Assembly: GCF_001263395.1 (NCBI RefSeq)
Contig: NZ_CP011786.1
Location: 186,001-250,000 of the forward strand
Reading direction: 5' to 3'
Length of the DNA: 64,000 nucleotides
DNA from: Bifidobacterium actinocoloniiforme DSM 22766
Lineage (GTDB): Bacteria; Actinomycetota; Actinomycetes; Actinomycetales; Bifidobacteriaceae
Shown here one piece after another: positions 1 through 64,000 of the stretch. The position numbers were made by a program, and so were the translations under genes. How positions within the stretch are numbered: position 1 is the first letter of the stretch; each line of letters begins with the position of its first letter. Under the pieces are notes generated by a model. The model worked only from the letters and a program-made list of their open reading frames with translations, searched no databases and had not been told where the DNA came from.

Positions 1-1
1 T

Positions 2-2407
2 GTACGCGGCGTGGTCCTGTCCGGTCGGCCGTACCACGTGGACCCGGAGGTCAACCATGGCATTCCCGAGACCATCTGCTCCCTGGGTATGGCGGTGTTG
101 TCCGAGGATTCGATTTGCGAGCTGGACGCCAACCACCTGCCCAAGCTCAGCGATTATGTGCTCTCCGACGCGGGGGAGCGGGCCCTGGCCTCTAACAGCA
201 GCCGGGCTCGGCAGTTCCGCAAGACGGTGCCCGTAAGCGGGCCGGACAACTCCAAGATGCCCCTGCGCGTGACCGACCAGTGGGCGTATCACTCCCGGCT
301 TTACTCGGCCGCCCGCTTCGTCTCCGAATACCCGGATTTGCAGCTAGTGCAGCTGGTCTCCTTCGGCTGCGGCGTGGACGCGATCACCACCGACCAGGTG
401 CAAGAGATCCTGGCCGACAAGGACGACGTGTACACCCAGCTGAAAATCGACGAGGTGTCGAACTTGGGCGCGGCCAAGATTCGTCTGCGTTCGCTCAAGG
501 CGGCTATGGAGGAGCGGGTTCGGCGCGGCAAGACCCAGGGCGGCGAGGGTACTGGGGTGGCCACTCCGGCGGCTCCCGTCGAGCGGGACGCGGGGCCGAA
601 GGATGAAGGCAATATTGTGGAAACTGGTTTCCTGGACGAGGGGGACGCTATCGCTCATAACCATGCGGATCCCGACGGTTTCCGCTCCACCGGCGCCCGC
701 AGGATCAGCGTCCAGCAGTCCCAGGCCGCGATCGCTTCCCTGGCTCGCTTCCTGGCCCTGCGCGACCGCAGCGGGGAGGGGTTGATCAGGCTCCACCCCT
801 ACGGGCTCACCAGCCTTAGCGAGCGTCGCTCCCGCCAGGACTCTCAAAGCGGTCAGAGGGGAAAGGGTCCCGATTCTCCATGGACGACCACAGCGCGTCC
901 TGTGCAAGCTCCGACCCAGGCCTTGGATACCGGTGATGCGGTCTCCGGGCGCCGGTGGCAGGATGCCGCCGGGTCGGGGGCGGCCCGCAAGCCCAGCCTG
1001 TCCAAGTACGCTCATGTCAACGTATTCACCAAGGCCATGGGCCACGATTATACGATCGTGTGCCCGCAAATGTCGCCGGTCCACTTCTCCCTGCTGGAGG
1101 CGGTGTTCGCCAGCGGCAAGTACAAGGTCGAGCTGCTTAAGCACGCCAGCAGCGAGGACATCAACACAGGCGTCAAGTACGTCAACAACGACGCCTGCTT
1201 CCCCGCGATCATCGTGGTCGGTCAGTTGGTCAACGCCTTCCTGTCCGGCCGGTTGGACCCGCACGGGTGCGCTGTGATCGTCACCCAGACCGGAGGCATG
1301 TGCCGGGCCACCAACTATTTCGGGCTCCTGCGCAAGGCTATGGCGGACGCGGGCTACGGCTACGTGCCGATCATCACCCTAAGCGTCCAAGGGTTCCGGT
1401 CCAACCCGGGCCTCAAGGTCACGCCCTCCCTCCTGCACCGGGCGGTCAAGGCCTTCTACCTGGGCGACGCCCTCATCGAATGCCTCCTTCGGGTGCGCCC
1501 CTACGAGGTCGAGCCCGGTTCGGCGAACCGGCTCTATAAGACTTGGGACACGATTTGCAAGGAGACCCTGGAGCACCACGGATGGTCAGCCACGGCTCAG
1601 CGCGAGTACGGGCGTGGTTTCCTGCCGTATTCCAGCCTGATGAAGCAGATGATCGCGGCCTTCGACCGCCTGCCCCTGCGTCAGGCGGAGCGCAAGCCCC
1701 GCGTGGGCGTGGTGGGCGAGATCCTGGTCAAGTACCACCCGGACGCCAACAACCACGTGGTCGATCTGATTGAGGACCAGGGCTGCGAGGCCGTGCTGCC
1801 GGGCATCTGTGACTTCATGGTCAACGGCATGTCCAACGCGGAGTGGAACGAGGAGCGACTGGGCACCGGCGGCCCCATTAAGCTCAAGCGGATGGCCCTG
1901 AGGGCGGCGGACGCCTACCGGGCGCCGATGATCCAAGGCTTCAAGGCCTCGCACGGCAAGTTCGACATCCCCAGCCACATCACCGATTTACGGGCCAAGG
2001 CCGACACGGTCACCTCCCTGGGCGTGCAGGCTGGCGAAGGCTGGCTGCTGACCGGCGAGATCATCGAACTGATCGAGGAGGGGGCGCCCAACATTGTGTG
2101 CGCGCAGCCTTTCGCCTGCCTGCCTAACCATGTGACGGGCCGAGGCATGTTCGGCAAGATCCGCCGTAAGTACCCCGAGGCCAACATCGTCTCTATCGAC
2201 TACGATCCCGGCGCTTCCGAAGCCAACCAGCTCAACCGCATCAAGCTCATGATTGCCGCCGCCAAGAAGCGTGAGGCCACCCAGCACGAAGACCCCGCCG
2301 CGCAGCCTGTGAATGACGAGGCCCTGGACGCTTTCCTCGATGATTCCTCCCAACCGGCACCCGGCCAGGAATCAGACAAGGTCCTGGAGACGATGGAAGT
2401 GCGCTAA
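2..2407 (+). CDS. 2-hydroxyacyl-CoA dehydratase-type fusion protein, 3' part (partial)
   Basis: The reading frame is open to the left edge, so the start lies outside the window; 801 residues are visible. The first ~170 residues resemble the end of the COG3580 (DUF2229/activator-linked) module, including the stretch [18 protein letters not shown] low-complexity linker of about 150 residues follows. From about residue 335 ([12 protein letters not shown]) a COG3581-type module runs nearly to the end, with conserved cysteines in NDACFPAI and GGMCRATNY that could hold an Fe-S cluster. The family is related to the ATP-dependent activator and dehydratase components of 2-hydroxyacyl-CoA dehydratases of anaerobes, but the large actinobacterial fusion proteins have no firmly assigned substrate. 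Family assignment is good; the reaction is inference. Confidence 0.8.
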
Positions 2408-2617
2408 GGGCAACCGGTGCGCGCATGGAACCTCGGTGATGAAGGGTCTCATTGTTCGTTCCGGCGGAAGCATGAGCGGCTGATTGGGGTGGGACTCGAC
2501 CCGAAGCGGCGGAAAGCCTCAGCTTCTTTCTCCTTGGGATATGGGACCCATAAAGCGTAAGGCGACCCCGCGTGGCGTCGGCTGCCCGCCGCGCCAGTTC
2601 CCGCGCTTACGAAGCGT

Positions 2618-3235
2618 TCACCGGTAAAGGTCCCAGGTGGGGGAGGGGTAGATGGCGCGCTCGAAGGCGGACCATTCCTTGAGGTAGTCCATGGGGGGCT
2701 CGCGCAGCCAGCGGAGCTGAATGCCGTCCATGGCCTCCAGACTCATGCGCACGTAGGGCTTCATGTCGCGCTTCCAGTCCATGCCTTCGGGCAGCTTCCA
2801 ATGGGTTTGCGAGTAATGTTTCCAGACGCGCTCGGCCCGGAATTTGAAATAGTCGTGCAGGGGGTGGGAGGGGTCGAAAGACTCGGCTTGGAGCACCATG
2901 AACAGCTGGACCAGCTCGGGTTGGCTGACGTTGTGCTTGACCAGGTAGCGCAGGTAGGCCGGGAAGTGCGGGGAGGCAGGGTCGGAGCCGGGCAGTCCGG
3001 TGGTAAGAAACTCCTCAGGCGTGCCGTAGACCGCGTAGACTTCCGTCACTATCAAGGAGAGCAGGCCCTCCTTGGAGCCCGCATAGTGCAGGACGCCCGG
3101 TTGCGACATGCCCACCGCGTCGGCCACGTCCTTAAGGGTGATGCCGTTGTAGCCCTTCTCGCTCACCAGCCGGGCTGTGGCGTTGGTGATTTCCTCGCGG
3201 CGGGCCTGCGGCGTCTTGCGTACTTTCCTGGCCAT
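2618..3235 (-). CDS. TetR family transcriptional regulator (tetR1)
   Basis: A 205-residue one-domain regulator starting MARKVRKTPQARREE. The N-terminal helix-turn-helix (about residues 30-53, with LKDVADAVGMSQPGVLHYAGSK) is a clear TetR DNA-binding domain; the rest is the ligand/dimer domain. An upstream in-frame ATG at 3406 would add 57 basic, low-complexity residues, so I prefer 3235. It is divergent from the MFS-GH30-GH42-GH3 genes, and a palindrome sits in the shared spacer, so it most likely represses that operon and possibly itself. It resembles the second TetR protein at 10918-11610, including a shared C-terminal motif (MDGIQLRWLREP versus MDGLQLRWLRAPG). The inducer is unknown. Confidence 0.85.
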   Translation of the reverse strand: MARKVRKTPQARREEITNATARLVSEKGYNGITLKDVADAVGMSQPGVLHYAGSKEGLLSLIVTEVYAVYGTPEEFLTTGLPGSDPASPHFPAYLRYLVKHNVSQPELVQLFMVLQAESFDPSHPLHDYFKFRAERVWKHYSQTHWKLPEGMDWKRDMKPYVRMSLEAMDGIQLRWLREPPMDYLKEWSAFERAIYPSPTWDLYR

Positions 3236-3410
3236 CCCTGCGCCCCCATCGTATTCCTGTCGCCGCCGTCGCATACCCGTCAGGGCCTGCCGGTGTGCCC
3301 GCGAACCTTTCCTGCGGGCCTTAAGCCGCGTTCTTCTTTCCCGTTCATCGTAACCGTAGCCGTTCCCCAGGCAGACCTTCCCAGGCCAGGAGTGGCGTTC
3401 AATCATTCAT

Positions 3411-3466
3411 TTGACAAATTTGTTGAACGAGTATTAGATTTAAATTATCTAACGGATGGTAGATAA
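3411..3466 (+). promoter_or_regulatory. Promoter and TetR operator of the MFS-GH30-GH42-GH3 operon
   Basis: A TTGACA -35 box (3411-3416) lies 17-18 bp before a TTAGAT/TAGATT-like -10 (3434-3440). Immediately downstream is an inverted repeat, TTATCTA (3445-3451), 8 bp, TAGATAA (3460-3466), placed where a bound repressor would block initiation. Its core TAAC-GGAT-GGTA has the same geometry as the two sites before the second GH3 gene. That tetR1 binds here is inference from position and symmetry. Confidence 0.6.
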
Positions 3467-3536
3467 CGAAGTGGTTGCGATCCTCCGCTCGCTAGGTACG
3501 TCAATGCAGACCATGGAGAAGGAAAGGGGTCGTCGG

Positions 3537-4871
3537 ATGAACGACTCTGCAATAAGAACGGCTTCCGCCCAGGAACGGCTGGCAGCCCACCAGGCCGCGA
3601 TCGCGGCAGCCGAAAAGGACCCGACGCTTTCGCCGGAAACGGGAAAACCAGTAGATAAGAAGACCATCATACGCTTCGGCTTGAGCTTCCTGCTTTTCGG
3701 CGTCTTCTGGATGTCGGGCCTGGGCATAGTCAGCTTCGTGCTGCTGCCTGAACACCTGAAGCAGGTGCCGGGCGTCTCGCCTGAGTACCTGATTGGTGTG
3801 GTCAACGCCTGCACGGCCGTGGCCTCCCTGGTCTCCAATCTGCTGTTCGGTAACTTCTCCGACCGCTCCCGTTCCCGTTACGGGCGTCGCACGCCCTGGG
3901 TGCTGGGTGGCGCCGTGTTGGGTGGCGTGACGCTCTTCCTGACCGGCATGACGACCAACCCGGTGCTCCTGACCATCGTCTACTGCCTGTGCATGTTTGG
4001 TCTGAACTGCATGATCGCGCCCCTGGTCGCCGTCCTGTCCGACCGCGTGCCCTCCGGCGTGCGCGGCACCCTGTCCGCCTTCTACGGCGCCGGCTCCACG
4101 GTCGGCTCGCCAATCGGCTCCCTGCTGGGCGCCGCGTTCGTCTCCCACATGGTGTCCGGTTTCGCGCTCGCGGGCCTGCTCATGTTCCTGGGCGGCATCG
4201 TGTCCATCCTGATCATGCCCAAGGAGCAGAGCGCCGACTACCTGCCCAAGGACAGCGGTTCGCTCATCGACGTCGTCAAGTCCTTCCAGCCTCCCCGTCT
4301 GCACGGCGCCCATGACTTTTACAAGGCGTTCGTGGGCCGTCTGTGCATGTTGCTGAGCTACCAGATGATCTCCACCTACCAGATGTACATCGTGGAGAAG
4401 TACGTGGGGCAGACCGTGAAGGAAGCGGCCGGTACGATCGCCGTCATGTCGGTCATCACCATGATTGTCACCCTGGTCGGTTCGCTGGTCTCCGGCCCCA
4501 TCTCGGACGCCATCGGCCGCCGTAAGGTGCCGGTCGTGGTGGCCTCCGGTTTGTTCGCCATCGGTATCGCCATGCCATGGGTCATGCCCTCGGCCATGGG
4601 CATGTACCTCTACGCCGGCATCGCCGGTTTCGGCTACGGCGTCTACTCCTCAGTGGACCAGGCTCTGAACGTGGATGTGCTGCCCAGCAAGGACCAGGCC
4701 GGCAAGGATTTGGGCATTCTCAACCTGTCCACCACCCTGGGCCAGATGGCAGGCCCGCTGGTCATGTCCGCCATTGTGCTGCACTTCGGCTACGCGGCCG
4801 CTTTCCCGACCGCCATCGTCTCGGCATTGGTCGGCTGCGTCTTCATCATGGCCATCAGGACGGTCAAGTGA
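3537..4871 (+). CDS. MFS transporter, glycoside/oligosaccharide carrier
   Basis: A 444-residue integral membrane protein with about 12 predicted hydrophobic segments. It carries the MFS loop motif between helices 2 and 3 (DRSRSRYGRRTPW), a form common in sugar carriers. The first ATG of the open frame (3456) lies inside the operator, so it cannot be the start if the promoter at 3411-3440 is right. ATG 3537 is preceded by AAGGAAAGGGG at good spacing. It is the first gene of an operon with GH30, GH42 and GH3 enzymes (111 bp to the next gene), which suggests import of the glycoside these enzymes cut. There is no ABC sugar-binding protein in the locus. The substrate is not readable from sequence. 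Confidence 0.85.
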   Translation: MNDSAIRTASAQERLAAHQAAIAAAEKDPTLSPETGKPVDKKTIIRFGLSFLLFGVFWMSGLGIVSFVLLPEHLKQVPGVSPEYLIGVVNACTAVASLVSNLLFGNFSDRSRSRYGRRTPWVLGGAVLGGVTLFLTGMTTNPVLLTIVYCLCMFGLNCMIAPLVAVLSDRVPSGVRGTLSAFYGAGSTVGSPIGSLLGAAFVSHMVSGFALAGLLMFLGGIVSILIMPKEQSADYLPKDSGSLIDVVKSFQPPRLHGAHDFYKAFVGRLCMLLSYQMISTYQMYIVEKYVGQTVKEAAGTIAVMSVITMIVTLVGSLVSGPISDAIGRRKVPVVVASGLFAIGIAMPWVMPSAMGMYLYAGIAGFGYGVYSSVDQALNVDVLPSKDQAGKDLGILNLSTTLGQMAGPLVMSAIVLHFGYAAAFPTAIVSALVGCVFIMAIRTVK

Positions 4872-4981
4872 GTCGCAGGACCTGGAAGGTCAACGATAAT
4901 CAATGAATGAATGTCGGCGCCCTCGTCCATGTCGCATGGTCGCGGGGACCTGGGCGCCGGAGCACTAATAGGAGGAAACGC

Positions 4982-6337
4982 ATGACTCGGACAATCGAGT
5001 GGATTTCAAGCACCCCCCAGCGCAAGCTGTCCGAAGCGGCGATCGAGCCCGTCCCTTTGGGGTCATCGGACGACATGGAGCTGACCGGTCGCGGCCTGCA
5101 GGAGCTGCGTGGATTTGGCGGCTGTTTCAACGAGTTGGGCTGGCTACCCCTGCAGCAAGTGGGTCAGGAGGAGCGCGAAGGCGTGATCCGTGAGCTCTTC
5201 AGCCCGGACGAACTCAACTTCTCCTTCAACCGCACGCCGGTGGCCGCGAACGACTTCGCCGACTCCTGGTACAGCTACGACGAGACCGAGGGCGACTATG
5301 GGCTCAAGGACTTCAGCGTGGAGCGCGATGAGTCCACGCTGATCCCTTACATCCGCCAAGCCCAGCGCTACCAGCCGAATATGGGCCTGTTCGCCAGCCC
5401 CTGGAGCCCGCCCACCTGGATGAAGACCTCCAAGGCCTACAACTTCGGGAGCATCGTCACCAGCACCGAGAACCTGGACGCCTACGCCCACTATCTGCTG
5501 CGTTACGTGCAGGAGTACGAGCGTCGCGGCATCCACATCAACCAGCTGCACGTGCAGAACGAGGTCTTCGCCGATCAGAAGTTCCCCTCCTGCCTGTGGT
5601 CAAGCGACGATCTGCGCCTGTTCATCCGTGACTACCTGGGCCCGCTGTTCGCCAAGGAGGCGCCCGGCACCGACATCTTCCTGGGCACCCTGAACGGTCC
5701 GGAGGACATGAAGTTCTCGGCCTCGGGCATCGAGCTGGAGAACTACAGCCGCTTTGTGGACAATATCCTCTTCGACGATGACTGCCGCCGCTATATCAAG
5801 GGCATCGGCTACCAGTGGGCCGGCCAGCACGACATCGAGCGCACCCACCAGTGCTGGCCCGAGATCGAGCTGATCCAGACCGAGTCCGAGTGCGGCATGG
5901 GAGAGAATTCCTGGGAGTACGCCGAGTACGTCTTCTCCCTGATCAACCGCTACTTCAAGTCAGGCGCCACCGCTTACACTTACTGGAACATGGTCCTTGG
6001 CGACGGTCTGAGCACCTGGGGCTGGAGGCAGAACTCCCTGTTCACCGTGGATTCCACGACCCACGAGGTCCGGCGTAACCCGGAGTACTACGTGATGAGG
6101 CACTTCTCCCACTACGTCCAGCCCGGCGCCCGGCTGTTGGAAAGCCGGGGGCATTTCGGGGCCATGTCGATCGCCTTCGCCAACCCTGACGGGAGCCGGG
6201 TGGTGGTGGCCCAGAACGCGCTGGAGCGGTCCATGCCGTTCTCCTGCGCCGGAATCGAGGGGCAGGACGTGCAGGAGGGTTCGGGGTTCAAGGCCACCTT
6301 GGAGCCCCGTTCGTTCAACACGTTCGTAATCAAATAA
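4982..6337 (+). CDS. GH30 family glycoside hydrolase
   Basis: A 451-residue retaining beta-glycosidase. ATG 4982 follows GGAGGAAA. The (beta/alpha)8 barrel carries the expected pair of glutamates: the probable acid/base is Glu194 in HVQNEV, and the probable nucleophile is Glu301 in IQTESECG. N-terminal motifs typical of the family are visible (GFGGCFNELGW, FNRTPVAANDFA, ASPWSPPTWMKT). A short beta domain ends the protein (EPRSFNTFVIK). No signal peptide or anchor is visible, so it should act inside the cell on an imported substrate. GH30 members include glucosylceramidase-like beta-glucosidases, beta-1,6-glucanases, beta-xylosidases and beta-fucosidases; I cannot choose between them. Confidence 0.85.
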   Translation: MTRTIEWISSTPQRKLSEAAIEPVPLGSSDDMELTGRGLQELRGFGGCFNELGWLPLQQVGQEEREGVIRELFSPDELNFSFNRTPVAANDFADSWYSYDETEGDYGLKDFSVERDESTLIPYIRQAQRYQPNMGLFASPWSPPTWMKTSKAYNFGSIVTSTENLDAYAHYLLRYVQEYERRGIHINQLHVQNEVFADQKFPSCLWSSDDLRLFIRDYLGPLFAKEAPGTDIFLGTLNGPEDMKFSASGIELENYSRFVDNILFDDDCRRYIKGIGYQWAGQHDIERTHQCWPEIELIQTESECGMGENSWEYAEYVFSLINRYFKSGATAYTYWNMVLGDGLSTWGWRQNSLFTVDSTTHEVRRNPEYYVMRHFSHYVQPGARLLESRGHFGAMSIAFANPDGSRVVVAQNALERSMPFSCAGIEGQDVQEGSGFKATLEPRSFNTFVIK

Positions 6338-6395
6338 GGCGGTCCGCCGGACCGCGGGCTGGGTGGATTAGCGTAAGGCAAGGGGAAACAGGGCG

Positions 6396-8555
6396 ATGGA
6401 GACAGGTGAGGCAATGAAGGAAACCGGAACGATGACGGACAAGCCATCCGCTGGGACTGATGGCAGGCCGGCCATGCAGGTGGACCGCATACTGTTCGGC
6501 GCGGCGTATTACGACGAGTACATGCCGGAGGATCGGATAGAGACCGATATGCGGATGATGGAGGCGGCCGGCATCACCACGATCCGTATCGCTGAATCCA
6601 CATGGTCCACCCTGGAGCCCCAGCCCGGAGAGTTCGACTTCACCCATGTGGACCGGGCCCTGGAGGCGGCGGGCCGGCACGGCATCCAGGTCATCGTGGG
6701 CACACCTACGTATGCGGTGCCCGCCTGGCTGGTGCACATGCATCCTGACGTGCTGGCGCGCACGCCCCAAGGGCAGCAGACCTACGGGGCGCGGCAGATC
6801 ATGGATATCGTCAACCCGGCCTACCGCTGGTACGGCGAGCGGGTCATCCGCACCCTCGTCGCCCACGTGGCCGACCACCCCAGCGTGATCGGCTACCAGG
6901 TTGACAACGAGACCAAGTATTACGATTGCGTCTCGCCCGACATGCAGGCCCTGTTCGTCAAGCACCTGCGCAAGGTCTTCCATGACGACCTGGACGCCCT
7001 CAACCGCGAGTTCGGTCTGGACTACTGGTCCAACCGGGTCGACTCCTGGCAGGACTTCCCCGACGTGACGGCTACGATCAACGGTTCCTTGGCGGCCGAG
7101 TTCGATAAGTTCCGCCGCTCTCTGGTCAGTGAGTACCTGTCCTGGCAGGCGGATATCGTGCGCGAATACGCCCGGCCCGGGCAGTTCGTGACCCATAATT
7201 TCGACTTCGAGTGGCGGGGCTACTCCTACGGGGTCCAGCCCGCCGTGGACCACTTCCAGGCCGCCAAGGCGCTCGATATCGCCGGCGTGGACATCTACCA
7301 TCCAACCGAGGACGATCTGACCGGCAAGGAAATCGCCTTCGGCGGCGATATGACGCGCTCGATCAAGGGCGGCGCCAACTACCTGGTCTTGGAGACGGAG
7401 GCCCAGGGGCAAAACGGCTGGCTGCCCTACCCCGGGCAGTTGAGGCTCCAAGCATACAGCCATTTGGCTTCCGGCGCGGATGGCGTGATGTACTGGCACT
7501 GGCATTCCATCCACAACTCCTTCGAGACTTACTGGAAGGGGCTGCTCTCTCACGATTTGGAGCCCAATCCCACCTACGAGGAGGCCGGGGTGTTCGGCCG
7601 TGAAATCGCCGATCCGCAGGTGGGCGAGAGCCTGAGGCACCTGCGCAAGCGCAACCGCGTGGCCATCATGGTCTCCAACGAGGCCCTGACCGCCCTGAAC
7701 TGGTTCTCCCTGGACACCGGTTTCCCCGGGGGCACCGAGTACACTTACAATGACGTGGTCCGCCGGGTCTACGACGCCCTCTTTGAGCTCAACGTGGAAT
7801 GCGACTTCGTCAACTGCGACGCCAGCGCTGACGAGCTTTCCCGATACGCCATGATCGTGACCCCGGCCCTGTACAGCACCCCGGGATACACGCTTGAACG
7901 CCTGCGGGAGTATGCGCGGCAGGGCGGCTTCCTCCTGTCCACCGTGCGCTCTTTCGTGGCGGACGAGTACCTGAAAGTCTGGCATGATCGGGCCCCGCAC
8001 ATGCTTGCGGACGTGTTCGGCATGACCTACAACCAGTTCACCCGGGCCAAGGAAGTCGGATTGACCCTGGCCGACGGTCTGGGAGCCACGGACTCCGCCA
8101 AGGAGGGCGCCTTCGCGCCCGGCTGCTGCCAGGCCCTGATCGAGCTGCTTAAACCGGATGCGGACACCGAAGTGCTGGCTGGCTACGACCATCCGGTATG
8201 GTCGTCCTACGCCGCCATAACCCGTCACCGGTTCGGGCAGGGCCAGGCGGAGTGGGTTGGCAGTCTGCTCGCGCCGCAGGCGATGAAAGCGGTGCTGGCC
8301 CAAGCGGTCAAACGGGCGGGGCTGTGGGGCCCGACCCAGGATCTGGCGGGTCGCATCGCCGTGCGCCAGGGGGTTAACGGCCGAGGCGAGAGCGTGACCT
8401 ATCTGCTCAACTACAGTCCTCGACCGGCCGCGCTGGCTGCCCCCAGCGCCGGAAGGTTGCTGCTGGGACCTGACAAGGGGACCCAGGTGGCGGCAGGGGA
8501 GGACCTGAAGGTAAACCCCTGGGACCTGGCCGTCATCGTGGGTACCACGGGCTGA
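6396..8555 (+). CDS. GH42 family beta-galactosidase
   Basis: A 719-residue protein with the GH42 three-domain layout: a TIM barrel (about residues 35-400), a trimerisation domain (starting about RKRNRVAIMVSNEAL) and a small C-terminal beta domain. The acid/base is probably Glu172 in YQVDNETK and the nucleophile Glu333 in LVLETEAQ. Several ATGs are possible (6396, 6414, 6432); 6396 has AAGGGG about 11 bp upstream, and the conserved part begins only near residue 30, so the start is uncertain. It lies 58 bp after GH30. No secretion signal is present. GH42 enzymes of bifidobacteria cut terminal beta-galactose from imported galacto- or arabinogalacto-oligosaccharides, and some accept alpha-L-arabinopyranosides. 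Confidence 0.88.
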   Translation: METGEAMKETGTMTDKPSAGTDGRPAMQVDRILFGAAYYDEYMPEDRIETDMRMMEAAGITTIRIAESTWSTLEPQPGEFDFTHVDRALEAAGRHGIQVIVGTPTYAVPAWLVHMHPDVLARTPQGQQTYGARQIMDIVNPAYRWYGERVIRTLVAHVADHPSVIGYQVDNETKYYDCVSPDMQALFVKHLRKVFHDDLDALNREFGLDYWSNRVDSWQDFPDVTATINGSLAAEFDKFRRSLVSEYLSWQADIVREYARPGQFVTHNFDFEWRGYSYGVQPAVDHFQAAKALDIAGVDIYHPTEDDLTGKEIAFGGDMTRSIKGGANYLVLETEAQGQNGWLPYPGQLRLQAYSHLASGADGVMYWHWHSIHNSFETYWKGLLSHDLEPNPTYEEAGVFGREIADPQVGESLRHLRKRNRVAIMVSNEALTALNWFSLDTGFPGGTEYTYNDVVRRVYDALFELNVECDFVNCDASADELSRYAMIVTPALYSTPGYTLERLREYARQGGFLLSTVRSFVADEYLKVWHDRAPHMLADVFGMTYNQFTRAKEVGLTLADGLGATDSAKEGAFAPGCCQALIELLKPDADTEVLAGYDHPVWSSYAAITRHRFGQGQAEWVGSLLAPQAMKAVLAQAVKRAGLWGPTQDLAGRIAVRQGVNGRGESVTYLLNYSPRPAALAAPSAGRLLLGPDKGTQVAAGEDLKVNPWDLAVIVGTTG

Positions 8556-8616
8556 GCGCGGCAGGAGACCGGTAACGGGTACGAAGAAGCATACAAGAAG
8601 GATGGAGCGCACAATC

Positions 8617-10902
8617 ATGGAGGACGAGACCGCATTGGACGGGGCGCCGTACAGGAACCCCTCACTTGGCATAGATGAGCGGTTGGCGGACCTGCTGGGG
8701 CGGATGACCCTGGAGGAAAAGGTGGGCCAGGTGATGCAGCTGGATGCCCGGGGAGGGGTCGAAGGACCCATATTGGAGCGGCACGTGGGCTCCCTGCTGC
8801 ACGCCTCGGCCGAGCGGCTGCAGGAGGCCAGACGGCTGGTGGAGCAGACCCGCCTGCGCATCCCGCTGATCATAGGCGACGACTGCATCCATGGGCACTC
8901 CTTCTTTGAAGGCGCCACCATATTCCCGGTCCAGCTGGGCATGGCGACCACCTTCGACACTGAGATGGCAAGGCGCATAGCCCGCGCAGCCGCCGAGGAG
9001 GTCTCCACCACCGGTATCCATTGGACCTTTTCACCCGTCTTGTGCATAGCCCGTGACACCCGATGGGGCAGGGTGGACGAGACCTTCGGCGAGGACCCCT
9101 ATCTGATCGGCGAGATGGGGTCCGCCATGGTGCGCGGTTACCAGGGTGGTTCGGCCATGGAAGGTGAACTGCCCCGAGATGCGATCCTGGCCACGGCCAA
9201 GCATTTCGCCGGTTATTCCGAGACCCAGGGCGGCCGCGACGCCTCCGAAGCCGACTTGTCGCACCGTAAGCTGCGCTCGTGGTTCCTGCCGCCGTTCGAG
9301 CGCATGGCCCGGGAAGGTTGCGCTTCGTTCATGATGGGCTATCAGTCCATCGACGGGATTCCGGTGACCATCAACGATTGGCTGCTGAACCAGGTGCTGC
9401 GGGGGGAGTGGGGTTACAGCGGAACCCTGGTCACCGACTGGGACAATGTGGGCCGCATGGTCTGGGAGCAGAAAGTGGAGCCCGACTACACGCACGCCGC
9501 GGCCGCCGCCGTCAAGGCCGGCAACGACCTGATCATGAACACTCCCGGCTTCTACGAGGGCGCCCTGGATGCGCTCTGCCAGGGGCTGCTGTCCGAGGAG
9601 GAGCTGGACCAGGCCGTGAGCCGGGTGCTGGCGCTGAAGTTCCGCCTGGGGCTCTTTGAGGATCCGCGTCTTCCCGACCTGGAGCGGCAGCGGGCGGTCA
9701 TCGGCTCCGAGGAGCACCAGGAGCTCAACCTGGAGGCGGCCCGTGAATCGGTGGTGCTGCTCAAGAACGACGGCCTGCTGCCCCTGTCTGGCGGCGATGG
9801 AAGCGCCTCGGGGGCCCGGCGTATCGCAGTCGTGGGTCCCCTGGCCGACGACGCACAGACCCAACTGGGGGACTGGGCTGGCGGCTCGGGCCAGTGCGAC
9901 TGGATCGACAGCCAGCCACGGCGGATGATCACCACCATCCTGGACGGTCTGCGCGAGCAGGTGCCGGACGGTTGGCAGGTGGACTACGCCCCTGGAGCCC
10001 GGATTCTGAACCTGGTGGACGACCCTGAGGGTCCCACCTACCCGGATGGACAGCCCCGGCCTAAGATCGCCGCCCCAGCGCCCGCGGACCCGGAACTGAT
10101 CGCCCAAGCTGTGGAGGTCGCCCAGCGTTCCGACGTGGTGATCGCCGTGGTGGGAGACGTCATCCAGCTGGTGGGCGAGGGATGCTCGACCGCCACCCTG
10201 GAGCTCTACGGCGACCAGAAGGACCTCCTGGACGCGCTCGCCGCCACGGGCAAGCCCATGGTCGTGGTGCTCATGTCGTCCAAGCCCTTGATTCTGCCGC
10301 CCAGCGGACTCGCGGCGCAGGCCATCCTCTGGCAACCCAGCCCCGGCATGAAAGGCGGACAGGCGCTGGCGGAGATTGTGCTGGGCCTGACCGGGCCCTC
10401 GGGCCGCCTGCCGATCACCTTCCCCCGTCACGCAGGCCAGCTGCCCGTCTACTACAACCAGGTGCGCGGCCAGCACGGCAATCGTTACGCCGACCTGACC
10501 CAGGACCCGCTCTGGGCATTCGGCGAGGGATTGTCGTACACCACCTTCTCCTATGGGAAGCCTGAATTGGATGGCCCGGCCCAGGTGGGGGCCGACGACG
10601 TGCTGCACCTCAGCCTGCCGGTGACCAACAGCGGTGAGCGCCCTGGCACCGAGCTGGTCCAGCTCTATGTGAGCGACCTGGTTACTTCGGTCTCGTGGGC
10701 CGGGCGCGAGCTCAAGGGCTTCCAGCGGGTGGATTTGGAGCCTGGGCAGACCAAGCGGGTCGTTTTCGACCTGCCTGTCTCAGAATGCACGATTGTGGAC
10801 GCATCAGGCGACCGCGTCGTGGAGCCTGGCGAGTTCCAGGCCTTGCTGGGCCACTCCTCGCGGATGGATGACCTTCAGTCCGTCACCTTCACCGTGCGGT
10901 AA
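8617..10902 (+). CDS. GH3 family beta-glucosidase/xylosidase, first copy
   Basis: A 761-residue GH3 enzyme, 61 bp after GH42. It has an N-terminal barrel domain with the nucleophile Asp274 in LVTDWDNVG, a second alpha/beta sandwich domain (with NLEAARESVVLLKNDG), and a C-terminal fibronectin III-like domain (from about YGKPELDGPAQVG). AKHF and the GEDPYLIGEMG motif of substrate binding are present. ATG 8602 overlaps the ribosome-binding site; ATG 8617, 9 bp after AAGGATGGAG, is the better start. There is no signal peptide and no PA14 insertion. It is the last gene of the operon and meets tetR2 tail to tail. It probably releases terminal beta-linked glucose or xylose. Confidence 0.88.
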   Translation: MEDETALDGAPYRNPSLGIDERLADLLGRMTLEEKVGQVMQLDARGGVEGPILERHVGSLLHASAERLQEARRLVEQTRLRIPLIIGDDCIHGHSFFEGATIFPVQLGMATTFDTEMARRIARAAAEEVSTTGIHWTFSPVLCIARDTRWGRVDETFGEDPYLIGEMGSAMVRGYQGGSAMEGELPRDAILATAKHFAGYSETQGGRDASEADLSHRKLRSWFLPPFERMAREGCASFMMGYQSIDGIPVTINDWLLNQVLRGEWGYSGTLVTDWDNVGRMVWEQKVEPDYTHAAAAAVKAGNDLIMNTPGFYEGALDALCQGLLSEEELDQAVSRVLALKFRLGLFEDPRLPDLERQRAVIGSEEHQELNLEAARESVVLLKNDGLLPLSGGDGSASGARRIAVVGPLADDAQTQLGDWAGGSGQCDWIDSQPRRMITTILDGLREQVPDGWQVDYAPGARILNLVDDPEGPTYPDGQPRPKIAAPAPADPELIAQAVEVAQRSDVVIAVVGDVIQLVGEGCSTATLELYGDQKDLLDALAATGKPMVVVLMSSKPLILPPSGLAAQAILWQPSPGMKGGQALAEIVLGLTGPSGRLPITFPRHAGQLPVYYNQVRGQHGNRYADLTQDPLWAFGEGLSYTTFSYGKPELDGPAQVGADDVLHLSLPVTNSGERPGTELVQLYVSDLVTSVSWAGRELKGFQRVDLEPGQTKRVVFDLPVSECTIVDASGDRVVEPGEFQALLGHSSRMDDLQSVTFTVR

Positions 10903-10917
10903 GGAGACCCCCCCCCC

Positions 10918-11610
10918 TTAGATGTAGCCCTTCCAGAGGGGGAGGGGGAAGAGGACAGGCTCGCATTCCGCCCACATGGCTTCCAGGTCCTGGCCAGGGG
11001 CACGCAGCCAACGCAGTTGCAGGCCGTCCATCATCGAGAACCCGGCGCGGATCAGGCTGGCGGCATCCACATCCTTGGGCAGGGACCAGCGGATGTTCAG
11101 CGCGGTGTCCACGATGGTGCGTTCGCGGGCCTGGAAGTATTCGTGGGCCGGATGGTCTGGATCCAAGGCCTCGGTGGTCAGGGTGGAGAACATATGCACC
11201 AGCAGCGGGCGGCGGGCGTTAATGGCGACCGTCTCCCGCCACATGCGCGCGATGAGCGGCCGGGGCTGGCTGAGCGTGTGGCTGATCACCTGGGCCGTTT
11301 GCCCGTCGTACAAGTCGTCCAGGACCATCTCCAGCAGGCCTTCCTTGGAGCCCACGTGGTGGAGCACGCCAGCCTTGGTCATGCCGACTTCGTTGGCGAT
11401 TGACTGGATGGTGGTGCCGTAGTAACCGCGCAGGGCGAAGGAACGGATGGCCGCCAGGGTCACGGCGGCCCGTCCGTCCATGTGTTCGATGCCCAGTTGC
11501 CTGGCCAGTTCGCGCACCGGCAGGCTGAATCCCGCGCGGTCGGCCCCATCCCCAGTCGGGGAGCCCGTCGTCGGTCCCTCTGGTTCGCCCGCCTGCTGCG
11601 CTGTATCCAT
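10918..11610 (-). CDS. TetR family transcriptional regulator (tetR2)
   Basis: A 230-residue TetR protein with an unusually long N-terminal tail (about 40 residues, Gly/Pro/Thr-rich) before the DNA-binding domain. The helix-turn-helix is seen in TIQSIANEVGMTKAGVLHHVGSK. The C-terminal domain resembles tetR1, sharing MDGLQLRWLRAPG. ATG 11610 has AGAAGGA at about 8 bp; an in-frame start at 11667 would add 19 weakly constrained residues. It is divergent from the second GH3 gene, with two similar palindromes in the spacer, so it is the likely repressor of that gene. A run of ten C lies between its stop codon and the stop of the converging GH3 gene. Confidence 0.85.
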   Translation of the reverse strand: MDTAQQAGEPEGPTTGSPTGDGADRAGFSLPVRELARQLGIEHMDGRAAVTLAAIRSFALRGYYGTTIQSIANEVGMTKAGVLHHVGSKEGLLEMVLDDLYDGQTAQVISHTLSQPRPLIARMWRETVAINARRPLLVHMFSTLTTEALDPDHPAHEYFQARERTIVDTALNIRWSLPKDVDAASLIRAGFSMMDGLQLRWLRAPGQDLEAMWAECEPVLFPLPLWKGYI

Positions 11611-11725
11611 GAATCCGGTCCTTCTCGTGCCGCCTTGCCCGCTGGTCCGGGTGCGGTCAGTGCCCAAGCGCGTTCTGCCGCCTGGGTTCGTGGGTGTTAC
11701 TGCGAGTATATCGCTATAAGGCGCT

Positions 11726-11810
11726 TACCGAATGGTAGGTGTGGGAAGCGTGTGTGTTGGCCTTGGCTCGGCGGGTCGCAAGTGATAGAGTACTTACCAA
11801 TTGGTAGGTA
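11726..11810 (+). promoter_or_regulatory. Promoter with two TetR-type operators before the second GH3 gene
   Basis: Operator 1 is TACC-GAAT-GGTA (11726-11737). Operator 2 is the perfect palindrome TACC-AATT-GGTA (11795-11806), extended to nearly 20 bp with one mismatched pair (11791-11810). Both continue with GGT on the right and sit 69 bp apart. A -35 TTGGCT (11763-11768), 17 bp and a -10 TAGAGT (11786-11791) place operator 2 over the -10 and start. Operator 1 is nearer tetR2 and may control it. Binding by tetR2 is inference. Confidence 0.65.
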
Positions 11811-11830
11811 TCTACTGCAAAGGAGCGATG

Positions 11831-14104
11831 ATGACCGATACAAACGCATCCCGGCCCCAACCCGCCTTCCCCAAGGCCTCGGACCTGAGCCTGGAGGAAA
11901 AGGCCAGCCTGACCTCGGGAGGCGACGCCTGGCACTTGCAGGGCATCGAATCCAAGGGCGTCCCCGGCTACATGATCACTGACGGCCCCCACGGCCTGCG
12001 CAAGACTGAGGAGAAGACCGGCGCGGTCGACTTGAACGAGTCCGTGCCCGCCACCTGCTTCCCTCCCGCTGCTGGCATGGCCTCCTCCTGGAACCCGCAA
12101 CTGGTGGAAGAGGTGGGCCGGGCCATGGGCCAGGAGTGCATTCAGGAGCAGGTGGCCGTCATCCTGGGGCCGGGCGTCAACATCAAGCGCAACCCCCTGG
12201 GTGGGCGTTGCTTCGAATTCTGGTCCGAAGATCCCTTCCTGGCCGGGCATGAGGCTGTGGGCATCGTCTCCGGCGTGCAGTCGCAGGGCGTGGGCACTTC
12301 CCTCAAGCACTTTGCCGTCAACAACCAGGAGACCGACCGCCTGCGAATCTCCGCCCGTGTCTCCCAGCGGGCCCTGCGCGAGATCTACCTGCCGGCGTTC
12401 GAGTACATCGTCAAGACCGCCCAGCCCTGGACGGTCATGTGCGCCTACAACCAGATCAACGGAGTCCATGCCTCCCAGGACCACTGGCTGCTGACCGACG
12501 TGCTGCGCAAGGAGTGGGGCTTTACGGGCATCGTGATGAGCGACTGGGGCGCGGACCACGACCGCGTGGCCTCCCTGAACGCTGGGCTCAATCTGGAGAT
12601 GCCCCCCTCCTACACTGACGACCGGGTGGTGTCCGCCGCCCGCGACGGCAGCCTGCCCGTGGACCAGTTGGACAGCATGGCCCAAGGCATGATCGACTTG
12701 GCCGCTAAGGCCGCGCCCGCCATGAGCCGGACCGACTACCGCTACAGCGTGGACGAGCACAGGGACGTGGCCCGCCGAGCCGCGCGTGAATCCGCTGTAT
12801 TGCTCAAGAACGAGGGCGCTCTGCTGCCCCTGGACCCGAACGGCACGGTGGCGGTCATCGGCGAGTTCGCCCGCACTCCGCGCTACCAGGGCGGCGGCTC
12901 CTCCCACATCACCCCGACCGCCGTCTCCTCCTTCCTGGACGCGGCGGGCGAGCGGGGCGCGAAGGTGGACTTCGCGCCAGGATTCACCCTGGACGACGAG
13001 CCCCAGGACGAGTCGCTGACCAGCCAGGCCGTCGAATCAGCCCGTAAGGCCAAGTCCGTTCTGCTTTTCCTGGGTCTGCCCGAGCAGGAGGAGTCCGAGG
13101 GCGCCGACCGCACCAATCTGGACCTGCCAGCCAAGCAGCTGGACCTGCTCAAGGCGGTTTCGGCGGTGAACCCTCACGTTGCCGTGGTGCTCTCCAACGG
13201 CTCGGTCGTCTCGATCGCCCCCTGGCGCGACCAGGCGCAGGCGATTCTGGAAGGCTGGCTGCTTGGCCAAGACGGCGGCCGCGCCTTGGCTGACCTGATT
13301 TACGGGGACTACAGCCCTTCGGGCAAGCTGGCCCAGACCATCCCGATGGACCTGGCTGACGATCCGACCATGCTCAACTGGCCTGGCGAGGAGGGGCATG
13401 TGGATTACGGCGAAGGTGTGTACGTGGGCTACCGCTACTACGACTCCTTCCACAAGCCGGTGGCGTACCCGTTCGGTTTCGGCCTGTCTTACGCGAGCTT
13501 CGAGCTCTCCGACGTGCATGTGACCGCCAGGCAGGGCAACACCGCCACGGTGAGCGTGCGCGTGACCAACACCTCCGATCGGGACGCCGCCGAAACCGTG
13601 CAGGTCTATGTGGCGCCAGGCAAGGCGAAAGTCGCCCGCCCCAGCCACGAACTCAAGGCCTTCCGCAAGGTCTTCCTCAAAGCGGGCGAAAGCCAGGAAA
13701 TCAGCATCGACCTTGACGAGCGCGCCTTCGCGTACTGGTCCGAGACCCACGCCGGATGGCGGATTGAGGCCGGTGACTACGGTGTCGAAGTGGGCACCTC
13801 CAGCCGCGACATCGCAGCCACCGTCACAATCAGCCTGCCCGGCGACGGCAAGCGCCTGCCCTTGACCGAGTGGTCGACTATGGACGAATGGCGGGAGGAC
13901 CCGGTCGGCGGTCCGATCATGGAACGGATGGAGGCATTGGGCCGCTCCGGCGAGCTGCCTGAACTGCCCATCGACAACGCTTCGGCCGCTATCTTCCTGG
14001 CCTCCATGCCGATTAACTCCCTGTTCGTACTGATGGGTGGGAACGGCTCCAAGTTGACCAACTACCTGTTGGATAACTACGCGCAGGCCACCCACGCCGC
14101 TTAA
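11831..14104 (+). CDS. GH3 family beta-glucosidase, second copy
   Basis: A 757-residue GH3 enzyme of a different subgroup from the first copy. The nucleophile is Asp238 in GIVMSDWGAD; SLKHFAVNNQE and NPLGGRCFEFWSEDP are typical of GH3 beta-glucosidases. The second domain and a C-terminal fibronectin III-like domain follow (RYYDSFHKPVAYPFGFGLSYA). About 90 further residues (from GDGKRLPLTEWSTMDE) form an extra tail ending in a hydrophobic stretch; such tails are common in this subgroup. ATG 11831 lies 5 bp after AAAGGAG. It has no secretion signal. It is monocistronic as far as can be seen and is divergent from tetR2. Confidence 0.9.
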   Translation: MTDTNASRPQPAFPKASDLSLEEKASLTSGGDAWHLQGIESKGVPGYMITDGPHGLRKTEEKTGAVDLNESVPATCFPPAAGMASSWNPQLVEEVGRAMGQECIQEQVAVILGPGVNIKRNPLGGRCFEFWSEDPFLAGHEAVGIVSGVQSQGVGTSLKHFAVNNQETDRLRISARVSQRALREIYLPAFEYIVKTAQPWTVMCAYNQINGVHASQDHWLLTDVLRKEWGFTGIVMSDWGADHDRVASLNAGLNLEMPPSYTDDRVVSAARDGSLPVDQLDSMAQGMIDLAAKAAPAMSRTDYRYSVDEHRDVARRAARESAVLLKNEGALLPLDPNGTVAVIGEFARTPRYQGGGSSHITPTAVSSFLDAAGERGAKVDFAPGFTLDDEPQDESLTSQAVESARKAKSVLLFLGLPEQEESEGADRTNLDLPAKQLDLLKAVSAVNPHVAVVLSNGSVVSIAPWRDQAQAILEGWLLGQDGGRALADLIYGDYSPSGKLAQTIPMDLADDPTMLNWPGEEGHVDYGEGVYVGYRYYDSFHKPVAYPFGFGLSYASFELSDVHVTARQGNTATVSVRVTNTSDRDAAETVQVYVAPGKAKVARPSHELKAFRKVFLKAGESQEISIDLDERAFAYWSETHAGWRIEAGDYGVEVGTSSRDIAATVTISLPGDGKRLPLTEWSTMDEWREDPVGGPIMERMEALGRSGELPELPIDNASAAIFLASMPINSLFVLMGGNGSKLTNYLLDNYAQATHAA

Positions 14105-14256
14105 GGCGTGTGACCAAGCCAGACGGACTACCGGCGGGGCTGGGGCCAGAGCGGTCCCGGCCCCGCTGGCGATTGGGGCCGCCAAGGTAGTCTAGAATGA
14201 GCAGGCGTGACGTGGCTCATCGGGCCGCCATCAGTGAACAGGGAGGTCGCACAAGC

Positions 14257-15273
14257 ATGGGATTCGTCACCATCCGGGACGTGGCCCGCCAGGCCAAGGT
14301 CTCCACGGCCGCGGTCTCGCAGGTCCTCAACGGCAAGGGACGATTCTCGGCGGAGACGAAGAAGGCGGTGCGTCGAGCCGCTCAGGACCTGGGCTACATC
14401 CCCGACTCCCGCGCTCAAGCCATGCGTTCGGACAGCACCCAAATGGTGGGTCTGCTGGTGCCCGACCTGCGCAATCCCTACTTCGCCGACCTGGTCTCAT
14501 CCATGGAGACCATGCTCTATGAGCACGGGTTCGGCGCTCTGATCGGCACGTCCGCCGAGTCGGTCAAGCGCCAGGACGATTTCATCATGCGCATCCTGGG
14601 CCAGCGCATCGATGGGGTCATCGCAGTGCCGCAGGGGGCGGACTCCTCCGGCATCGAGGCGCTGGTCAGCCGCGAGCTGCCGCTGGTCTTCGTCGACCGC
14701 CGCGTGCCGGGCATGGATACGGTGCCCTACGTGGTTTCCGACCCCTACTCGGGCCTGCGCGAGGCCCTGGAGCTCTTGCGCCGCTACGGGCATCGACGGG
14801 TCGCCTATGTGGCCCACCCCTCCCTGGGCTCCTTTTCGGTCAATGAACGCGCCCAGGCCTTCCGCTCCCTCGCGCCCACCTATTGCGGGCCTGACGACAG
14901 CGCGGTCTTTTCGTGCGACGACAGTGCGGCGTCCAGGCAGAGTACGATTGACCGGATCTTGGCCTTCAAGGCCAGCGCGGTGATTTTCGGATACTCACCC
15001 GACGCGATAGGCTCAATCAGCCTCCTGCGCGGCCTGGGCATCGAGATAGGCTCGCGCATCTCGCTGGTCTCCTTTGATGACATCGATGCCTTTCGTCTGC
15101 TCTCGCCGCAGATTTCCGTGATCTCCCAGCAGGTCCAACTGATGGGCCGCCGGGGGGTCGAGATACTGATGGACCGCATCGCGGCAGGACGGTCCACGAG
15201 CTCCCAGCGCTCCCAGTTGGTCAGCATCCCCACGGTCTTCAAGCGGCGCGATTCGGTGGGCAGGCTCTCGTGA
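14257..15273 (+). CDS. LacI family transcriptional regulator (probable ribose/nucleoside regulator)
   Basis: A 338-residue LacI-type repressor: helix-turn-helix at the N-terminus (TIRDVARQAKVSTAAVSQVLNGKG), hinge helix, then a periplasmic-binding-protein-like effector domain (VGLLVPDLRNPYFADLVSSM onward). ATG 14257 lies 10 bp after GGGAGG; the open frame extends to 14197 without a good start signal. A TAGAAT -10-like box sits at 14193-14198. The next gene on the same strand is a ribokinase 595 bp downstream, and a perfect LacI-type palindrome lies before it, so this protein is the obvious candidate regulator of that gene. The effector is not determined. Confidence 0.85.
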   Translation: MGFVTIRDVARQAKVSTAAVSQVLNGKGRFSAETKKAVRRAAQDLGYIPDSRAQAMRSDSTQMVGLLVPDLRNPYFADLVSSMETMLYEHGFGALIGTSAESVKRQDDFIMRILGQRIDGVIAVPQGADSSGIEALVSRELPLVFVDRRVPGMDTVPYVVSDPYSGLREALELLRRYGHRRVAYVAHPSLGSFSVNERAQAFRSLAPTYCGPDDSAVFSCDDSAASRQSTIDRILAFKASAVIFGYSPDAIGSISLLRGLGIEIGSRISLVSFDDIDAFRLLSPQISVISQQVQLMGRRGVEILMDRIAAGRSTSSQRSQLVSIPTVFKRRDSVGRLS

Positions 15274-15868
15274 TTTGGCCTAGGCGACGAGCGGCGGGGG
15301 TCGCGGCATCCATCGCGGCCGTCCGTGCCCGGGCTGTGGGCTCGATTAGTGAGATGAACCGCCCGTCGTCAGGGTTGGCTTGGCCGAGTGCATCAGGTTC
15401 CGGGGGATGGGCCTGGCTGGCATGCCTGCGCTACGGCTGCCGCTGCCGGTTCCGCCCTAACCGGGGAAGGCGAGCTGGACGGAGGATTCGTCACCACCAT
15501 CGAGCCGGTTTCAGGGCAGGTCCATGCGCTGATAAAGGACGACGGGCTCCAGGCGGGGAAAGTGGCGGTAATATGCGAAACACGACGAGATAGACAGAGG
15601 TGATAAAACGTTTTATACTGGCGGTGATGCAGAAAGATTGTGGCAGTGAGACCGTCGCTGTACCGCAGCGGCGATGGGGTGGTTCCGTCGCCCAGCTGAT
15701 GTAAACGAGAATAGGTCTTCGGTCTCCACCCCTGCCGGCAGCCGCAGCAGGAGGCTCCGAGGACTGATTTCAGATGCGCTGGTTAGTCGTTTGCAAGCCT
15801 TGGTTCTTCTCACTTCCCCCTTCGGCTGTATGGTTATGAGATGAAACTGCGCAAGCAAGGACGCACGA
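15274..15868 (+). other. 595-bp spacer between LacI regulator and ribokinase; possible gene remnant
   Basis: No convincing gene is visible. A 71-codon frame at 15388-15603 encodes a plausible beta-rich stretch (GGFVTTIEPVSGQVHALI) but has no recognised family and no good ribosome-binding site; it may be the remnant of a lost gene. A small hairpin (CGCTG-TACCG-CAGCG) occurs near 15655-15672. The useful element is the operator at 15603-15616. No riboswitch consensus was recognised. Confidence 0.35.
15603..15616. promoter_or_regulatory. LacI-type operator before ribokinase
   Basis: ATAAAACGTTTTAT is a perfect 14-bp palindrome with the central CG typical of LacI/GalR-family operators. It lies 253 bp upstream of the ribokinase start in an otherwise GC-rich spacer. 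The neighbouring LacI protein is the best candidate ligand; a global LacI-type regulator encoded elsewhere is an alternative. Confidence 0.65.
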
Positions 15869-16885
15869 GTGAAGGTGGTATCGAAGATAATGCAAGGCCA
15901 GGAACTGCTAGAGCATAAGGATTTCAGCGGCGGCTCTGTCGTCATCTTCGGCTCGATGAACGCCGATTACACTGTGACGACCGAACGCCTGCCAGCTGGT
16001 GGCGAGACCGTGGTCGGCGGTCCGCTGACCATACTGCCGGGTGGCAAATCCTCCAACCAGGCCGCTGCGGTGGCCCGCTTGGGCGCTCGGGCCGTGATGT
16101 TGGGCAAGCTTGGCACCGACGCCAACGGCGACTTCTTGGAATCCCAACTGGTCTCCGCCGGCGTGGACATGAGCTCGGTCGTTCGCTGGGACGGGCCTTC
16201 GGGCGCCACGGTCATCACCGTGGACAAGCATGGGGAGAACACGATCGTCCTGTCGGCAGGGGCGAACGAGCACGTCGACCCCGCATACGTGGACTCGGTC
16301 CAGAGTCAGCTCGCACAAGGCTCGGTGCTGGGCCTGTGCCTGGAGAGCCCGATGGAGGCGGTCACCCGCGCCGCTGAGATCGCCCACCAGGCCGGGTTGA
16401 CCGTCGTTTTGAACGACTCGCCCTTCCAAGGCCTCCTGCCCGCTGAGCTGATCGCGAATGTGGACCTGCTGCTGGTCAATGAGCACGAGATGTGGCAGCT
16501 GATTCGCCACGAAGGCGATCAGATGCCGGTCCTGTCCGGCGAGGGCTGGTGGAAGCGGTTGGACTGGGCCGAGATCGCCTCCCGCCTGAAGGGCGTGGGC
16601 TTCGAGTCCGTAATCGTGACGCTCGGGTCGGCTGGCTCCATGGTCTTGGAGGATGGTTCGGCGGAGCATGTGGACGCGGTTTCGGTCAAGGCCGTGGACA
16701 CAACCGGCTGCGGCGACTCCTTCATGGGCGCGGTCCTGGCGGGCCTGGCCACCGGCTCCAGCCTGTTGGATTCAGCCAAGATGGCCGCTTACGTGTCCGC
16801 GTACGCCGCCACCGGCCGTGGAGCGCAGGCTTCGTACGGTAACCTGGAGCAGGTGCGCGCCTATTTCGCCCAGGGTGGCCGCTGA
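15869..16885 (+). CDS. rbsK: Ribokinase (PfkB family)
   Basis: A 338-residue PfkB-fold sugar kinase that would make ribose 5-phosphate from ribose and ATP. Family signatures are GSMNADYTV near the start, LPGGKSSNQAAAVARLG (substrate lid/binding), and the C-terminal DTTGCGDSFMGAV motif with catalytic base Asp283. GTG 15869 has AAGGA about 7 bp upstream; ATG 15890 is an alternative. The N-terminus is about 20 residues longer than usual. No ribose transporter is next to it. A related nucleoside or sugar kinase activity cannot be excluded, but the motifs fit ribokinase best. Confidence 0.82.
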   Translation: MKVVSKIMQGQELLEHKDFSGGSVVIFGSMNADYTVTTERLPAGGETVVGGPLTILPGGKSSNQAAAVARLGARAVMLGKLGTDANGDFLESQLVSAGVDMSSVVRWDGPSGATVITVDKHGENTIVLSAGANEHVDPAYVDSVQSQLAQGSVLGLCLESPMEAVTRAAEIAHQAGLTVVLNDSPFQGLLPAELIANVDLLLVNEHEMWQLIRHEGDQMPVLSGEGWWKRLDWAEIASRLKGVGFESVIVTLGSAGSMVLEDGSAEHVDAVSVKAVDTTGCGDSFMGAVLAGLATGSSLLDSAKMAAYVSAYAATGRGAQASYGNLEQVRAYFAQGGR

Positions 16886-16964
16886 GCGCCCGGCGCAGCG
16901 CGTCCGCTCCTTGGAGGGGTTGGGATGTTTGTTGGCCGCCGGCCGTGTTAGGATGAATCCTCAC

Positions 16965-17205
16965 AAGGGCAGTGATCCGTCATCAGCGGGGAGCCTTCGG
17001 AAGAACGATGGCGCTAGGTGGCACGAACCGGCCGGCGTTATCCAGTAGAACCGACGGGTGGGGTCCGCAAATCCCCCTATGAGTGGTCGTGCAAGCGGGT
17101 TTCGAGCCCGGTGCGCGGCAAGCGAGGTGGTACCGCGCAGGCGGCTGGCAGCAGTCCCTCCGTCCTCGGCCAGTAAGAGCAACTTAGGGCCGAGGAGCGT
17201 GCGCG
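16965..17205 (+). promoter_or_regulatory. Isoleucine T-box leader of ileS, translational type
   Basis: The T-box core GAGGTGGTACCGCG is at 17124-17137, enclosed by the stem GCGCGG (17113-17118) / CCGCGC (17133-17138), with the TGG that pairs to the tRNA acceptor end. Upstream, GTCATCAGCGGGGAG and AGTAGAACCG match the usual actinobacterial stem I and stem II region; the ATC at 16982-16984 is the probable specifier codon. Downstream, CCTCGGCC (17164-17171) pairs perfectly with GGCCGAGG (17188-17195), which overlaps the ileS ribosome-binding site. No U-run terminator is present. The switch therefore should act on translation: uncharged tRNA-Ile frees the ribosome-binding site. Confidence 0.88.
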
Positions 17206-20200
17206 GTGAGCCAATCCACGAGTGAAGGCGGGAACAGTAGTCAGCGGGCGGCATCAGTCTACCCGAAAGCGGTCGAAGGGGGAGCCGCCGACCGCGTGGG
17301 TCCCAGCCCGTCCTTCCCTGATATGGAGGAAGGCGTCCTGGAGTACTGGGACCGTGACGACAGCTTCCGCAAATCCGTGGACGCCCGCCCCTCCGGCGAC
17401 CACAGCCAGAACGAGTTCGTCTTCTTCGACGGCCCGCCCTTCGCCAACGGCCTGCCTCACTACGGCCACCTGCTCACTGGCTACGCCAAAGACGTGATTC
17501 CCCGCTACCAGACCATGAAAGGCCGCAAGGTCAAGCGCGTCTTCGGCTGGGACACCCATGGCCTGCCCGCCGAGCTGGAGGCCCAGAAGGAGCTGGGCAT
17601 CGAGTCGGTGGACCAGATCGAGCAGATGGGCATCGAGAAGTTCAACGACGCTTGCCGCGCCTCGGTCCTGAAGTACACCCAGGAGTGGAAGGACTACGTG
17701 CACCGTCAGGCACGGTGGGTGGATTTTGACCACGGCTACAAGACGCTCGACATCCCTTACATGGAATCGGTCATGTGGGCCTTCAAACAGCTCTACAACA
17801 AGGGCCTGGCCTACCAGGGCTACCGCGTGCTGCCTTACTGCCCCAAGGACCGCACGCCCCTGTCCGCCCACGAGCTGCGCATGGACGCGGACGTTTACCA
17901 GGACCGGCAGGACACCACCGTGTCCGTGGCCGTCCGCCTGCGCGACGAGGACGACGCCTACGCCGTCTTCTGGACCACCACGCCTTGGACGGTTCCCACC
18001 AACTTCTCAATTGTGGTAGGCGCGGACATCGACTACGTCGAGGTGCAGCCGGTCGAGGGCAAGTTCGCTGGCAAGAAGTTCTACCTGGGCCGCGACCTGC
18101 TTGGCAACTACGACAAGGAGCTGGGGGAGGGGTATAAGGTCCTGCGGGAGCTCAAGGGCTCCGACATGGTGGGTTGGCGCTACTGGCCGGTCTTCCCCTA
18201 CTTCGCCGGCGACCAGGCCGTGGCCGAGGGCGGTGTGCCCGGGGCCAACGCCTACCAGATTTTCACCGCCGACTATGTGGACACCGCTGAAGGCACCGGC
18301 CTGGTCCACCAAGCCCCCTACGGCGAAGACGATATGAACACGCTCAACGAGCACGGCATCCATTCCACCGACGTGCTGGACGCCGGCTGCAGGTTCACCG
18401 CCGCCTGCCCCGACTACGAGGGCGAGTACGTGTTCGACGCGAACAAGCCCATCCTGCGCAACCTGCGCGCCGGCGACGGTCCCCTGGCTCGCGTGCCCGA
18501 GGACCACCGGGCCCTGCTCTTCCAGGAGAAGTCCTACGTGCACTCCTACCCGCACTGCTGGCGCTGCGGCACTCCGCTGATTTACAAGCCGGTCTCCTCC
18601 TGGTTCGTCTCGGTCACTAAGATCAAGGACCAGATGCTGGACCTGAACCAGCAAATCAACTGGATTCCCAGCAACGTGAAGGATGGGCAGTTCGGTAAGT
18701 GGCTGGCCAATGCCCGGGACTGGTCCATCTCCCGCAACCGCTTCTGGGGTTCGCCCATCCCTGTGTGGGTCTCGGACGACCCGACCCACCCGCGCGTGGA
18801 CGTATATGGGTCCCTGGACGAGCTCAAGCGGGACTTCGGCGATTACCCACGCGACGGCAAGGGCGAGATCAACATGCACCGGCCGTACATCGACCGTCTG
18901 ACCCGGCCCAACCCGGACGACCCTAGCGGCAAGTCCACCATGCGCCGAATCACCGACGTGATGGACTGCTGGTTCGAGTCCGGATCCATGCCCTTCGCCC
19001 AGTTCCACTACCCCTTTGAGAACAAGGAGTACTTCGAGCAGCATTTCCCGGCGGACTACGTGGTGGAGTACATCGGGCAGACCCGCGGATGGTTCTACGT
19101 GCTGCATGTGATGGCGACGGCCCTGTTCGGCAAGCCCGCCTTCAAGAACGTCATCTGCCACGGCATCGTCCTGGGCGACGACGGGCAGAAGATGAGCAAG
19201 CACCTGCGCAACTACCCGGATGTCAACGGCGTGTTCAACGACTACGGTTCCGACGCCATGCGCTGGTTCCTCATGAGCTCGCCCATCCTGCGCGGCGGCA
19301 ACCTGATCGTGACCGCCAAAGGCATCCGCGATACGGTCCGCCAAGTCATGCTGCCGATCTGGAGCTCGTACTACTTCTACACCCTCTATGCCAACGCGGC
19401 CAACGGGGGAGCTGGATACGACGCCCATCGGCTGCTGCCTGAGGAGGCGGACGGCCTGGCGGCCATGGACCGCTACCTGCTGGCGGCCTGCCGCCGGTTG
19501 GTCGAGGGAGTGGAGCGCTCGCTGAACGATTTCGCCATCGCCGACGCCTGCGCTGAGGCCAGCGAGTTCATCGACCTGCTGACCAACTGGTACATCCGCA
19601 ACAACCGTGACCGCTTCTGGCAGGAGGACAAGCAGGCCTTCAACACCCTGTACACCGTCCTCGAGGTCTTCACTCGGGTCATCGCGCCCCTGGCCCCTAT
19701 GGAGGCCGAGGAGGTTTGGCGGGGCCTGACCGGCGGCGAGTCGGTTCATCTGGCCGACTGGCCGTTCGTAGCGGATGAAGCCACTGGTGAGCCCACCGAG
19801 CTGGGCCTGGTTTTGAAGGCCGACCCAGGGCTCCTGACCGCTATGGAGAAGGTGCGCGAAATTGTTTCCTCCGTACTCTCCTTGCGTAAGTCCGAGCGGA
19901 TTCGCGTCCGCCAACCCTTGGCTCGCCTGGCTGTGATTGTGGAGGCGCCGGAGGCGGTCAGCCCCTACGAGGATGTGCTCAAGTCGGAGCTCAATGTCAA
20001 AGCCATCGACTTCTCTACGCTCGCCCAAGCCGAGTCGCGCGGACTGCGGCTGGTCCAGGAGCTCAAGGTCAATGCGCGTGCTGCCGGCCCTCGCCTGGGC
20101 AAGCAGGTTCAGGAGGTCATCAAGGCGTCCAAGGCCGGTGATTGGCGGCAGAATGGCGGCCAGGTGGTCGCGGTGACCCCCGCTGGCGATGTACCCCTGG

Positions 20201-20559
20201 AACCGGCTGAGTACGAGCTGACCAACCGTGTGGAGGAGGGCGAAGGCGAGGGCGTCGGCTCCAAGGCTTCGGCGGCCCTGCCTACCGGTGGTTTCGTGAT
20301 TCTCGATACCCAGTTGAGCGAGGAACTCGAGGCCGAGGGCTATGCGCGCGATTTGATCCGCGAGGTCCAGGATGCTCGTAAGGCCGCCGGGCTCGACATC
20401 GCCGACCGGATCAGCCTGACCCTGACCTTGCCCACGGCGGAAGCTTCCAAGGCAAGCCGGTTCGAGTCCTTGATCGCCTCCGAAACCCTGGCCACCAGCG
20501 TGGCCATCGAGTCCAGCGACTCCGTCCAGGAGCCCCAGGTCCAGGTAACCAAGGCCTGA
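17206..20559 (+). CDS. ileS: Isoleucine-tRNA ligase
   Basis: A 1117-residue class I aminoacyl-tRNA synthetase that charges tRNA-Ile. It shows the HIGH-type signature HYGH (residues 85-88), the KMSKS-type loop KMSKH (662-666), a large editing domain, and the anticodon-binding part. Length and motifs (WDTHGLPAELEAQKELGI, CWRCGTPLIYKP) are those of the eukaryote-like (type 2) IleRS, the form linked to low mupirocin sensitivity and intrinsic mupirocin resistance of bifidobacteria. GTG 17206 starts 8 bp after AGGAG, the site that the T-box hairpin hides. A 21-bp hairpin follows the stop codon. Confidence 0.96.
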   Translation: MSQSTSEGGNSSQRAASVYPKAVEGGAADRVGPSPSFPDMEEGVLEYWDRDDSFRKSVDARPSGDHSQNEFVFFDGPPFANGLPHYGHLLTGYAKDVIPRYQTMKGRKVKRVFGWDTHGLPAELEAQKELGIESVDQIEQMGIEKFNDACRASVLKYTQEWKDYVHRQARWVDFDHGYKTLDIPYMESVMWAFKQLYNKGLAYQGYRVLPYCPKDRTPLSAHELRMDADVYQDRQDTTVSVAVRLRDEDDAYAVFWTTTPWTVPTNFSIVVGADIDYVEVQPVEGKFAGKKFYLGRDLLGNYDKELGEGYKVLRELKGSDMVGWRYWPVFPYFAGDQAVAEGGVPGANAYQIFTADYVDTAEGTGLVHQAPYGEDDMNTLNEHGIHSTDVLDAGCRFTAACPDYEGEYVFDANKPILRNLRAGDGPLARVPEDHRALLFQEKSYVHSYPHCWRCGTPLIYKPVSSWFVSVTKIKDQMLDLNQQINWIPSNVKDGQFGKWLANARDWSISRNRFWGSPIPVWVSDDPTHPRVDVYGSLDELKRDFGDYPRDGKGEINMHRPYIDRLTRPNPDDPSGKSTMRRITDVMDCWFESGSMPFAQFHYPFENKEYFEQHFPADYVVEYIGQTRGWFYVLHVMATALFGKPAFKNVICHGIVLGDDGQKMSKHLRNYPDVNGVFNDYGSDAMRWFLMSSPILRGGNLIVTAKGIRDTVRQVMLPIWSSYYFYTLYANAANGGAGYDAHRLLPEEADGLAAMDRYLLAACRRLVEGVERSLNDFAIADACAEASEFIDLLTNWYIRNNRDRFWQEDKQAFNTLYTVLEVFTRVIAPLAPMEAEEVWRGLTGGESVHLADWPFVADEATGEPTELGLVLKADPGLLTAMEKVREIVSSVLSLRKSERIRVRQPLARLAVIVEAPEAVSPYEDVLKSELNVKAIDFSTLAQAESRGLRLVQELKVNARAAGPRLGKQVQEVIKASKAGDWRQNGGQVVAVTPAGDVPLEPAEYELTNRVEEGEGEGVGSKASAALPTGGFVILDTQLSEELEAEGYARDLIREVQDARKAAGLDIADRISLTLTLPTAEASKASRFESLIASETLATSVAIESSDSVQEPQVQVTKA

Positions 20560-20564
20560 TTCCA

Positions 20565-20621
20565 GACGGCCCAAGAGAGTCCCGCAGGTGCTCCCAGCCG
20601 GCGGGACTCTCTTGGGCCGTC
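20565..20621. terminator. Very long hairpin after ileS
   Basis: Two 21-bp arms (20565-20585 and 20601-20621) are perfect inverse complements, separated by 15 bp. The hairpin begins 5 bp after the ileS stop. It has no T-run on either side, so it may work as a bidirectional or Rho-assisted terminator or an mRNA 3' barrier. The converging gene ends at 20716. Confidence 0.75.
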
Positions 20622-20715
20622 CTGAGAGGTAGTATGGGGCGCACGTAGCGCGCGATACGGCGCACACCTGAAACAGTTAAGGAAGACGGACCGCTGGGTC
20701 GTCCGGCCTGTAGGC

Positions 20716-21921
20716 TCAGGCGTTAAAGGCGTACTTATCCATCCGCCCGAAGGCCTCTTTGACCCGGCTCAACGGCAGGGCCAGGTTGACGCGGATGGCG
20801 CAGGGGTGCTGGAACATGCGGCCATCCTGCACGGCGACGCCGACATCCCACAGGCGCTTCTCCAAATCGTCCAAGCTGGTCCGGTGTCTCTCGCACCACT
20901 TGGTGCAGTCCAGAAAAAGCATGTAGGTGCCCTCCGGCTTGGAGGCTTCTACCCCGTCGAAATGCCGTGCTATGTAGTCGCAGGCGTAGTCCACGTTGGC
21001 GGTCAAGGTCTGGCACAGCTCGTCCACCCACTCGTAGCCTTCCGGCTGGTAGGCGCCGATCAGGGCGTGCATGGAGAGCACGTTCATGTCGTTGTAGTGG
21101 GACTTGGAGTCCTTGGCCAGCACACGGTCGCGCAGGTACTTGTTGTAGATGATGTGGTATGAGCCGACTAACCCGGCCAGATTGAAGGTCTTGGAAGGCG
21201 CGTACATGGCGGCGACGCGATTGCGGGCGTCGTCCGAGACGGACTGGGTCGGGGTGTGCTTGTGGCCGCCGATCATGATATCAGACCAAATCTCGTCGGA
21301 GACGACCACGCAGTCGTTGGCCCGGTAAACCTCCATGGCTTGTGTGATCTCCTCCGGCTCCCAGACCCGCCCGCAGGGGTTGTGGGGGTTGCAGAAGATG
21401 GCCACATGGATGTTGTTCTCCTTGAGTTTCGCGTCCATGTCAGCGTAATCCATGCGCCACACGCCCCCTGAATCCTTCTTGAGCGGGGAGTGGACGATAC
21501 GCAAGCCGTTGTTCGAGCAAGCGCCGGTGAACCCGATGTAGGTGGGGGAGTGGACCAAGACCGGGTCCCCGGGGGACGCGAAGGCCGTCAGGGTGGAGAT
21601 GACACCGCCCAGGACGCCGTTCTCGTAGCCGATGTGCTCCCGGCTCAAACCGGTGACTCCGTTGCGGCGGGACTGCCAGCGGATGATTGAGTCGAAATAC
21701 TCGTCCGTGGGCGCGAAGTAGCCGTAAGCGGGGTGCTTGGCTCTCTCGATGATCGCCTGGGGGATGGTGGGAACAGTCGGGAAGTTCATGTCCGCCACCC
21801 ACATGGGGATGACGTCGAAACCCTCTTTGGGCGGTTTGGGGGCGGATCCCTGGCCTAGGCCGTCAACCGAGATCGCGTCCTTGCCGTGCCTGTCCATGAT
21901 CGATGTGAAATCATACTTCAT
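20716..21921 (-). CDS. MalY/PatB-type PLP-dependent C-S lyase/aminotransferase
   Basis: A 401-residue fold-type I PLP enzyme starting MKYDFTSIMDRHGKDAIS. The PLP-binding lysine lies in YAPSKTFNLAGL; VSDEIWSDIMIGG holds the Asp that contacts the pyridine ring, and FCNPHNPCGRVW is the conserved NP loop. These match the MalY/PatB group, which cleaves cystathionine or cysteine conjugates to pyruvate, ammonia and a thiol. ATG 21921 follows AAAGGACGG; the open frame extends upstream without support. It lies 57 bp downstream of the aldo/keto reductase gene on the same strand and is probably co-transcribed with it. Confidence 0.88.
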   Translation of the reverse strand: MKYDFTSIMDRHGKDAISVDGLGQGSAPKPPKEGFDVIPMWVADMNFPTVPTIPQAIIERAKHPAYGYFAPTDEYFDSIIRWQSRRNGVTGLSREHIGYENGVLGGVISTLTAFASPGDPVLVHSPTYIGFTGACSNNGLRIVHSPLKKDSGGVWRMDYADMDAKLKENNIHVAIFCNPHNPCGRVWEPEEITQAMEVYRANDCVVVSDEIWSDIMIGGHKHTPTQSVSDDARNRVAAMYAPSKTFNLAGLVGSYHIIYNKYLRDRVLAKDSKSHYNDMNVLSMHALIGAYQPEGYEWVDELCQTLTANVDYACDYIARHFDGVEASKPEGTYMLFLDCTKWCERHRTSLDDLEKRLWDVGVAVQDGRMFQHPCAIRVNLALPLSRVKEAFGRMDKYAFNA

Positions 21922-21978
21922 GCTCCACCGTCCTTTCCGCCGCCCCGAGTGGAGCCCAGCCAGCGGCATTGCTCGCCT

Positions 21979-22920
21979 TCAGGAACCAACCTTAGCGCTG
22001 ACCTCGTCCAAGGCGCGCGTCTCGTCCGCGGACAGGTCCAACTCAGCGGCGGCCAGCAGGGCCGGGAGTTGCTCGGGAATGCGGGCGGAGGCGATGGGCG
22101 CGGCGACTTGCGGGCGTGCCTTGAGCCAAGCCAGGGCTACCGTCGCCAATTCCACGCCGCGCGCGCTGGCGATTCGATCCAGCTCGGCGACCACGTCCAG
22201 GCCAGCGGGCGTGAAGTAGTCCTTGACCATGCCTTCGCGCTGCCTGCCCTTCAGGTCGTCCATAGTGCGGTATTTGCCGGTCAGGAAGCCAGCGGCCAGT
22301 GAGAAGTAGGAGAAGACCGCCAGGTTCTCATCTCGCGCCACTTCCATCAGCCCGTCCTCGTAGTCCTTGCGGTGCACCAGGTTGTACTGGGGTTCCAGGG
22401 CCACCGGCGCTGTCAGACCGTTCTCCTTGGCGATGCGGAACCACTCGCGGATGCGCTCGGGCGTGTAGTTGGACAGGCCGATGGCTCGGATCTTGCCCTC
22501 CTTGACCAGCTTGTCGAAGGCCGCGGCCGTCTCCTCCAAGGGGGTCTGCTCATCGTCGAAGTGGGCGTAGTAGAGGTCGATCACGTCCACGCCCAGGCGC
22601 AGCAGGGATTCCTCGGCCGCTGCTTGCACATTCTTGGCCGATAGCCCTTGATACTGGGGGTGCTGGCTGACCTTGCTGGCCACCATGACCTGGTCGCGCT
22701 TGCCGGAAAGGGCCAGCCAACGGCCCAGCACGATCTCGGATTCACCGCCTGAGTGGCCCGGAGCCCATGCCGAATACACATCCGCCGTGTCGATCAGGTT
22801 GCCGCCCGCGTCCGCATAAGCGTCCAGGACCCGCCTTGAATCAGCTTCGGAACTGGTCCAGCCGAAGGTGTTACCGCCAAGGACCAGTGGGAAGACCTCC
22901 CTGTCGTTGATGCGCGCCAT
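21979..22920 (-). CDS. Aldo/keto reductase
   Basis: A 313-residue (beta/alpha)8 NADPH-dependent oxidoreductase. The catalytic tetrad is visible: Asp and Tyr in NLIDTADVYSAW, Lys in MVASKVSQH, His in LYYAHFDDEQTPLEET. The cofactor-binding part near the end is typical (ARIPEQLPALLAAAELDLS). Sequence style fits the AKR11/12 (YdhF/general stress 69-like) group. ATG 22920 is preceded by GAAAGGCAGG. It is the first gene of a probable two-gene unit with the C-S lyase. The carbonyl substrate is unknown. Confidence 0.88.
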   Translation of the reverse strand: MARINDREVFPLVLGGNTFGWTSSEADSRRVLDAYADAGGNLIDTADVYSAWAPGHSGGESEIVLGRWLALSGKRDQVMVASKVSQHPQYQGLSAKNVQAAAEESLLRLGVDVIDLYYAHFDDEQTPLEETAAAFDKLVKEGKIRAIGLSNYTPERIREWFRIAKENGLTAPVALEPQYNLVHRKDYEDGLMEVARDENLAVFSYFSLAAGFLTGKYRTMDDLKGRQREGMVKDYFTPAGLDVVAELDRIASARGVELATVALAWLKARPQVAAPIASARIPEQLPALLAAAELDLSADETRALDEVSAKVGS

Positions 22921-23676
22921 CGCTGCCTGCCTTTCCCGCGCCCTCGCAAACCGGGTGCCGGCCTGGGGCGCTGATCATCGTTCATTGCCGTTTCGCTTTC
23001 GATTGTGCTCGCCTGGTCTGACTTCGCGCTTCCTGCGCAACCGGCGTGGCCCCGGCCTGGCGGCGCGAATAGGTGGGGCATGGGTCGTGGCGGGGTTTTG
23101 CGGATAAGCGGAAGGCGGAACCTTCCGGTCTCAGGCCTGTCCTGCGCTCGGAAGGCGGTCGTGGACTGTGCGTTCCTTGCGCTGCTGCCGAGCATTGTGC
23201 TTCCGGGGGTCATGCTGTTCGTGGTGCCCGACTAGCGGGCGTTTGATGGGATGCTCTGGTGAGTCCCGTTGGATGGTCGCCAAAGTCAGTCCGGTCGTTA
23301 ACCGGCTTAAGGCCGAAACGGTCACCGGGGCCCAGGGGAACCACGACGGGCCTTTGATTCGGGCTAAGTCGGCTGTGGACCCGGTTGAGGCCGCTCGGCA
23401 TGAGGAGAAAACTAACATCCGGTGGTCACGGCAGCCTCCCCAGGTTGGAATCAAGGCGCGGGCCACCTCGCCGCCGAGAAGCCAGCCTGCAGGGCGGGGC
23501 CATGCCAAGCCGGACCCGTGCGTCCGCGGAGGGGCCTCTCCCACGAGCCCCGCCTCTGGTCGGGGCCCTGCGCCCCTATCGTGCGTTTTCCTTTGCCTGG
23601 GGCCTATGGGAGAATGATCGCACCGGGTCGGCCGCTGACCGACCGGACGCGCCGGAAGCGCCGGAAGGGTGAGTTC
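22921..23676. other. 756-bp spacer, no gene recognised
   Basis: The spacer lies between the divergent aldo/keto reductase and ABC transporter genes. Frames on both strands exist but have Arg/Pro/Gly-biased translations typical of non-coding high-GC DNA. The frame at 23005-23235 ends in a hydrophobic stretch (AVVDCAFLALLPSIVLPGVM) that might be the tail of a decayed membrane protein. The ABC gene's ribosome-binding site (GGAAGGGTGAG) is at the right end. I see no riboswitch or operator. Confidence 0.35.
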
Positions 23677-26550
23677 ATGCTGCTGATTAAGGATATCTCT
23701 AAGGAATACTGTACCGGGGGACTGACCCAAAAAGCCCTGGACGGGGTGAGCCTGAACCTGCGGGACAGCGAGTTCGTGGCGGTCTTGGGGCCGTCCGGGT
23801 CGGGCAAGACCACCCTGCTTAACGTCATCGGCGGCCTGGACCGCTGCGATTCGGGCGATTTGGTGATTAATGGAGTCTCCACCAAGCGTTACAAGGACCG
23901 GGATTGGGACTCCTACCGCAACCATACGGTCGGTTTCGTCTTCCAGTCCTATAATCTGATCCCTCACCAGTCCATCATCTCGAACGTCGAGTTGGCGCTG
24001 ACCATCTCAGGCGTGCCTCGCGCCGAACGCCGGGGACGGGCCAGGCAGGCCCTGGAACAGGTGGGGTTGGGCGATCACCTGGACAAGCGGCCCAACCAGT
24101 TGTCCGGCGGGCAGATGCAGCGGGTGGCGATCGCCCGCGCCTTGGTTAACGACCCTTCGATAGTGCTCGCCGACGAGCCGACCGGCGCCCTGGATTCGCA
24201 GACTTCGGTGCAGATAATGGATTTACTCAAGCAAGTGGCCAAGGATCGGTTAGTGGTCATGGTGACCCACAACCCGGAACTGGCCCGCGAGTACGCCACC
24301 CGCATCGTCGAGCTGCACGACGGCTCCATCGTGTCCGATTCCGACCCCCTGCAGATCGAAGGCTCGGGGCTCAAGCGGGCCCGCCACCGCAAGATGGGCA
24401 AGGCCTCCATGTCTCTGGGCACTTCCCTGGCCCTGTCCTTCAATAACTTGCGCTCCAAGAAGGCGCGGACCTTCCTGACCTCCTTCGCTGGGTCGATTGG
24501 CATCATTGGCATAGCGCTGATTCTCGCCGTGTCCACTGGGGTCCATGCATATATCGATAAAGTCCAGGAAGACACGATGACCGCCTACCCGATCTCCATC
24601 CAGGAGCAGTCTTTCGACTTGAACAAGATCGTCGGCTCCTCCCAGGAGGGCGCCCAATCCAAACAGGCCGGCAAGGGCGCAGGCGACGCCATCTACCCGG
24701 ACGATTCGGCCATCACCTCCGCATCCGCCCTGACCTCCTCGATCTCGACCAACAACCTGTCCGCCTTCAAGCAATACCTGGACAACCCCAAGAGCGAGAT
24801 TCGCTCCCACATAGGCCGGGTTGGCATGCAGTACTCCTACGATGCAAAATTCTCGGTCTATGACCACGACCCCAAGGGCACGCTGGTCTCCGCCTCCGGG
24901 GTCACAATCGGCGGTCAGGGCGGTGGCATGGCATCACAGATGGCCTCCATGAACCCTAATTCAAGCGATCCCTCACAGGTGCAGTCCATGCAGATGGCGG
25001 CTTTGACCGGTAAGGCCCAGGCCAAGTCATCCCCGTCCTCCTTCACCGAGATCATGCCCGGACAAGACGAGGCGCGCGCCCCGATCGGCCGCGTGATTCA
25101 AGACAACTACCAGGTGCTCAAAGGCTCCTGGCCCAAAGACAAGGACCAGGTGGTGCTGGTCCTGGACTCGAACGACCGCATCCCTTTGGCCACCCTGTAC
25201 GAGCTGGGGCTGAAGCCGGCGGGCGACTACAACGACATGATGGCCAAGCTCAATAACGGGCAGAAGGTCAAGACCGACACGGCTAAGCTCGATTACGATC
25301 AAGCCATGAAGCAGAGCCTGGACCTGGTGCCCGCCTCCGACCAGTACGTGCAGGACGCGGACGGCCACTACCGGTACGTGGGCGACGATGCCGGCGAGGT
25401 GGCCAAACTGGCCGAGAAAGCCCTGAAACTCAAGATTGTGGGCATCGTCAAGCCGGTCCACAAGGCATCGGCCACGCCGCTGCCAGCCGGGGTGGGCTAC
25501 CCGCGTGCCTTGACCGATTACCTGATTGATTACGCGGCCAAGAGCCCGGTCGTCTCCGCCCAACAGGCCGACCGGGAGCACAATGCGCTGAACGGTCTGG
25601 CTTTCAGCGCCCCTGACGATGGGGCCAAGGCTCAGCAAGCGAAGGATTACGTGGCTTCCCTGGATCAAGTCTCCAAGGCGGCGATGGGGACGGCTGTGAT
25701 GAGCTCGGGGCAGTCCGGGCAGGCTGGCCAGGTGCAAGGCCAGGTGGCAGGGCAGTCAGGTGCTCAGGGGCAGACCCGGGCCCAGGGCAGGGACGGGCAG
25801 GCCGTGGCCGGTACGCCAGCAGCCCAGCAGGCAGCTCGGCAAGCCGCCGCCGCAGCCTCCTTCGACCGCTACATGGCCACGGCCGGCACCGATAAGCTGG
25901 TCTCCATCTACGAGCAGTACGTGCGCCCCCAAGTGGGCTCCTACAAGGACAACATGACATCCTTCGGCCTCATCAGCCGCTCCGCACCGTCCTCAATCAA
26001 GATCTACGCCGACTCCTTCGAGGCCAAGCAGGCCATCACCGACGCGATCAACAGCTACAACGACCGAGCCAAAAAGGCGGACAAAATCACTTATACCGAC
26101 TATGTGGGGCTGATGATGAGCTCGGTGACGACCATTATCAACGTGATCTCCGGCGTTCTCATCGCCTTCGTCTCGGTCTCGCTGATCGTCTCCTCGATCA
26201 TGATCGGCATCATCACCTACATCTCGGTGTTGGAGCGGACCAAGGAGATTGGGATCCTACGGGCTATGGGGGCGTCCAAGCGCAACGTCTCCCAGGTGTT
26301 CGACGCGGAGACCGGCATCATCGGCCTGCTCTCCGGCATATTGGGCGTGGGGGTGACCCTCTTGCTGCTCATACCCGGCAACGCGCTGATTCACCGCTTG
26401 ATGGGCACCAGCGAGGTCAATGCCTTCCTGCCGGTCCGGGCGGGCGTGATCCTAGTGGTCTTGAGCGTGCTGTTGACCCTGCTGGGCGGACTCATACCAG
26501 CCAGGAAAGCCGCCAAGCAAGACCCAGCCACGGCCCTGCGCACCGAGTAG
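23677..26550 (+). CDS. ABC transporter, MacB/FtsX-type ATPase-permease fusion
   Basis: A 957-residue single-chain transporter. The N-terminal ATPase has Walker [10 protein letters not shown] (residues 38-46), signature LSGGQMQR (142-149) and Walker B IVLADEP (162-168). One membrane helix follows (about 265-290), then a very large extracytoplasmic region of about 520 residues, and three C-terminal helices (about 820-850, 877-898, 922-943) forming an FtsX/MacB permease domain that ends in [18 protein letters not shown]. The outer domain contains a Gln/Gly/Ala-rich insert (about 676-728). ATG 23677 follows GGAAGGGTGAG; longer in-frame starts are unsupported. MacB-type proteins are mechanotransmitters for export of peptides, lipids or drugs. 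No partner gene adjoins, so the role is open. Confidence 0.85.
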
Positions 26551-26573
26551 GGGCGTCCGGCGGCGCGGCAGGC

Positions 26574-27425
26574 TCAGCTTTCGAGGAAGCCTGGAATCGC
26601 GGCGCCGTCGGCGTAACCCTTGCGGTACATGCGCTCCATGCCCTCCTGGTTGCGGTTGAGCGTGTTCAATCCGCACAACTCGTCGGGCGCGACGATCAGG
26701 GCCTTGCCCTGGCCCTCGAGTTCGTGGGCAAAGTCCAGCTGTTCGTTGTAGGTACGGTAGCGGTTCCTCAGGCTTTCGGCCGCATTCGGGTAGGTGCGCT
26801 CCAGGAACCGGGCGGGTAGGGAGTCGGGCTTGGGGGAGCGGTGGAAGTCCCTCTGGCGGGTGAGCACCACGACCACCTTGTCGGCCCCGTCGTCCAGCGC
26901 ACGTTGCACTGGGATGGGGTCGGCCATGCCGCCGTCGTAGTAAGGCTCACCGTTGACCATGTAAGGCTGGTTGGCCACCGGCACCGAGGACGAGGCCTTC
27001 ATGATCGAGTAGTCGTCTTGGTGGATGTCCCTCTTGTCGAAGTAACGGGGCTTTCCAGTCAGGGCATCCATGGCCACGACCGTGAATTCGGTTGGGTTCG
27101 CCGCCAGGGCCGGGTAGTCCAGGGGGTATTCGCCATCGGAGTTGGACAGTGTGCTGTACACGTAATCCAGGTTCGCGAAGTTGCGGCTTTTGACGAAGTT
27201 GGAGGGGGAGGCGTATTCCTTCCGCGCCGAGTAGACGGAGTAGAAGCGGTAGGTGCGGCCCGGCTGGCCTGCCAAGTAGGAGGAAAGGTTGGCTGAACCG
27301 GCCGATACCCCATAGCAGTGGTCGAACGTCAAGCCCAGGTCCATGATCCGATCCAAGACCCCTGCCGCGTACACACCCCTGAAACCGCCGCCCACGTCGA
27401 TGATCGCCGTGCGATGAGCACCCAT
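26574..27425 (-). CDS. Patatin-like phospholipase/acyl hydrolase
   Basis: A 283-residue patatin-domain protein. The oxyanion-hole loop GGGFRG (12-17), nucleophile Ser41 in GVSAGS, and Asp164 in DGGMADP make the full Ser-Asp dyad. It belongs to the RssA/YjjU-like cytoplasmic group; no signal peptide is seen. It should hydrolyse acyl esters of phospholipids or similar lipids, though the natural substrate is unknown. It lies 161 bp downstream of murI on the same strand. Confidence 0.88.
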   Translation of the reverse strand: MGAHRTAIIDVGGGFRGVYAAGVLDRIMDLGLTFDHCYGVSAGSANLSSYLAGQPGRTYRFYSVYSARKEYASPSNFVKSRNFANLDYVYSTLSNSDGEYPLDYPALAANPTEFTVVAMDALTGKPRYFDKRDIHQDDYSIMKASSSVPVANQPYMVNGEPYYDGGMADPIPVQRALDDGADKVVVVLTRQRDFHRSPKPDSLPARFLERTYPNAAESLRNRYRTYNEQLDFAHELEGQGKALIVAPDELCGLNTLNRNQEGMERMYRKGYADGAAIPGFLES

Positions 27426-27586
27426 GCCGGCCCCTTTCCTCGTTCCTTGTGTCTTAGCTTATCCTGCGGTTCCGGTCCTGGCTGGAGGCCCGCGCCGTTC
27501 TCCTCGTTACGCGGCTTTCCCTTCCGGTCGGGCTGACCATGCAACAACGCCCCAAGCATATGCGCCCGCTTGGGACAAACCCCGAC

Positions 27587-28369
27587 TCAAGACAGGCGCT
27601 TGAAGAGTTGGCGCGACAGGGACTCCAGCCGAGGCGATGGGTCGGAGTTGCCGATTGCCACTCGGCCGCGACTCGTGGCCTGGTTGAGCGCGCCGCGCTC
27701 TTCCAGCAAATCACGCAGGTGGCGGGCCGTGCCTTCATTACCGTCGACGATGGCCACCGAGGACGGGCAGTAGCGCTCGAAGTTGCGCCGGTAAAAGACG
27801 AAGTGGGTGCAGCCCAGCACAATCGAATCCACCTGGGTCAAATCATAGCCACCGAAGTAACGGTCCAGGGCCTGGCGGATGGCGTCCGGGTCGTCCAAGC
27901 GGCCGGACTCCACGATTGTCACCAGGTCGGGGCAGGGCTGGGTCATGATGGTGTGGTCGGCTTGGAAGCGGGCCATGAGACGGGCGAATTTGTCTTCCTT
28001 CAACGTCAGCGGGGTGGCTGCGACGATGATTCGCTGGGGACGGCCGCCGCCTCGGTCGCAGGCTAGTTTCAAGGCCGGCTCCATGCCGACGACCGGTACC
28101 TTGTAGCGCTTGCGCAGGTCGTCGACGCACACGGAAGTGGCCGTGTTGCAGGCGATGACGATGGCCTTGGCTCCCTGATCCAGCAAGTGGTCCCCGATGG
28201 TGAAGCAGCGCTCGCGCACCGCTTCGGGGCTCTTGATGCCGTAGGGGGCGTGGGCCGAATCTCCGTAGAAGAGGATGTCCTCGCTGGGCAGGAGCGCGTG
28301 AACGGCGGCCGCGACGGTCAGGCCCCCCAAGCCCGAGTCGAAGATGCCGATAGGCGCCTCGCGATCCAT
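27587..28369 (-). CDS. murI: Glutamate racemase
   Basis: A 260-residue cofactor-independent racemase that makes D-glutamate for peptidoglycan. Both catalytic cysteines are in place: Cys74 in ACNTATS and Cys187 in LGCTHF. FDSGLGGLTV at the N-terminus and YGDSAHAPYG are family signatures. ATG 28369 is preceded by GGGAGG at 7 bp; an earlier in-frame ATG (28408) would add 13 residues without a ribosome-binding site. Confidence 0.95.
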   Translation of the reverse strand: MDREAPIGIFDSGLGGLTVAAAVHALLPSEDILFYGDSAHAPYGIKSPEAVRERCFTIGDHLLDQGAKAIVIACNTATSVCVDDLRKRYKVPVVGMEPALKLACDRGGGRPQRIIVAATPLTLKEDKFARLMARFQADHTIMTQPCPDLVTIVESGRLDDPDAIRQALDRYFGGYDLTQVDSIVLGCTHFVFYRRNFERYCPSSVAIVDGNEGTARHLRDLLEERGALNQATSRGRVAIGNSDPSPRLESLSRQLFKRLS

Positions 28370-28602
28370 GCCAATCCTCCCTGCCGTGGTGAGCTCATGC
28401 CTGCCCAAGAGCCTACTCCTGCGTCCGGTCGGATGACAGGGCCGGATGATCCTGTGCGCTCAGAGGAAAACGGCTGCAGGCGGGTCGTCAAGGTGGGGGA
28501 GCTTCTGGGTTGGGGCCTGCGCCGACTGGGTAGGGATGGGCCTGGATTCGCTGCGGTGCGGCTTCGGCGCAGCTGGGTTCGGACTGCGCGCGATCGGATT
28601 GC

Positions 28603-29253
28603 CTAGAGGAGGGCGGAGCCGCTCTTCCAGGCAATCAGCGCGACCAAAGCAGCGACCCAAACCGCGTCGACCATCAGATCGAAGCCCAGCCGGTAGTACT
28701 TGCGCAGGGAGCGGGCCAGGCCAGGCCAGGGCCCATCGGTCCTGGGCAGGGCTTGGACGGTGACCGTGCTGTGACTGAAGGCCATGAACTGCATGGTGCT
28801 GGCGGCCATCAGGGACAGGCACCAGGGGCACAGGGCCTTGATGACGAACATTGACTGGCTCAGAAGCCAGTAGGCGTAGGCGAGCGCGGTCAGGGAGCCC
28901 AACCAGGTGCAGCGGGTCAGCCAGGCCGGTTGCCGGCACCCGGCCAGGCCGACCACCGCCAAAGTGGTGAATACCGACTCGGCGGCGATGCCGAGAAAGG
29001 CGTTCGGAAGACTCAGGGAGCCGAACCGTACCAGCTCCGATTGCCAGGAGAGGGCCACCGTGGAGCATGAGACGGTGGCGTTGACATCGCAGTCCAGTTT
29101 GATGCCCGGATGCCTGGCCAGTTGCAGGGTCTCGGCCGCCAGGGCGAAGGAGGCGAACAAGGCGGCCGCCGAGGCCAGCAGGGCGATCAGGTAGGTCCAG
29201 ATCCTGCCCTGCCGCCAACCAGCGGGCTCCAAGGCCCGGTCTTGTGCGTTCAT
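28603..29253 (-). CDS. VKOR-family membrane quinone-dependent thiol oxidoreductase
   Basis: A 216-residue protein with about five membrane segments. It holds the two cysteine pairs of vitamin K epoxide reductase homologues: the loop pair in KLDCDVNATVSCS and the active-site CPWC in KALCPWCLS. In actinobacteria these proteins reoxidise a DsbA-like partner using menaquinone, driving disulfide formation in exported proteins. No DsbA gene adjoins. ATG 29253 has GAGGAG at 8 bp. It is divergent from the PHP gene (96 bp apart). Confidence 0.87.
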   Translation of the reverse strand: MNAQDRALEPAGWRQGRIWTYLIALLASAAALFASFALAAETLQLARHPGIKLDCDVNATVSCSTVALSWQSELVRFGSLSLPNAFLGIAAESVFTTLAVVGLAGCRQPAWLTRCTWLGSLTALAYAYWLLSQSMFVIKALCPWCLSLMAASTMQFMAFSHSTVTVQALPRTDGPWPGLARSLRKYYRLGFDLMVDAVWVAALVALIAWKSGSALL

Positions 29254-29349
29254 GACCCGCTCCTCACCGCCCGTTCGAGCCGTCCCCGGTTGCGGGCGGC
29301 GGTCAGGGGAAAAGATGAAAGTGAATGGAAAGCAGCATACGATGAAGCT

Positions 29350-30300
29350 ATGACCAACGAAGCTATGAGGCATGCGCTGAGCGAATACGGTTTGACCCAT
29401 GTGGGCTCAGGTCCCGAATCCGGACCGGGATCCGCGGGGAAGAGGGAGGCGGGCGAAGGCGCCGGCTGGGACTTGCACTGTCACACGGTCTTCTCCGACG
29501 GAACCGAGCCCCCCGAGCAGCTGGTGTTCCAAGCTCGGACCTTAGGCCTGGAGGGCGTGGCCATCACTGACCACGACACGACCCAAGGCTGGTCGGCTTC
29601 GGCCGCTGCGGCCCGCTCCCAAGGTTTTCCTGTTCTGCCTGGCACCGAGATTACCGCTGATGATGATGGCGTTTCGGTCCACCTGCTCGCTTACGGCTAC
29701 GATCCTGATGACGAGTCGCTTTCTAGGCTCTTCCGGATGACCCGCCAGGCGCGTTTGGAACGGGCGCGCAAGATGGTCGAGGCTATGAGCAGGGACTTTC
29801 CCATCACCTGGGACAGCGTGTTGGTCCAGGTCAAGGAGGGCGGGCGCACGACGGTGGGCCGACCCCACATAGCCGACGCGCTCGTGGCCGCCGGGGTCTA
29901 CCGCACCCGGTCCGAGGCCTTCCAAGGAGCATGCTCCTCGCGCAGCCCCTACTATCGGCCCACGCCTTCGCCCAGTGCCCCCCAGGCGGTCGAAGCGGTC
30001 AAAGCGGCGGGGGGAGTGGCGGTCGTCGCGCACCCAGGCGCGACCAAGCGCAACGCCGTCCTGCTCTCCGACCAGCAAATCGAGCGGCTGGCGGCCTTGG
30101 GACTCGACGGTCTGGAAGTTTGGCATCGGGACAATTCGATGGCTCAGCGCGACCGATTGCTAGGGCTGGCCCGTCGTCTGGGGCTGCTGGTCACCGGAGG
30201 CTCTGACTGGCACGGGGCTGGCAAACCCAACCGGTTGGGTGAGCACACGACGGATCGGAGCACCGTGGAAACGATCATCGCCCGCTCCGCGCTCGGTTGA
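29350..30300 (+). CDS. PHP-domain phosphoesterase
   Basis: A 316-residue protein of the PHP (polymerase and histidinol phosphatase) superfamily. Metal ligands are visible in DLHCHTVFSDG, ITDHDTT, GTEITA, VAHPGA and GSDWHG. The layout with a helical insert in the middle matches the YciV/RNase AM-like group, whose members remove phosphates from 3',5'-nucleotides or degrade short RNA. The N-terminal ~35 residues are low complexity. The start (29350) is uncertain because no good ribosome-binding site is present; 29365 is an alternative. Confidence 0.82.
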   Translation: MTNEAMRHALSEYGLTHVGSGPESGPGSAGKREAGEGAGWDLHCHTVFSDGTEPPEQLVFQARTLGLEGVAITDHDTTQGWSASAAAARSQGFPVLPGTEITADDDGVSVHLLAYGYDPDDESLSRLFRMTRQARLERARKMVEAMSRDFPITWDSVLVQVKEGGRTTVGRPHIADALVAAGVYRTRSEAFQGACSSRSPYYRPTPSPSAPQAVEAVKAAGGVAVVAHPGATKRNAVLLSDQQIERLAALGLDGLEVWHRDNSMAQRDRLLGLARRLGLLVTGGSDWHGAGKPNRLGEHTTDRSTVETIIARSALG

Positions 30301-30371
30301 ATGCGCAAGTGCGGGGCGGGCGATGGCGGTAGGGTCCGCGCGCTGACGAGGCCTCCACGGCAGAGCGCGGT

Positions 30372-30596
30372 TTAGAGGGCGCCGAAGCCGACCGGGCGGG
30401 CTGTGTCGGAGCCGATGATTGCGTAGCCTAGGGCTCCGGCGGGTACGATGACGTGTCGGCCCTTATCGTCCACCAGGTCGATTGACTCATTGGTTTTGAG
30501 CGCCTCTTGGATGCTGTCGGCGACTTCGTCCGCCTGCGCGTCGGTGGAGAAGGTTACGGGCCGGGCCACGTTCCTGATGCCGAATTCGATGTCCAT
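30372..30596 (-). CDS. DUF3107 family protein
   Basis: A 74-residue protein starting MDIEFGIRNVARPVTF, matching the short actinobacterial DUF3107 family (the M. tuberculosis member is Rv3208A). It has an alternating beta-rich pattern and no membrane segment. GAGGAAGAGG gives a strong ribosome-binding site. The molecular function is not established. It lies downstream of the APH-fold gene on the same strand, with a hairpin between them. Confidence 0.82.
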   Translation of the reverse strand: MDIEFGIRNVARPVTFSTDAQADEVADSIQEALKTNESIDLVDDKGRHVIVPAGALGYAIIGSDTARPVGFGAL

Positions 30597-30617
30597 CTTG
30601 CCTCTTCCTCTTGAGTT

Positions 30618-30646
30618 AGGCCCGTAATCACTTGATTGACGGGCCT
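30618..30646. terminator. Hairpin between the APH-fold gene and the DUF3107 gene
   Basis: AGGCCCGT (30618-30625) and ACGGGCCT (30639-30646) form an 8-bp stem with a 13-base loop. A T-rich run follows on the plus strand only (TTGGTTT). On the minus strand it lies after the APH-fold gene and just before the DUF3107 ribosome-binding site, so it could reduce read-through between the two genes. Confidence 0.5.
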
Positions 30647-30683
30647 TTGGTTTCCATTATTCGCCTCGGGCGCCGGTTACGCC

Positions 30684-32525
30684 TTAAGCGTCCGACCGTT
30701 CGCTGGAGCGTTCGCCCTCGGCTGGCTTTGCATCCGAAGCTGCCGCTGGGCGCCGTTCCTGGCTGTCGTCGCCCGACCTGTCGGGATGCTCGCCGTCGGT
30801 CGCGTCATCGGAGCCGGTGCCAGCCAGGCCCACTGAACGGGTGGTGGACTGCCCGGCTGGGTTGCTTTGCTCGATGACGATGGTCGGCGCTTCCTGCTCC
30901 TCGCCGGAGCGGTCGTTCTTATGCGCGTGCTCGGAAGCGGCGGCGTTCCAACCATCGCCGCCGTTGGAATCGTTGCCTCCCGCGGCGCTGGCGCTGTCGA
31001 TAGCGCCGTCTTTGCCGCTCATGTTGTCGCTCTTGTGGGTGATTTCTGTCTCCTGGCTGTGGCGTTTCCGCTCTTCCAGCCGGTGGGCGCGCTCGGCCTG
31101 GGCATGAGCCAACTCCCGCATTCGTGACAGGTCGATCGCTTCGGTGCGCGTGTTGGTCGGGCCGTCCTCACGGGCCTCGTCGTCGGACCGGGGCTGGATG
31201 CTGTGGCGGCCGTGGGAGGAGTCCTCGCTCGGTTCTTGAGGCAGTGTGGTGGGCCTGCGGTGGCTGCTGGTCATGTCCGGCAGGGTAGGGGGACGCACCG
31301 CGGCGTGGCGGCCTGTGGGAGCGTTCACAAGGGCGCCATCCTGGCCTTCCGCCGGACGGCGGTAGACGGGACGGACGACGGTGGCGTCGTCCTCCACGGA
31401 TGGCGTGGTCTTGACCGGGGCGGGGCCGCTGTCCGTCGCAGGGTCGGCCGGATTGGCCTGGTCAGCGTCCAGAAGGGCGCCAATGGTCACCGTGGAGGGT
31501 GCATCGTCCATGTCCTCGCCATGGCCGCCACCGCGCTCGGGGAGTTGCCCGGCAGTCGCGGGACTGTACGTCTTGGGCAGGCTGTCGGCCAATTGCTGGG
31601 CCAAACGCTCCACCTGGGCCTTGAAGCGGATGATTCGGTCGTTGTCCGCTTGCTCCAGAGCCAGGATGAAGTCGCCCACTTGCTCCATCTGCAGCCAGAG
31701 GTTGGCGCGCAGCATGATCAAGTCGTCAAGGCGCGATCCCATCATCCGCCCGTAAGCGGAGATGACCGCGTCGCGGCCCGCCTGGTCCAGCTTGGCGAAG
31801 GTCCAGGCCAAGTCGCGAGCAGGGTCGTTGACCTGCATGTTCTGCCAGTTGTGGACGGCGCTGAGGCCCGAGTTGGAGAAGAGCAAGTCCCCGTCGGCGA
31901 ACCCGCCGTGGACCATGCAGGTGTCGAAGGACCACAAGCCTTCGGTGCGGACGATACGCGACCAGGAATCGGTGATTTCGCGCGGCACATGGCCTGCCTT
32001 ACGCAGGCTGGCGATCCAAGACTTGAGCTGGTCGGCGATTTGGTCGGTGCTGTAGGCGGGGTAGAAGCGCTCGCGCAGGGCGCGCGGGTCGATCCGATGA
32101 ATGGCGCCGATAGCGGTGCCCACCGCCGAGCACTCCTCGTTGGTCAGCAACTTCAAGCTCTGGGTGTGACCGGGTGCGTGGGTCATGATTGCCACTGCCA
32201 CATCGCCGGTTGGCCCCTTGGGGTTGGCCCCGTTCTCGTAGCGGACCACCTGCTCCACACCGAAGCCCAGGGCGCGTACCCCCCGCACGTCCTCCAGGGC
32301 CTCCGCCGCTTTCACCCGCTTGTTCAGCCTGATCTTGCCCTGCTCGCTGCTTGTGGCCCAGATGTCGTACAGGCGGCCGGAGGCGTTCTGCACAATGGCG
32401 CAGTCAATCCCCTCCGCCTCGTCTTGTGGGCTGGCTTGGTCGGACGCCCGAGCGCCTGTGAAATAGGCTTCGGGCATGACCGCAGAGGCCAGGGCTACGA
32501 GGGTTAACTTCGTTCGTTCCGTCAC
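30684..32525 (-). CDS. APH-fold kinase-like protein with degenerate active site
   Basis: A 613-residue protein. Residues 1-~325 have the aminoglycoside/choline phosphotransferase fold, ending in the family motif DPARDLAWTF (234-243). The catalytic loop, normally HGDxxxxN, reads HGGFADGD (206-213): the catalytic Asp is Gly208 and the Asn is Asp213. The metal-binding DW motif reads HNWQ. Phosphotransfer is therefore doubtful. The remaining ~290 residues are charged, Ser/Asp-rich and probably disordered. It is divergent from the UvrD-type helicase gene; in other actinobacteria APH-like genes also sit near UvrD2. Role unknown; a pseudokinase is inference. Confidence 0.75.
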   Translation of the reverse strand: MTERTKLTLVALASAVMPEAYFTGARASDQASPQDEAEGIDCAIVQNASGRLYDIWATSSEQGKIRLNKRVKAAEALEDVRGVRALGFGVEQVVRYENGANPKGPTGDVAVAIMTHAPGHTQSLKLLTNEECSAVGTAIGAIHRIDPRALRERFYPAYSTDQIADQLKSWIASLRKAGHVPREITDSWSRIVRTEGLWSFDTCMVHGGFADGDLLFSNSGLSAVHNWQNMQVNDPARDLAWTFAKLDQAGRDAVISAYGRMMGSRLDDLIMLRANLWLQMEQVGDFILALEQADNDRIIRFKAQVERLAQQLADSLPKTYSPATAGQLPERGGGHGEDMDDAPSTVTIGALLDADQANPADPATDSGPAPVKTTPSVEDDATVVRPVYRRPAEGQDGALVNAPTGRHAAVRPPTLPDMTSSHRRPTTLPQEPSEDSSHGRHSIQPRSDDEAREDGPTNTRTEAIDLSRMRELAHAQAERAHRLEERKRHSQETEITHKSDNMSGKDGAIDSASAAGGNDSNGGDGWNAAASEHAHKNDRSGEEQEAPTIVIEQSNPAGQSTTRSVGLAGTGSDDATDGEHPDRSGDDSQERRPAAASDAKPAEGERSSERSDA

Positions 32526-32711
32526 GCTTCCAGCCTAATACAAACGGTGCCTTTGTCGGTCGGGTGCCCGTGTCCGCGCTCGCTACACCGTCGCGCCGGG
32601 CTTATCCACCGCAAGGTCCGGGCTTGGAGCGCTTACTCACATACGCACATCGCGCAGCTTGGCCTTGGGCGAATTGGCCGCTGGGTGGAGGTGATGGGGC
32701 ACAATGGGGGT

Positions 32712-34223
32712 GTGAACGAACGACAGCAGGCTGAGCGGATCCTCGACGGGCTGGACGAGGAGCAGACGCGGGCGGCGAGGGCCGTGGACGGGCCGGTGAG
32801 GATCATCGCCGGGGCTGGGGCGGGTAAGACCCGGACGATTACGCGGCGCATAGCCTATGCCTGCGCGAGCGGGGCCTGGGACCCCCGGCGGACCCTGGCG
32901 GTCACTTTCTCGGTTAAGGCCGCTGAAGAGCTGCGGGGCCGCTTGAGGGGCCTGGGAGCCCCTGACGGCATCCGCGCGGCCACTTTCCACTCGGCGGCCC
33001 TCCACCAGTTGAACCGGGCTTGGGCGGACATCAGCGGCGATCACTTTCCTCAGCTGGTACCGGACCTGCGTCCCTTTATGTCCACGGCCTATCAACGGGT
33101 GACCGGTCGGCCGGACCCAGATCCGGTAGAATTGCGCGATTTGTTGGAGGAGGCGAGCTGGGGCAAAGTGAGCCTGGTCGCCCCGGATGACTACGCCAGG
33201 GTCTGCGCGGCCGTGGGACGGGTGCCGCCCGCAGGCCTGGAGCCCGCGCGCATGGCCGATGTGATGGACGCTTTCGAGACTGAGAAAGCCAACCATGGGG
33301 CTATGGATTTCAACGACATCCTGCTCATGTGCTGCCACGTGATGGAGGAGTTCGACGAGGTTGCCGAGCGCATACGTCGCGGCGTGGGCTGGCTGACCGT
33401 GGACGAATACCAGGATGTCTCACCCCTGCAGCACCAGCTCCTGGACCTGTGGTTGGGGCAAGGGCGTTCTGTATGCGTCGTCGGGGACCCAGCTCAGACC
33501 ATTTACTCTTTCGCCGGCGCCTCCTCCTATTATTTGATGGACTTTGACCACGAATTCGCACCGGTCAGCGCGGATGTGGAGTTGGGTGTGGACTATCGGT
33601 CCACCCCCCAGGTGGTTGGCATGGCGAACAAGGTCCTGGCCGCCTCGCCCGAGCGCGGCAATTACCTGCGCCTGACCGCCGCCAAGGAGTCCGGGCCCAA
33701 GGTGGCGATGACCCGCTACCGTAGCGACGAGGACGAGGCTCAGGGCGTGGTCCGGCGTATCCAGCACCTGGTCAGCCGGGGGGCCAAGCCTGGCCAGTGC
33801 GCGGTCCTGACCAGGATCAACGCCCAGCAGGCGGTCATCCGCGTGGCCCTTAAGCACGCGGGCATCAACTACCGGGTGCGCGCCGACTCCGGCTGGCAGC
33901 GCTCGTCCACAGCCGCCGAATTGGCCCAGCTGGACGACGACGAGCTGGTCAAGGTCCTTCGCGGAGAAGGGCCCGGCGAGGTGACCATCTCTACCATCCA
34001 TGCAGCCAAAGGACTGGAGTTCGACCACATCTTCCTGGTCGGTTGTTCGGAGGGGCTGATTCCGTTCGGCTCGCCCCAGGCGGGCCCTGAGCTGGAGGAG
34101 GAGCGGCGGCTCATGTACGTGGCGGTCACCCGAGCAGGGCGGACCCTCCACCTCTCCTTCGCTGAGCGCAAGGAGGCCCAAGGGGGCGGCGGGCGCTCGC
34201 CTTCGCGTTTCCTGCGGGCGTGA
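32712..34223 (+). CDS. Compact UvrD/PcrA-type ATP-dependent DNA helicase
   Basis: A 503-residue superfamily 1A helicase. Visible motifs are Walker A GAGAGKTRT, motif II TVDEYQDVSP, motif III VVGDPAQTIYSF, motif V STIHAAKGLEF and motif VI RRLMYVAVTRA. Usual UvrD/PcrA proteins have about 700 residues; here the segment between the 2A domain and motif V, where the 2B domain sits, is only about 35 residues (YRVRADSGWQRSSTAAELAQ). No HRDC domain follows. The start is uncertain: GTG 32712 lies 6 bp after a CACAAT box and could be leaderless; ATG 32694 is an alternative. It is probably the actinobacterial UvrD2-type repair helicase in reduced form. Confidence 0.83.
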   Translation: MNERQQAERILDGLDEEQTRAARAVDGPVRIIAGAGAGKTRTITRRIAYACASGAWDPRRTLAVTFSVKAAEELRGRLRGLGAPDGIRAATFHSAALHQLNRAWADISGDHFPQLVPDLRPFMSTAYQRVTGRPDPDPVELRDLLEEASWGKVSLVAPDDYARVCAAVGRVPPAGLEPARMADVMDAFETEKANHGAMDFNDILLMCCHVMEEFDEVAERIRRGVGWLTVDEYQDVSPLQHQLLDLWLGQGRSVCVVGDPAQTIYSFAGASSYYLMDFDHEFAPVSADVELGVDYRSTPQVVGMANKVLAASPERGNYLRLTAAKESGPKVAMTRYRSDEDEAQGVVRRIQHLVSRGAKPGQCAVLTRINAQQAVIRVALKHAGINYRVRADSGWQRSSTAAELAQLDDDELVKVLRGEGPGEVTISTIHAAKGLEFDHIFLVGCSEGLIPFGSPQAGPELEEERRLMYVAVTRAGRTLHLSFAERKEAQGGGGRSPSRFLRA

Positions 34224-34253
34224 AAGCGTTCCACCCAGCAGGCTTTTAAGAAG

Positions 34254-34288
34254 CGCCGGCCGGACCCAGCACCTGGGGTCTGCCGGCG
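34254..34288. terminator. Bidirectional hairpin between converging helicase and DUF2342 genes
   Basis: CGCCGGC (34254-34260) pairs with GCCGGCG (34282-34288), and inner GACCC pairs with GGGTC. It lies in the 90-bp gap between two converging stop codons, the expected place for a shared terminator. No strong T-run is present. Confidence 0.55.
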
Positions 34289-34313
34289 TCTCAACCGTCT
34301 CGCTGTCTGGTCG

Positions 34314-35969
34314 CTACTGAGCGCCCTGCGGGTCGTCCGCGCCGTTCGCGCCATCGGCGCCCTGGCCATCGCCGGGTTCGCCTGGATCATCCTGCCCTTC
34401 CGGGTCGTTGGAGTCCTTCGTGTCGCCTGTCTCGCCGGTGTCGTCCAAGAGCTTGGCCAGCTCGGCGTCCCAATCGATGCCGCCTGACTTGCCACCAGTC
34501 TCGCCGCCGCCCTGGCCACCCGCAGTGCTGGATTGTCCGGCGCCAGCCTGGGCGTGGCCATCCGCAGCCTGCCCGGGGTTCGCTGCCGGAGACGCGGCGC
34601 TCTGGCCATTGGCGGAGTCCGTGGCCGCTCCAGAAACGCTGGTCTGGTCGTCATCGCCTGGCAGGGAGGGCAGCAGGTCCGGGTGGCCCCACATGGCCTC
34701 GCGGGCCTGGACACCGGACTGGGCGGTGACGCGTTCCCAGACCTCGGCAGCCTCCCGCAGGCGCTTAGGCCGGAACTTCAGCCCGATTAAAGTCTCGAAG
34801 GTCTGTTCGGCAGGTCCAGCCACGGCCCGCTGGCGGCGCATCATCTCGCGCAGTTGCTCCAGGTGGGGGATCTGGGCCTTGCCGGCTTGCCAGACCAGGC
34901 AGTCCACCCAGCCGTCCACCAGCGCCAGCAGGGTCTCCAAGCCGCGCATGGCCTCCTCTTGCTCCGGCGTGTCCTGCATCCCCACCTTGCCTAGGTTGAT
35001 GGCCTCGGCCATGGACTCCGGGTTCAGGCTTGCGGCCTGGTCGATTTGGTCCTGCATCGCGTCCAGGTCTATGTCCACGCCGCGCGCGTACTTGCCGATC
35101 AGCGCTTCGAAGCGGGGCATGAGCCAGGGCACCGATGCGTAGAGCCGGGCGTGCGCGGCCTCTTGGAGGGCCAGGAAGTTCATGACCTCATCCTCGTCCA
35201 GCTCCAGGGCGGCGGCGTACCCCACGATGTTCTGCGCGATCAGGCCGCCTGCTGGGTTTTCCAACAGCGCGATGCCCTGGTCAAAGGAGCCGTGCACCTC
35301 GCTGGACATTTCGCCCGCCGCCTGGCCCAGTTGCATGGCGAAGGAGGTATTGCCCAGGAGGCTGATCAAAGTCTTCGGGTCTTTCAGCCCTTCGGGCATG
35401 GGAATGGGCACGGGCCCGGCGAACATGCCCGCCACCTCGCCTTCGGGCAGGTCGCCGAAGCGTGAGCCCAGCACTTCCAGCAGGGCATCGTTCATCGAAC
35501 GGGCGACGGGGGCCGCGAACCGGGCCCAGGAGTCCATGGTCCCCTCCACCCAGGAGGCGCGGGTCAGTGCCTGGGCCTGGCCAGGGGCCGGATTGAAGTC
35601 GCACACCGCGTCCAGCCAGAGGTTGGCTTGGCTCATGGCCTGGGAGACCTTCTGCGCCTGCCCGGCGGAGACCGTCGAATCCGACTTCTTGGCCCGCACC
35701 CGTCCCAGGGCGATCGCCTTGGCCAGTTTGACGTTGATCGGCCCGTCCTCGGTGGAGCGCTTCATGTCCCCGGGCGTGTTGAGCCCGCTGACGGAGAACG
35801 CCTCCATCATGGCGCGGACCTCCTGCGGGTCGGGCAGTTGCCCGCCGTTCTGGGAGGAGATTTGCGAGCGTACCTGCTCAGGCAGCTGGGAGAACTGAGT
35901 CCAGGCTAGTTCGCCTTGGATGGGGCCGAAGCACTCGATCATCCACTGGTGAATCTCATTCTCGTCCAT
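34314..35969 (-). CDS. DUF2342 / zinc-dependent metalloprotease-like protein
   Basis: A 551-residue protein of the actinobacterial DUF2342 family, annotated in databases as a putative zinc metalloprotease or F420-biosynthesis-associated protein. The helix that would carry the metal motif reads LQEAAHARLYASVPWL, so an ExxH is kept but the first His of HExxH is absent, as in family members I know. The first 40 residues (FGPIQGELAWTQF) and the region to about 430 are conserved-looking; the last ~120 are a Ser/Gly/Asp-rich disordered tail. ATG 35969 follows GGAAAGAG. It is divergent from the Lon-like protease gene. Function unproven. Confidence 0.8.
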   Translation of the reverse strand: MDENEIHQWMIECFGPIQGELAWTQFSQLPEQVRSQISSQNGGQLPDPQEVRAMMEAFSVSGLNTPGDMKRSTEDGPINVKLAKAIALGRVRAKKSDSTVSAGQAQKVSQAMSQANLWLDAVCDFNPAPGQAQALTRASWVEGTMDSWARFAAPVARSMNDALLEVLGSRFGDLPEGEVAGMFAGPVPIPMPEGLKDPKTLISLLGNTSFAMQLGQAAGEMSSEVHGSFDQGIALLENPAGGLIAQNIVGYAAALELDEDEVMNFLALQEAAHARLYASVPWLMPRFEALIGKYARGVDIDLDAMQDQIDQAASLNPESMAEAINLGKVGMQDTPEQEEAMRGLETLLALVDGWVDCLVWQAGKAQIPHLEQLREMMRRQRAVAGPAEQTFETLIGLKFRPKRLREAAEVWERVTAQSGVQAREAMWGHPDLLPSLPGDDDQTSVSGAATDSANGQSAASPAANPGQAADGHAQAGAGQSSTAGGQGGGETGGKSGGIDWDAELAKLLDDTGETGDTKDSNDPEGQDDPGEPGDGQGADGANGADDPQGAQ

Positions 35970-36095
35970 GCGCTCTTTCCGTTCTTTGATACCTTCGGGC
36001 TGAAGCCCGTTCGCAGGGCCCGCATCAGGCGCCCGCGCCGTCGCGGTCTTGGGCGCAGTGGCGTTTTGGCCTTGTTCCTCCATAATATGGGAGCC

Positions 36096-37055
36096 ATGGC
36101 AGATTCGCATGTCGTGGGCGCTTCATACGCGCCTAGCGCACAACCCAACGGCTCCGACCCCCAGTACGGCCCACGGAAGCAAGGTGGCACGGAGGCTGCT
36201 GGTCCCGGCGCCCCCGGCCGGCCGCACACGCTCAAGCTCTGGATCAAACGCGTGGATCGCAGGTCCTGGGCCCTTGTGGTGGTCGCTTTCCTAGCGGTTT
36301 TCGTGCTAGCCGCCCCCAGCCCCTACGTGCTTGAGACCCCCGGCCCCACCCAAGACGTGCTCGGTAACTCAGGCTCCGAGCCAGTCATCAGCGTCTCGGG
36401 CGCCCGCACGTATTCGTCCACGTCCGGGGGCAAGCTCCTGCTGACCACGGTCAACGCTTCGGGCATCCCCGGCGCGCCCGTCACCGGTTTGGATACCCTC
36501 ATCGCCTGGTTCGACCCCCACGCCACCGTGCTTCCTGAGGAAGTGGTCTTCCCCTCCGGCCAGTCCAGGCAGGAGTACGACAAGGAGAGCAAGAAAGACA
36601 TGGCTGTGTCCCAGGGCGCGGCCAGCTCCCAGGCCTTGGCTTTCCTGAGTTCGCGGGGGGTGGATGTCTCCGGGGTCAAACTTTCCATGCATGTGGACCG
36701 CATCGGTGGCCCCTCTGCTGGGCTCATGTACACCTTGGGCGCGATCGACAAGCTCACCGCTCAGGACGAGACCGGGGGCCAGGTCATCGCCGGCACCGGC
36801 ACGATGGACAAACACGGCAGGGTGGGCCGCATCGGCGGCATTCAACTCAAGATGCTGGGCGCCAAGCGCGACGGCGCCACCTGGTTCCTCGCCCCGGCCG
36901 GAAACTGCGATGAAGTGGCGGGCCACGTCCCCTCCGGTCTGCGCGACGTGCGTGTGTCCACCCTGTCCGAGGCATACAGCGCGCTCACAAAAATCGGTCA
37001 GGGCCAAGCGGACTCCCTGCCTCACTGCACCGCGTCCGCCCCGGCTAAGCGCTAG
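36096..37055 (+). CDS. Membrane-anchored Lon-like protease (YlbL family), PDZ domain apparently missing
   Basis: A 319-residue protein: a Pro/Gly-rich cytoplasmic tail (1-50), one membrane helix (about 59-77), a conserved extracytoplasmic region (LETPGPTQDVLG; LLLTTVNASG) and a C-terminal Lon catalytic domain with the Ser-Lys dyad Ser207 in GGPSAGLM and Lys252 in GGIQLKML. In usual YlbL proteins a PDZ domain sits between the MAVSQ-type helix and the Lon domain; here only about 25 residues separate them. The start is uncertain (ATG 36087 is close). In Mycobacterium the homologue (Rv3194c) lies beside the DUF2342 gene, as here. Confidence 0.83.
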   Translation: MADSHVVGASYAPSAQPNGSDPQYGPRKQGGTEAAGPGAPGRPHTLKLWIKRVDRRSWALVVVAFLAVFVLAAPSPYVLETPGPTQDVLGNSGSEPVISVSGARTYSSTSGGKLLLTTVNASGIPGAPVTGLDTLIAWFDPHATVLPEEVVFPSGQSRQEYDKESKKDMAVSQGAASSQALAFLSSRGVDVSGVKLSMHVDRIGGPSAGLMYTLGAIDKLTAQDETGGQVIAGTGTMDKHGRVGRIGGIQLKMLGAKRDGATWFLAPAGNCDEVAGHVPSGLRDVRVSTLSEAYSALTKIGQGQADSLPHCTASAPAKR

Positions 37056-37099
37056 ATTCCGGCCTCTGCCCGCGCCCTGGGATGGTGAGGCCGCTTGAT

Positions 37100-37129
37100 T
37101 TGAAGGTGTCCGGGGCGGGTTGCTATGCT
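37100..37129 (+). promoter_or_regulatory. Promoter of a probable leaderless DUF3052 mRNA
   Basis: TTGAAG (37100-37105), 18 bp, then TATGCT (37124-37129) form a recognisable sigma-70-type promoter. The -10 box ends 6 bp before the GTG start codon at 37136, so transcription would begin at or next to the start codon. No ribosome-binding site is present, which agrees with leaderless translation, common in actinobacteria. Confidence 0.5.
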
Positions 37130-37135
37130 AATAGG

Positions 37136-37552
37136 GTGGCTGAGACTACAACCAAGAGAGCAGAAGATTTCGACTTCCACCCGGGCTCAATCGTCCAGGA
37201 GTGGCTCTGGGATGATGACGTCGATGACGACATCCGCCAGTGGATAGAGGATCTGACCGGCGAGGAGCTGGTAGACGAGGATTACGACGCACAGGTGGAT
37301 GGTGTGATCATCTGGTGGCGTGATGGGGATGAGGAAGACGATTTGGCTGACACCATCGTCGATGCTTCCACCGCCCTGGAGGATGACACCCCCGTCTGGG
37401 TCTTGACCCCCAAACCGGGTAGGGATGGGGCGCCTGGCCCAAGTACCTTGCCTAATGCGGCCAAGACGGCTGGGATGAACGCGGCCATGCCGTTAACGGT
37501 CAGCAAGGACTGGAACGCTACCAGGTTGCGGGCTTTCGGTAAGGGCCGGTAA
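37136..37552 (+). CDS. DUF3052 family protein
   Basis: A 138-residue acidic protein matching the actinobacterial DUF3052 family: PGSIVQEWLWDDDVDDDIR, VIIWWRDGD, VWVLTPKPGRDG and a C-terminal SKDWNATRLRAFG. No catalytic motif or membrane segment is apparent. GTG 37136 aligns with the beginning of the conserved part; the upstream in-frame codons have no start signal. The function of the family is not established. Confidence 0.82.
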   Translation: MAETTTKRAEDFDFHPGSIVQEWLWDDDVDDDIRQWIEDLTGEELVDEDYDAQVDGVIIWWRDGDEEDDLADTIVDASTALEDDTPVWVLTPKPGRDGAPGPSTLPNAAKTAGMNAAMPLTVSKDWNATRLRAFGKGR

Positions 37553-37733
37553 GCGACAGGTAGGCGCCACCAGCCTTTCGGCGGGCCATGGGGAGGGCCG
37601 CCGGCGAGCTGTTCACTGCGTCTGTTTTTCTTTTTTATTGCCGCGCCATTGCGGCTCGATTCCGATGCACTCACGGGGAGTGGCGCGGCGGATTTGGGGA
37701 TTGAGGAATCACTGCTCAGGCGGGACGAGGCTT

Positions 37734-37808
<75 letters not shown>

Positions 37809-37962
37809 CGGGCATTCGCACCCCACCTTGGGATGGTGGGCAAATACCGGGAATAATCCTATCCTGACATATGGATATTTTCGGTGCCCGTCGCAACGGA
37901 CACGTAAGCTGGTGGGCAGAGTATTCGTCCCCGGCGAGAAAGGGCAGGAGGTCGATGTCCCG

Positions 37963-39663
37963 ATGGCACAAGAGCCTGAATCCAATCGGAGCGACGCGAT
38001 GATCGCGCGTGCGGGCAAGCACAAGTGGGGATACGACACCGCGCAGGTGGACGCTTTCCTGGCCCGGGCGCACGAGCTCTACGAGAGCGATGTACCTAAG
38101 TTGACCCAGCGGGACATCGGCAATGTCTCCTTTGATTTATGCAAGGACGGCTACATCATTTCCCAGGTGGACGCCGCTTTGGCCCGGCTGGGCAAAGCCG
38201 TCTCCGACCGCTGCGTCTCCTGGCAGATCAGCCAGTATGGGCAGCGCAGGTGGCTGGAAGAGGCCACGCAGTTGCAGCAGAAGCTCGCGGTCCACGCCCT
38301 GCGGGCCGAAGGGGAGCGGTTCGCGCCTGGCCGCGACGGTGAGCCGGCATACGACCGCAAGCAAGTGGACCGGTTGGTGGATCAGGTGGTGGCTAAGACC
38401 GCCAGCCAACTGGGTCTGGAATCCGCCGACCCAGAGGAAGAGAGCAAGCTGGTCGACATCACCGCCGACCGTGTATCGAACGTAATCTTCACCCAGCGCA
38501 AGAGCAAGCACGGTTACGACGAGCGCCAGGTGGACTACTACCTGGTCCGGGCGGTCGAGCTCCTGCAAGAGCTGGAGTCCTACATCCGCCTGGGAGTGGG
38601 GGAGAACCTGGCTGCGCCCAAGGCAGCGACTGCGCATCGGCCCGTCGAGACAGAACCGGCTGCGGACGTGGAAGCTGGCGAAGAGACCGCCACGTTGTTC
38701 CCCATCGAGGACGCTGGCGCCGCCGAAACGATCGTGGGGATGGCCCCCCTGCCGCAGGAAGGGCCGGCTCCTGCCGATCGGTCCGCGAGGCGGTCCGGAA
38801 GCTCTGAGCCCGTTGGGCTCCCAGTCGTGGAGGGCGCAAGCAGCGAGGACAAGGACGACCAGTTCGATCAGCTGCACGAAGCTGAACAAGCCATATTCGA
38901 GCAGCCGGATGCGGCCGGACCAGCTGTTCCTGTGCCGCCCGCCCCGGCTCCGGTCCGTTCCGCTGCGCCGGTGCCAGCGCCAGCCCGAAGTGAAGCGTCC
39001 ACCGCCGCCGGGCAGGTCCATAGGACGCCAGCTTCCAGCGCGCGTCCAGCCCCGGCCGTGCCTGGTCAGCAACCTCAACCAGCGCCATCCAACCCAGCGC
39101 GGCCAAGCGCCCAGTCGGTGCCCGCCCCTCAATCCGGCGTCAGGCAGAGGCCAGCTGCCGTTACTGTGGAGCCTGCAGCGCCACCAGTTCCTGCTGCTTC
39201 TGCCGCTTCTGCCGCTCCTGCCGCCCAATCCAGCTCTTCGCTGGCGGCCCTGGCCAAGGCAGCGCCCGCCGCGAGCGCTTCCGCCACCGCTCGACCGGCT
39301 ACGACGCCGGTCGCTCCAGCGGTCAGCCCCCTCCCTCCCAGCCGACCGGTCAGCCAGGCCGCCCCCTTGGAAGAGACGACCAGCTTCAATCCGTTGACTG
39401 ACTGGGACGATGACACCGATTTCGGTCAGCCCGATTCGGATGAGACCAGCCCCGGTCCTGAGACGGACGCTCCGGCATCGGCCCCAGGCCCGTCGCCGGC
39501 GCCGGCGCCTGCGCCCAAAGCCCCCAAGCAAGACCGGCCGCGGACCCCGAGCCCCGAGGAGTCCCTGTTCGACGTGCGCCTGCCCGAGGTGGACATGGAC
39601 ATTCCCGACATCTCCTTCCCCTCGATTGATGGCCGGGATCAACAGGACGACACCAAGCGGTGA
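37963..39663 (+). CDS. Protein with four DivIVA-type GYDxxQVD repeats and a long Ala/Pro tail
   Basis: A 566-residue protein. The first ~200 residues carry four copies of a short motif: GYDTAQVDAFL, GYIISQVDAAL, AYDRKQVDRLV and GYDERQVDYYL. This is the signature of DivIVA/antigen 84-type N-terminal domains, which bind curved membrane and dimerise. The copies look like two tandem pairs (1+2 and 3+4). The remainder (about 230-560) is Ala/Pro/Ser-rich and probably disordered, ending in a short conserved-looking end (LPEVDMDIPDISFPS). ATG 37963 follows AGGAGG at 11-12 bp. A role in polar organisation or division is inference from the motif; the true wag31 is at 57930-59282. Confidence 0.75.
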   Translation: MAQEPESNRSDAMIARAGKHKWGYDTAQVDAFLARAHELYESDVPKLTQRDIGNVSFDLCKDGYIISQVDAALARLGKAVSDRCVSWQISQYGQRRWLEEATQLQQKLAVHALRAEGERFAPGRDGEPAYDRKQVDRLVDQVVAKTASQLGLESADPEEESKLVDITADRVSNVIFTQRKSKHGYDERQVDYYLVRAVELLQELESYIRLGVGENLAAPKAATAHRPVETEPAADVEAGEETATLFPIEDAGAAETIVGMAPLPQEGPAPADRSARRSGSSEPVGLPVVEGASSEDKDDQFDQLHEAEQAIFEQPDAAGPAVPVPPAPAPVRSAAPVPAPARSEASTAAGQVHRTPASSARPAPAVPGQQPQPAPSNPARPSAQSVPAPQSGVRQRPAAVTVEPAAPPVPAASAASAAPAAQSSSSLAALAKAAPAASASATARPATTPVAPAVSPLPPSRPVSQAAPLEETTSFNPLTDWDDDTDFGQPDSDETSPGPETDAPASAPGPSPAPAPAPKAPKQDRPRTPSPEESLFDVRLPEVDMDIPDISFPSIDGRDQQDDTKR

Positions 39664-39717
39664 GTCAGGACCCTGCCCGCGCCCGATTGCCCATCCGGGC
39701 TCTTCACAGCCCTCCGA

Positions 39718-39723
39718 TAGAAT
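39718..39723 (+). promoter_or_regulatory. -10 box before the membrane hydrolase gene
   Basis: TAGAAT lies 7 bp before GTG 39731 and overlaps the alternative ATG 39722. No ribosome-binding site precedes either codon, which points to a leaderless mRNA starting at GTG 39731. No clear -35 box is seen at normal spacing. Confidence 0.4.
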
Positions 39724-39730
39724 GACATCC

Positions 39731-41461
39731 GTGTCGAAGTCAGATAGCCAGCCCAGTCAGCCCGGGGCCCAAGCTCCGGGCGCTCAGTGGACCTGGCGTA
39801 GGCGGCTCATGGCCAGCCTGCCCGTCTTCGTCATCCTGATGGGCATCCTGGTTTCCATCTCCCATCTGACCGCGGTGCCGTGGAAGTATGAGCCAGTGGA
39901 CCAGAACCTGGTCACCTTGACCCCCGACACAGCCGTGGCCTTCGACAATCCCGGCCATGCGCCCATGGAGCAGGTGGGGGCTTACCGGGTTTCCCAGCGG
40001 TACGCTTGGGTGAACGCCAAGCGCGAAGCCACTGGCGAGGTCCAGCGAATCCACGTGCTGGTGCGTGAGCCGATCGGGGCGGCGGGCAAAAGGGCTGCGG
40101 TTCTTTTCATGCACGGTGCTGGCTACGGCACCTGCGATAACTCCTTCGGCGATGTGGCGGCGTCGATGGCATCCGCAGGCTTCGTGACCGCGGTCATCGA
40201 CAAACCAGTCTGGTCCACTACGGACATCGACCGCGATTATCCAGCCTCCGCCAAGGCCTACGATCAAGTGGCGAATTACCTACGCGCGCAGTCGAGCGTG
40301 GACCCCGATAAGGTCGGCATCTACGCCACCAGCGAATCCACTTGGATTTCCACTTACCTGCTGGAGGACGACCCGCGCATAGCCTTCCAAATCCTGTTGA
40401 GTCCCATGGTGTACTCGCCCCGCCACGCCTTGGGCTTTTTCGTGGCTCAGGACTTCGCCATCGCTGGTTCCAACCCCGGTTACCAGTCGGTGGTCAGACG
40501 CCTCTTCTCTACTGACGGCTCCCTTTTCGGCTTGGGTAACCTCGACATCAGGACCCAGTCAAAGCGGGCCTATGCCGTGCCCACACTGGTGGCGTACGGC
40601 ACCAAGGACGTGATGACCGCCCAGGTGGAGGGGGCCCAGAAAATCATGGCCGTCGCCCACGAGCAAGGCAATTGGGATGTGACCGTGCGCTCCTACGCGG
40701 TCTCCAACCACGTGCTGCGCTTGGGTGACGAAGCCGTGGCCGGCACGCCGCTGGCCGACCACTACATGCGTGATGTCGTGGACTGGACCCAGGGTCAGGC
40801 CCACGGGCTCAAGCAGACCACCGAGCCGGTCGCCGGATCGACCATCCACCAGTCAATCGCGGTGCCCTTGGACCTGTACGGCAGGCGTAAGCTGACGGTC
40901 TACATGGTCATCGTCCACGCCAGCGCAGTCCTCTTCCTGTTGGCCAGCGCCCTGATGGCCGTGGCGGCGGCCGGTGTTAAGCTCTATCGCCTGCTCAAGC
41001 GCGACAAGCGCCTGGTCTTGGGCTTCTCCCATGGCTTTGGCGGCACCCTGGCGGGCATCATTGGCTCTACCCTGGCGGCCCTCCTGCTCTTCGCCGCCGG
41101 CCTAGGTCAGGTTATCCAGGCCTTGGTCCGTTTGGGCTGGGGCGGTGTGCCCGACCCCGCAGGCGTGAGCGACTGGTCCTGGCCGGTCATCCAGCTGGTC
41201 AGCGCGCTGGTGGTTTTAGCCTGGTCCTGGGTCCTGGTGCGTCTGTACGAGGCGGCGACGCTCAAGGGCGTGCGCCGCATCCCCGCTCAAGTCAGACGCG
41301 AAGGATTCAGCGGAGCTGCCATAGCCCGCAAGCTCAAGGCGAACGATTCGGGTCCGGTCCTGGCCTCCAGTCGGTTCGGCCTCGTTTTCTTCTGGACAAC
41401 GGCCCTGGCCATGCTCTCCCTGCTATTGGTCTTCGCCTTCTGGGGGCTGTTCATCTACTGA
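39731..41461 (+). CDS. Membrane-bound alpha/beta hydrolase
   Basis: About 576 residues. One N-terminal helix (LPVFVILMGILVSISHL) precedes an extracytoplasmic alpha/beta hydrolase domain: oxyanion motif MHGAGYG, nucleophile Ser in YATSESTW, acid in YGTKDVMT and His in VSNHVLR. The nucleophile elbow is unusual, with both glycines of GxSxG replaced (A-T-S-E-S). Four hydrophobic segments end the protein (for example VYMVIVHASAVLFLLASAL and a final FWTTALAMLSLLLVFAFWG). The serine hydrolase is thus probably outside or at the membrane face, tied down at both ends. An esterase or acyl-transfer role in the envelope is inference. ATG 39722 is an alternative start. Confidence 0.72.
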   Translation: MSKSDSQPSQPGAQAPGAQWTWRRRLMASLPVFVILMGILVSISHLTAVPWKYEPVDQNLVTLTPDTAVAFDNPGHAPMEQVGAYRVSQRYAWVNAKREATGEVQRIHVLVREPIGAAGKRAAVLFMHGAGYGTCDNSFGDVAASMASAGFVTAVIDKPVWSTTDIDRDYPASAKAYDQVANYLRAQSSVDPDKVGIYATSESTWISTYLLEDDPRIAFQILLSPMVYSPRHALGFFVAQDFAIAGSNPGYQSVVRRLFSTDGSLFGLGNLDIRTQSKRAYAVPTLVAYGTKDVMTAQVEGAQKIMAVAHEQGNWDVTVRSYAVSNHVLRLGDEAVAGTPLADHYMRDVVDWTQGQAHGLKQTTEPVAGSTIHQSIAVPLDLYGRRKLTVYMVIVHASAVLFLLASALMAVAAAGVKLYRLLKRDKRLVLGFSHGFGGTLAGIIGSTLAALLLFAAGLGQVIQALVRLGWGGVPDPAGVSDWSWPVIQLVSALVVLAWSWVLVRLYEAATLKGVRRIPAQVRREGFSGAAIARKLKANDSGPVLASSRFGLVFFWTTALAMLSLLLVFAFWGLFIY

Positions 41462-41602
41462 TGGCCGCTGCCGGCGGCGGGCAAGGTCGAGGACGGCCTG
41501 TTCGCCAGCAGGATGAAAGGGAGCCCTTGTCCGACGGGCAGACCAGGATGACGGCGTAAGAGCTGATAAGGGGCAGATGACAGGGCAGCGGGAAGGGGGT
41601 GC

Positions 41603-42343
41603 GTGATAGCGACTTACCGGGATGAAGGTGTGGTCTTGAAGACCGTCAAGCTTGGCGAAGCCGATCGCATCGTCACGATTCTCACCCGTTCCAACGGCAA
41701 GGTCCGGGCCGTGGCCAAGGGTGTGAGACGGACCAAATCGCGCTTTGGCGCCCGCCTGGAGCCTTTTATGCGGGCAGACCTCCTGCTGGCCCAGGGCCAC
41801 AGCCTGGATGTGGTCTCACAGGCCGCTTCGATCGCCGCCTACGCCGATCCGATCTGCGCCGACTATGACTTGTACTCTAACGGTGGGGTGATGCTGGAAT
41901 CGGCGGACAAGCTGGTCTCCACCGAGCATGAGCCCGCTTGCGCCCAATACCTCCTGTTGATTGCGGCGCTGAACGCCCTGGCATCCGGCCTGCACGGCCC
42001 CAGGCTGATTTCCGCCTCCTACTTGATGCGCGCCTTGGCCTTGGCTGGTTGGCGGCCCCGCTTCGATTCTTGCATCGTCTGCTCGCGACCAGTCGGGCAG
42101 GCGGACCTGAACTTCTTCTCGGTGCCCGGCGGGGGAGCGGTCTGCCAAGCCGATCACACGCCCGAGTCGGTGCGCGTGACGCCGGCCGTCCTGGCCCAGC
42201 TGGAGGCGCTCACCGAGGGTGATTGGGCCAGCCTGGCCAACGGCCCCTTGGACCCGCTGACTGATCGGCTTGTTGAGAAATGGGGCGAATACTACCTGGA
42301 GCGCCCCATCCGCTCCTTGCGCCTACTACATTCGGCCCTATGA
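41603..42343 (+). CDS. recO: DNA repair protein RecO
   Basis: A 246-residue recombination mediator that helps RecR load RecA onto SSB-coated DNA. The N-terminal OB fold (YRDEGVVLKTVKLGEADRI, KVRAVAKGVRRTKSRFG) is typical, followed by a helical domain and a zinc-finger remnant (CIVC near FDSCIVCSRP; a second Cys near AVCQADH). GTG 41603 follows GGAAGGGGG. Its stop overlaps the uppS start (ATGA), so the two are translationally coupled, a pairing common in actinobacteria. Confidence 0.93.
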   Translation: MIATYRDEGVVLKTVKLGEADRIVTILTRSNGKVRAVAKGVRRTKSRFGARLEPFMRADLLLAQGHSLDVVSQAASIAAYADPICADYDLYSNGGVMLESADKLVSTEHEPACAQYLLLIAALNALASGLHGPRLISASYLMRALALAGWRPRFDSCIVCSRPVGQADLNFFSVPGGGAVCQADHTPESVRVTPAVLAQLEALTEGDWASLANGPLDPLTDRLVEKWGEYYLERPIRSLRLLHSAL

Positions 42344-43134
42344 GCTTTGAAGGTGTAGATTATCAGTCCCTGAGCGTGCCCGCCGCCCCCTTCTCCAATC
42401 CGGGGCGGGTGCCCGATTTCCCGAAAGACAAAGTGCCCCAGCATGTAGGCGTCATCATGGACGGCAACGGGCGCTGGGCCAAGCAGCGTGGTATGGTGCG
42501 CACAGAAGGCCACAAAGCCGCGGAGCCGGTCGTCTTTGACACCATTGCCGGAGCCATCGAAGCTGGCGTCAGATACCTGAGTTTGTATACCTTCTCCACC
42601 GAGAACTGGAAGCGCAGTCCTAGCGAAGTGCGCTTCCTTATGGGTTTTTCGCGAGACATCATCCACCGTCGAGTGGCGCAGATGGATGAATGGGGGGTGC
42701 GGGTGCGCTGGTCCGGCCGTCGGCCCCGCCTGTGGAAGTCCGTCATCGACGAGCTGGAAGCCGCCATGGAGCGCACCAAACACAACACCACGATCGATGT
42801 GGTCTTCTGCATCAACTATGGAGGTCGGGCCGAGCTGGCCGATGCCGCCACCGCCATTGCCCAGGAGGTGGCTGCGGGCCGCATCACGGGTTCGAAGGTG
42901 ACGGAGAAGATGATCGCCGAGCACCTCTACAACCCCGACCTTCCCGACTGCGACCTGGTCATCCGCACCTCGGGCGAGCAGCGCACCTCCAACTTCCTGC
43001 CCTGGCAGGCCGCATACGCGGAATTGGCCTTTGCCCACGAGCTTTTCCCTGACTGTGGGCGCGATGTGCTCTGGCGGGCCATCGATGATTACATCCGTCG
43101 TGACAGGAGATTTGGCGGCGTGCAGTCTAAGTAG
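42340..43134 (+). CDS. uppS: Isoprenyl transferase (cis-prenyl diphosphate synthase)
   Basis: A 264-residue cis-prenyltransferase that makes the polyprenyl carrier lipid for cell-wall synthesis. HVGVIMDGNGRWAK holds the catalytic Asp41; the C-terminal RTSGEQRTSNFLPWQAAYAE is the other family block. The start is the ATG of the ATGA overlap with recO. Chain length (decaprenyl or undecaprenyl) cannot be read. Confidence 0.94.
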   Translation: MSFEGVDYQSLSVPAAPFSNPGRVPDFPKDKVPQHVGVIMDGNGRWAKQRGMVRTEGHKAAEPVVFDTIAGAIEAGVRYLSLYTFSTENWKRSPSEVRFLMGFSRDIIHRRVAQMDEWGVRVRWSGRRPRLWKSVIDELEAAMERTKHNTTIDVVFCINYGGRAELADAATAIAQEVAAGRITGSKVTEKMIAEHLYNPDLPDCDLVIRTSGEQRTSNFLPWQAAYAELAFAHELFPDCGRDVLWRAIDDYIRRDRRFGGVQSK

Positions 43135-43150
43135 ACCTTCGGCGGTGGGG

Positions 43151-43181
43151 TGTTAAGCTAGAAATACAACAGTTTTTAACA
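43151..43181. promoter_or_regulatory. AT-rich control region before the M20-MFS-M20 locus
   Basis: TGTTAA (43151-43156) and TTAACA (43176-43181) form an inverted repeat with a 19-bp spacer in an AT-rich island, markedly different from the GC-rich surroundings. It lies about 130 bp before the first M20 gene and just after uppS. It may be a promoter with a regulator site; no regulator gene is adjacent. Confidence 0.35.
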
Positions 43182-43313
43182 TACTGATTGATGGAAATCA
43201 AGTGTCATTATCAGCGTGTCCGTTCCCGCGAGGCGTATGGTGATAGCACAACGCGGTTCGGGATACCGTGCATGGGGGATCCGCAACCGCGACGATTGCG
43301 AAGGAGCGCCGTC

Positions 43314-44744
43314 ATGGACGATAAGCAAAGAATCATGCGGATCATCGAGGATAAGCGGCAGGAATTCATCGAGGCCGCCGATCACATCTGGGAGACCCCC
43401 GAGACCCGTTTCGCGGTCAAGGAGTCGGTCCAGCAGCACTATAAGGTGCTGGAGCAAGAAGGCTTCTCGATTGAGAAGGGCGTGGGCCATATGGATTACG
43501 CTTACGTGGCCACCTGGGGATCTGGCAATCCGGTGATCGGCATCACCGGTGAGTACGACGCACTGGGCGGCCTGAGCCAGAAGGCAGACGTAGGCGAGCA
43601 CATACCTGTCGTCCCCGGCGGCAACGGCCAGGGCTGCGGTCACAACATCCTGGGCATGGCCGCGGTCGCTGGCGGCGTCGGCATCAAGACATTCATGGAG
43701 GAGAAGGGCCTCAAGGGCACCATTAAGATCTTCGGCTGCCCGGCCGAGGAGTCGGGCTACGGCAAAGCGTTCATGGCCCGCGACGGTGTGTTCGATGGTC
43801 TGGACCTGGCCCTGTCCTGGCATCCCATGGATGTCACCTCCGCCTGGGGTTCCTCCAGCCTGGCCGTCATCCAGGCCTACTTCGACTTCACCGGCATCCC
43901 GGCCCATGCGGCCGCCGCGCCCGAACAGGGCCGCAGCGCATTGGACGCGGCCGAGCTGATGAACACCGGCGTCCAGTACCTGCGCGAGCACATGATTGAT
44001 GATGCCCGCGTGCACTACGCCTTCATTGACGCCGGTGGCGAGTCGGCGAACGTGGTCCAGTCCCACGCCAGGCTTTACTACTTCGTGCGCGCTCCCAAGA
44101 TGGAGCAGACCGAGGACCTCTTCAAGCGGGTGCGGAAGATCGCTCAGGGCGCCGCCCTGATGACTGAGACCGAGCTCAAGGAGGAGTTCGACGCAGCCTG
44201 CTACAACTACATCCCCAACCATCCGCTGACCGAGGCGATCGACCGCAACCTAGACATCGTGGGCCCGCTGCCCCTGACGCAGGATGAGCTCGATTACGAG
44301 CGGCGATACACCGATACGGTCTCGCCCTCCGGCAAACAACAGGTGCTGGCCCGCACCCAGGCCGCATTCCCCGACCTGCCCGCCGATGAGATCAAGTGGA
44401 TGGCCGAGTCGACCATCGCCTTGAAGAAGTACCCCCTGCACTTCTCTTCGAAGGCGTCCGGTTCCACCGATGTGGGCGACGTCAGCTGGCAGGCTCCCAC
44501 CGCGCAGTTCACCGGCGGCTTTGAACCCCAGGGCACTTCCGCGCACTCCTGGCAGTGGGCGGCTAATGGCAAGTCTTCGGTGGCTCACAAGGGGCTGCTG
44601 GCGGCGGGCAAGACCCTGGCGTTGACCGCCTACGACGCCCTGACCGACCCTGAATTGGTCGAGCGAGCCAAGGAGGACTTCGATAAGACCTTCGAAGGGC
44701 AGACCTATAGCCCGGTCATTCCAGCTGATGTGATGCCCCACTGA
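43314..44744 (+). CDS. M20 family amidohydrolase, AbgB/IAA-conjugate hydrolase-like, copy 1
   Basis: A 476-residue metallo-aminoacylase-type enzyme. Metal ligands of the M20 fold are in GITGEYDALGG, GCGHN (107-111), PAEESG (143-148) and SWHPMD (His170). The layout, with the dimerisation insert between, matches the AbgB (p-aminobenzoyl-glutamate hydrolase subunit B) and plant-type IAA-amino acid hydrolase group, which cut N-acyl amino acid amide bonds. No AbgA partner is present. ATG 43314 follows AAGGAG at 7 bp. It and copy 2 are nearly the same over long stretches and flank one MFS carrier. Confidence 0.85.
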   Translation: MDDKQRIMRIIEDKRQEFIEAADHIWETPETRFAVKESVQQHYKVLEQEGFSIEKGVGHMDYAYVATWGSGNPVIGITGEYDALGGLSQKADVGEHIPVVPGGNGQGCGHNILGMAAVAGGVGIKTFMEEKGLKGTIKIFGCPAEESGYGKAFMARDGVFDGLDLALSWHPMDVTSAWGSSSLAVIQAYFDFTGIPAHAAAAPEQGRSALDAAELMNTGVQYLREHMIDDARVHYAFIDAGGESANVVQSHARLYYFVRAPKMEQTEDLFKRVRKIAQGAALMTETELKEEFDAACYNYIPNHPLTEAIDRNLDIVGPLPLTQDELDYERRYTDTVSPSGKQQVLARTQAAFPDLPADEIKWMAESTIALKKYPLHFSSKASGSTDVGDVSWQAPTAQFTGGFEPQGTSAHSWQWAANGKSSVAHKGLLAAGKTLALTAYDALTDPELVERAKEDFDKTFEGQTYSPVIPADVMPH

Positions 44745-44930
44745 CATTTGCCCAAGGCGCGGGTCCGGACCTACCCTGCGAGGTGGTTCCGGGCCACGCC
44801 CTAGTCAGAGTTAGGGGTGGGGCCTCCTGGATGGTGGGGGGGGTCCCGAGAGAGATGAAAGGGTCCGGTTGGGCCCTACTGAGTGTGCCGCTTCAACGGC
44901 GCCCAGGACATCATGGAGAGACGAATACCG

Positions 44931-46139
44931 ATGGAACGCAAACAATCCTCGAGAATGGCGAGTGGAACCCTCATTTTCTCGCTAATGGCTGGTTACTCGA
45001 TCGTGTATATGGACAAGAACATGATCTCGACCGCCATCATCCCTATCTCCGAGCAGTATCACCTGGATTCCGGGCAAACGGGCATCATCATGTCCGCTTT
45101 CTTCCTGGGTTACTCGCTTATGCAGATTCCGAGCGGATGGTTGGCTGATAAGCTCGGCGCCAAGCGTGTGCTGATGGCATCGATGGCCATCATCGGCGTG
45201 TTCAGCTACCTGTTCGGCATCGCCAACGGTCTGGCCTTCTTCATCGCCGTACGATTCTTCGCCGGCATGGGCCACGGCGGCTACCCGCCGTCTTGCTCCA
45301 AATCGATCGCCGAGAACTTCCCGCAAGAGCGGCGCACCTTCGTGCAATCCCTGATTTTGTCCACCTCGGGCATTGGTGGCATCCTGGCCTTCACGTTGGG
45401 TGCCAACCTGATCTCCGCCAACTGGCACCTGGCTTACGGTGTGCTGGGCACCCTCTACCTGCTGGCCTGCCTGTGCATCCTGATTTTCGTGCCGTCCAAG
45501 CCGAGGGAGCCAAACGTCGACACCGCGCCCGGCGAGAAGAAAGTCGGCTTCCTTGAGGTCCTGAAGAACCGCAACGTCCTGGTCCTCTTCCTGGCGATGC
45601 TGCTGCTCAACATCCTGCTGTACGGCAACATCTCCTGGATGCCCACCTACATCAAGACAACCTTCCACCTGTCAATCAGCCAGACCGGCCTGCTGCTGGC
45701 GGTCAACGCGATCTTCTCGACCGCCGCTACCATCTACGCCGGCCAGCTGCTCTCCAAGGTCTTCCTGGGCCGCGAGAAGATGGCCATCATCGGCGCCACG
45801 GTGCTCAGCGCCCTCCTGGTCATCGGTTTCGTGTACTCCAAGAATCTGTGGATTTCGCTTGTGCTGCTGATTATGGTCTCTTGCGTCTCGGTGGTGGCCT
45901 TCACCGGCATCTTCACCTGGCCCCACAAGATCATGGATCCGCGCATCATCGGATCCTCGATCGGCGTCGTCAACACCGGTGGCACTCTTGGCGGCTTCCT
46001 AGCCCCCATGATTATCGGCTTCCTGGTCAAGGCCGCGGGCGGATCCTTCGTCTGGGCCTTCACCTTCATGGCCGCGGCGTCCATCGCCGCTGGCCTGATG
46101 GTCCTCTTGGTCAAGGCCCCCAAGACTGCCGCCAAGTGA
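44931..46139 (+). CDS. MFS transporter, anion:cation symporter type
   Basis: A 402-residue, 12-helix carrier starting MERKQSSRMASGTLIF. The helix 2-3 loop reads GWLADKLGAKRV, and MDKNMISTAIIPI in helix 1 with RFFAGMGHGGYPPSCSKSIAE in helix 4-5 is typical of the ACS family, which imports organic anions such as hexuronates, phthalate, tartrate and N-acyl amino acids. ATG 44931 follows GGAGAG at about 9 bp. It lies between two M20 amidohydrolases, so its cargo is probably the amide they hydrolyse or one product. A 186-bp spacer precedes it and a hairpin follows it. Confidence 0.85.
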   Translation: MERKQSSRMASGTLIFSLMAGYSIVYMDKNMISTAIIPISEQYHLDSGQTGIIMSAFFLGYSLMQIPSGWLADKLGAKRVLMASMAIIGVFSYLFGIANGLAFFIAVRFFAGMGHGGYPPSCSKSIAENFPQERRTFVQSLILSTSGIGGILAFTLGANLISANWHLAYGVLGTLYLLACLCILIFVPSKPREPNVDTAPGEKKVGFLEVLKNRNVLVLFLAMLLLNILLYGNISWMPTYIKTTFHLSISQTGLLLAVNAIFSTAATIYAGQLLSKVFLGREKMAIIGATVLSALLVIGFVYSKNLWISLVLLIMVSCVSVVAFTGIFTWPHKIMDPRIIGSSIGVVNTGGTLGGFLAPMIIGFLVKAAGGSFVWAFTFMAAASIAAGLMVLLVKAPKTAAK

Positions 46140-46147
46140 TGTACCCA

Positions 46148-46199
46148 CGGCGGCGGGCAACGACGCCCGCCGCCGCGTTCGCTGTCATACCCTTATATT
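46148..46199 (+). terminator. Hairpin after the MFS gene, followed by a -10 box for the second M20 gene
   Basis: CGGCGGCGGGC (46148-46158) and GCCCGCCGCCG (46165-46175) form a perfect 11-bp stem with a 6-base loop 8 bp after the MFS stop. A TATATT box at 46194-46199 follows, 31 bp before the second M20 start codon. Together they suggest that the second M20 gene can be transcribed separately. Confidence 0.65.
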
Positions 46200-46230
46200 G
46201 CATGTCATCATGGTCAACAAGGAGGTTCAT

Positions 46231-47658
46231 ATGGATGATAAGCAGCGGATCATGCAAATCATTGAGGAGGAAAAGGACGAATTCATCGAGGCGGCCGACC
46301 ACATCTGGGAGACGCCGGAGACCCGTTTCGCGGTCAAGGAGTCGGTCCAGCAGCATTATAAGGTGCTGGAGAAGGAGGGCTTCTCGATTGAGAAGGGGGT
46401 CGCCCACATGGACTACTCCTACATCGCCAGTTGGGGTTCGGGCAAGCCGGTGATTGGCATCACCGCGGAGTATGACGCTCTGGGTGGTCTGAGCCAGCAG
46501 GCCGATGTGCCCGAGCCCACGCCGGTAGTTGAAGGCGGCAACGGTCAGGGCTGCGGCCACAACATCTTGGGCGCCGCGGCCCTGGCGGCGGCGGTGGGCG
46601 TCAAGACCTTCATGGAGGAGAAGGGCCTCAAAGGCACCATCAAGCTCTTTGGCTGCCCGGCTGAAGAGTCCGGCTATGGTAAGGCATTCATGGCCCGCGA
46701 TGGCATCTTCGACGGACTGGACGCGGCTCTGACCTGGCATCCCATGGACTTCACCCAGGTGTGGGCCAACTCCAGTTTGGCGGTCATCCAGGCCTACTAT
46801 GACTTCGCCGGCGTGCCCTCCCATGCTTCGGGAGCCCCTGAACTGGGCCGTAGCGCCCTGGATGCCGCCGAGCTGATGAACGTGGGCGTGCAATTCCTGC
46901 GAGAGCACATAATCGACCCGGCCCGCGTGCACTACGCCTTCATCGATGCCGGTGGCGAGTCGGCGAACGTGGTCCAGTCCCACGCCAGACTCTACTATTT
47001 CGTGCGAGCCCCCAAGCTTGGGCAGGCCAAGGAGATCTGGGACCGGGTGACCAGGATCGCCCAGGGCGCGGCCATGATGACCGACACCAAGGTCACGATG
47101 GAGATGGACTCGGCCTGCGCTAACTACATCCCCAACCACCCGCTCTCAATCGCCATGGACAAAAACCTGGACATCGTCGGGCCCCTCCAGCTAACCGACG
47201 AGGAGATGGACTACGAGCGCAAGCTCGCCGAAACCGTCCCCGATTCCGGCCCGCGGAAGCTGGAGCGCATCCAGGCGAGCTTCCCTGATATGCCCGATGA
47301 TGAGGCCCGGCAGCTGGCGGATTCGCCGATGTTGCTTAAAAAGCTCCCCCTGCACTTCAGCGATAGCGCCGGCATCTCCACCGATGTGGGAGACGTGAGC
47401 TGGATTGCGCCGACCGCCCAGTTCAACGGTGGTTTCGAGCCGCAAGGCACCTCTCCGCACAGCTGGCAGTGGGTGTCCAATGGCAAGTCGTCCGTCGCCC
47501 ACAAGGGTCTGCTGATGGCTGGCAAGACGATTGCGCTGACCGCCTACGACGCCCTGACCGACCCCAATCTGCTCGCGAAGGCCAAGGCCGACTTCGATAA
47601 GACCATGGGCGGAAGCCATTACCAATCGATCATCCCCGACGACGTGATGCCTCGCTGA
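46231..47658 (+). CDS. M20 family amidohydrolase, AbgB/IAA-conjugate hydrolase-like, copy 2
   Basis: A 475-residue paralogue of copy 1. It keeps the same metal-ligand blocks (GITAEYDALGG, GCGHN, PAEESGYGK, TWHPMD) and the same end (ALTAYDALTDP...VMPR). Differences cluster in segments that could line the substrate pocket: VPEPTPVVEGG versus VGEHIPVVPGG, FTQVWANSS versus VTSAWGSSS, and VPSHASGAPELG versus IPAHAAAAPEQG. ATG 46231 follows AAGGAGG at 6-7 bp. Retention of two intact copies suggests two substrate ranges. A strong hairpin follows. Confidence 0.85.
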   Translation: MDDKQRIMQIIEEEKDEFIEAADHIWETPETRFAVKESVQQHYKVLEKEGFSIEKGVAHMDYSYIASWGSGKPVIGITAEYDALGGLSQQADVPEPTPVVEGGNGQGCGHNILGAAALAAAVGVKTFMEEKGLKGTIKLFGCPAEESGYGKAFMARDGIFDGLDAALTWHPMDFTQVWANSSLAVIQAYYDFAGVPSHASGAPELGRSALDAAELMNVGVQFLREHIIDPARVHYAFIDAGGESANVVQSHARLYYFVRAPKLGQAKEIWDRVTRIAQGAAMMTDTKVTMEMDSACANYIPNHPLSIAMDKNLDIVGPLQLTDEEMDYERKLAETVPDSGPRKLERIQASFPDMPDDEARQLADSPMLLKKLPLHFSDSAGISTDVGDVSWIAPTAQFNGGFEPQGTSPHSWQWVSNGKSSVAHKGLLMAGKTIALTAYDALTDPNLLAKAKADFDKTMGGSHYQSIIPDDVMPR

Positions 47659-47695
47659 TGCCCTGGTGATTCGCGCGGATCTCGCGTGGATCAGG

Positions 47696-47729
47696 AAGGC
47701 CCGCCCCCCGAACCAGGGGGGCGGGCCTT
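47696..47729. terminator. Bidirectional terminator between the M20 locus and GH32
   Basis: AAGGCCCGCCCCCC (47696-47709) and its exact complement (47716-47729) form a 14-bp stem with a 6-base loop between two converging genes. The 5' A pair and 3' T pair give a weak U/A flank; no longer T-run is present. Confidence 0.8.
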
Positions 47730-47750
47730 CGTCGTATGGCTCAGCCGCTA

Positions 47751-49271
47751 TCAGCGGTCAGGCGTCTCCCAGATGGTGCCCAGCTTGGCGATTGACAGGG
47801 AGGGAATCACGGCCTTGCCTTCGCCGGATTCAGCCACCAGGCGGATTTCGCGCGGTCCGTCAGCGGGGAAGGAGTAGGAGGACATGACCTCCAGGCCATC
47901 GTTCACGTAGACCTCGATGGAGCCCCGGTCCACGATGATGCGCAGCTTAAGCGAGCCGTGCGCCTTGTCGAGCGGTGCGGCGCGGTAGCCGCGGTCGCCA
48001 TAGGTGTTGCAATGGCGGTCCAGGACCACGCGCTCCAGCTGGTCGTCATAGCAGACCAGGGTATGATCGCCGTTGCCGGTGCGGTGGAGCTCCAAGCCAA
48101 TCCGCTCGGCCTGGGAGCCGGCCAGGTTGATCTCCATCTCGATGTCGGCGGTCTCGCTGTCCGTCACCAGGGTCCGGCTCTCGTTCACGGCCAGCTCGAT
48201 GGGCCCGAACTCGCGCTTGTCCTCGTCCAGACGGGAGAATTCGCGGATGGGCTGGGTGCGCAGATGGTCGCCGGCCAGGCTCACCTCGCGCGGCAGTGTG
48301 AACTGCCCGCACCAGCCGTCGTCCTCCATGGGGATGGGCTGGGTGAAGGGGCTCATCCAGCCGAAGACCAGGCGGCGGCCGTCCGGGCACCCGAAGGTCT
48401 GCGGGGCGTAATAGTTATGCCCGTCGTCCCACAGGTGGAACTCACTTTCCTGGTGGAAGTCGCCGCCCGGCTCCCAAGTGCCGATCACGTAGCCGGCGTT
48501 GTTGTGGTTGCGAGCCTCAAAGCCCTTGGGAGAGAGTCCCATGGCCGAGTAGCAGATCACCCACTTGTCGTCCAGGGGGAACATGTCCGGGCACTCCAGC
48601 ATGAACACGTCCGGGTCCGGGTGCTGGTAGATCGGCCGGTCGAACTCCCAGTTGACCATGTCGGCGGACTTGTACATCCAGATCTCGCCCCGGTGCTCGG
48701 GCGTTGAGACGCCGAAGACCATGCGCCACTCGCCTCCCTGCTTCCAGACCTTGGGGTCGCGGAAGTGCAGGATGCGGTCGTCGGGGCAGGGCACGACCAC
48801 GCCCAGCTTGGTGAAGTGCACGCCGTCCTCGGACACGGCCATGCACTGCTCCTGCAGGTTGCCCTCACCCTCATTGATCCCGTTGCGCCAACGGTGACCG
48901 GTGTAGTAGATGACCAGCTTGCCATCGTCGGAGATGACCGCCGAACCGGAGAAGACCCCGTCCCGCTCAGCCTCGAAGGAGGGGGCCATCGCGATGGGCT
49001 CACGCCGCCAGGTGACCAGATCCTTGCTGGAGACATGCCCCCAGTGGCAGGAGCCCCACACGCTGGCGAAGGGGTTGAGCTGGTAGTAGGCGTGGTAGCG
49101 GCCCTGGAAGTAGCACAGGCCGTTGGGGTCGTTGATCCAGCCGGCCTTGGAGGCTATGTGGCTGACCGGGTACCAGCGGTCCTTGCGGGACTTGAAGAGC
49201 TCCTCCACCCCGGCTTCGGCCCGGGCCAGCTGCTCGCTCTGGTCGTACGTCGTCATATTCTCAATGTTCAT
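47751..49271 (-). CDS. GH32 beta-fructofuranosidase / sucrose hydrolase
   Basis: A 506-residue GH32 enzyme: five-bladed propeller followed by a beta-sandwich domain. Catalytic residues are Asp48 in WINDPNG (nucleophile), Asp in FRDPKVW (transition-state stabiliser) and Glu226 in LECPDMF (acid/base). No signal peptide is present, so it cuts imported sucrose or short fructo-oligosaccharides in the cytoplasm. It lies 72 bp after the LacY-type symporter on the same strand, forming a two-gene operon under the LacI regulator upstream. ATG 49271 was chosen over 49289 because the latter adds only six unconserved residues. Confidence 0.93.
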   Translation of the reverse strand: MNIENMTTYDQSEQLARAEAGVEELFKSRKDRWYPVSHIASKAGWINDPNGLCYFQGRYHAYYQLNPFASVWGSCHWGHVSSKDLVTWRREPIAMAPSFEAERDGVFSGSAVISDDGKLVIYYTGHRWRNGINEGEGNLQEQCMAVSEDGVHFTKLGVVVPCPDDRILHFRDPKVWKQGGEWRMVFGVSTPEHRGEIWMYKSADMVNWEFDRPIYQHPDPDVFMLECPDMFPLDDKWVICYSAMGLSPKGFEARNHNNAGYVIGTWEPGGDFHQESEFHLWDDGHNYYAPQTFGCPDGRRLVFGWMSPFTQPIPMEDDGWCGQFTLPREVSLAGDHLRTQPIREFSRLDEDKREFGPIELAVNESRTLVTDSETADIEMEINLAGSQAERIGLELHRTGNGDHTLVCYDDQLERVVLDRHCNTYGDRGYRAAPLDKAHGSLKLRIIVDRGSIEVYVNDGLEVMSSYSFPADGPREIRLVAESGEGKAVIPSLSIAKLGTIWETPDR

Positions 49272-49343
49272 CCTTGAGCATCCTTTCAATGTGGTTGCTT
49301 ACCTTGTTGCCGTTGACTTTCGTCATCGCTTCCGCGCTCAAGC

Positions 49344-50639
49344 TCAGGCCGCGGCCTGAGCCTGGGCAGCCAGTTGCTTGTCGGTGAAGAAGGGGTCGCC
49401 GTCCACTTCTTGATCATCGCGCTTCAGGATGAATATGCCGTAAATCAGCGCCGCGAGCACCACCAGGGAGATCGTGTAGAAAGTCATACGATCGCCCACG
49501 CGGTCGTGGAGCATGCCCAGCGGCGTGGACAAGATTACCTGGCCCACCTGAGAGGCGATCTGGAAACCGACCATGTACAGGGTGGCCGACAGCTTGGGGT
49601 TGAAGTGCAGGGTGAAGTAGCGGAAGGCGGGCAGCGAGAAGAGCGGCACTTCGATCGAGTGGAAGAGCTTGACGATCGAAACCATGATTGGATCATGGAA
49701 GAACCCGCACAGGCCAATGCGCAGGAACATCACGGTCGCGCCCAGGAGCAGGGAGTTACGCACGCCGATCTTGCGCATGATGATGGGGACCACGCCCATC
49801 ATCGCGGACTCCAGGAAGACCTGGAAGCCGTTGAGGGTGCCGTACACCGAGTTGCCGATCTCCGGCGTCGCGAACAGGTTGGCGTAATAGGTGGGGAACA
49901 TCTGCTGGTCGAAGACCGTGTAGAAGGTGTTGGTGAACATCATGAAGACGATCAGCAGCCAGAGGGTGGGCATCCCCAGGACCGAGAACATGTCCTGCAG
50001 GGAGGGGTTGGTCTTTTCGTTGGGGTCGGCTTCCTTCTTCATCTCGACCTTTTGCTCGGACGGCACCCAGAAGGTGTAGACCAGGAGCATGCCGACGCCG
50101 AACGCTGAACCCAGCCAGAAGTTGATCAGCGGGTTGATGTTGAAGACGAATCCGGCGATCAGGGCCACAATCGCGTAACCGAAGGACCCCCAGGCGCGCG
50201 ATTGGCCGTATTCAAAGCCGAACTTGCGTGAGTAGCGCTCGGTCACGGCCTCGATCAGCGAGCAGCCGGACATGAACCCCGCCGACAGGACAATCGAGCC
50301 CAGGATGGCGCCCAGCATCATGTTGGTATGCATGAGCGGAGCGTAGATGAACTGCACAAAGGGGCCGACCAGGGCCGCGATGGCGGAGATGAAGATGGTC
50401 AGCTGCCGCTTGACGCCAAGCTCGTCCTGGATCAGACCGTAGGCGAACATGATGACCAGGGTGCCCACCGAGTTGATCGAGTAGACCGTGCCGACCTGGG
50501 TGTTGGTCATGTGCAGCCCGGTGGCCAGCCACCGCTGGTAGAAGGACCACCAGATGCCCCAGGAGCAGAAGAACAGGAAGATGCCTACGGAGCTCTCCAT
50601 ATAGGAAGGGTTGCGCCAGGCTGACAATTTCTTGGACAT
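49344..50639 (-). CDS. Sucrose/oligosaccharide:H+ symporter (LacY/CscB-type MFS)
   Basis: A 431-residue, 12-helix carrier of the oligosaccharide:H+ symporter family. Hallmarks are the N-terminal GIFLFFCSWGIWWSFYQRWL, the EYGQSRAWGSFGYA block (helix 4-5 loop) and MPTLWLLIVFMMF. A CscB-like sucrose role fits its GH32 partner. ATG 50639 follows AGAGG at 6 bp. It is transcribed first in the symporter-GH32 operon, with the 42-bp palindrome about 97 bp upstream. Confidence 0.9.
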   Translation of the reverse strand: MSKKLSAWRNPSYMESSVGIFLFFCSWGIWWSFYQRWLATGLHMTNTQVGTVYSINSVGTLVIMFAYGLIQDELGVKRQLTIFISAIAALVGPFVQFIYAPLMHTNMMLGAILGSIVLSAGFMSGCSLIEAVTERYSRKFGFEYGQSRAWGSFGYAIVALIAGFVFNINPLINFWLGSAFGVGMLLVYTFWVPSEQKVEMKKEADPNEKTNPSLQDMFSVLGMPTLWLLIVFMMFTNTFYTVFDQQMFPTYYANLFATPEIGNSVYGTLNGFQVFLESAMMGVVPIIMRKIGVRNSLLLGATVMFLRIGLCGFFHDPIMVSIVKLFHSIEVPLFSLPAFRYFTLHFNPKLSATLYMVGFQIASQVGQVILSTPLGMLHDRVGDRMTFYTISLVVLAALIYGIFILKRDDQEVDGDPFFTDKQLAAQAQAAA

Positions 50640-50735
50640 TGTGCCTCTTTCATAGAGTCTCGGGGCCGGCATCGCTGCCGGGGATTTCGATGTTGCACGA
50701 AGCGCAGCTTGCTTCGATGCCCCCGGAAGGTCATT

Positions 50736-50777
50736 GTAATGCGTCAATCGTTTGACGTCAAACGATTGACGCATTAC
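50736..50777. promoter_or_regulatory. 42-bp perfect palindrome: paired LacI-type operators
   Basis: Positions 50736-50777 are a perfect palindrome centred between 50756 and 50757. Each half contains one LacI-type site: GTCAATCGTTTGAC (50742-50755) and its mirror GTCAAACGATTGAC (50758-50771), 2 bp apart. It lies before the symporter-GH32 operon and after the lacI gene on the same strand. As RNA it would also fold into a 20-bp hairpin, so it could double as the lacI terminator. Confidence 0.85.
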
Positions 50778-50855
50778 GGGCTCAAAGAGGCACGTCTATT
50801 GCTCCTTGACGTATACCTAGCATTGGCAACCGGCTTCAGTGTGCCTTAGCTGTCC

Positions 50856-51908
50856 CTAGTGGCTCGCCACTGAGTCCTTTTCCACCAAGCGGCAGTGGAT
50901 GAGCGCCGGGCTTGGAACGTCCAACGCCGGCAGGGGGGCTCTCGCGCCGGGTGCTTCGGCCTCGTCCATCTCCAGCGTTTTGCCCTCGATGATTGAGACC
51001 AGTTTGTAGACCGCCCAGTAGCCCATCTCGTAGTGGGGCAGCTCAATCGTCGTCAGCCGAGGAGCCAGCGTCTCGGCGAACACCCGATGGTTATCCACGC
51101 CCACTACGCTCCAGTCGGCCCCGACCCGCAAACCTCGACGGGCCGCGGCTTCATACACGTACCAGGCGCGCGCGTCGTTGAAGCAGAAAAAGCCATCCGG
51201 TTCACTTGCTCTGACCAGGCCCTCCACCGCGTCCAGGGCCTCCTGGTTGAAACCCACGTGCACGGCCAAAGCCGGGTCGAACACCCGCCCGGCCTCCTCC
51301 AACGCCGCCTTGTAGCCCATGAAACGCAAGCCCTGCGCCAGGATTGGGTCCTTGTCCCCTATGTAAGCAATGCGCTCGCAGCCCGCCTCGACCAAGCGGC
51401 GGGTGGCGTCATAGCCGATCTGAAACTCGTCCGGGGCCACAGCGGGGAAGTGGCCCGTGCGTTCGCTCGCGTTGGCCACTACCACTGGCAGCTTCGCCAG
51501 CGAAGCCGGCACATCCGCGACCCGGTCGTACATCTTGGCGTAGAGAAAGCCGTCGGCCCCGTAACGCTTGAGCGCGGCGATCTGGCGCTCCTCCTGGGCC
51601 ACGCCGTCGGTCGAAACCGTGATGAGCATGTAACCCAGCTTTGCCGCCGCGTCCTGGGCGCCCATAATCAACCCGCCAGCGAAAGGGGTCGTGGCCACTT
51701 CCTGCGAGATGAAGCCCAAAATGCGGGTGCGGGAGGTGCGCAGGGAGCGGGCCAGAGCGTTGGACCTGTAGCCCATCGCCTTGGCTTGCCCGCGCACCCG
51801 TTCGGCTGTGTCAGGCTTGACCCGGCCCTTGTCAAGGTTGTTCAGGACCAGCGAGACCGTCGAGACCGACACGCCAGTGGCCTGGGCGACCTCTTTCATC
51901 GTGGTCAT
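50856..51908 (-). CDS. LacI family regulator of the sucrose locus
   Basis: A 350-residue LacI-type repressor starting MTTMKEVAQATGVSVS. The helix-turn-helix and hinge (VSTVSLVLNNLDKGRVKPDT; GYRSNALARSLRTSRT) are clear. The effector domain shows FISQEVATTPFAGGLIMG and SVVGVDNHRVFAETLAPRLTT. ATG 51908 follows AAAGGA at about 7 bp. Gene order lacI-symporter-GH32 on one strand and the operator pair at 50736-50777 make it the likely sucrose or fructoside sensor. Confidence 0.9.
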   Translation of the reverse strand: MTTMKEVAQATGVSVSTVSLVLNNLDKGRVKPDTAERVRGQAKAMGYRSNALARSLRTSRTRILGFISQEVATTPFAGGLIMGAQDAAAKLGYMLITVSTDGVAQEERQIAALKRYGADGFLYAKMYDRVADVPASLAKLPVVVANASERTGHFPAVAPDEFQIGYDATRRLVEAGCERIAYIGDKDPILAQGLRFMGYKAALEEAGRVFDPALAVHVGFNQEALDAVEGLVRASEPDGFFCFNDARAWYVYEAAARRGLRVGADWSVVGVDNHRVFAETLAPRLTTIELPHYEMGYWAVYKLVSIIEGKTLEMDEAEAPGARAPLPALDVPSPALIHCRLVEKDSVASH

Positions 51909-52125
51909 CGACGGTCCTTTCTCGCGCATGTGAACGACCCCAGCTTAACCGAGGCCCTTGCCGCAAGCGTGCCGCCGGCGGCGCCGCGCTTACGCTCACG
52001 GCCCTGGGCGCCACCGGGTTATGCTGGCACTCGCAGGTTTCGAGTTTCGCTGTCTCCTTCGGTTCCGGGTGGGTGGGTCGACGGCCGGTGACCCCAGCGG
52101 GAACGTTTGAACGGGTGGGGAAGGC

Positions 52126-52500
52126 TTATCTCTCTGATTGAGCCTGACCGGAGAGGAGCTCGTCGACCAGCTGGGGCTTGCGTTCCATCTGGTTGCGGAA
52201 GCCTGGGCGGATATCGAGCTTAAGGCTCACGCCGGTGCGGTGGCCTTGTGAGGCGAGCCTGAGGGCGGCGTCGCGGACCACGCGCAGCACGTCGTCCAGG
52301 TCGCCCTCGATGTTGGTGAACATGGCGTTGGTCTCGTTCTTCAAACCGGAGTCGCGGATGACGCCCACAGCCTGGGCCACATACTTGGAGAGCTCCTCGC
52401 CAGCGCCCGACGGCGCTATCGCCACCGCAGCCACCGTGTTGATGTACTCGTGGGACCCGCTCCGGCCCTTGTCCCCGTCTTCCTTACGCTCATTCGTCAT
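52126..52500 (-). CDS. Thiamine-binding-type protein (MTH1187/YkoF-like, DUF77)
   Basis: A 124-residue ferredoxin-like-fold protein: AAVAIAPSGAGEELSKYVAQAVGVIRDSG and NAMFTNIEGDLDDVLRVVRDA are the family blocks, and LKLDIRPGF the last strand. Members bind thiamine or similar pyrimidines and may serve as carriers. The link is strengthened here by a TPP riboswitch in its leader. ATG 52500 lies 9 bp after GAAGG; ATG 52506 is nearly as good. No thiamine transporter gene adjoins. Confidence 0.87.
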   Translation of the reverse strand: MTNERKEDGDKGRSGSHEYINTVAAVAIAPSGAGEELSKYVAQAVGVIRDSGLKNETNAMFTNIEGDLDDVLRVVRDAALRLASQGHRTGVSLKLDIRPGFRNQMERKPQLVDELLSGQAQSER

Positions 52501-52574
52501 AGCCATCCGCCTTCCGTGTGATGGATCCCAGCGTCGGTGCAGGGGTCCAGTGGATACGGCGACTCGGCCGCGTC

Positions 52575-52657
52575 ATGCTCCCTCCGCTGGTTTTAGCCAA
52601 CAGGTTCCAAGGGTCGGCCTCACGGCCTTCTCAACTCCCAGAGGAGTTCCCCTGCAT
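52575..52657 (-). promoter_or_regulatory. TPP (thiamine pyrophosphate) riboswitch
   Basis: Read on the minus strand, the leader contains the conserved TPP-aptamer blocks in order: GAGTTGAGA (for the usual CTGAGA), GACCCTTGGAACCTG, then GGCTAAAACCAGCGGAGGGA (for the usual CCAGCGNAGGGA end). ATGC (52654-52657) and GCAT (52575-52578) close the basal stem. It lies 75 bp before the start of the thiamine-binding-type gene. No terminator is obvious, so control of translation start is likely. Confidence 0.88.
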
Positions 52658-52782
52658 CGTCTTTCAGCTTAGGCCGCTTGGACGACAGCGGGGGAGCGCG
52701 TCAGGAGGGTGAAAACAGTCATCAGCGCAGGATAATGTAAGGTCATTGCGTTTTCATTCGTATGCAAGAGAAGGTGTGACTA

Positions 52783-54300
52783 GTGGCAGCGTCAAAACTT
52801 GATGAAGTCGTTTCCCTGGCGAAGCGGCGCGGGTTCGTCTTCCCCGCCGGCGAGATTTACGGCGGCACGCGCTCGGCTTGGGATTACGGTCCCCTAGGTG
52901 TGGCCCTGAAGGACAACATCAAGCGTGAGTGGTGGCGCGCCATGGTCGTCACCCGCGACGACGTCGTGGGGGTGGACACCTCCGTGATTCTACCGACAGC
53001 GGTCTGGGTGGCCTCAGGCCATGTCTCCGTCTTCAACGACCCGCTGATCGAGTGCCTGAGCTGTCACAAGCGCCACCGGGCCGACACCTTGGAAGAGGCC
53101 TACGCCGAGAAGCACGGGCACGCGCCAGAGAACGGGCTGGCCGACATTCCCTGCCCCGACTGCGGGGCCAAGGGCCAGTGGACCGAGCCGCGCGACTTCA
53201 ACATGATGCTTCAGACCCACCTGGGCCCCGTGGCCGACGAGAACTCGCTGCATTACCTGCGCCCGGAGACCGCCCAGGGCATCTTCGTGGACTTCAAGAA
53301 CGTGATGGGCGCCTCCCGCTCCAAGCCGCCTTTCGGCATCGCCAACATAGGCAAGTCCTTCCGCAACGAAATCACGCCAGGCAACTTCATCTTCCGCACG
53401 CGCGAGTTCGAGCAGATGGAGATGGAGTTCTTCGTCACCCCCGGCACGGACGAGGACTGGCACCAGTACTGGATCGACGCCCGCACCCGCTGGTACACGG
53501 ACTTGGGCATCAACCCCGAGAACCTGCGCCACTACGAGCACCCCAAGGAGAAACTGGCCCATTACTCCAAGCGCACGGTCGACATCGAGTACAAGTTCGG
53601 CTTCACCGGGTCCACCTGGGGCGAGTTGGAAGGCGTGGCCAACCGCACCGACTTCGACCTCAAGGCGCACGCCGAGCACTCGGGCGAGGACCTGCGCTAC
53701 TTCGACCCTGCTTCGGGCGAGAAGTACATCCCCTATGTGATCGAGCCTGCCGCGGGTCTGACCCGTTCTCTCATGGCCTTTCTGGTCGACGCCTACGACG
53801 TGGACGAGGCCCCGAACACCAAGGGTGGCGTGGACCGGCGCACAGTCTTGCGCCTGGACCCGCGCCTGGCCCCCTACAAGGCCGCGGTGCTGCCGCTGTC
53901 CAAGAAGCCCGACCTGCAGGCCATCGCCCACAACCTGGCCGGGGATTTGCGCCAGAACGAATGGATGGTGGCTTACGACGAGGCCGGGGCCATCGGCCGC
54001 CGTTACCGCCGCCAGGATGAAATCGGCACCCCCCTGTGCATCACCGTGGACTTCGATACCCTGGACGACCATGCGGTCACGATCCGCGACCGCGACACGA
54101 TGAACCAGGAGCGCGTGGCGCTGGATCGAGTGCAGGATTATGTGCGCGAGCGGGTCAGCGAAAAGCGGGTGCGTTACCCGGAGGGACCCGCTTCGATCAC
54201 CGGCGCCACCGCGGCTGATGGCTCGGTGGATGTGAGCCAGGAGTCCGGTGAGGACGAGTCCCAGCCGGTGCAAGTGGCCGAGGCCGGTGGCGAGTACTGA
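52783..54300 (+). CDS. glyS: Glycine-tRNA ligase (homodimeric type)
   Basis: A 505-residue class II synthetase of the alpha2 type. [19 protein letters not shown] is motif-rich near the start; motif 2 is seen in [19 protein letters not shown], motif 3 near the C-terminal catalytic block, and the anticodon-binding domain at the end. A zinc-type insert has CLSCHKRH and CPDCGAKG. The tail (residues 470-505) is acidic. GTG 52783 follows GAGAAGGTG. No T-box is visible upstream. Confidence 0.95.
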
Positions 54301-54319
54301 GCCAAGGGCGCTGCAAGCG

Positions 54320-55483
54320 ATGAGTCAAGAGCGGATCAACCTCGCCCCAGTGCGCCTGGGGCCGATTAGCGTCCCCACGCCGGTGGTGCTCTCGCCGATG
54401 GCCGGCGTGACCAACTGGCCCTTCCGAGTCCTGTGCGAAGAGTATGGCCCTGACGGGCTCTATGTGGCGGAGATGGTGACCGCCCGGGCCCTGGTGGCCG
54501 GCAATCCCAAGGCTTTTCGCCTGTGCCGGTTCGCGCCCAGCGAGCGGGTGCGCTCCCTGCAGCTCTACGGGGTGGACCCGGCGATCGCCGAGCAGGCCGC
54601 GCGCATAGTCGTGGATGGAGGCATGGCCGACCACATCGATCTGAACTTCGGCTGCCCGGTGCCCAAGGTCACCCGACGGGGCGGAGGCTCAGCGCTACCC
54701 TGGAAACTCGACCTGTTCGCGGAGCTGATTCGTCGAATCGTGGCTGTCTGCGAGCCTGCCGGCATCCCAGTGACCGCGAAGATCCGCGTGGGCATCGACG
54801 CCGAGCACGCCACCTTCCTGGAGGCCGGCCGCATCGCCCAGGAGGAGGGCTGCGCCGCCGTGACCCTGCACGCGCGCACTACCGCCGAATACTACGGCGG
54901 GCACTCCGACTGGGATCGCATTGGCCAGCTGGTCCAGGCGTTGGACATTCTGGTCTTCGGCAACGGCGACATCTGGTGCGCCGAGGACGCCGAGGACATG
55001 GTGAGCCAGACCGGATGCGCTGGCGTGGCCGTCGGGCGCGGATGCCAGGGCAGGCCCTGGCTCTTCCGGGACATCGCCAACGCTTTCGCCGGTTCCGACG
55101 AGCGGTTCGAGCCCACCCTTGGACAGGTGGGGCAGGTCATGGCACGCCATGCCCGCCTGCTGGTCGACTTCTACGATGGCGACGAGCGCATGGCCGTCCA
55201 CGATATGCGCAAGCACGTGGCCTGGTACGTCAAGGGTTTCCCGGTGGGGGGAGCCACGCGTCGAGCATTCATGGCCTGCGAGACCTTGGCTGACTTGGAC
55301 GCGCGAATAGCCGAGCTGCCCCAGGACGAGCCTTATCCGAAGACCGTGGCCGCCAAGCCGCGCGGCCGTGTGCGCTATGCTAAAAAGGTCCGCCTGCCCT
55401 CCGGCTGGCTGGACTCGCGGACCACCACCAGCGAGGAGCGCCGGGTCCTCTTCGGCGACGATCCGATGGATGCCTCGTATTAA
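54320..55483 (+). CDS. dusB: tRNA-dihydrouridine synthase
   Basis: A 387-residue flavoenzyme that reduces uridine to dihydrouridine in tRNA. The FMN barrel shows SPMAGVTNWPFR, the catalytic Cys112 in LNFGCPVPKV and the FGNGDIW block; a helical C-terminal domain follows. ATG 54320 lies 19 bp after the glyS stop with AAGGGCG upstream, so it is probably co-transcribed with glyS. The C-terminal end (GDDPMDASY) is unremarkable. Confidence 0.93.
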   Translation: MSQERINLAPVRLGPISVPTPVVLSPMAGVTNWPFRVLCEEYGPDGLYVAEMVTARALVAGNPKAFRLCRFAPSERVRSLQLYGVDPAIAEQAARIVVDGGMADHIDLNFGCPVPKVTRRGGGSALPWKLDLFAELIRRIVAVCEPAGIPVTAKIRVGIDAEHATFLEAGRIAQEEGCAAVTLHARTTAEYYGGHSDWDRIGQLVQALDILVFGNGDIWCAEDAEDMVSQTGCAGVAVGRGCQGRPWLFRDIANAFAGSDERFEPTLGQVGQVMARHARLLVDFYDGDERMAVHDMRKHVAWYVKGFPVGGATRRAFMACETLADLDARIAELPQDEPYPKTVAAKPRGRVRYAKKVRLPSGWLDSRTTTSEERRVLFGDDPMDASY

Positions 55484-55681
55484 GTGCGCCACGGCCGACC
55501 GCGGTGGTCGGAGGGGCTCTGCTAGGTTTGTGCAGGGATTGAGGGGAAGTCGCGTGAAAGGGCTGGAAATTCTCAGCTCAGACAACCGAGAGGTAGTCTA
55601 GAATAGGGCTGATGCGGGGTGAGCGTGTTGGCGTATCTGGTTTGCGCTAGAGTTGGCCCTAACGCGGAGTGACAGGAGCAT
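55484..55681 (+). promoter_or_regulatory. ftsZ upstream region
   Basis: The spacer holds a small hairpin after dusB (CCGACC-GCGGT-GGTCGG) and two -10-like boxes, TAGAAT (55599-55604) and TAGAGT (55648-55653), the latter with TTGGCG (55628-55633) somewhat too close upstream. Either could start ftsZ mRNA. AGGAG precedes the ATG. Confidence 0.4.
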
Positions 55682-56893
55682 ATGGTGAGCGAGATTGCCC
55701 AGACTGACAATTTCAATGACAAGACCAATATCAAGGTCGTCGGTGTCGGTGGCGCAGGCGGCAATGCGGTCAATCGTATGATTGCCGAGGGCTTGCAAAA
55801 CGTCGAATTCGTCGCCATCAATACCGATGCCAAGGACCTCTTGCGCTCCGAAGCGAACGTCAAAATCTCCTTGTCCGACTCCAATTCACGAGGCCTGGGC
55901 GCTGGGGCTGATCCTGAGAAAGGCGCCAAGGCGGCCAAGGACCACCAGTCCGACATCGAAGAGGTACTCAAAGGCTCCGACATGGTCTTTGTCACGGCAG
56001 GCGAAGGTGGCGGCACCGGCACAGGCGCCAGCCCAATCGTGGCCCGCGCGTCCCGCCAGCAGGGTGCGCTCACCATCGCCGTCGTCACTCGCCCCTTCAC
56101 CTTCGAAGGCCCCCGCCGCGCTGCTTCCGCGGAGTCCGGCATCGAGAACCTGCGCAAGGAGGTCGATGCGCTGATCGTCATCCCGAACGACCGCCTGCTT
56201 GACCTGTCCGATCGTACGGTTTCGGTCATGGATGCCTTTAAGACCGCCGATACCGCGCTCCTGGCCGGCGTGCAGGGCATCACCGACCTGATTACGATGA
56301 ACTCTTACATCCACGTGGACTTCTCCGACGTGACCGCCATCCTCAAGGACGCTGGCACCGCCCTTTTCGGCATCGGTGCCGCCCGGGGAGAGGACCGCGC
56401 CACCCAGGCCGCCGAGATCGCCATCTCCTCGCCTCTGCTGGAGGAGTCGATCGAGGGCGCCCACGGGGCTCTGGTGAACGTTTCCGGCCCCACTGACCTC
56501 ACCCTGCAAGAGGCTTCGGCCGCCGTCGAGCTGGTGCGCAGCGCGATACATCCCGAGGCCCAGATCATCTTCGGTCTGGCCTTGGATGACGCCTACGGTG
56601 ACGAAGCCCGCGTGACGGTCATCGCGGCCGGTTTCGACCCCAGCACTCAGCAGTCCTCCCGCTTCAAGCCGGAGTCCGCAGGTGGGAAGGAAACCGCCGG
56701 CGTCACGGACCAGGGCGATTCCCAGCCCCTGGGCCAGGCGGGCCAGTCTTCCGAGACCGAGAACGAGAACCAGGCTTGGCAGCCCGCCGATGATAAGTCG
56801 AATCAGGACAACCATGAACCCGAGGATGGTGACGACGACCAGTCCAAGCCTACGGACATGGGCTACCTGGACATCCCGGATTTCCTGCGCTGA
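55682..56893 (+). CDS. ftsZ: Cell division protein FtsZ
   Basis: A 403-residue tubulin homologue that forms the division ring. The GTP-binding G-box GGGTGTGAS (about 109-117) and the T7 loop (NSYIHVDFSDVTAIL) are intact. The C-terminal linker is Gln/Asp-rich and ends with the conserved tail peptide LDIPDFLR, the docking site for SepF and other partners. It is the first gene of ftsZ-sepF-yggT-wag31; no ftsQ lies upstream (glyS-dusB do). Confidence 0.97.
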   Translation: MVSEIAQTDNFNDKTNIKVVGVGGAGGNAVNRMIAEGLQNVEFVAINTDAKDLLRSEANVKISLSDSNSRGLGAGADPEKGAKAAKDHQSDIEEVLKGSDMVFVTAGEGGGTGTGASPIVARASRQQGALTIAVVTRPFTFEGPRRAASAESGIENLRKEVDALIVIPNDRLLDLSDRTVSVMDAFKTADTALLAGVQGITDLITMNSYIHVDFSDVTAILKDAGTALFGIGAARGEDRATQAAEIAISSPLLEESIEGAHGALVNVSGPTDLTLQEASAAVELVRSAIHPEAQIIFGLALDDAYGDEARVTVIAAGFDPSTQQSSRFKPESAGGKETAGVTDQGDSQPLGQAGQSSETENENQAWQPADDKSNQDNHEPEDGDDDQSKPTDMGYLDIPDFLR

Positions 56894-56939
56894 GGGAGCG
56901 TGAATCCAAGGGCACGAACTGTAAAAGGAGCGGAAACTC

Positions 56940-57431
56940 ATGGCAGGATTGATGAAGAGCGCCATGTCGTACTTCGGTATGGCGGACGTCGTGGATGACG
57001 ACGAGGAGGAGAACGGCCAGGTGGGCGACGGCATGGACTCCAGCTTCGATACCGACCACTCCGTCACTCCGATTACCAACACAGCCGTCTCCTCCGCTGG
57101 CTCGGCAGCCGTTTCAGCCGCGCCCGCCAGTTCCAGTCCCTTCCAGAGTCGGCTCAACCGCATCACCACCATCCACCCGAGGAACTACGAGGACGCGCAG
57201 ATGGTCGGGCGTGCCATCCGGGACGGCGTGCCGGTCGTGCTCAATCTGACTGGGGTCAGCGAGTCCGTGGCCTACCGGATTGTGGACTTTTCCGCCGGCG
57301 TGGTTTTCGGAGTCCGTGGTTCCATTGAGCGTGTCACCCCCCGCGTCTTCCTCCTGAGCCCGGCTCAGGTCAACATCAAGGTGGAGGAAGCTGAATCCAC
57401 CTCCAACTCCCACGACATCTTCGCAGGCTGA
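56940..57431 (+). CDS. sepF: Cell division protein SepF
   Basis: A 163-residue protein. An N-terminal amphipathic membrane-binding peptide (MAGLMKSAMSYFGM) is followed by an acidic, Ser-rich linker and the SepF core (ITTIHPRNYEDAQMVGRAIRDG, VVLNLTGVSESVAYRIVDFSAGV). SepF anchors FtsZ at the membrane in actinobacteria, which lack FtsA. AAAGGAGCGG precedes the ATG. It lies 46 bp after ftsZ. Confidence 0.95.
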   Translation: MAGLMKSAMSYFGMADVVDDDEEENGQVGDGMDSSFDTDHSVTPITNTAVSSAGSAAVSAAPASSSPFQSRLNRITTIHPRNYEDAQMVGRAIRDGVPVVLNLTGVSESVAYRIVDFSAGVVFGVRGSIERVTPRVFLLSPAQVNIKVEEAESTSNSHDIFAG

Positions 57432-57477
57432 GGCGGACCGCCCGGCCTGGCTTCGTACCTAAGGAGACCCGCCGCCT

Positions 57478-57771
57478 ATGCTGATAGGCCTTTTGGCGTA
57501 CCTGATCAACTGGCTGATTGATGCTTACATCTTCGTCCTCTTCGTGCGCATGCTCATTGATTGGGCCTTTGTGCTGGCCCCTCGGTGGTATCCACATGGC
57601 CTGGTCGGCTCCCTGGTGTCCATCGTCTACCAGCTCACCGAGCCGCCTCTGCGTTGGCTCCGCCGGTACATCCCGCCCCTGCCCTTGGGACGCATCCAAT
57701 TGGACGTGAGTTTCGTGCTCTTGTGGTTCCTGTTGATTGTCCTGCAAGTGCTGGTGAACGCTTTGATCTGA
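57478..57771 (+). CDS. YggT family membrane protein
   Basis: A 97-residue protein with two hydrophobic segments (LLAYLINWLIDAYIFVLFVRML and VSFVLLWFLLIVLQVLV) around the conserved TEPPLRWLRRYIPP loop. YggT proteins accompany sepF and divIVA in many bacteria and are thought to help in division or osmotic adaptation. AAGGAG lies about 10 bp before the ATG. Confidence 0.92.
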   Translation: MLIGLLAYLINWLIDAYIFVLFVRMLIDWAFVLAPRWYPHGLVGSLVSIVYQLTEPPLRWLRRYIPPLPLGRIQLDVSFVLLWFLLIVLQVLVNALI

Positions 57772-57842
57772 TCCAGCGTGTGCTCACAAGGCTGATATAG
57801 TCGTCAAATATAAAGGGGGACGCGGCCGGAGTGAGGTTTCCG

Positions 57843-57888
57843 GCTGTTTGTATACATCTGCACGTGCTAGCATGTGTACAAGAACAGC
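57843..57888. promoter_or_regulatory. Inverted-repeat control region before wag31
   Basis: TTGTATACAT (57848-57857) and ATGTGTACAA (57872-57881) match as an inverted repeat at 9 of 10 positions, and outer GCTGTT / AACAGC extend it to 57843-57888. The loop holds GCACGTGC and an extended -10 motif TGCTAGCAT (57865-57873). This could be a promoter embedded in a regulator site, or an RNA hairpin in the leader. Confidence 0.5.
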
Positions 57889-57929
57889 AATGTCGGTAGA
57901 TTGTTGCCTGAAGCGAGGTGGAGAAACAC

Positions 57930-59282
57930 ATGGCTCTTTTGACGCCAAAAGACATACGGGAGCATACCTTCCAAACAGTGCGGTTCAAGGAAGGGTATGA
58001 CGTCGATGAAGTGGATGACTTCCTCGATCAGGTGACCGAGACCGTCGAAGCGCTTGGCAAGCAAGCCGTGCAAGGCGGCGGGGCCTCCACCCAGTCCTTC
58101 GGGCCCGACGTGGCCAACTTGAACTCCAAGATTTCCGAGCTGACCGCGCAGATTCAATCTCTCCAGGCCGAGAACCGGGATCTCAAGGCGCGCGCGGCCT
58201 CTGCTTCGCAGCAGACCGGCGTCTCGGCGGCCCAGCAGCCAGACCCAGCGGCCCAGCGTCGTGCGGCTGAGGCCGAGGAACGCGCCCGCACCCTGGGCGC
58301 CCAGAACGAGCAACTGCGCAACCAGGTCAACCAACTCAACCAGCAGATTGACCAGTTGACCGCTCAGGCGGCACGCGCCGGCGCCAACCAGCCTTCCAAC
58401 GACCAGCTCTCCACCCTCCAGAGGGAACGCGACGAAGCCCGCCATCAGGCCGAAGAGCTCAACCAGGAACTGGCTTCCACCAAGCGCGACTTGGCTGCCG
58501 CGCAGCAGAACGTGACCGGTTCCCGTCAGCAGATCGCCCGCTTCCAGCAGTCCATCCAAGAGGAGAGCAGCAAGACCGCGCAGCTCACTCGCCAGCTTGA
58601 GGATGCCCGTAAGCGTGAGTCCGACCTTCGCGCCCAGGTTTCCAAGGTCGAGCCCGCCCCGGAGACCGGCAGCCTCCAGCAGATCGCCGGCGCAGGCGCC
58701 AACGCCTCTTCGGAGGCGGAGCGAGCCACCGCCATGCTGACCCTTGCCATGCAGCTGCACGACCAGTACGTCGACAAAGGCAAGGCGAAGGGCGCCGAAA
58801 TCGTCTCCGCCTCCCAGTCCAAGGTGGACGAAGCCATGTCCAAGGCTGACGCATATGCACGCAAGACCCGGTCCGATGCGGACGATTACGGCCGTCGCAT
58901 CCACTCCGAGGCCGATTCCTACTCCCAGCGCGTCAAGGGCGAGGCGGACAGCTATTCAGGCAAGATTCGCGAGGACGCCGACGCTTACTCCCGCAGCAAG
59001 CGCAACGAGGCCGACGAGTACGAGACCCAGGTGCAGCAGCGCGCCCAGGCTTACGACAAGAGCACCCGCGAATCCGCGGAGCGCTATGCGGCCAGCGTGC
59101 AGGACAAGCTCATGGCCCAATCCAAGGTCATCGAGGGCAACATCCAGAGCCTCAAGCAGTTCGAGGCGGAGTACCGCAGCCGCCTGACCGAGTTCCTCGG
59201 CCAGCTGGTTTCGCAGGTCTCGGATACCAACAACTACCAGCTTGTCGAAGGCACCGGCAGCGCTGGCAACCAGCGTCTCTGA
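57930..59282 (+). CDS. wag31: Polar growth/division protein Wag31 (DivIVA)
   Basis: A 450-residue coiled-coil protein. The N-terminal DivIVA domain (LLTPKDIREHTFQTVRFKEGYDVDEVDDFLDQV, shown here in pieces: TPKDIREHTFQ and GYDVDEVDDFLDQV) binds curved membrane. The rest is Gln/Ala-rich coiled coil, with a series of near-repeats of about 11 residues built on ADAYSxxxxxEADEY between about 305 and 390. Wag31 organises polar wall growth in actinobacteria. ATG 57930 follows GGTGGAG. The last gene of the division block; an inverted-repeat promoter region lies in front. Confidence 0.93.
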   Translation: MALLTPKDIREHTFQTVRFKEGYDVDEVDDFLDQVTETVEALGKQAVQGGGASTQSFGPDVANLNSKISELTAQIQSLQAENRDLKARAASASQQTGVSAAQQPDPAAQRRAAEAEERARTLGAQNEQLRNQVNQLNQQIDQLTAQAARAGANQPSNDQLSTLQRERDEARHQAEELNQELASTKRDLAAAQQNVTGSRQQIARFQQSIQEESSKTAQLTRQLEDARKRESDLRAQVSKVEPAPETGSLQQIAGAGANASSEAERATAMLTLAMQLHDQYVDKGKAKGAEIVSASQSKVDEAMSKADAYARKTRSDADDYGRRIHSEADSYSQRVKGEADSYSGKIREDADAYSRSKRNEADEYETQVQQRAQAYDKSTRESAERYAASVQDKLMAQSKVIEGNIQSLKQFEAEYRSRLTEFLGQLVSQVSDTNNYQLVEGTGSAGNQRL

Positions 59283-59298
59283 GAGCCCTGCACCCTTA

Positions 59299-59847
59299 GT
59301 GACCACAGCGCTTACCAAGACTCCCAGACGGCTACGCACTCGCGTGGCCGTCTTCGCATGCCTGGCCTTAGTGGCGATGGCCCTCGACCAGGCCTCAAAA
59401 GCCCTGGCCCTCCTGAAGCTGGGAGGGGGCAGGCGGGTTGAAATCATTCCTGGCCTGCTCTCCTTACGGCTTCTGCGAAACCCTGGCGCCTCACTGGGGC
59501 TGGGCTCCCGGGCCACATGGGTCATATCCCTGCTCGCCATTTGCGCCTGCCTGGCCTTTATCATCCTCCTCCTACGCACTGGATCGATGGCCTGGACCTT
59601 GGCCTTGGCCTTCGCCTTCGCCGGGGCGGCCGGCAACCTGATCGATCGGGTGGCCTACGCTCGTGGCTTCCTGGATGGGGCGGTCGTCGACTTCCTGGAC
59701 TACGGATGGTCGGTCGGCAACATAGCCGACATCTACCTGGCCCTGGCGGCAGTGGCCGTCATTGTGATGATCATCTTCGGTCCGCGATTCTCAGCCGCAG
59801 CCCCCGCCTCGGACAGGGAGGCCCAAGAGCGGGGGGCGCAGCAGTGA
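59299..59847 (+). CDS. lspA: Lipoprotein signal peptidase II
   Basis: A 182-residue, four-helix aspartic protease that removes lipoprotein signal peptides. Catalytic aspartates are Asp116 in GNLIDR and Asp144 in NIADIYL; RNPGASLG is the conserved substrate loop. GTG 59299 lies 16 bp after the wag31 stop; upstream in-frame codons are inside wag31. Its stop overlaps the next gene (GTGA). Confidence 0.92.
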   Translation: MTTALTKTPRRLRTRVAVFACLALVAMALDQASKALALLKLGGGRRVEIIPGLLSLRLLRNPGASLGLGSRATWVISLLAICACLAFIILLLRTGSMAWTLALAFAFAGAAGNLIDRVAYARGFLDGAVVDFLDYGWSVGNIADIYLALAAVAVIVMIIFGPRFSAAAPASDREAQERGAQQ

Positions 59848-60767
59848 CCTCCAAACTCCTGCCCGCGCCTGACGCTCTGGTTGGCTTGCGCTTGGATACG
59901 GCCCTGGCCAAGATGATGGGCGTGTCCAGGGCCAAGGCCGGGGAGCTGATCCTTGAGGGCCGTGTCAGCTTGTTGGGGCGTAAGGCCCACAAGGCCGCCA
60001 CCCTGCAGGCGGGTGATCTGGTGGAGCTGGACGAGCCGGAGCCCGAGCACCAGATCGAACCGGTGTGCGAGGACATGGCCATCGCCTACGAGGACGAGGA
60101 CTTGATCGTGGTCGACAAACCGGTCGGGGTGGCCGCGCACAGCTCCGCCGGTTGGAACGGACCCACCGTGCTCGGCACCTTGCTGGATCGCGGCGTGAGG
60201 ATCACCTCCCTGGGCGCTTCAGGCCGCCAGGGCATCGTCTCCCGCCTGGACGCGGGAACCAGCGGCCTGATGCTGGTGTGCAAGTCGGACTTGGCCTACA
60301 GGGCCATGCGCCGGCAGTTCGCCCAGCACGAGGTGGTGAAGATCTACCATGCCTTGGCCCAGGGCAACCTGGCCCAAGACAAGGCCACGATCGAAGCGCC
60401 GATCGGCAGGGCCAAGGTGCGCGACTTCCGCTTCACCGTCACCCCAGCCGGCAAAGAGGCGGTGACCCACTGGGACGTGCTGGAGCGCTTCGGCGAAGCC
60501 ACCCTGGCCAAGGTCAATCTGGAGACCGGACGCACCCACCAGATTCGCGTCCACTTTTCGTCAATCGGCCACCCGCTGGTCGGCGACAGCATGTATGGAG
60601 CGAATCCCGAACTTGCTGAGCGCCTGGGCTTGGAGCGACAGTGGTTGCACGCCATACGGCTGGAATTCCGCCACCCCCGCACCGGCCTGTGGACCACGGT
60701 CGATTCGACCTACCCCGCCGACCTGGCGGCCAGCCTGGAGACCCTGCGCCGGGAGACCGCGAGATGA
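59844..60767 (+). CDS. RluD-type rRNA pseudouridine synthase
   Basis: A 307-residue enzyme with an N-terminal S4 RNA-binding domain (LDTALAKMMGVSRAKAGELI) and a pseudouridine synthase domain with catalytic Asp136 in SRLDAGTSGLML. GRTHQIRVH and GHPLVGDSMYG are RluD-family blocks. Target sites (23S rRNA in RluD) are inferred. GTG 59844 overlaps the lspA stop, so expression is coupled, the same lspA-rlu pair as in many actinobacteria. Confidence 0.93.
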   Translation: MTSKLLPAPDALVGLRLDTALAKMMGVSRAKAGELILEGRVSLLGRKAHKAATLQAGDLVELDEPEPEHQIEPVCEDMAIAYEDEDLIVVDKPVGVAAHSSAGWNGPTVLGTLLDRGVRITSLGASGRQGIVSRLDAGTSGLMLVCKSDLAYRAMRRQFAQHEVVKIYHALAQGNLAQDKATIEAPIGRAKVRDFRFTVTPAGKEAVTHWDVLERFGEATLAKVNLETGRTHQIRVHFSSIGHPLVGDSMYGANPELAERLGLERQWLHAIRLEFRHPRTGLWTTVDSTYPADLAASLETLRRETAR

Positions 60768-60921
60768 CCCGCGCACGGACCCCTATGCCTTCAGCTCACC
60801 GCTAGGCGAGCCGGACAAGGGGAGGAAACCGTGGCAAACCGCGCCTGGGCGGAACTTCCCTGGCCACCCGCCTCGCTGTGAATGGGCGGGCTTGTGTCGG
60901 GGCCTTTAGTAGATTAGGAGT

Positions 60922-63900
60922 ATGGCTTCCACAGTTGCTCCGGACAGTTTCATCCACCTGCACAACCACACGCACTACTCCACTTTGGACGGTGCCTCGA
61001 AGGTGCCTGAGCTGGTGCAACAGGTCAAGGCCATGGGGCAGAAGGCCATAGCGATTACCGACCACGGCAACATGCACGGCGCTTACGAACTCTGGCGGAA
61101 CGCGGTGGACAACGACATCAAACCGATTATCGGCATCGAGGCCTACGTGACCCCCGAGACCGCGAGGCAGGACAAGACCCGCGTGCATTGGGGCGATGAG
61201 ACCCAGCGCTCGGACGACGTGTCCGGTGGCGGCTACATCACCCACATGACCATGTGGGCCGAATCCGACACCGGTTTGGTCAACCTGATCAAGGCGTCAT
61301 CGGTAGCCAATCTGGAAGGCCTGGTCGGCAAGTGGCCCCGCATGGACAAGGAAGTGCTCTCCACCTACTCCAAGGGCGTCATCGCCACGACCGGCTGCCC
61401 CTCCGGTATCGTGCAGACCCGCCTGCGTTTGGGCCAGTACGACGAGGCTCTTCGGGCGGCGGGGGAGTTCCAGGATATCTTCGGCAAGGACAACTACTAC
61501 GTGGAGCTGATGGACCACGGCCTGGAGATCGAGAAGCGGGTGACCAAGGACCTGCTGAGGATCGCGAAATCCATCGGCGCCCCTGTGGTGGCCACCAATG
61601 ACGCCCACTACGTCAAGGAGGAGGACGCGGGCGCGCAGGACGCGCTCCTTTGCATCAACTCCGGCGCCCACCTGGACGAGCCAGGGCGCTTCAAGTTCGA
61701 CGGATCGGGCTACTACATACGCTCAGCCCGGGAGATGCGCGACCTCTTCAAGGAATTCCCCCAGGCTTGCGACAATACGTTGGAAATCGCCGAACGCTGC
61801 AATGTGATGTTCGACGACCACGAGGACGGGGCCTTCATGCCCCGGTTCGACTGCCCTGAGGGCTGGGACGAGACCTCGCTCTTCCTCAAGCAGGTGGATG
61901 AGGGCCTGAAGAAGCGCTATCCGGGCGGGGTGCCCGCCGAAGTCTCCAAGCAGGCCGACTACGAGTGCGGCGTCATCTGCCAAATGCAGTTCTGCGGCTA
62001 CTTCCTGGTGGTCTCCGATTACATCAATTGGGCCAAGGAGCACGGGATCATGGTGGGCCCGGGGCGCGGTTCGGCGGCAGGCTCGATGGTGGCCTACGCG
62101 ATGGGCATCACCGAGTTGGACCCCCTGCGGCACGGTCTGATTTTCGAGCGCTTCCTGAACCCGGAGCGCGTCTCCCTGCCTGATATCGATGTGGATTTCG
62201 ACCCCGAAGGCCGCATGAAAGTGCTGGAGTACGTGGCCGACAAGTACGGTTCCGACAAGGTTGCCCAGTGCGTGACTTACGGCACGATCAAGACCAAGAA
62301 CGCCTTGAAGGACTCGGCGCGCATCATGGGCTACGAGTACTCGATGGGCGACAAGGTGACCAAGGCCCTGCCGCCTTCGGCCAACGGCAAGGACATGAGT
62401 CTCAAGGACATCTTCGACCCTGGCTCCAAACGTTACCCGGAGGCGCGCGAGTTCCGCGAGCTCTACGACTCGGACCCGGACGTGCACCGGATCACCGACG
62501 AAGCCAAGGGCTTGGAAGGCATCATCCGCCAGACCGGCGTGCACGCCTGCGCCACGATCATGGGCGCCGAACCGATCACCAACACTTCGCCGCTCATGGA
62601 ACGCAACGACGGCACCGTGACCACCACCTTCGAGTACCACACCTGCGAGACCCTGGGCCTGGTCAAGATGGACTTCCTGGGGCTGTCCAACTTGAGCGTG
62701 ATCCGCGACTGCCTGAACAACATCGCGCGCAACGGGAAGGAGCCCATCTCCTACCAGGAGATCCCGTTGGATGACAAGGAGACTTACGAGCTGCTCTCCA
62801 GAGGCGACACCCTGGGCGTCTTCCAGCTCGATGGCGACGGCATGCGCTCCCTCCTGCGGCTCCTGAAGCCCGATAACTTCAACGACATCTCCGCCCTGAT
62901 CGCCCTCTACCGACCGGGCCCTATGGATATGGATTCGCATATCAACTACGCCAAGCGCAAGAACGGCCAGCAGAAGATCGAGCCCATCCACCCGGAGGTG
63001 GCCGAGCCGCTGAAGGAGGTCCTGGACGAGACCTACGGCCTGATCGTCTACCAGGAGCAGGTGCAGTCCGCGGCCCGCATCCTGGCCGGCTACTCCTTGG
63101 GTCGGGCCGACGTGCTGCGCCGGGCCATGGGCAAGAAGAAACCCGAGGTCTTGGCCAAGGAGCAGGTGCCCTTCTTCGAGGGCATGAAGGAGCACGGCTA
63201 CTCCGAGGAGGCCGCCCAAGCGGTTTGGGACATCCTGGTTCCCTTCTCCGGCTACGCGTTCAACAAGGCCCACTCCGCCGCCTACGCCTTGATCGCGTAT
63301 TGGACAGCCTATCTGAAGACCCACTACCCGGTGGAGTTCATGGCAGCCCTTCTCCAGGGCGAGCGCAGCAACAAGGACAAGACCGCCCTCTACCTGGGCG
63401 AGGCCCGACGCATGGGCATCAAGGTCCTGCCGCCGGACATCAACGAGTCGGTTTCCGAGTACTCCGCCGTCGGCGACGTGGTGCGCTTCGGCTTGGGCGC
63501 CATCCGTAACGTGGGCGACAAGGCCGTCAAGGAGATCATCAGCGAGCGTGAGGGTAAGCGGGGCAAGTTCGTCAATTTCCTGGACTTCGTCAAGCGGGTC
63601 TCGATGGAGGCGCTCAACAAGCGCACGGTCGAATCCCTGATCAAGGCCGGCGCTTTCGACGAGACCGACGGCAACCGCCGGGCCCTCTTCCAGATTCATG
63701 AGGTGGCCATCGATCAGGTGGTGCCGCTCAAGCGCAAGCAGGCCGAAGGGCAGTTTGACCTGTTCGCTGACGAGGAGGACACGTCCGAGGCCGACATCCT
63801 GGGCGACGCGGATGTCTCCGTACCTGACATCGAGGAGTGGGACAAGAAGACCAAGCTCAACTTCGAGCGTGAGATGCTGGGCCTGTATGTGTCCGACCAT

Positions 63901-64000
63901 CCCCTGTCCGGCATGGCTTCGGTGCTGGCCGGGTTGCGGGACATGTCGATCGCCCAGCTGGTGGACCGGGCCTCGACCCTGGGCGAAAACCAGAGCGTGG
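60922..64000 (+). CDS. dnaE: DNA polymerase III alpha subunit, 5' part (partial)
   Basis: The frame runs off the right edge; 1026 codons are visible. The N-terminal PHP domain keeps its metal residues (HLHNHTHYSTLDG, ITDHGNMHG, GIEAYV, TNDAHYV), as in actinobacterial DnaE1, where this domain proofreads. The palm holds PDIDVDFDPEG with catalytic Asp421 and Asp423. Fingers motifs follow (PGRGSAAGSMVAYAMGI; FSGYAFNKAHSAAYALIAY). ATG 60922 follows TTAGGAG. The beta-binding and OB parts lie beyond the window. Confidence 0.96.
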   Translation, partial: MASTVAPDSFIHLHNHTHYSTLDGASKVPELVQQVKAMGQKAIAITDHGNMHGAYELWRNAVDNDIKPIIGIEAYVTPETARQDKTRVHWGDETQRSDDVSGGGYITHMTMWAESDTGLVNLIKASSVANLEGLVGKWPRMDKEVLSTYSKGVIATTGCPSGIVQTRLRLGQYDEALRAAGEFQDIFGKDNYYVELMDHGLEIEKRVTKDLLRIAKSIGAPVVATNDAHYVKEEDAGAQDALLCINSGAHLDEPGRFKFDGSGYYIRSAREMRDLFKEFPQACDNTLEIAERCNVMFDDHEDGAFMPRFDCPEGWDETSLFLKQVDEGLKKRYPGGVPAEVSKQADYECGVICQMQFCGYFLVVSDYINWAKEHGIMVGPGRGSAAGSMVAYAMGITELDPLRHGLIFERFLNPERVSLPDIDVDFDPEGRMKVLEYVADKYGSDKVAQCVTYGTIKTKNALKDSARIMGYEYSMGDKVTKALPPSANGKDMSLKDIFDPGSKRYPEAREFRELYDSDPDVHRITDEAKGLEGIIRQTGVHACATIMGAEPITNTSPLMERNDGTVTTTFEYHTCETLGLVKMDFLGLSNLSVIRDCLNNIARNGKEPISYQEIPLDDKETYELLSRGDTLGVFQLDGDGMRSLLRLLKPDNFNDISALIALYRPGPMDMDSHINYAKRKNGQQKIEPIHPEVAEPLKEVLDETYGLIVYQEQVQSAARILAGYSLGRADVLRRAMGKKKPEVLAKEQVPFFEGMKEHGYSEEAAQAVWDILVPFSGYAFNKAHSAAYALIAYWTAYLKTHYPVEFMAALLQGERSNKDKTALYLGEARRMGIKVLPPDINESVSEYSAVGDVVRFGLGAIRNVGDKAVKEIISEREGKRGKFVNFLDFVKRVSMEALNKRTVESLIKAGAFDETDGNRRALFQIHEVAIDQVVPLKRKQAEGQFDLFADEEDTSEADILGDADVSVPDIEEWDKKTKLNFEREMLGLYVSDHPLSGMASVLAGLRDMSIAQLVDRASTLGENQSV

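Follow-up and report, generated by a model that had tools for sequence, protein, structure and literature searches.

Two AbgB-like M20D amidohydrolase paralogues flanking an ACS-like carrier in Bifidobacterium actinocoloniiforme: a probable uptake-and-cleavage locus for an amide-linked organic anion

Among the closest described systems is abgABT of Escherichia coli, which imports and cleaves p-aminobenzoyl-glutamate through an enzyme that is an AbgA-AbgB heterotetramer, served by the carrier AbgT (PMC5082436). In CsAga, an M20D enzyme of Corynebacterium striatum, a cysteine can bridge the metals (PMC11511702). Here, we describe an AbgB-like locus of B. actinocoloniiforme DSM 22766, a bumblebee-gut isolate with a genome of 1,830,060 bases (PMC4582582). 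The window, the whole 64-kb stretch of DNA that was analyzed, spans 186001-250000 of the single 1,830,060-base contig.

Three intact genes follow uppS on its 3' side on the plus strand, encoding an M20 hydrolase (copy 1), an MFS carrier, and a second M20 hydrolase (copy 2) (Table 1). This bears out the hydrolase-MFS-hydrolase order proposed in an earlier interpretation of this DNA, the sequence-only reading. An in-frame ATG at 44913 is a possible alternative start for the carrier. The minus-strand genes 3' of copy 2 are a convergent scrB (GH32), followed by a LacY-type permease and a LacI regulator.

Table 1. Positions in the window of the genes and signals of the hydrolase-carrier-hydrolase locus
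Feature	Position	Strand	Remarks
uppS-to-copy 1 intergenic region	43135..43313	+	Core at 43140-43219 is AT-rich; AAGGAG, resembling a Shine-Dalgarno sequence, ahead of ATG 43314; putative promoter position
M20D amidohydrolase copy 1, 476 aa	43314..44744	+	Orthologue of the single hydrolase in 13 other genomes of the genus
Copy 1-carrier gap, 186 bases	44745..44930	+	GC-rich hairpins, z -1.55, not significant
MFS carrier, ACS-like	44931..46139	+	402 aa from ATG 44931; motifs MDK (helix 1) and GHGGYPP
GC-rich hairpin between MFS and copy 2	46148..46175	+	Terminator- or attenuator-like, without T run
M20D amidohydrolase copy 2, 475 aa	46231..47658	+	AAGGAGG Shine-Dalgarno; early-branching paralogue, only here and in B. 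xylocopae
15-pair GC hairpin	47695..47730	.	Between convergent copy 2 and scrB; z -4.4; without T run

Both hydrolases matched the Pfam M20/M20_dimer families and, over model positions 2-366, the TIGR01891 amidohydrolase model, with scores of 224 and 233 bits for the two copies compared with a cut-off of 153.75. They were rightly called AbgB-like, as both align with E. coli AbgB over their full length at 42-43% identity. Residues Cys-108, His-110, Glu-145, Glu-146, His-170, and His-411 are invariant in an alignment of 40 homologues, one of which is E. coli AbgB. Going by what is established for M20D enzymes, we take these to be the metal and catalytic residues; all of these predicted residues are present in both copies, in agreement with the earlier claim that the metal ligands are kept. 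No signal peptide is evident in the N terminus as read from the sequence (MDDKQRIM...). An AlphaFold model built from 7 sequences had a mean pLDDT of 39.5 and was discarded.

The end-to-end similarity to AbgB would be compatible with the use of a folate catabolite as in E. coli, that is, import and cleavage of p-aminobenzoyl-glutamate, but we consider this highly improbable. The E. coli enzyme is a heterotetramer, and a search of this genome with AbgA returned only the two AbgB-like copies, at 31-35% identity over half their length. The AbgT family (PF03806) is absent from the genome, the controls of that search being positive, and AbgB-like genes are widespread with other transporters. Because both AbgA, a subunit of the heterotetramer in E. 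coli, and AbgT are missing, p-aminobenzoyl-glutamate, one of the substrates first suggested, is not favored, and we class the locus as M20D with AbgB-like enzymes and not as an Abg system. What it shares with abgABT is the set of metal and catalytic motifs found in AbgB and the position of hydrolase genes beside a carrier. It differs in having an MFS carrier, two AbgB-like copies, and no adjacent regulator. Among the other substrates first suggested, nothing points to auxin conjugates in particular, and N-acyl amino acids are kept as an option.

The carrier scored 242 bits against PF07690 (MFS_1), above the cut-off. Its best NCBIfam model was TIGR00893 (D-galactonate/ACS), at 192 bits and thus below the cut-off of 395, and the solved structures nearest to it are VGLUT2 and DgoT. 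With its nearest models and solved relatives in the ACS family and the cut-off of the named subfamily not reached, ACS-like is the best reading of what had been termed an ACS-type carrier. DgoT, VGLUT2, and sialin, all ACS-family MFS proteins, aligned with it over most of its length. We used the alignment to match the carrier to Asp-46-Arg-47 and Glu-133 of DgoT, residues with known roles in that protein. The aspartate is kept in helix 1 with a lysine in place of Arg-47, whereas a histidine occupies the position of Glu-133, within a GHGGYPP motif that is common to all 11 of the 11 carriers checked. Judged by these alignments, the carrier resembles H+-coupled anion symporters.

We propose, with somewhat better than even confidence, that the locus serves to take up and cleave an organic anion containing an amide linkage. 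Its ACS-like carrier would import a carboxylate-bearing amide, either an N-acyl amino acid or else a dipeptide or a conjugate resembling one, and the cytoplasmic M20D amidohydrolases would then cut the amide bond, freeing an amino acid that could supply nitrogen or carbon. Because the hydrolases are cytoplasmic and the carrier is like H+-coupled anion symporters, uptake followed by hydrolysis to an amino acid would be the simplest reading. The proposal builds on the gene families, the intact catalytic residues, the conserved carrier-hydrolase linkage, and the age of and constraint on both copies; the direction of transport and the nature of the substrate we infer.

Linkage of the two gene types was assessed in relatives. 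Among 27 congeneric genomes, a close hydrolase was present in 15 and the carrier in 17; both occurred together in 15, the carrier only in 2, neither in 10, and the hydrolase only in none (Fisher p 8e-6 for co-occurrence, kinship ignored). The M20-MFS-M20 arrangement between uppS and scrB was found here and in B. xylocopae (L063), and only these two species of the 27 genomes have both copies. The order is uppS-M20-MFS-scrB in the asteroides group (L061 and L062), MFS-M20 between uppS and scrB in B. aemilianum (L064), and MFS alone between the same genes, without a close hydrolase, in G001 and G021 (L076 and L077). The hydrolase and carrier matches have adjacent coordinates in the other single-copy genomes.

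A second genus of the family has the hydrolase at another chromosomal place, beside the same carrier type (G051, G125, G126, and G130) or beside an SDF amino-acid/dicarboxylate symporter (G064, G123, G128, G130, G132, and G133). Neither carrier was seen in the inspected flanks of the hydrolase loci of G124, G127, G129, G138, and G142. Of the 33 hydrolase loci compared across the family, this carrier is the neighbor in 22 and an SDF symporter in 6. The association in relatives, on which the sequence-only reading had staked its proposal, is therefore not random. Three loci of the second genus (L069, L071, and L078) also have a small cluster of paralogues, fam2, whose 2-3 copies encode regulator-like proteins of about 115-158 aa. 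The cluster has an ABC ATPase on one side and, on the other, the SDF symporter or the hydrolase.

The tie between carrier and hydrolase is not strict, because G001 and G021 keep the carrier without a close hydrolase. These two genomes, and the 11 of 33 hydrolase loci without this carrier, are consistent with the genes being mere neighbors, the carrier serving an unrelated organic acid and the hydrolases acting as general cytoplasmic dipeptidases or aminoacylases. We regard this explanation as unlikely, as the adjacency recurs in different chromosomal settings and in both gene orders, and every congener with the hydrolase also has the carrier.

The neighbors of the hydrolase in relatives bear on the product of the proposed uptake and cleavage. 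In G051 and G125, the gene run comprises a YheO-PAS/HTH_22 regulator, MFS, M20D, serine dehydratase beta and alpha, and an ArgE/DapE deacylase, and this serine dehydratase run fits the release and deamination of an amino acid. The SDF and serine dehydratase neighbors favor an amino-acid product. Serine as a general answer was rejected. B. actinocoloniiforme has its own serine dehydratase operon, separate from the locus and with its own permease, and the serine link may therefore not apply in this genome. That stand-alone serine-use operon (L119, 4811-7867; 1.105-1.108 Mb of the genome) encodes serine dehydratase beta and alpha, then an amino-acid permease. A further region (L120, 3480-7109; 1.615-1.619 Mb) holds a permease, a 433-aa SDH_alpha-domain protein, and a YheO-PAS regulator, like E. 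coli cyuPA; the 433-aa protein resembles CyuA, L-cysteine desulfidase.

The two hydrolases had been described as near-identical, which is wrong: 358 of 475 residues (75%) are identical, and the DNA identity is 75.8%. Most of the differences fall at residues 326-375 and near the C terminus. Beside most catalytic residues they are below expectation, with a mild excess only around His-170 (7 compared with 5.2 expected within 10 residues), which leaves the suggestion that the copies differ in pocket-like segments weakly standing. dN/dS was 0.03-0.20 in all pairs compared, values that are rough, with synonymous sites near saturation in most pairs; they indicate purifying selection on both copies. 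Thirty alignment columns are fixed differently in the copy-1 and copy-2 groups. Because the paralogues are old, are both constrained, and differ at these columns, the functional divergence suggested earlier is plausible, although the differences are not crowded at the active site. The two copies may divide a substrate range.

The age of the paralogues follows from the hydrolase tree. The copy-2 genes of the two species form one clade (100/99), which lies outside another (100/99) that holds every copy-1-type gene, the B. aemilianum one among them; copy 2 thus branches earlier than copy 1 and its orthologues. We rejected a lineage-specific or recent tandem duplication. Placing the four genes of this species and B. 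xylocopae in one clade gave p-AU 0.0006, and dS between the copies, about 0.9, equals that seen between species. The B. aemilianum gene that follows the MFS gene was likewise rejected as an orthologue of copy 2 (p-AU 0.0007), being copy-1-like; B. aemilianum thus carries a copy-1-type hydrolase (L064, 5809-7239) 3' of the carrier, where copy 2 would be expected. As for gene conversion, third-position identity is patchy but without a long converted block, the longest identical run being 41 bases, and this explanation was also set aside. In a tree of glycyl-tRNA synthetase, B. xylocopae is the sister of this species, the two stand beside the pair that has only the carrier, and B. aemilianum falls outside the genus. 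The history is either a duplication that predates this group of bee bifidobacteria, followed by repeated loss of copy 2, or acquisition of copy 2 from an unsampled relative.

Since M20 enzymes dimerize, and the two copies lie on either side of a single carrier gene and have 30 group-fixed differences, they could be imagined as a single hetero-oligomeric enzyme, like AbgA plus AbgB, instead of two enzymes. This is improbable: copy 1 occurs alone in 13 congeneric genomes, and a copy-1-type gene occurs alone in B. aemilianum, which shows that copy 1 can do without copy 2.

The second genus shares the copy-2 state at 15 of the 30 group-fixed columns and the copy-1 state at 8, and has neither state at the remaining 7. 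Identity to the G051 hydrolase is 66% for copy 2 compared with 62% for copy 1. Copy 2 therefore looks like the more conservative copy by these comparisons. Copy 1 would be the derived form, found in the majority of locus-bearing bee bifidobacteria, and copy 2 an older form retained in two species. On a more speculative reading, which we hold less likely than not, copy 1 and its orthologues would have become specialized for an amide from bees or pollen at an early stage of bee bifidobacterial evolution, with copy 2 keeping the ancestral activity and surviving only in two species that use both substrates.

The regulatory signals first assigned to the locus fared unevenly. The proposed control region before copy 1 is indeed AT-rich (40% GC at 43140-43219 compared with about 60% around it), but the upstream region is not conserved beyond close relatives, and no conservation was found across this species, B. 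xylocopae, and the asteroides group. For copy 2, the hairpin stands, as B. xylocopae has one of different bases at the same place. The TATATT box (46194-46199) does not: it has no counterpart in B. xylocopae, and a σ70 promoter scan, which yielded nothing above chance, was empty there. An Rfam search gave no match at the locus, and a riboswitch was rejected. What had been called a strong shared terminator is a very stable hairpin that has no T run. Given its position between the convergent copy 2 and scrB, it could serve both genes as a bidirectional terminator.

Together, these data describe a locus of an ordinary catabolic type, whose interesting feature is that two species retain a second paralogue that is old and under constraint. 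The sequence-only reading was mostly correct in what it observed, apart from overstating how similar the copies are, and its interpretation is broadly plausible. Hydrolases of the AbgB type are widespread, and annotation often assigns them to folate-catabolite use; here they occur without the partner subunit and carrier of that pathway. The locus offers a compact, carrier-linked case, with two enzymes that diverged long ago, in a culturable bee symbiont for finding the true substrate of stand-alone AbgB-like enzymes, and could also reveal what such bacteria obtain from amides of the host or of pollen. The literature on bee bifidobacterial amidohydrolases and stand-alone AbgB homologues held nothing decisive.

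Among more distant enzymes are the M20D aminoacylases and carboxydipeptidases, with HmrA of Staphylococcus aureus (3RAM) and CsAga as examples. The copies share M20D membership with them by sequence (HmrA, E 8e-33), and the cysteine in the CGH motif of the copies is as in the metal bridge of CsAga (PMC11511702); HmrA and CsAga are shorter (about 390-400 aa compared with 475) and more distant in sequence. The human Xaa-Arg dipeptidase PM20D2 shows similarity in its central and C-terminal regions (E 2e-22), but it is eukaryotic and distant, and its substrate is not implied for the copies. AbgB-like genes are carried, with varied transporters, by many plasmids of rhizobia and others. Inspection of five plasmid regions found one MFS-then-AbgB-like pair and one tandem pair. 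The former, on an Agrobacterium plasmid (NZ_CP139999), has an AbgB-like hydrolase (45% identical) directly 3' of an MFS gene, but the MFS protein is only 27% identical and the hydrolase is single. The latter, on a plasmid of Bartonella sp. HY328 (L141, 2524-5431), is an independent doubling of AbgB-like M20 hydrolases beside ABC substrate-binding proteins. Given these two cases, neither the pairing with an MFS carrier nor the duplication of AbgB-like genes is unique to this locus.
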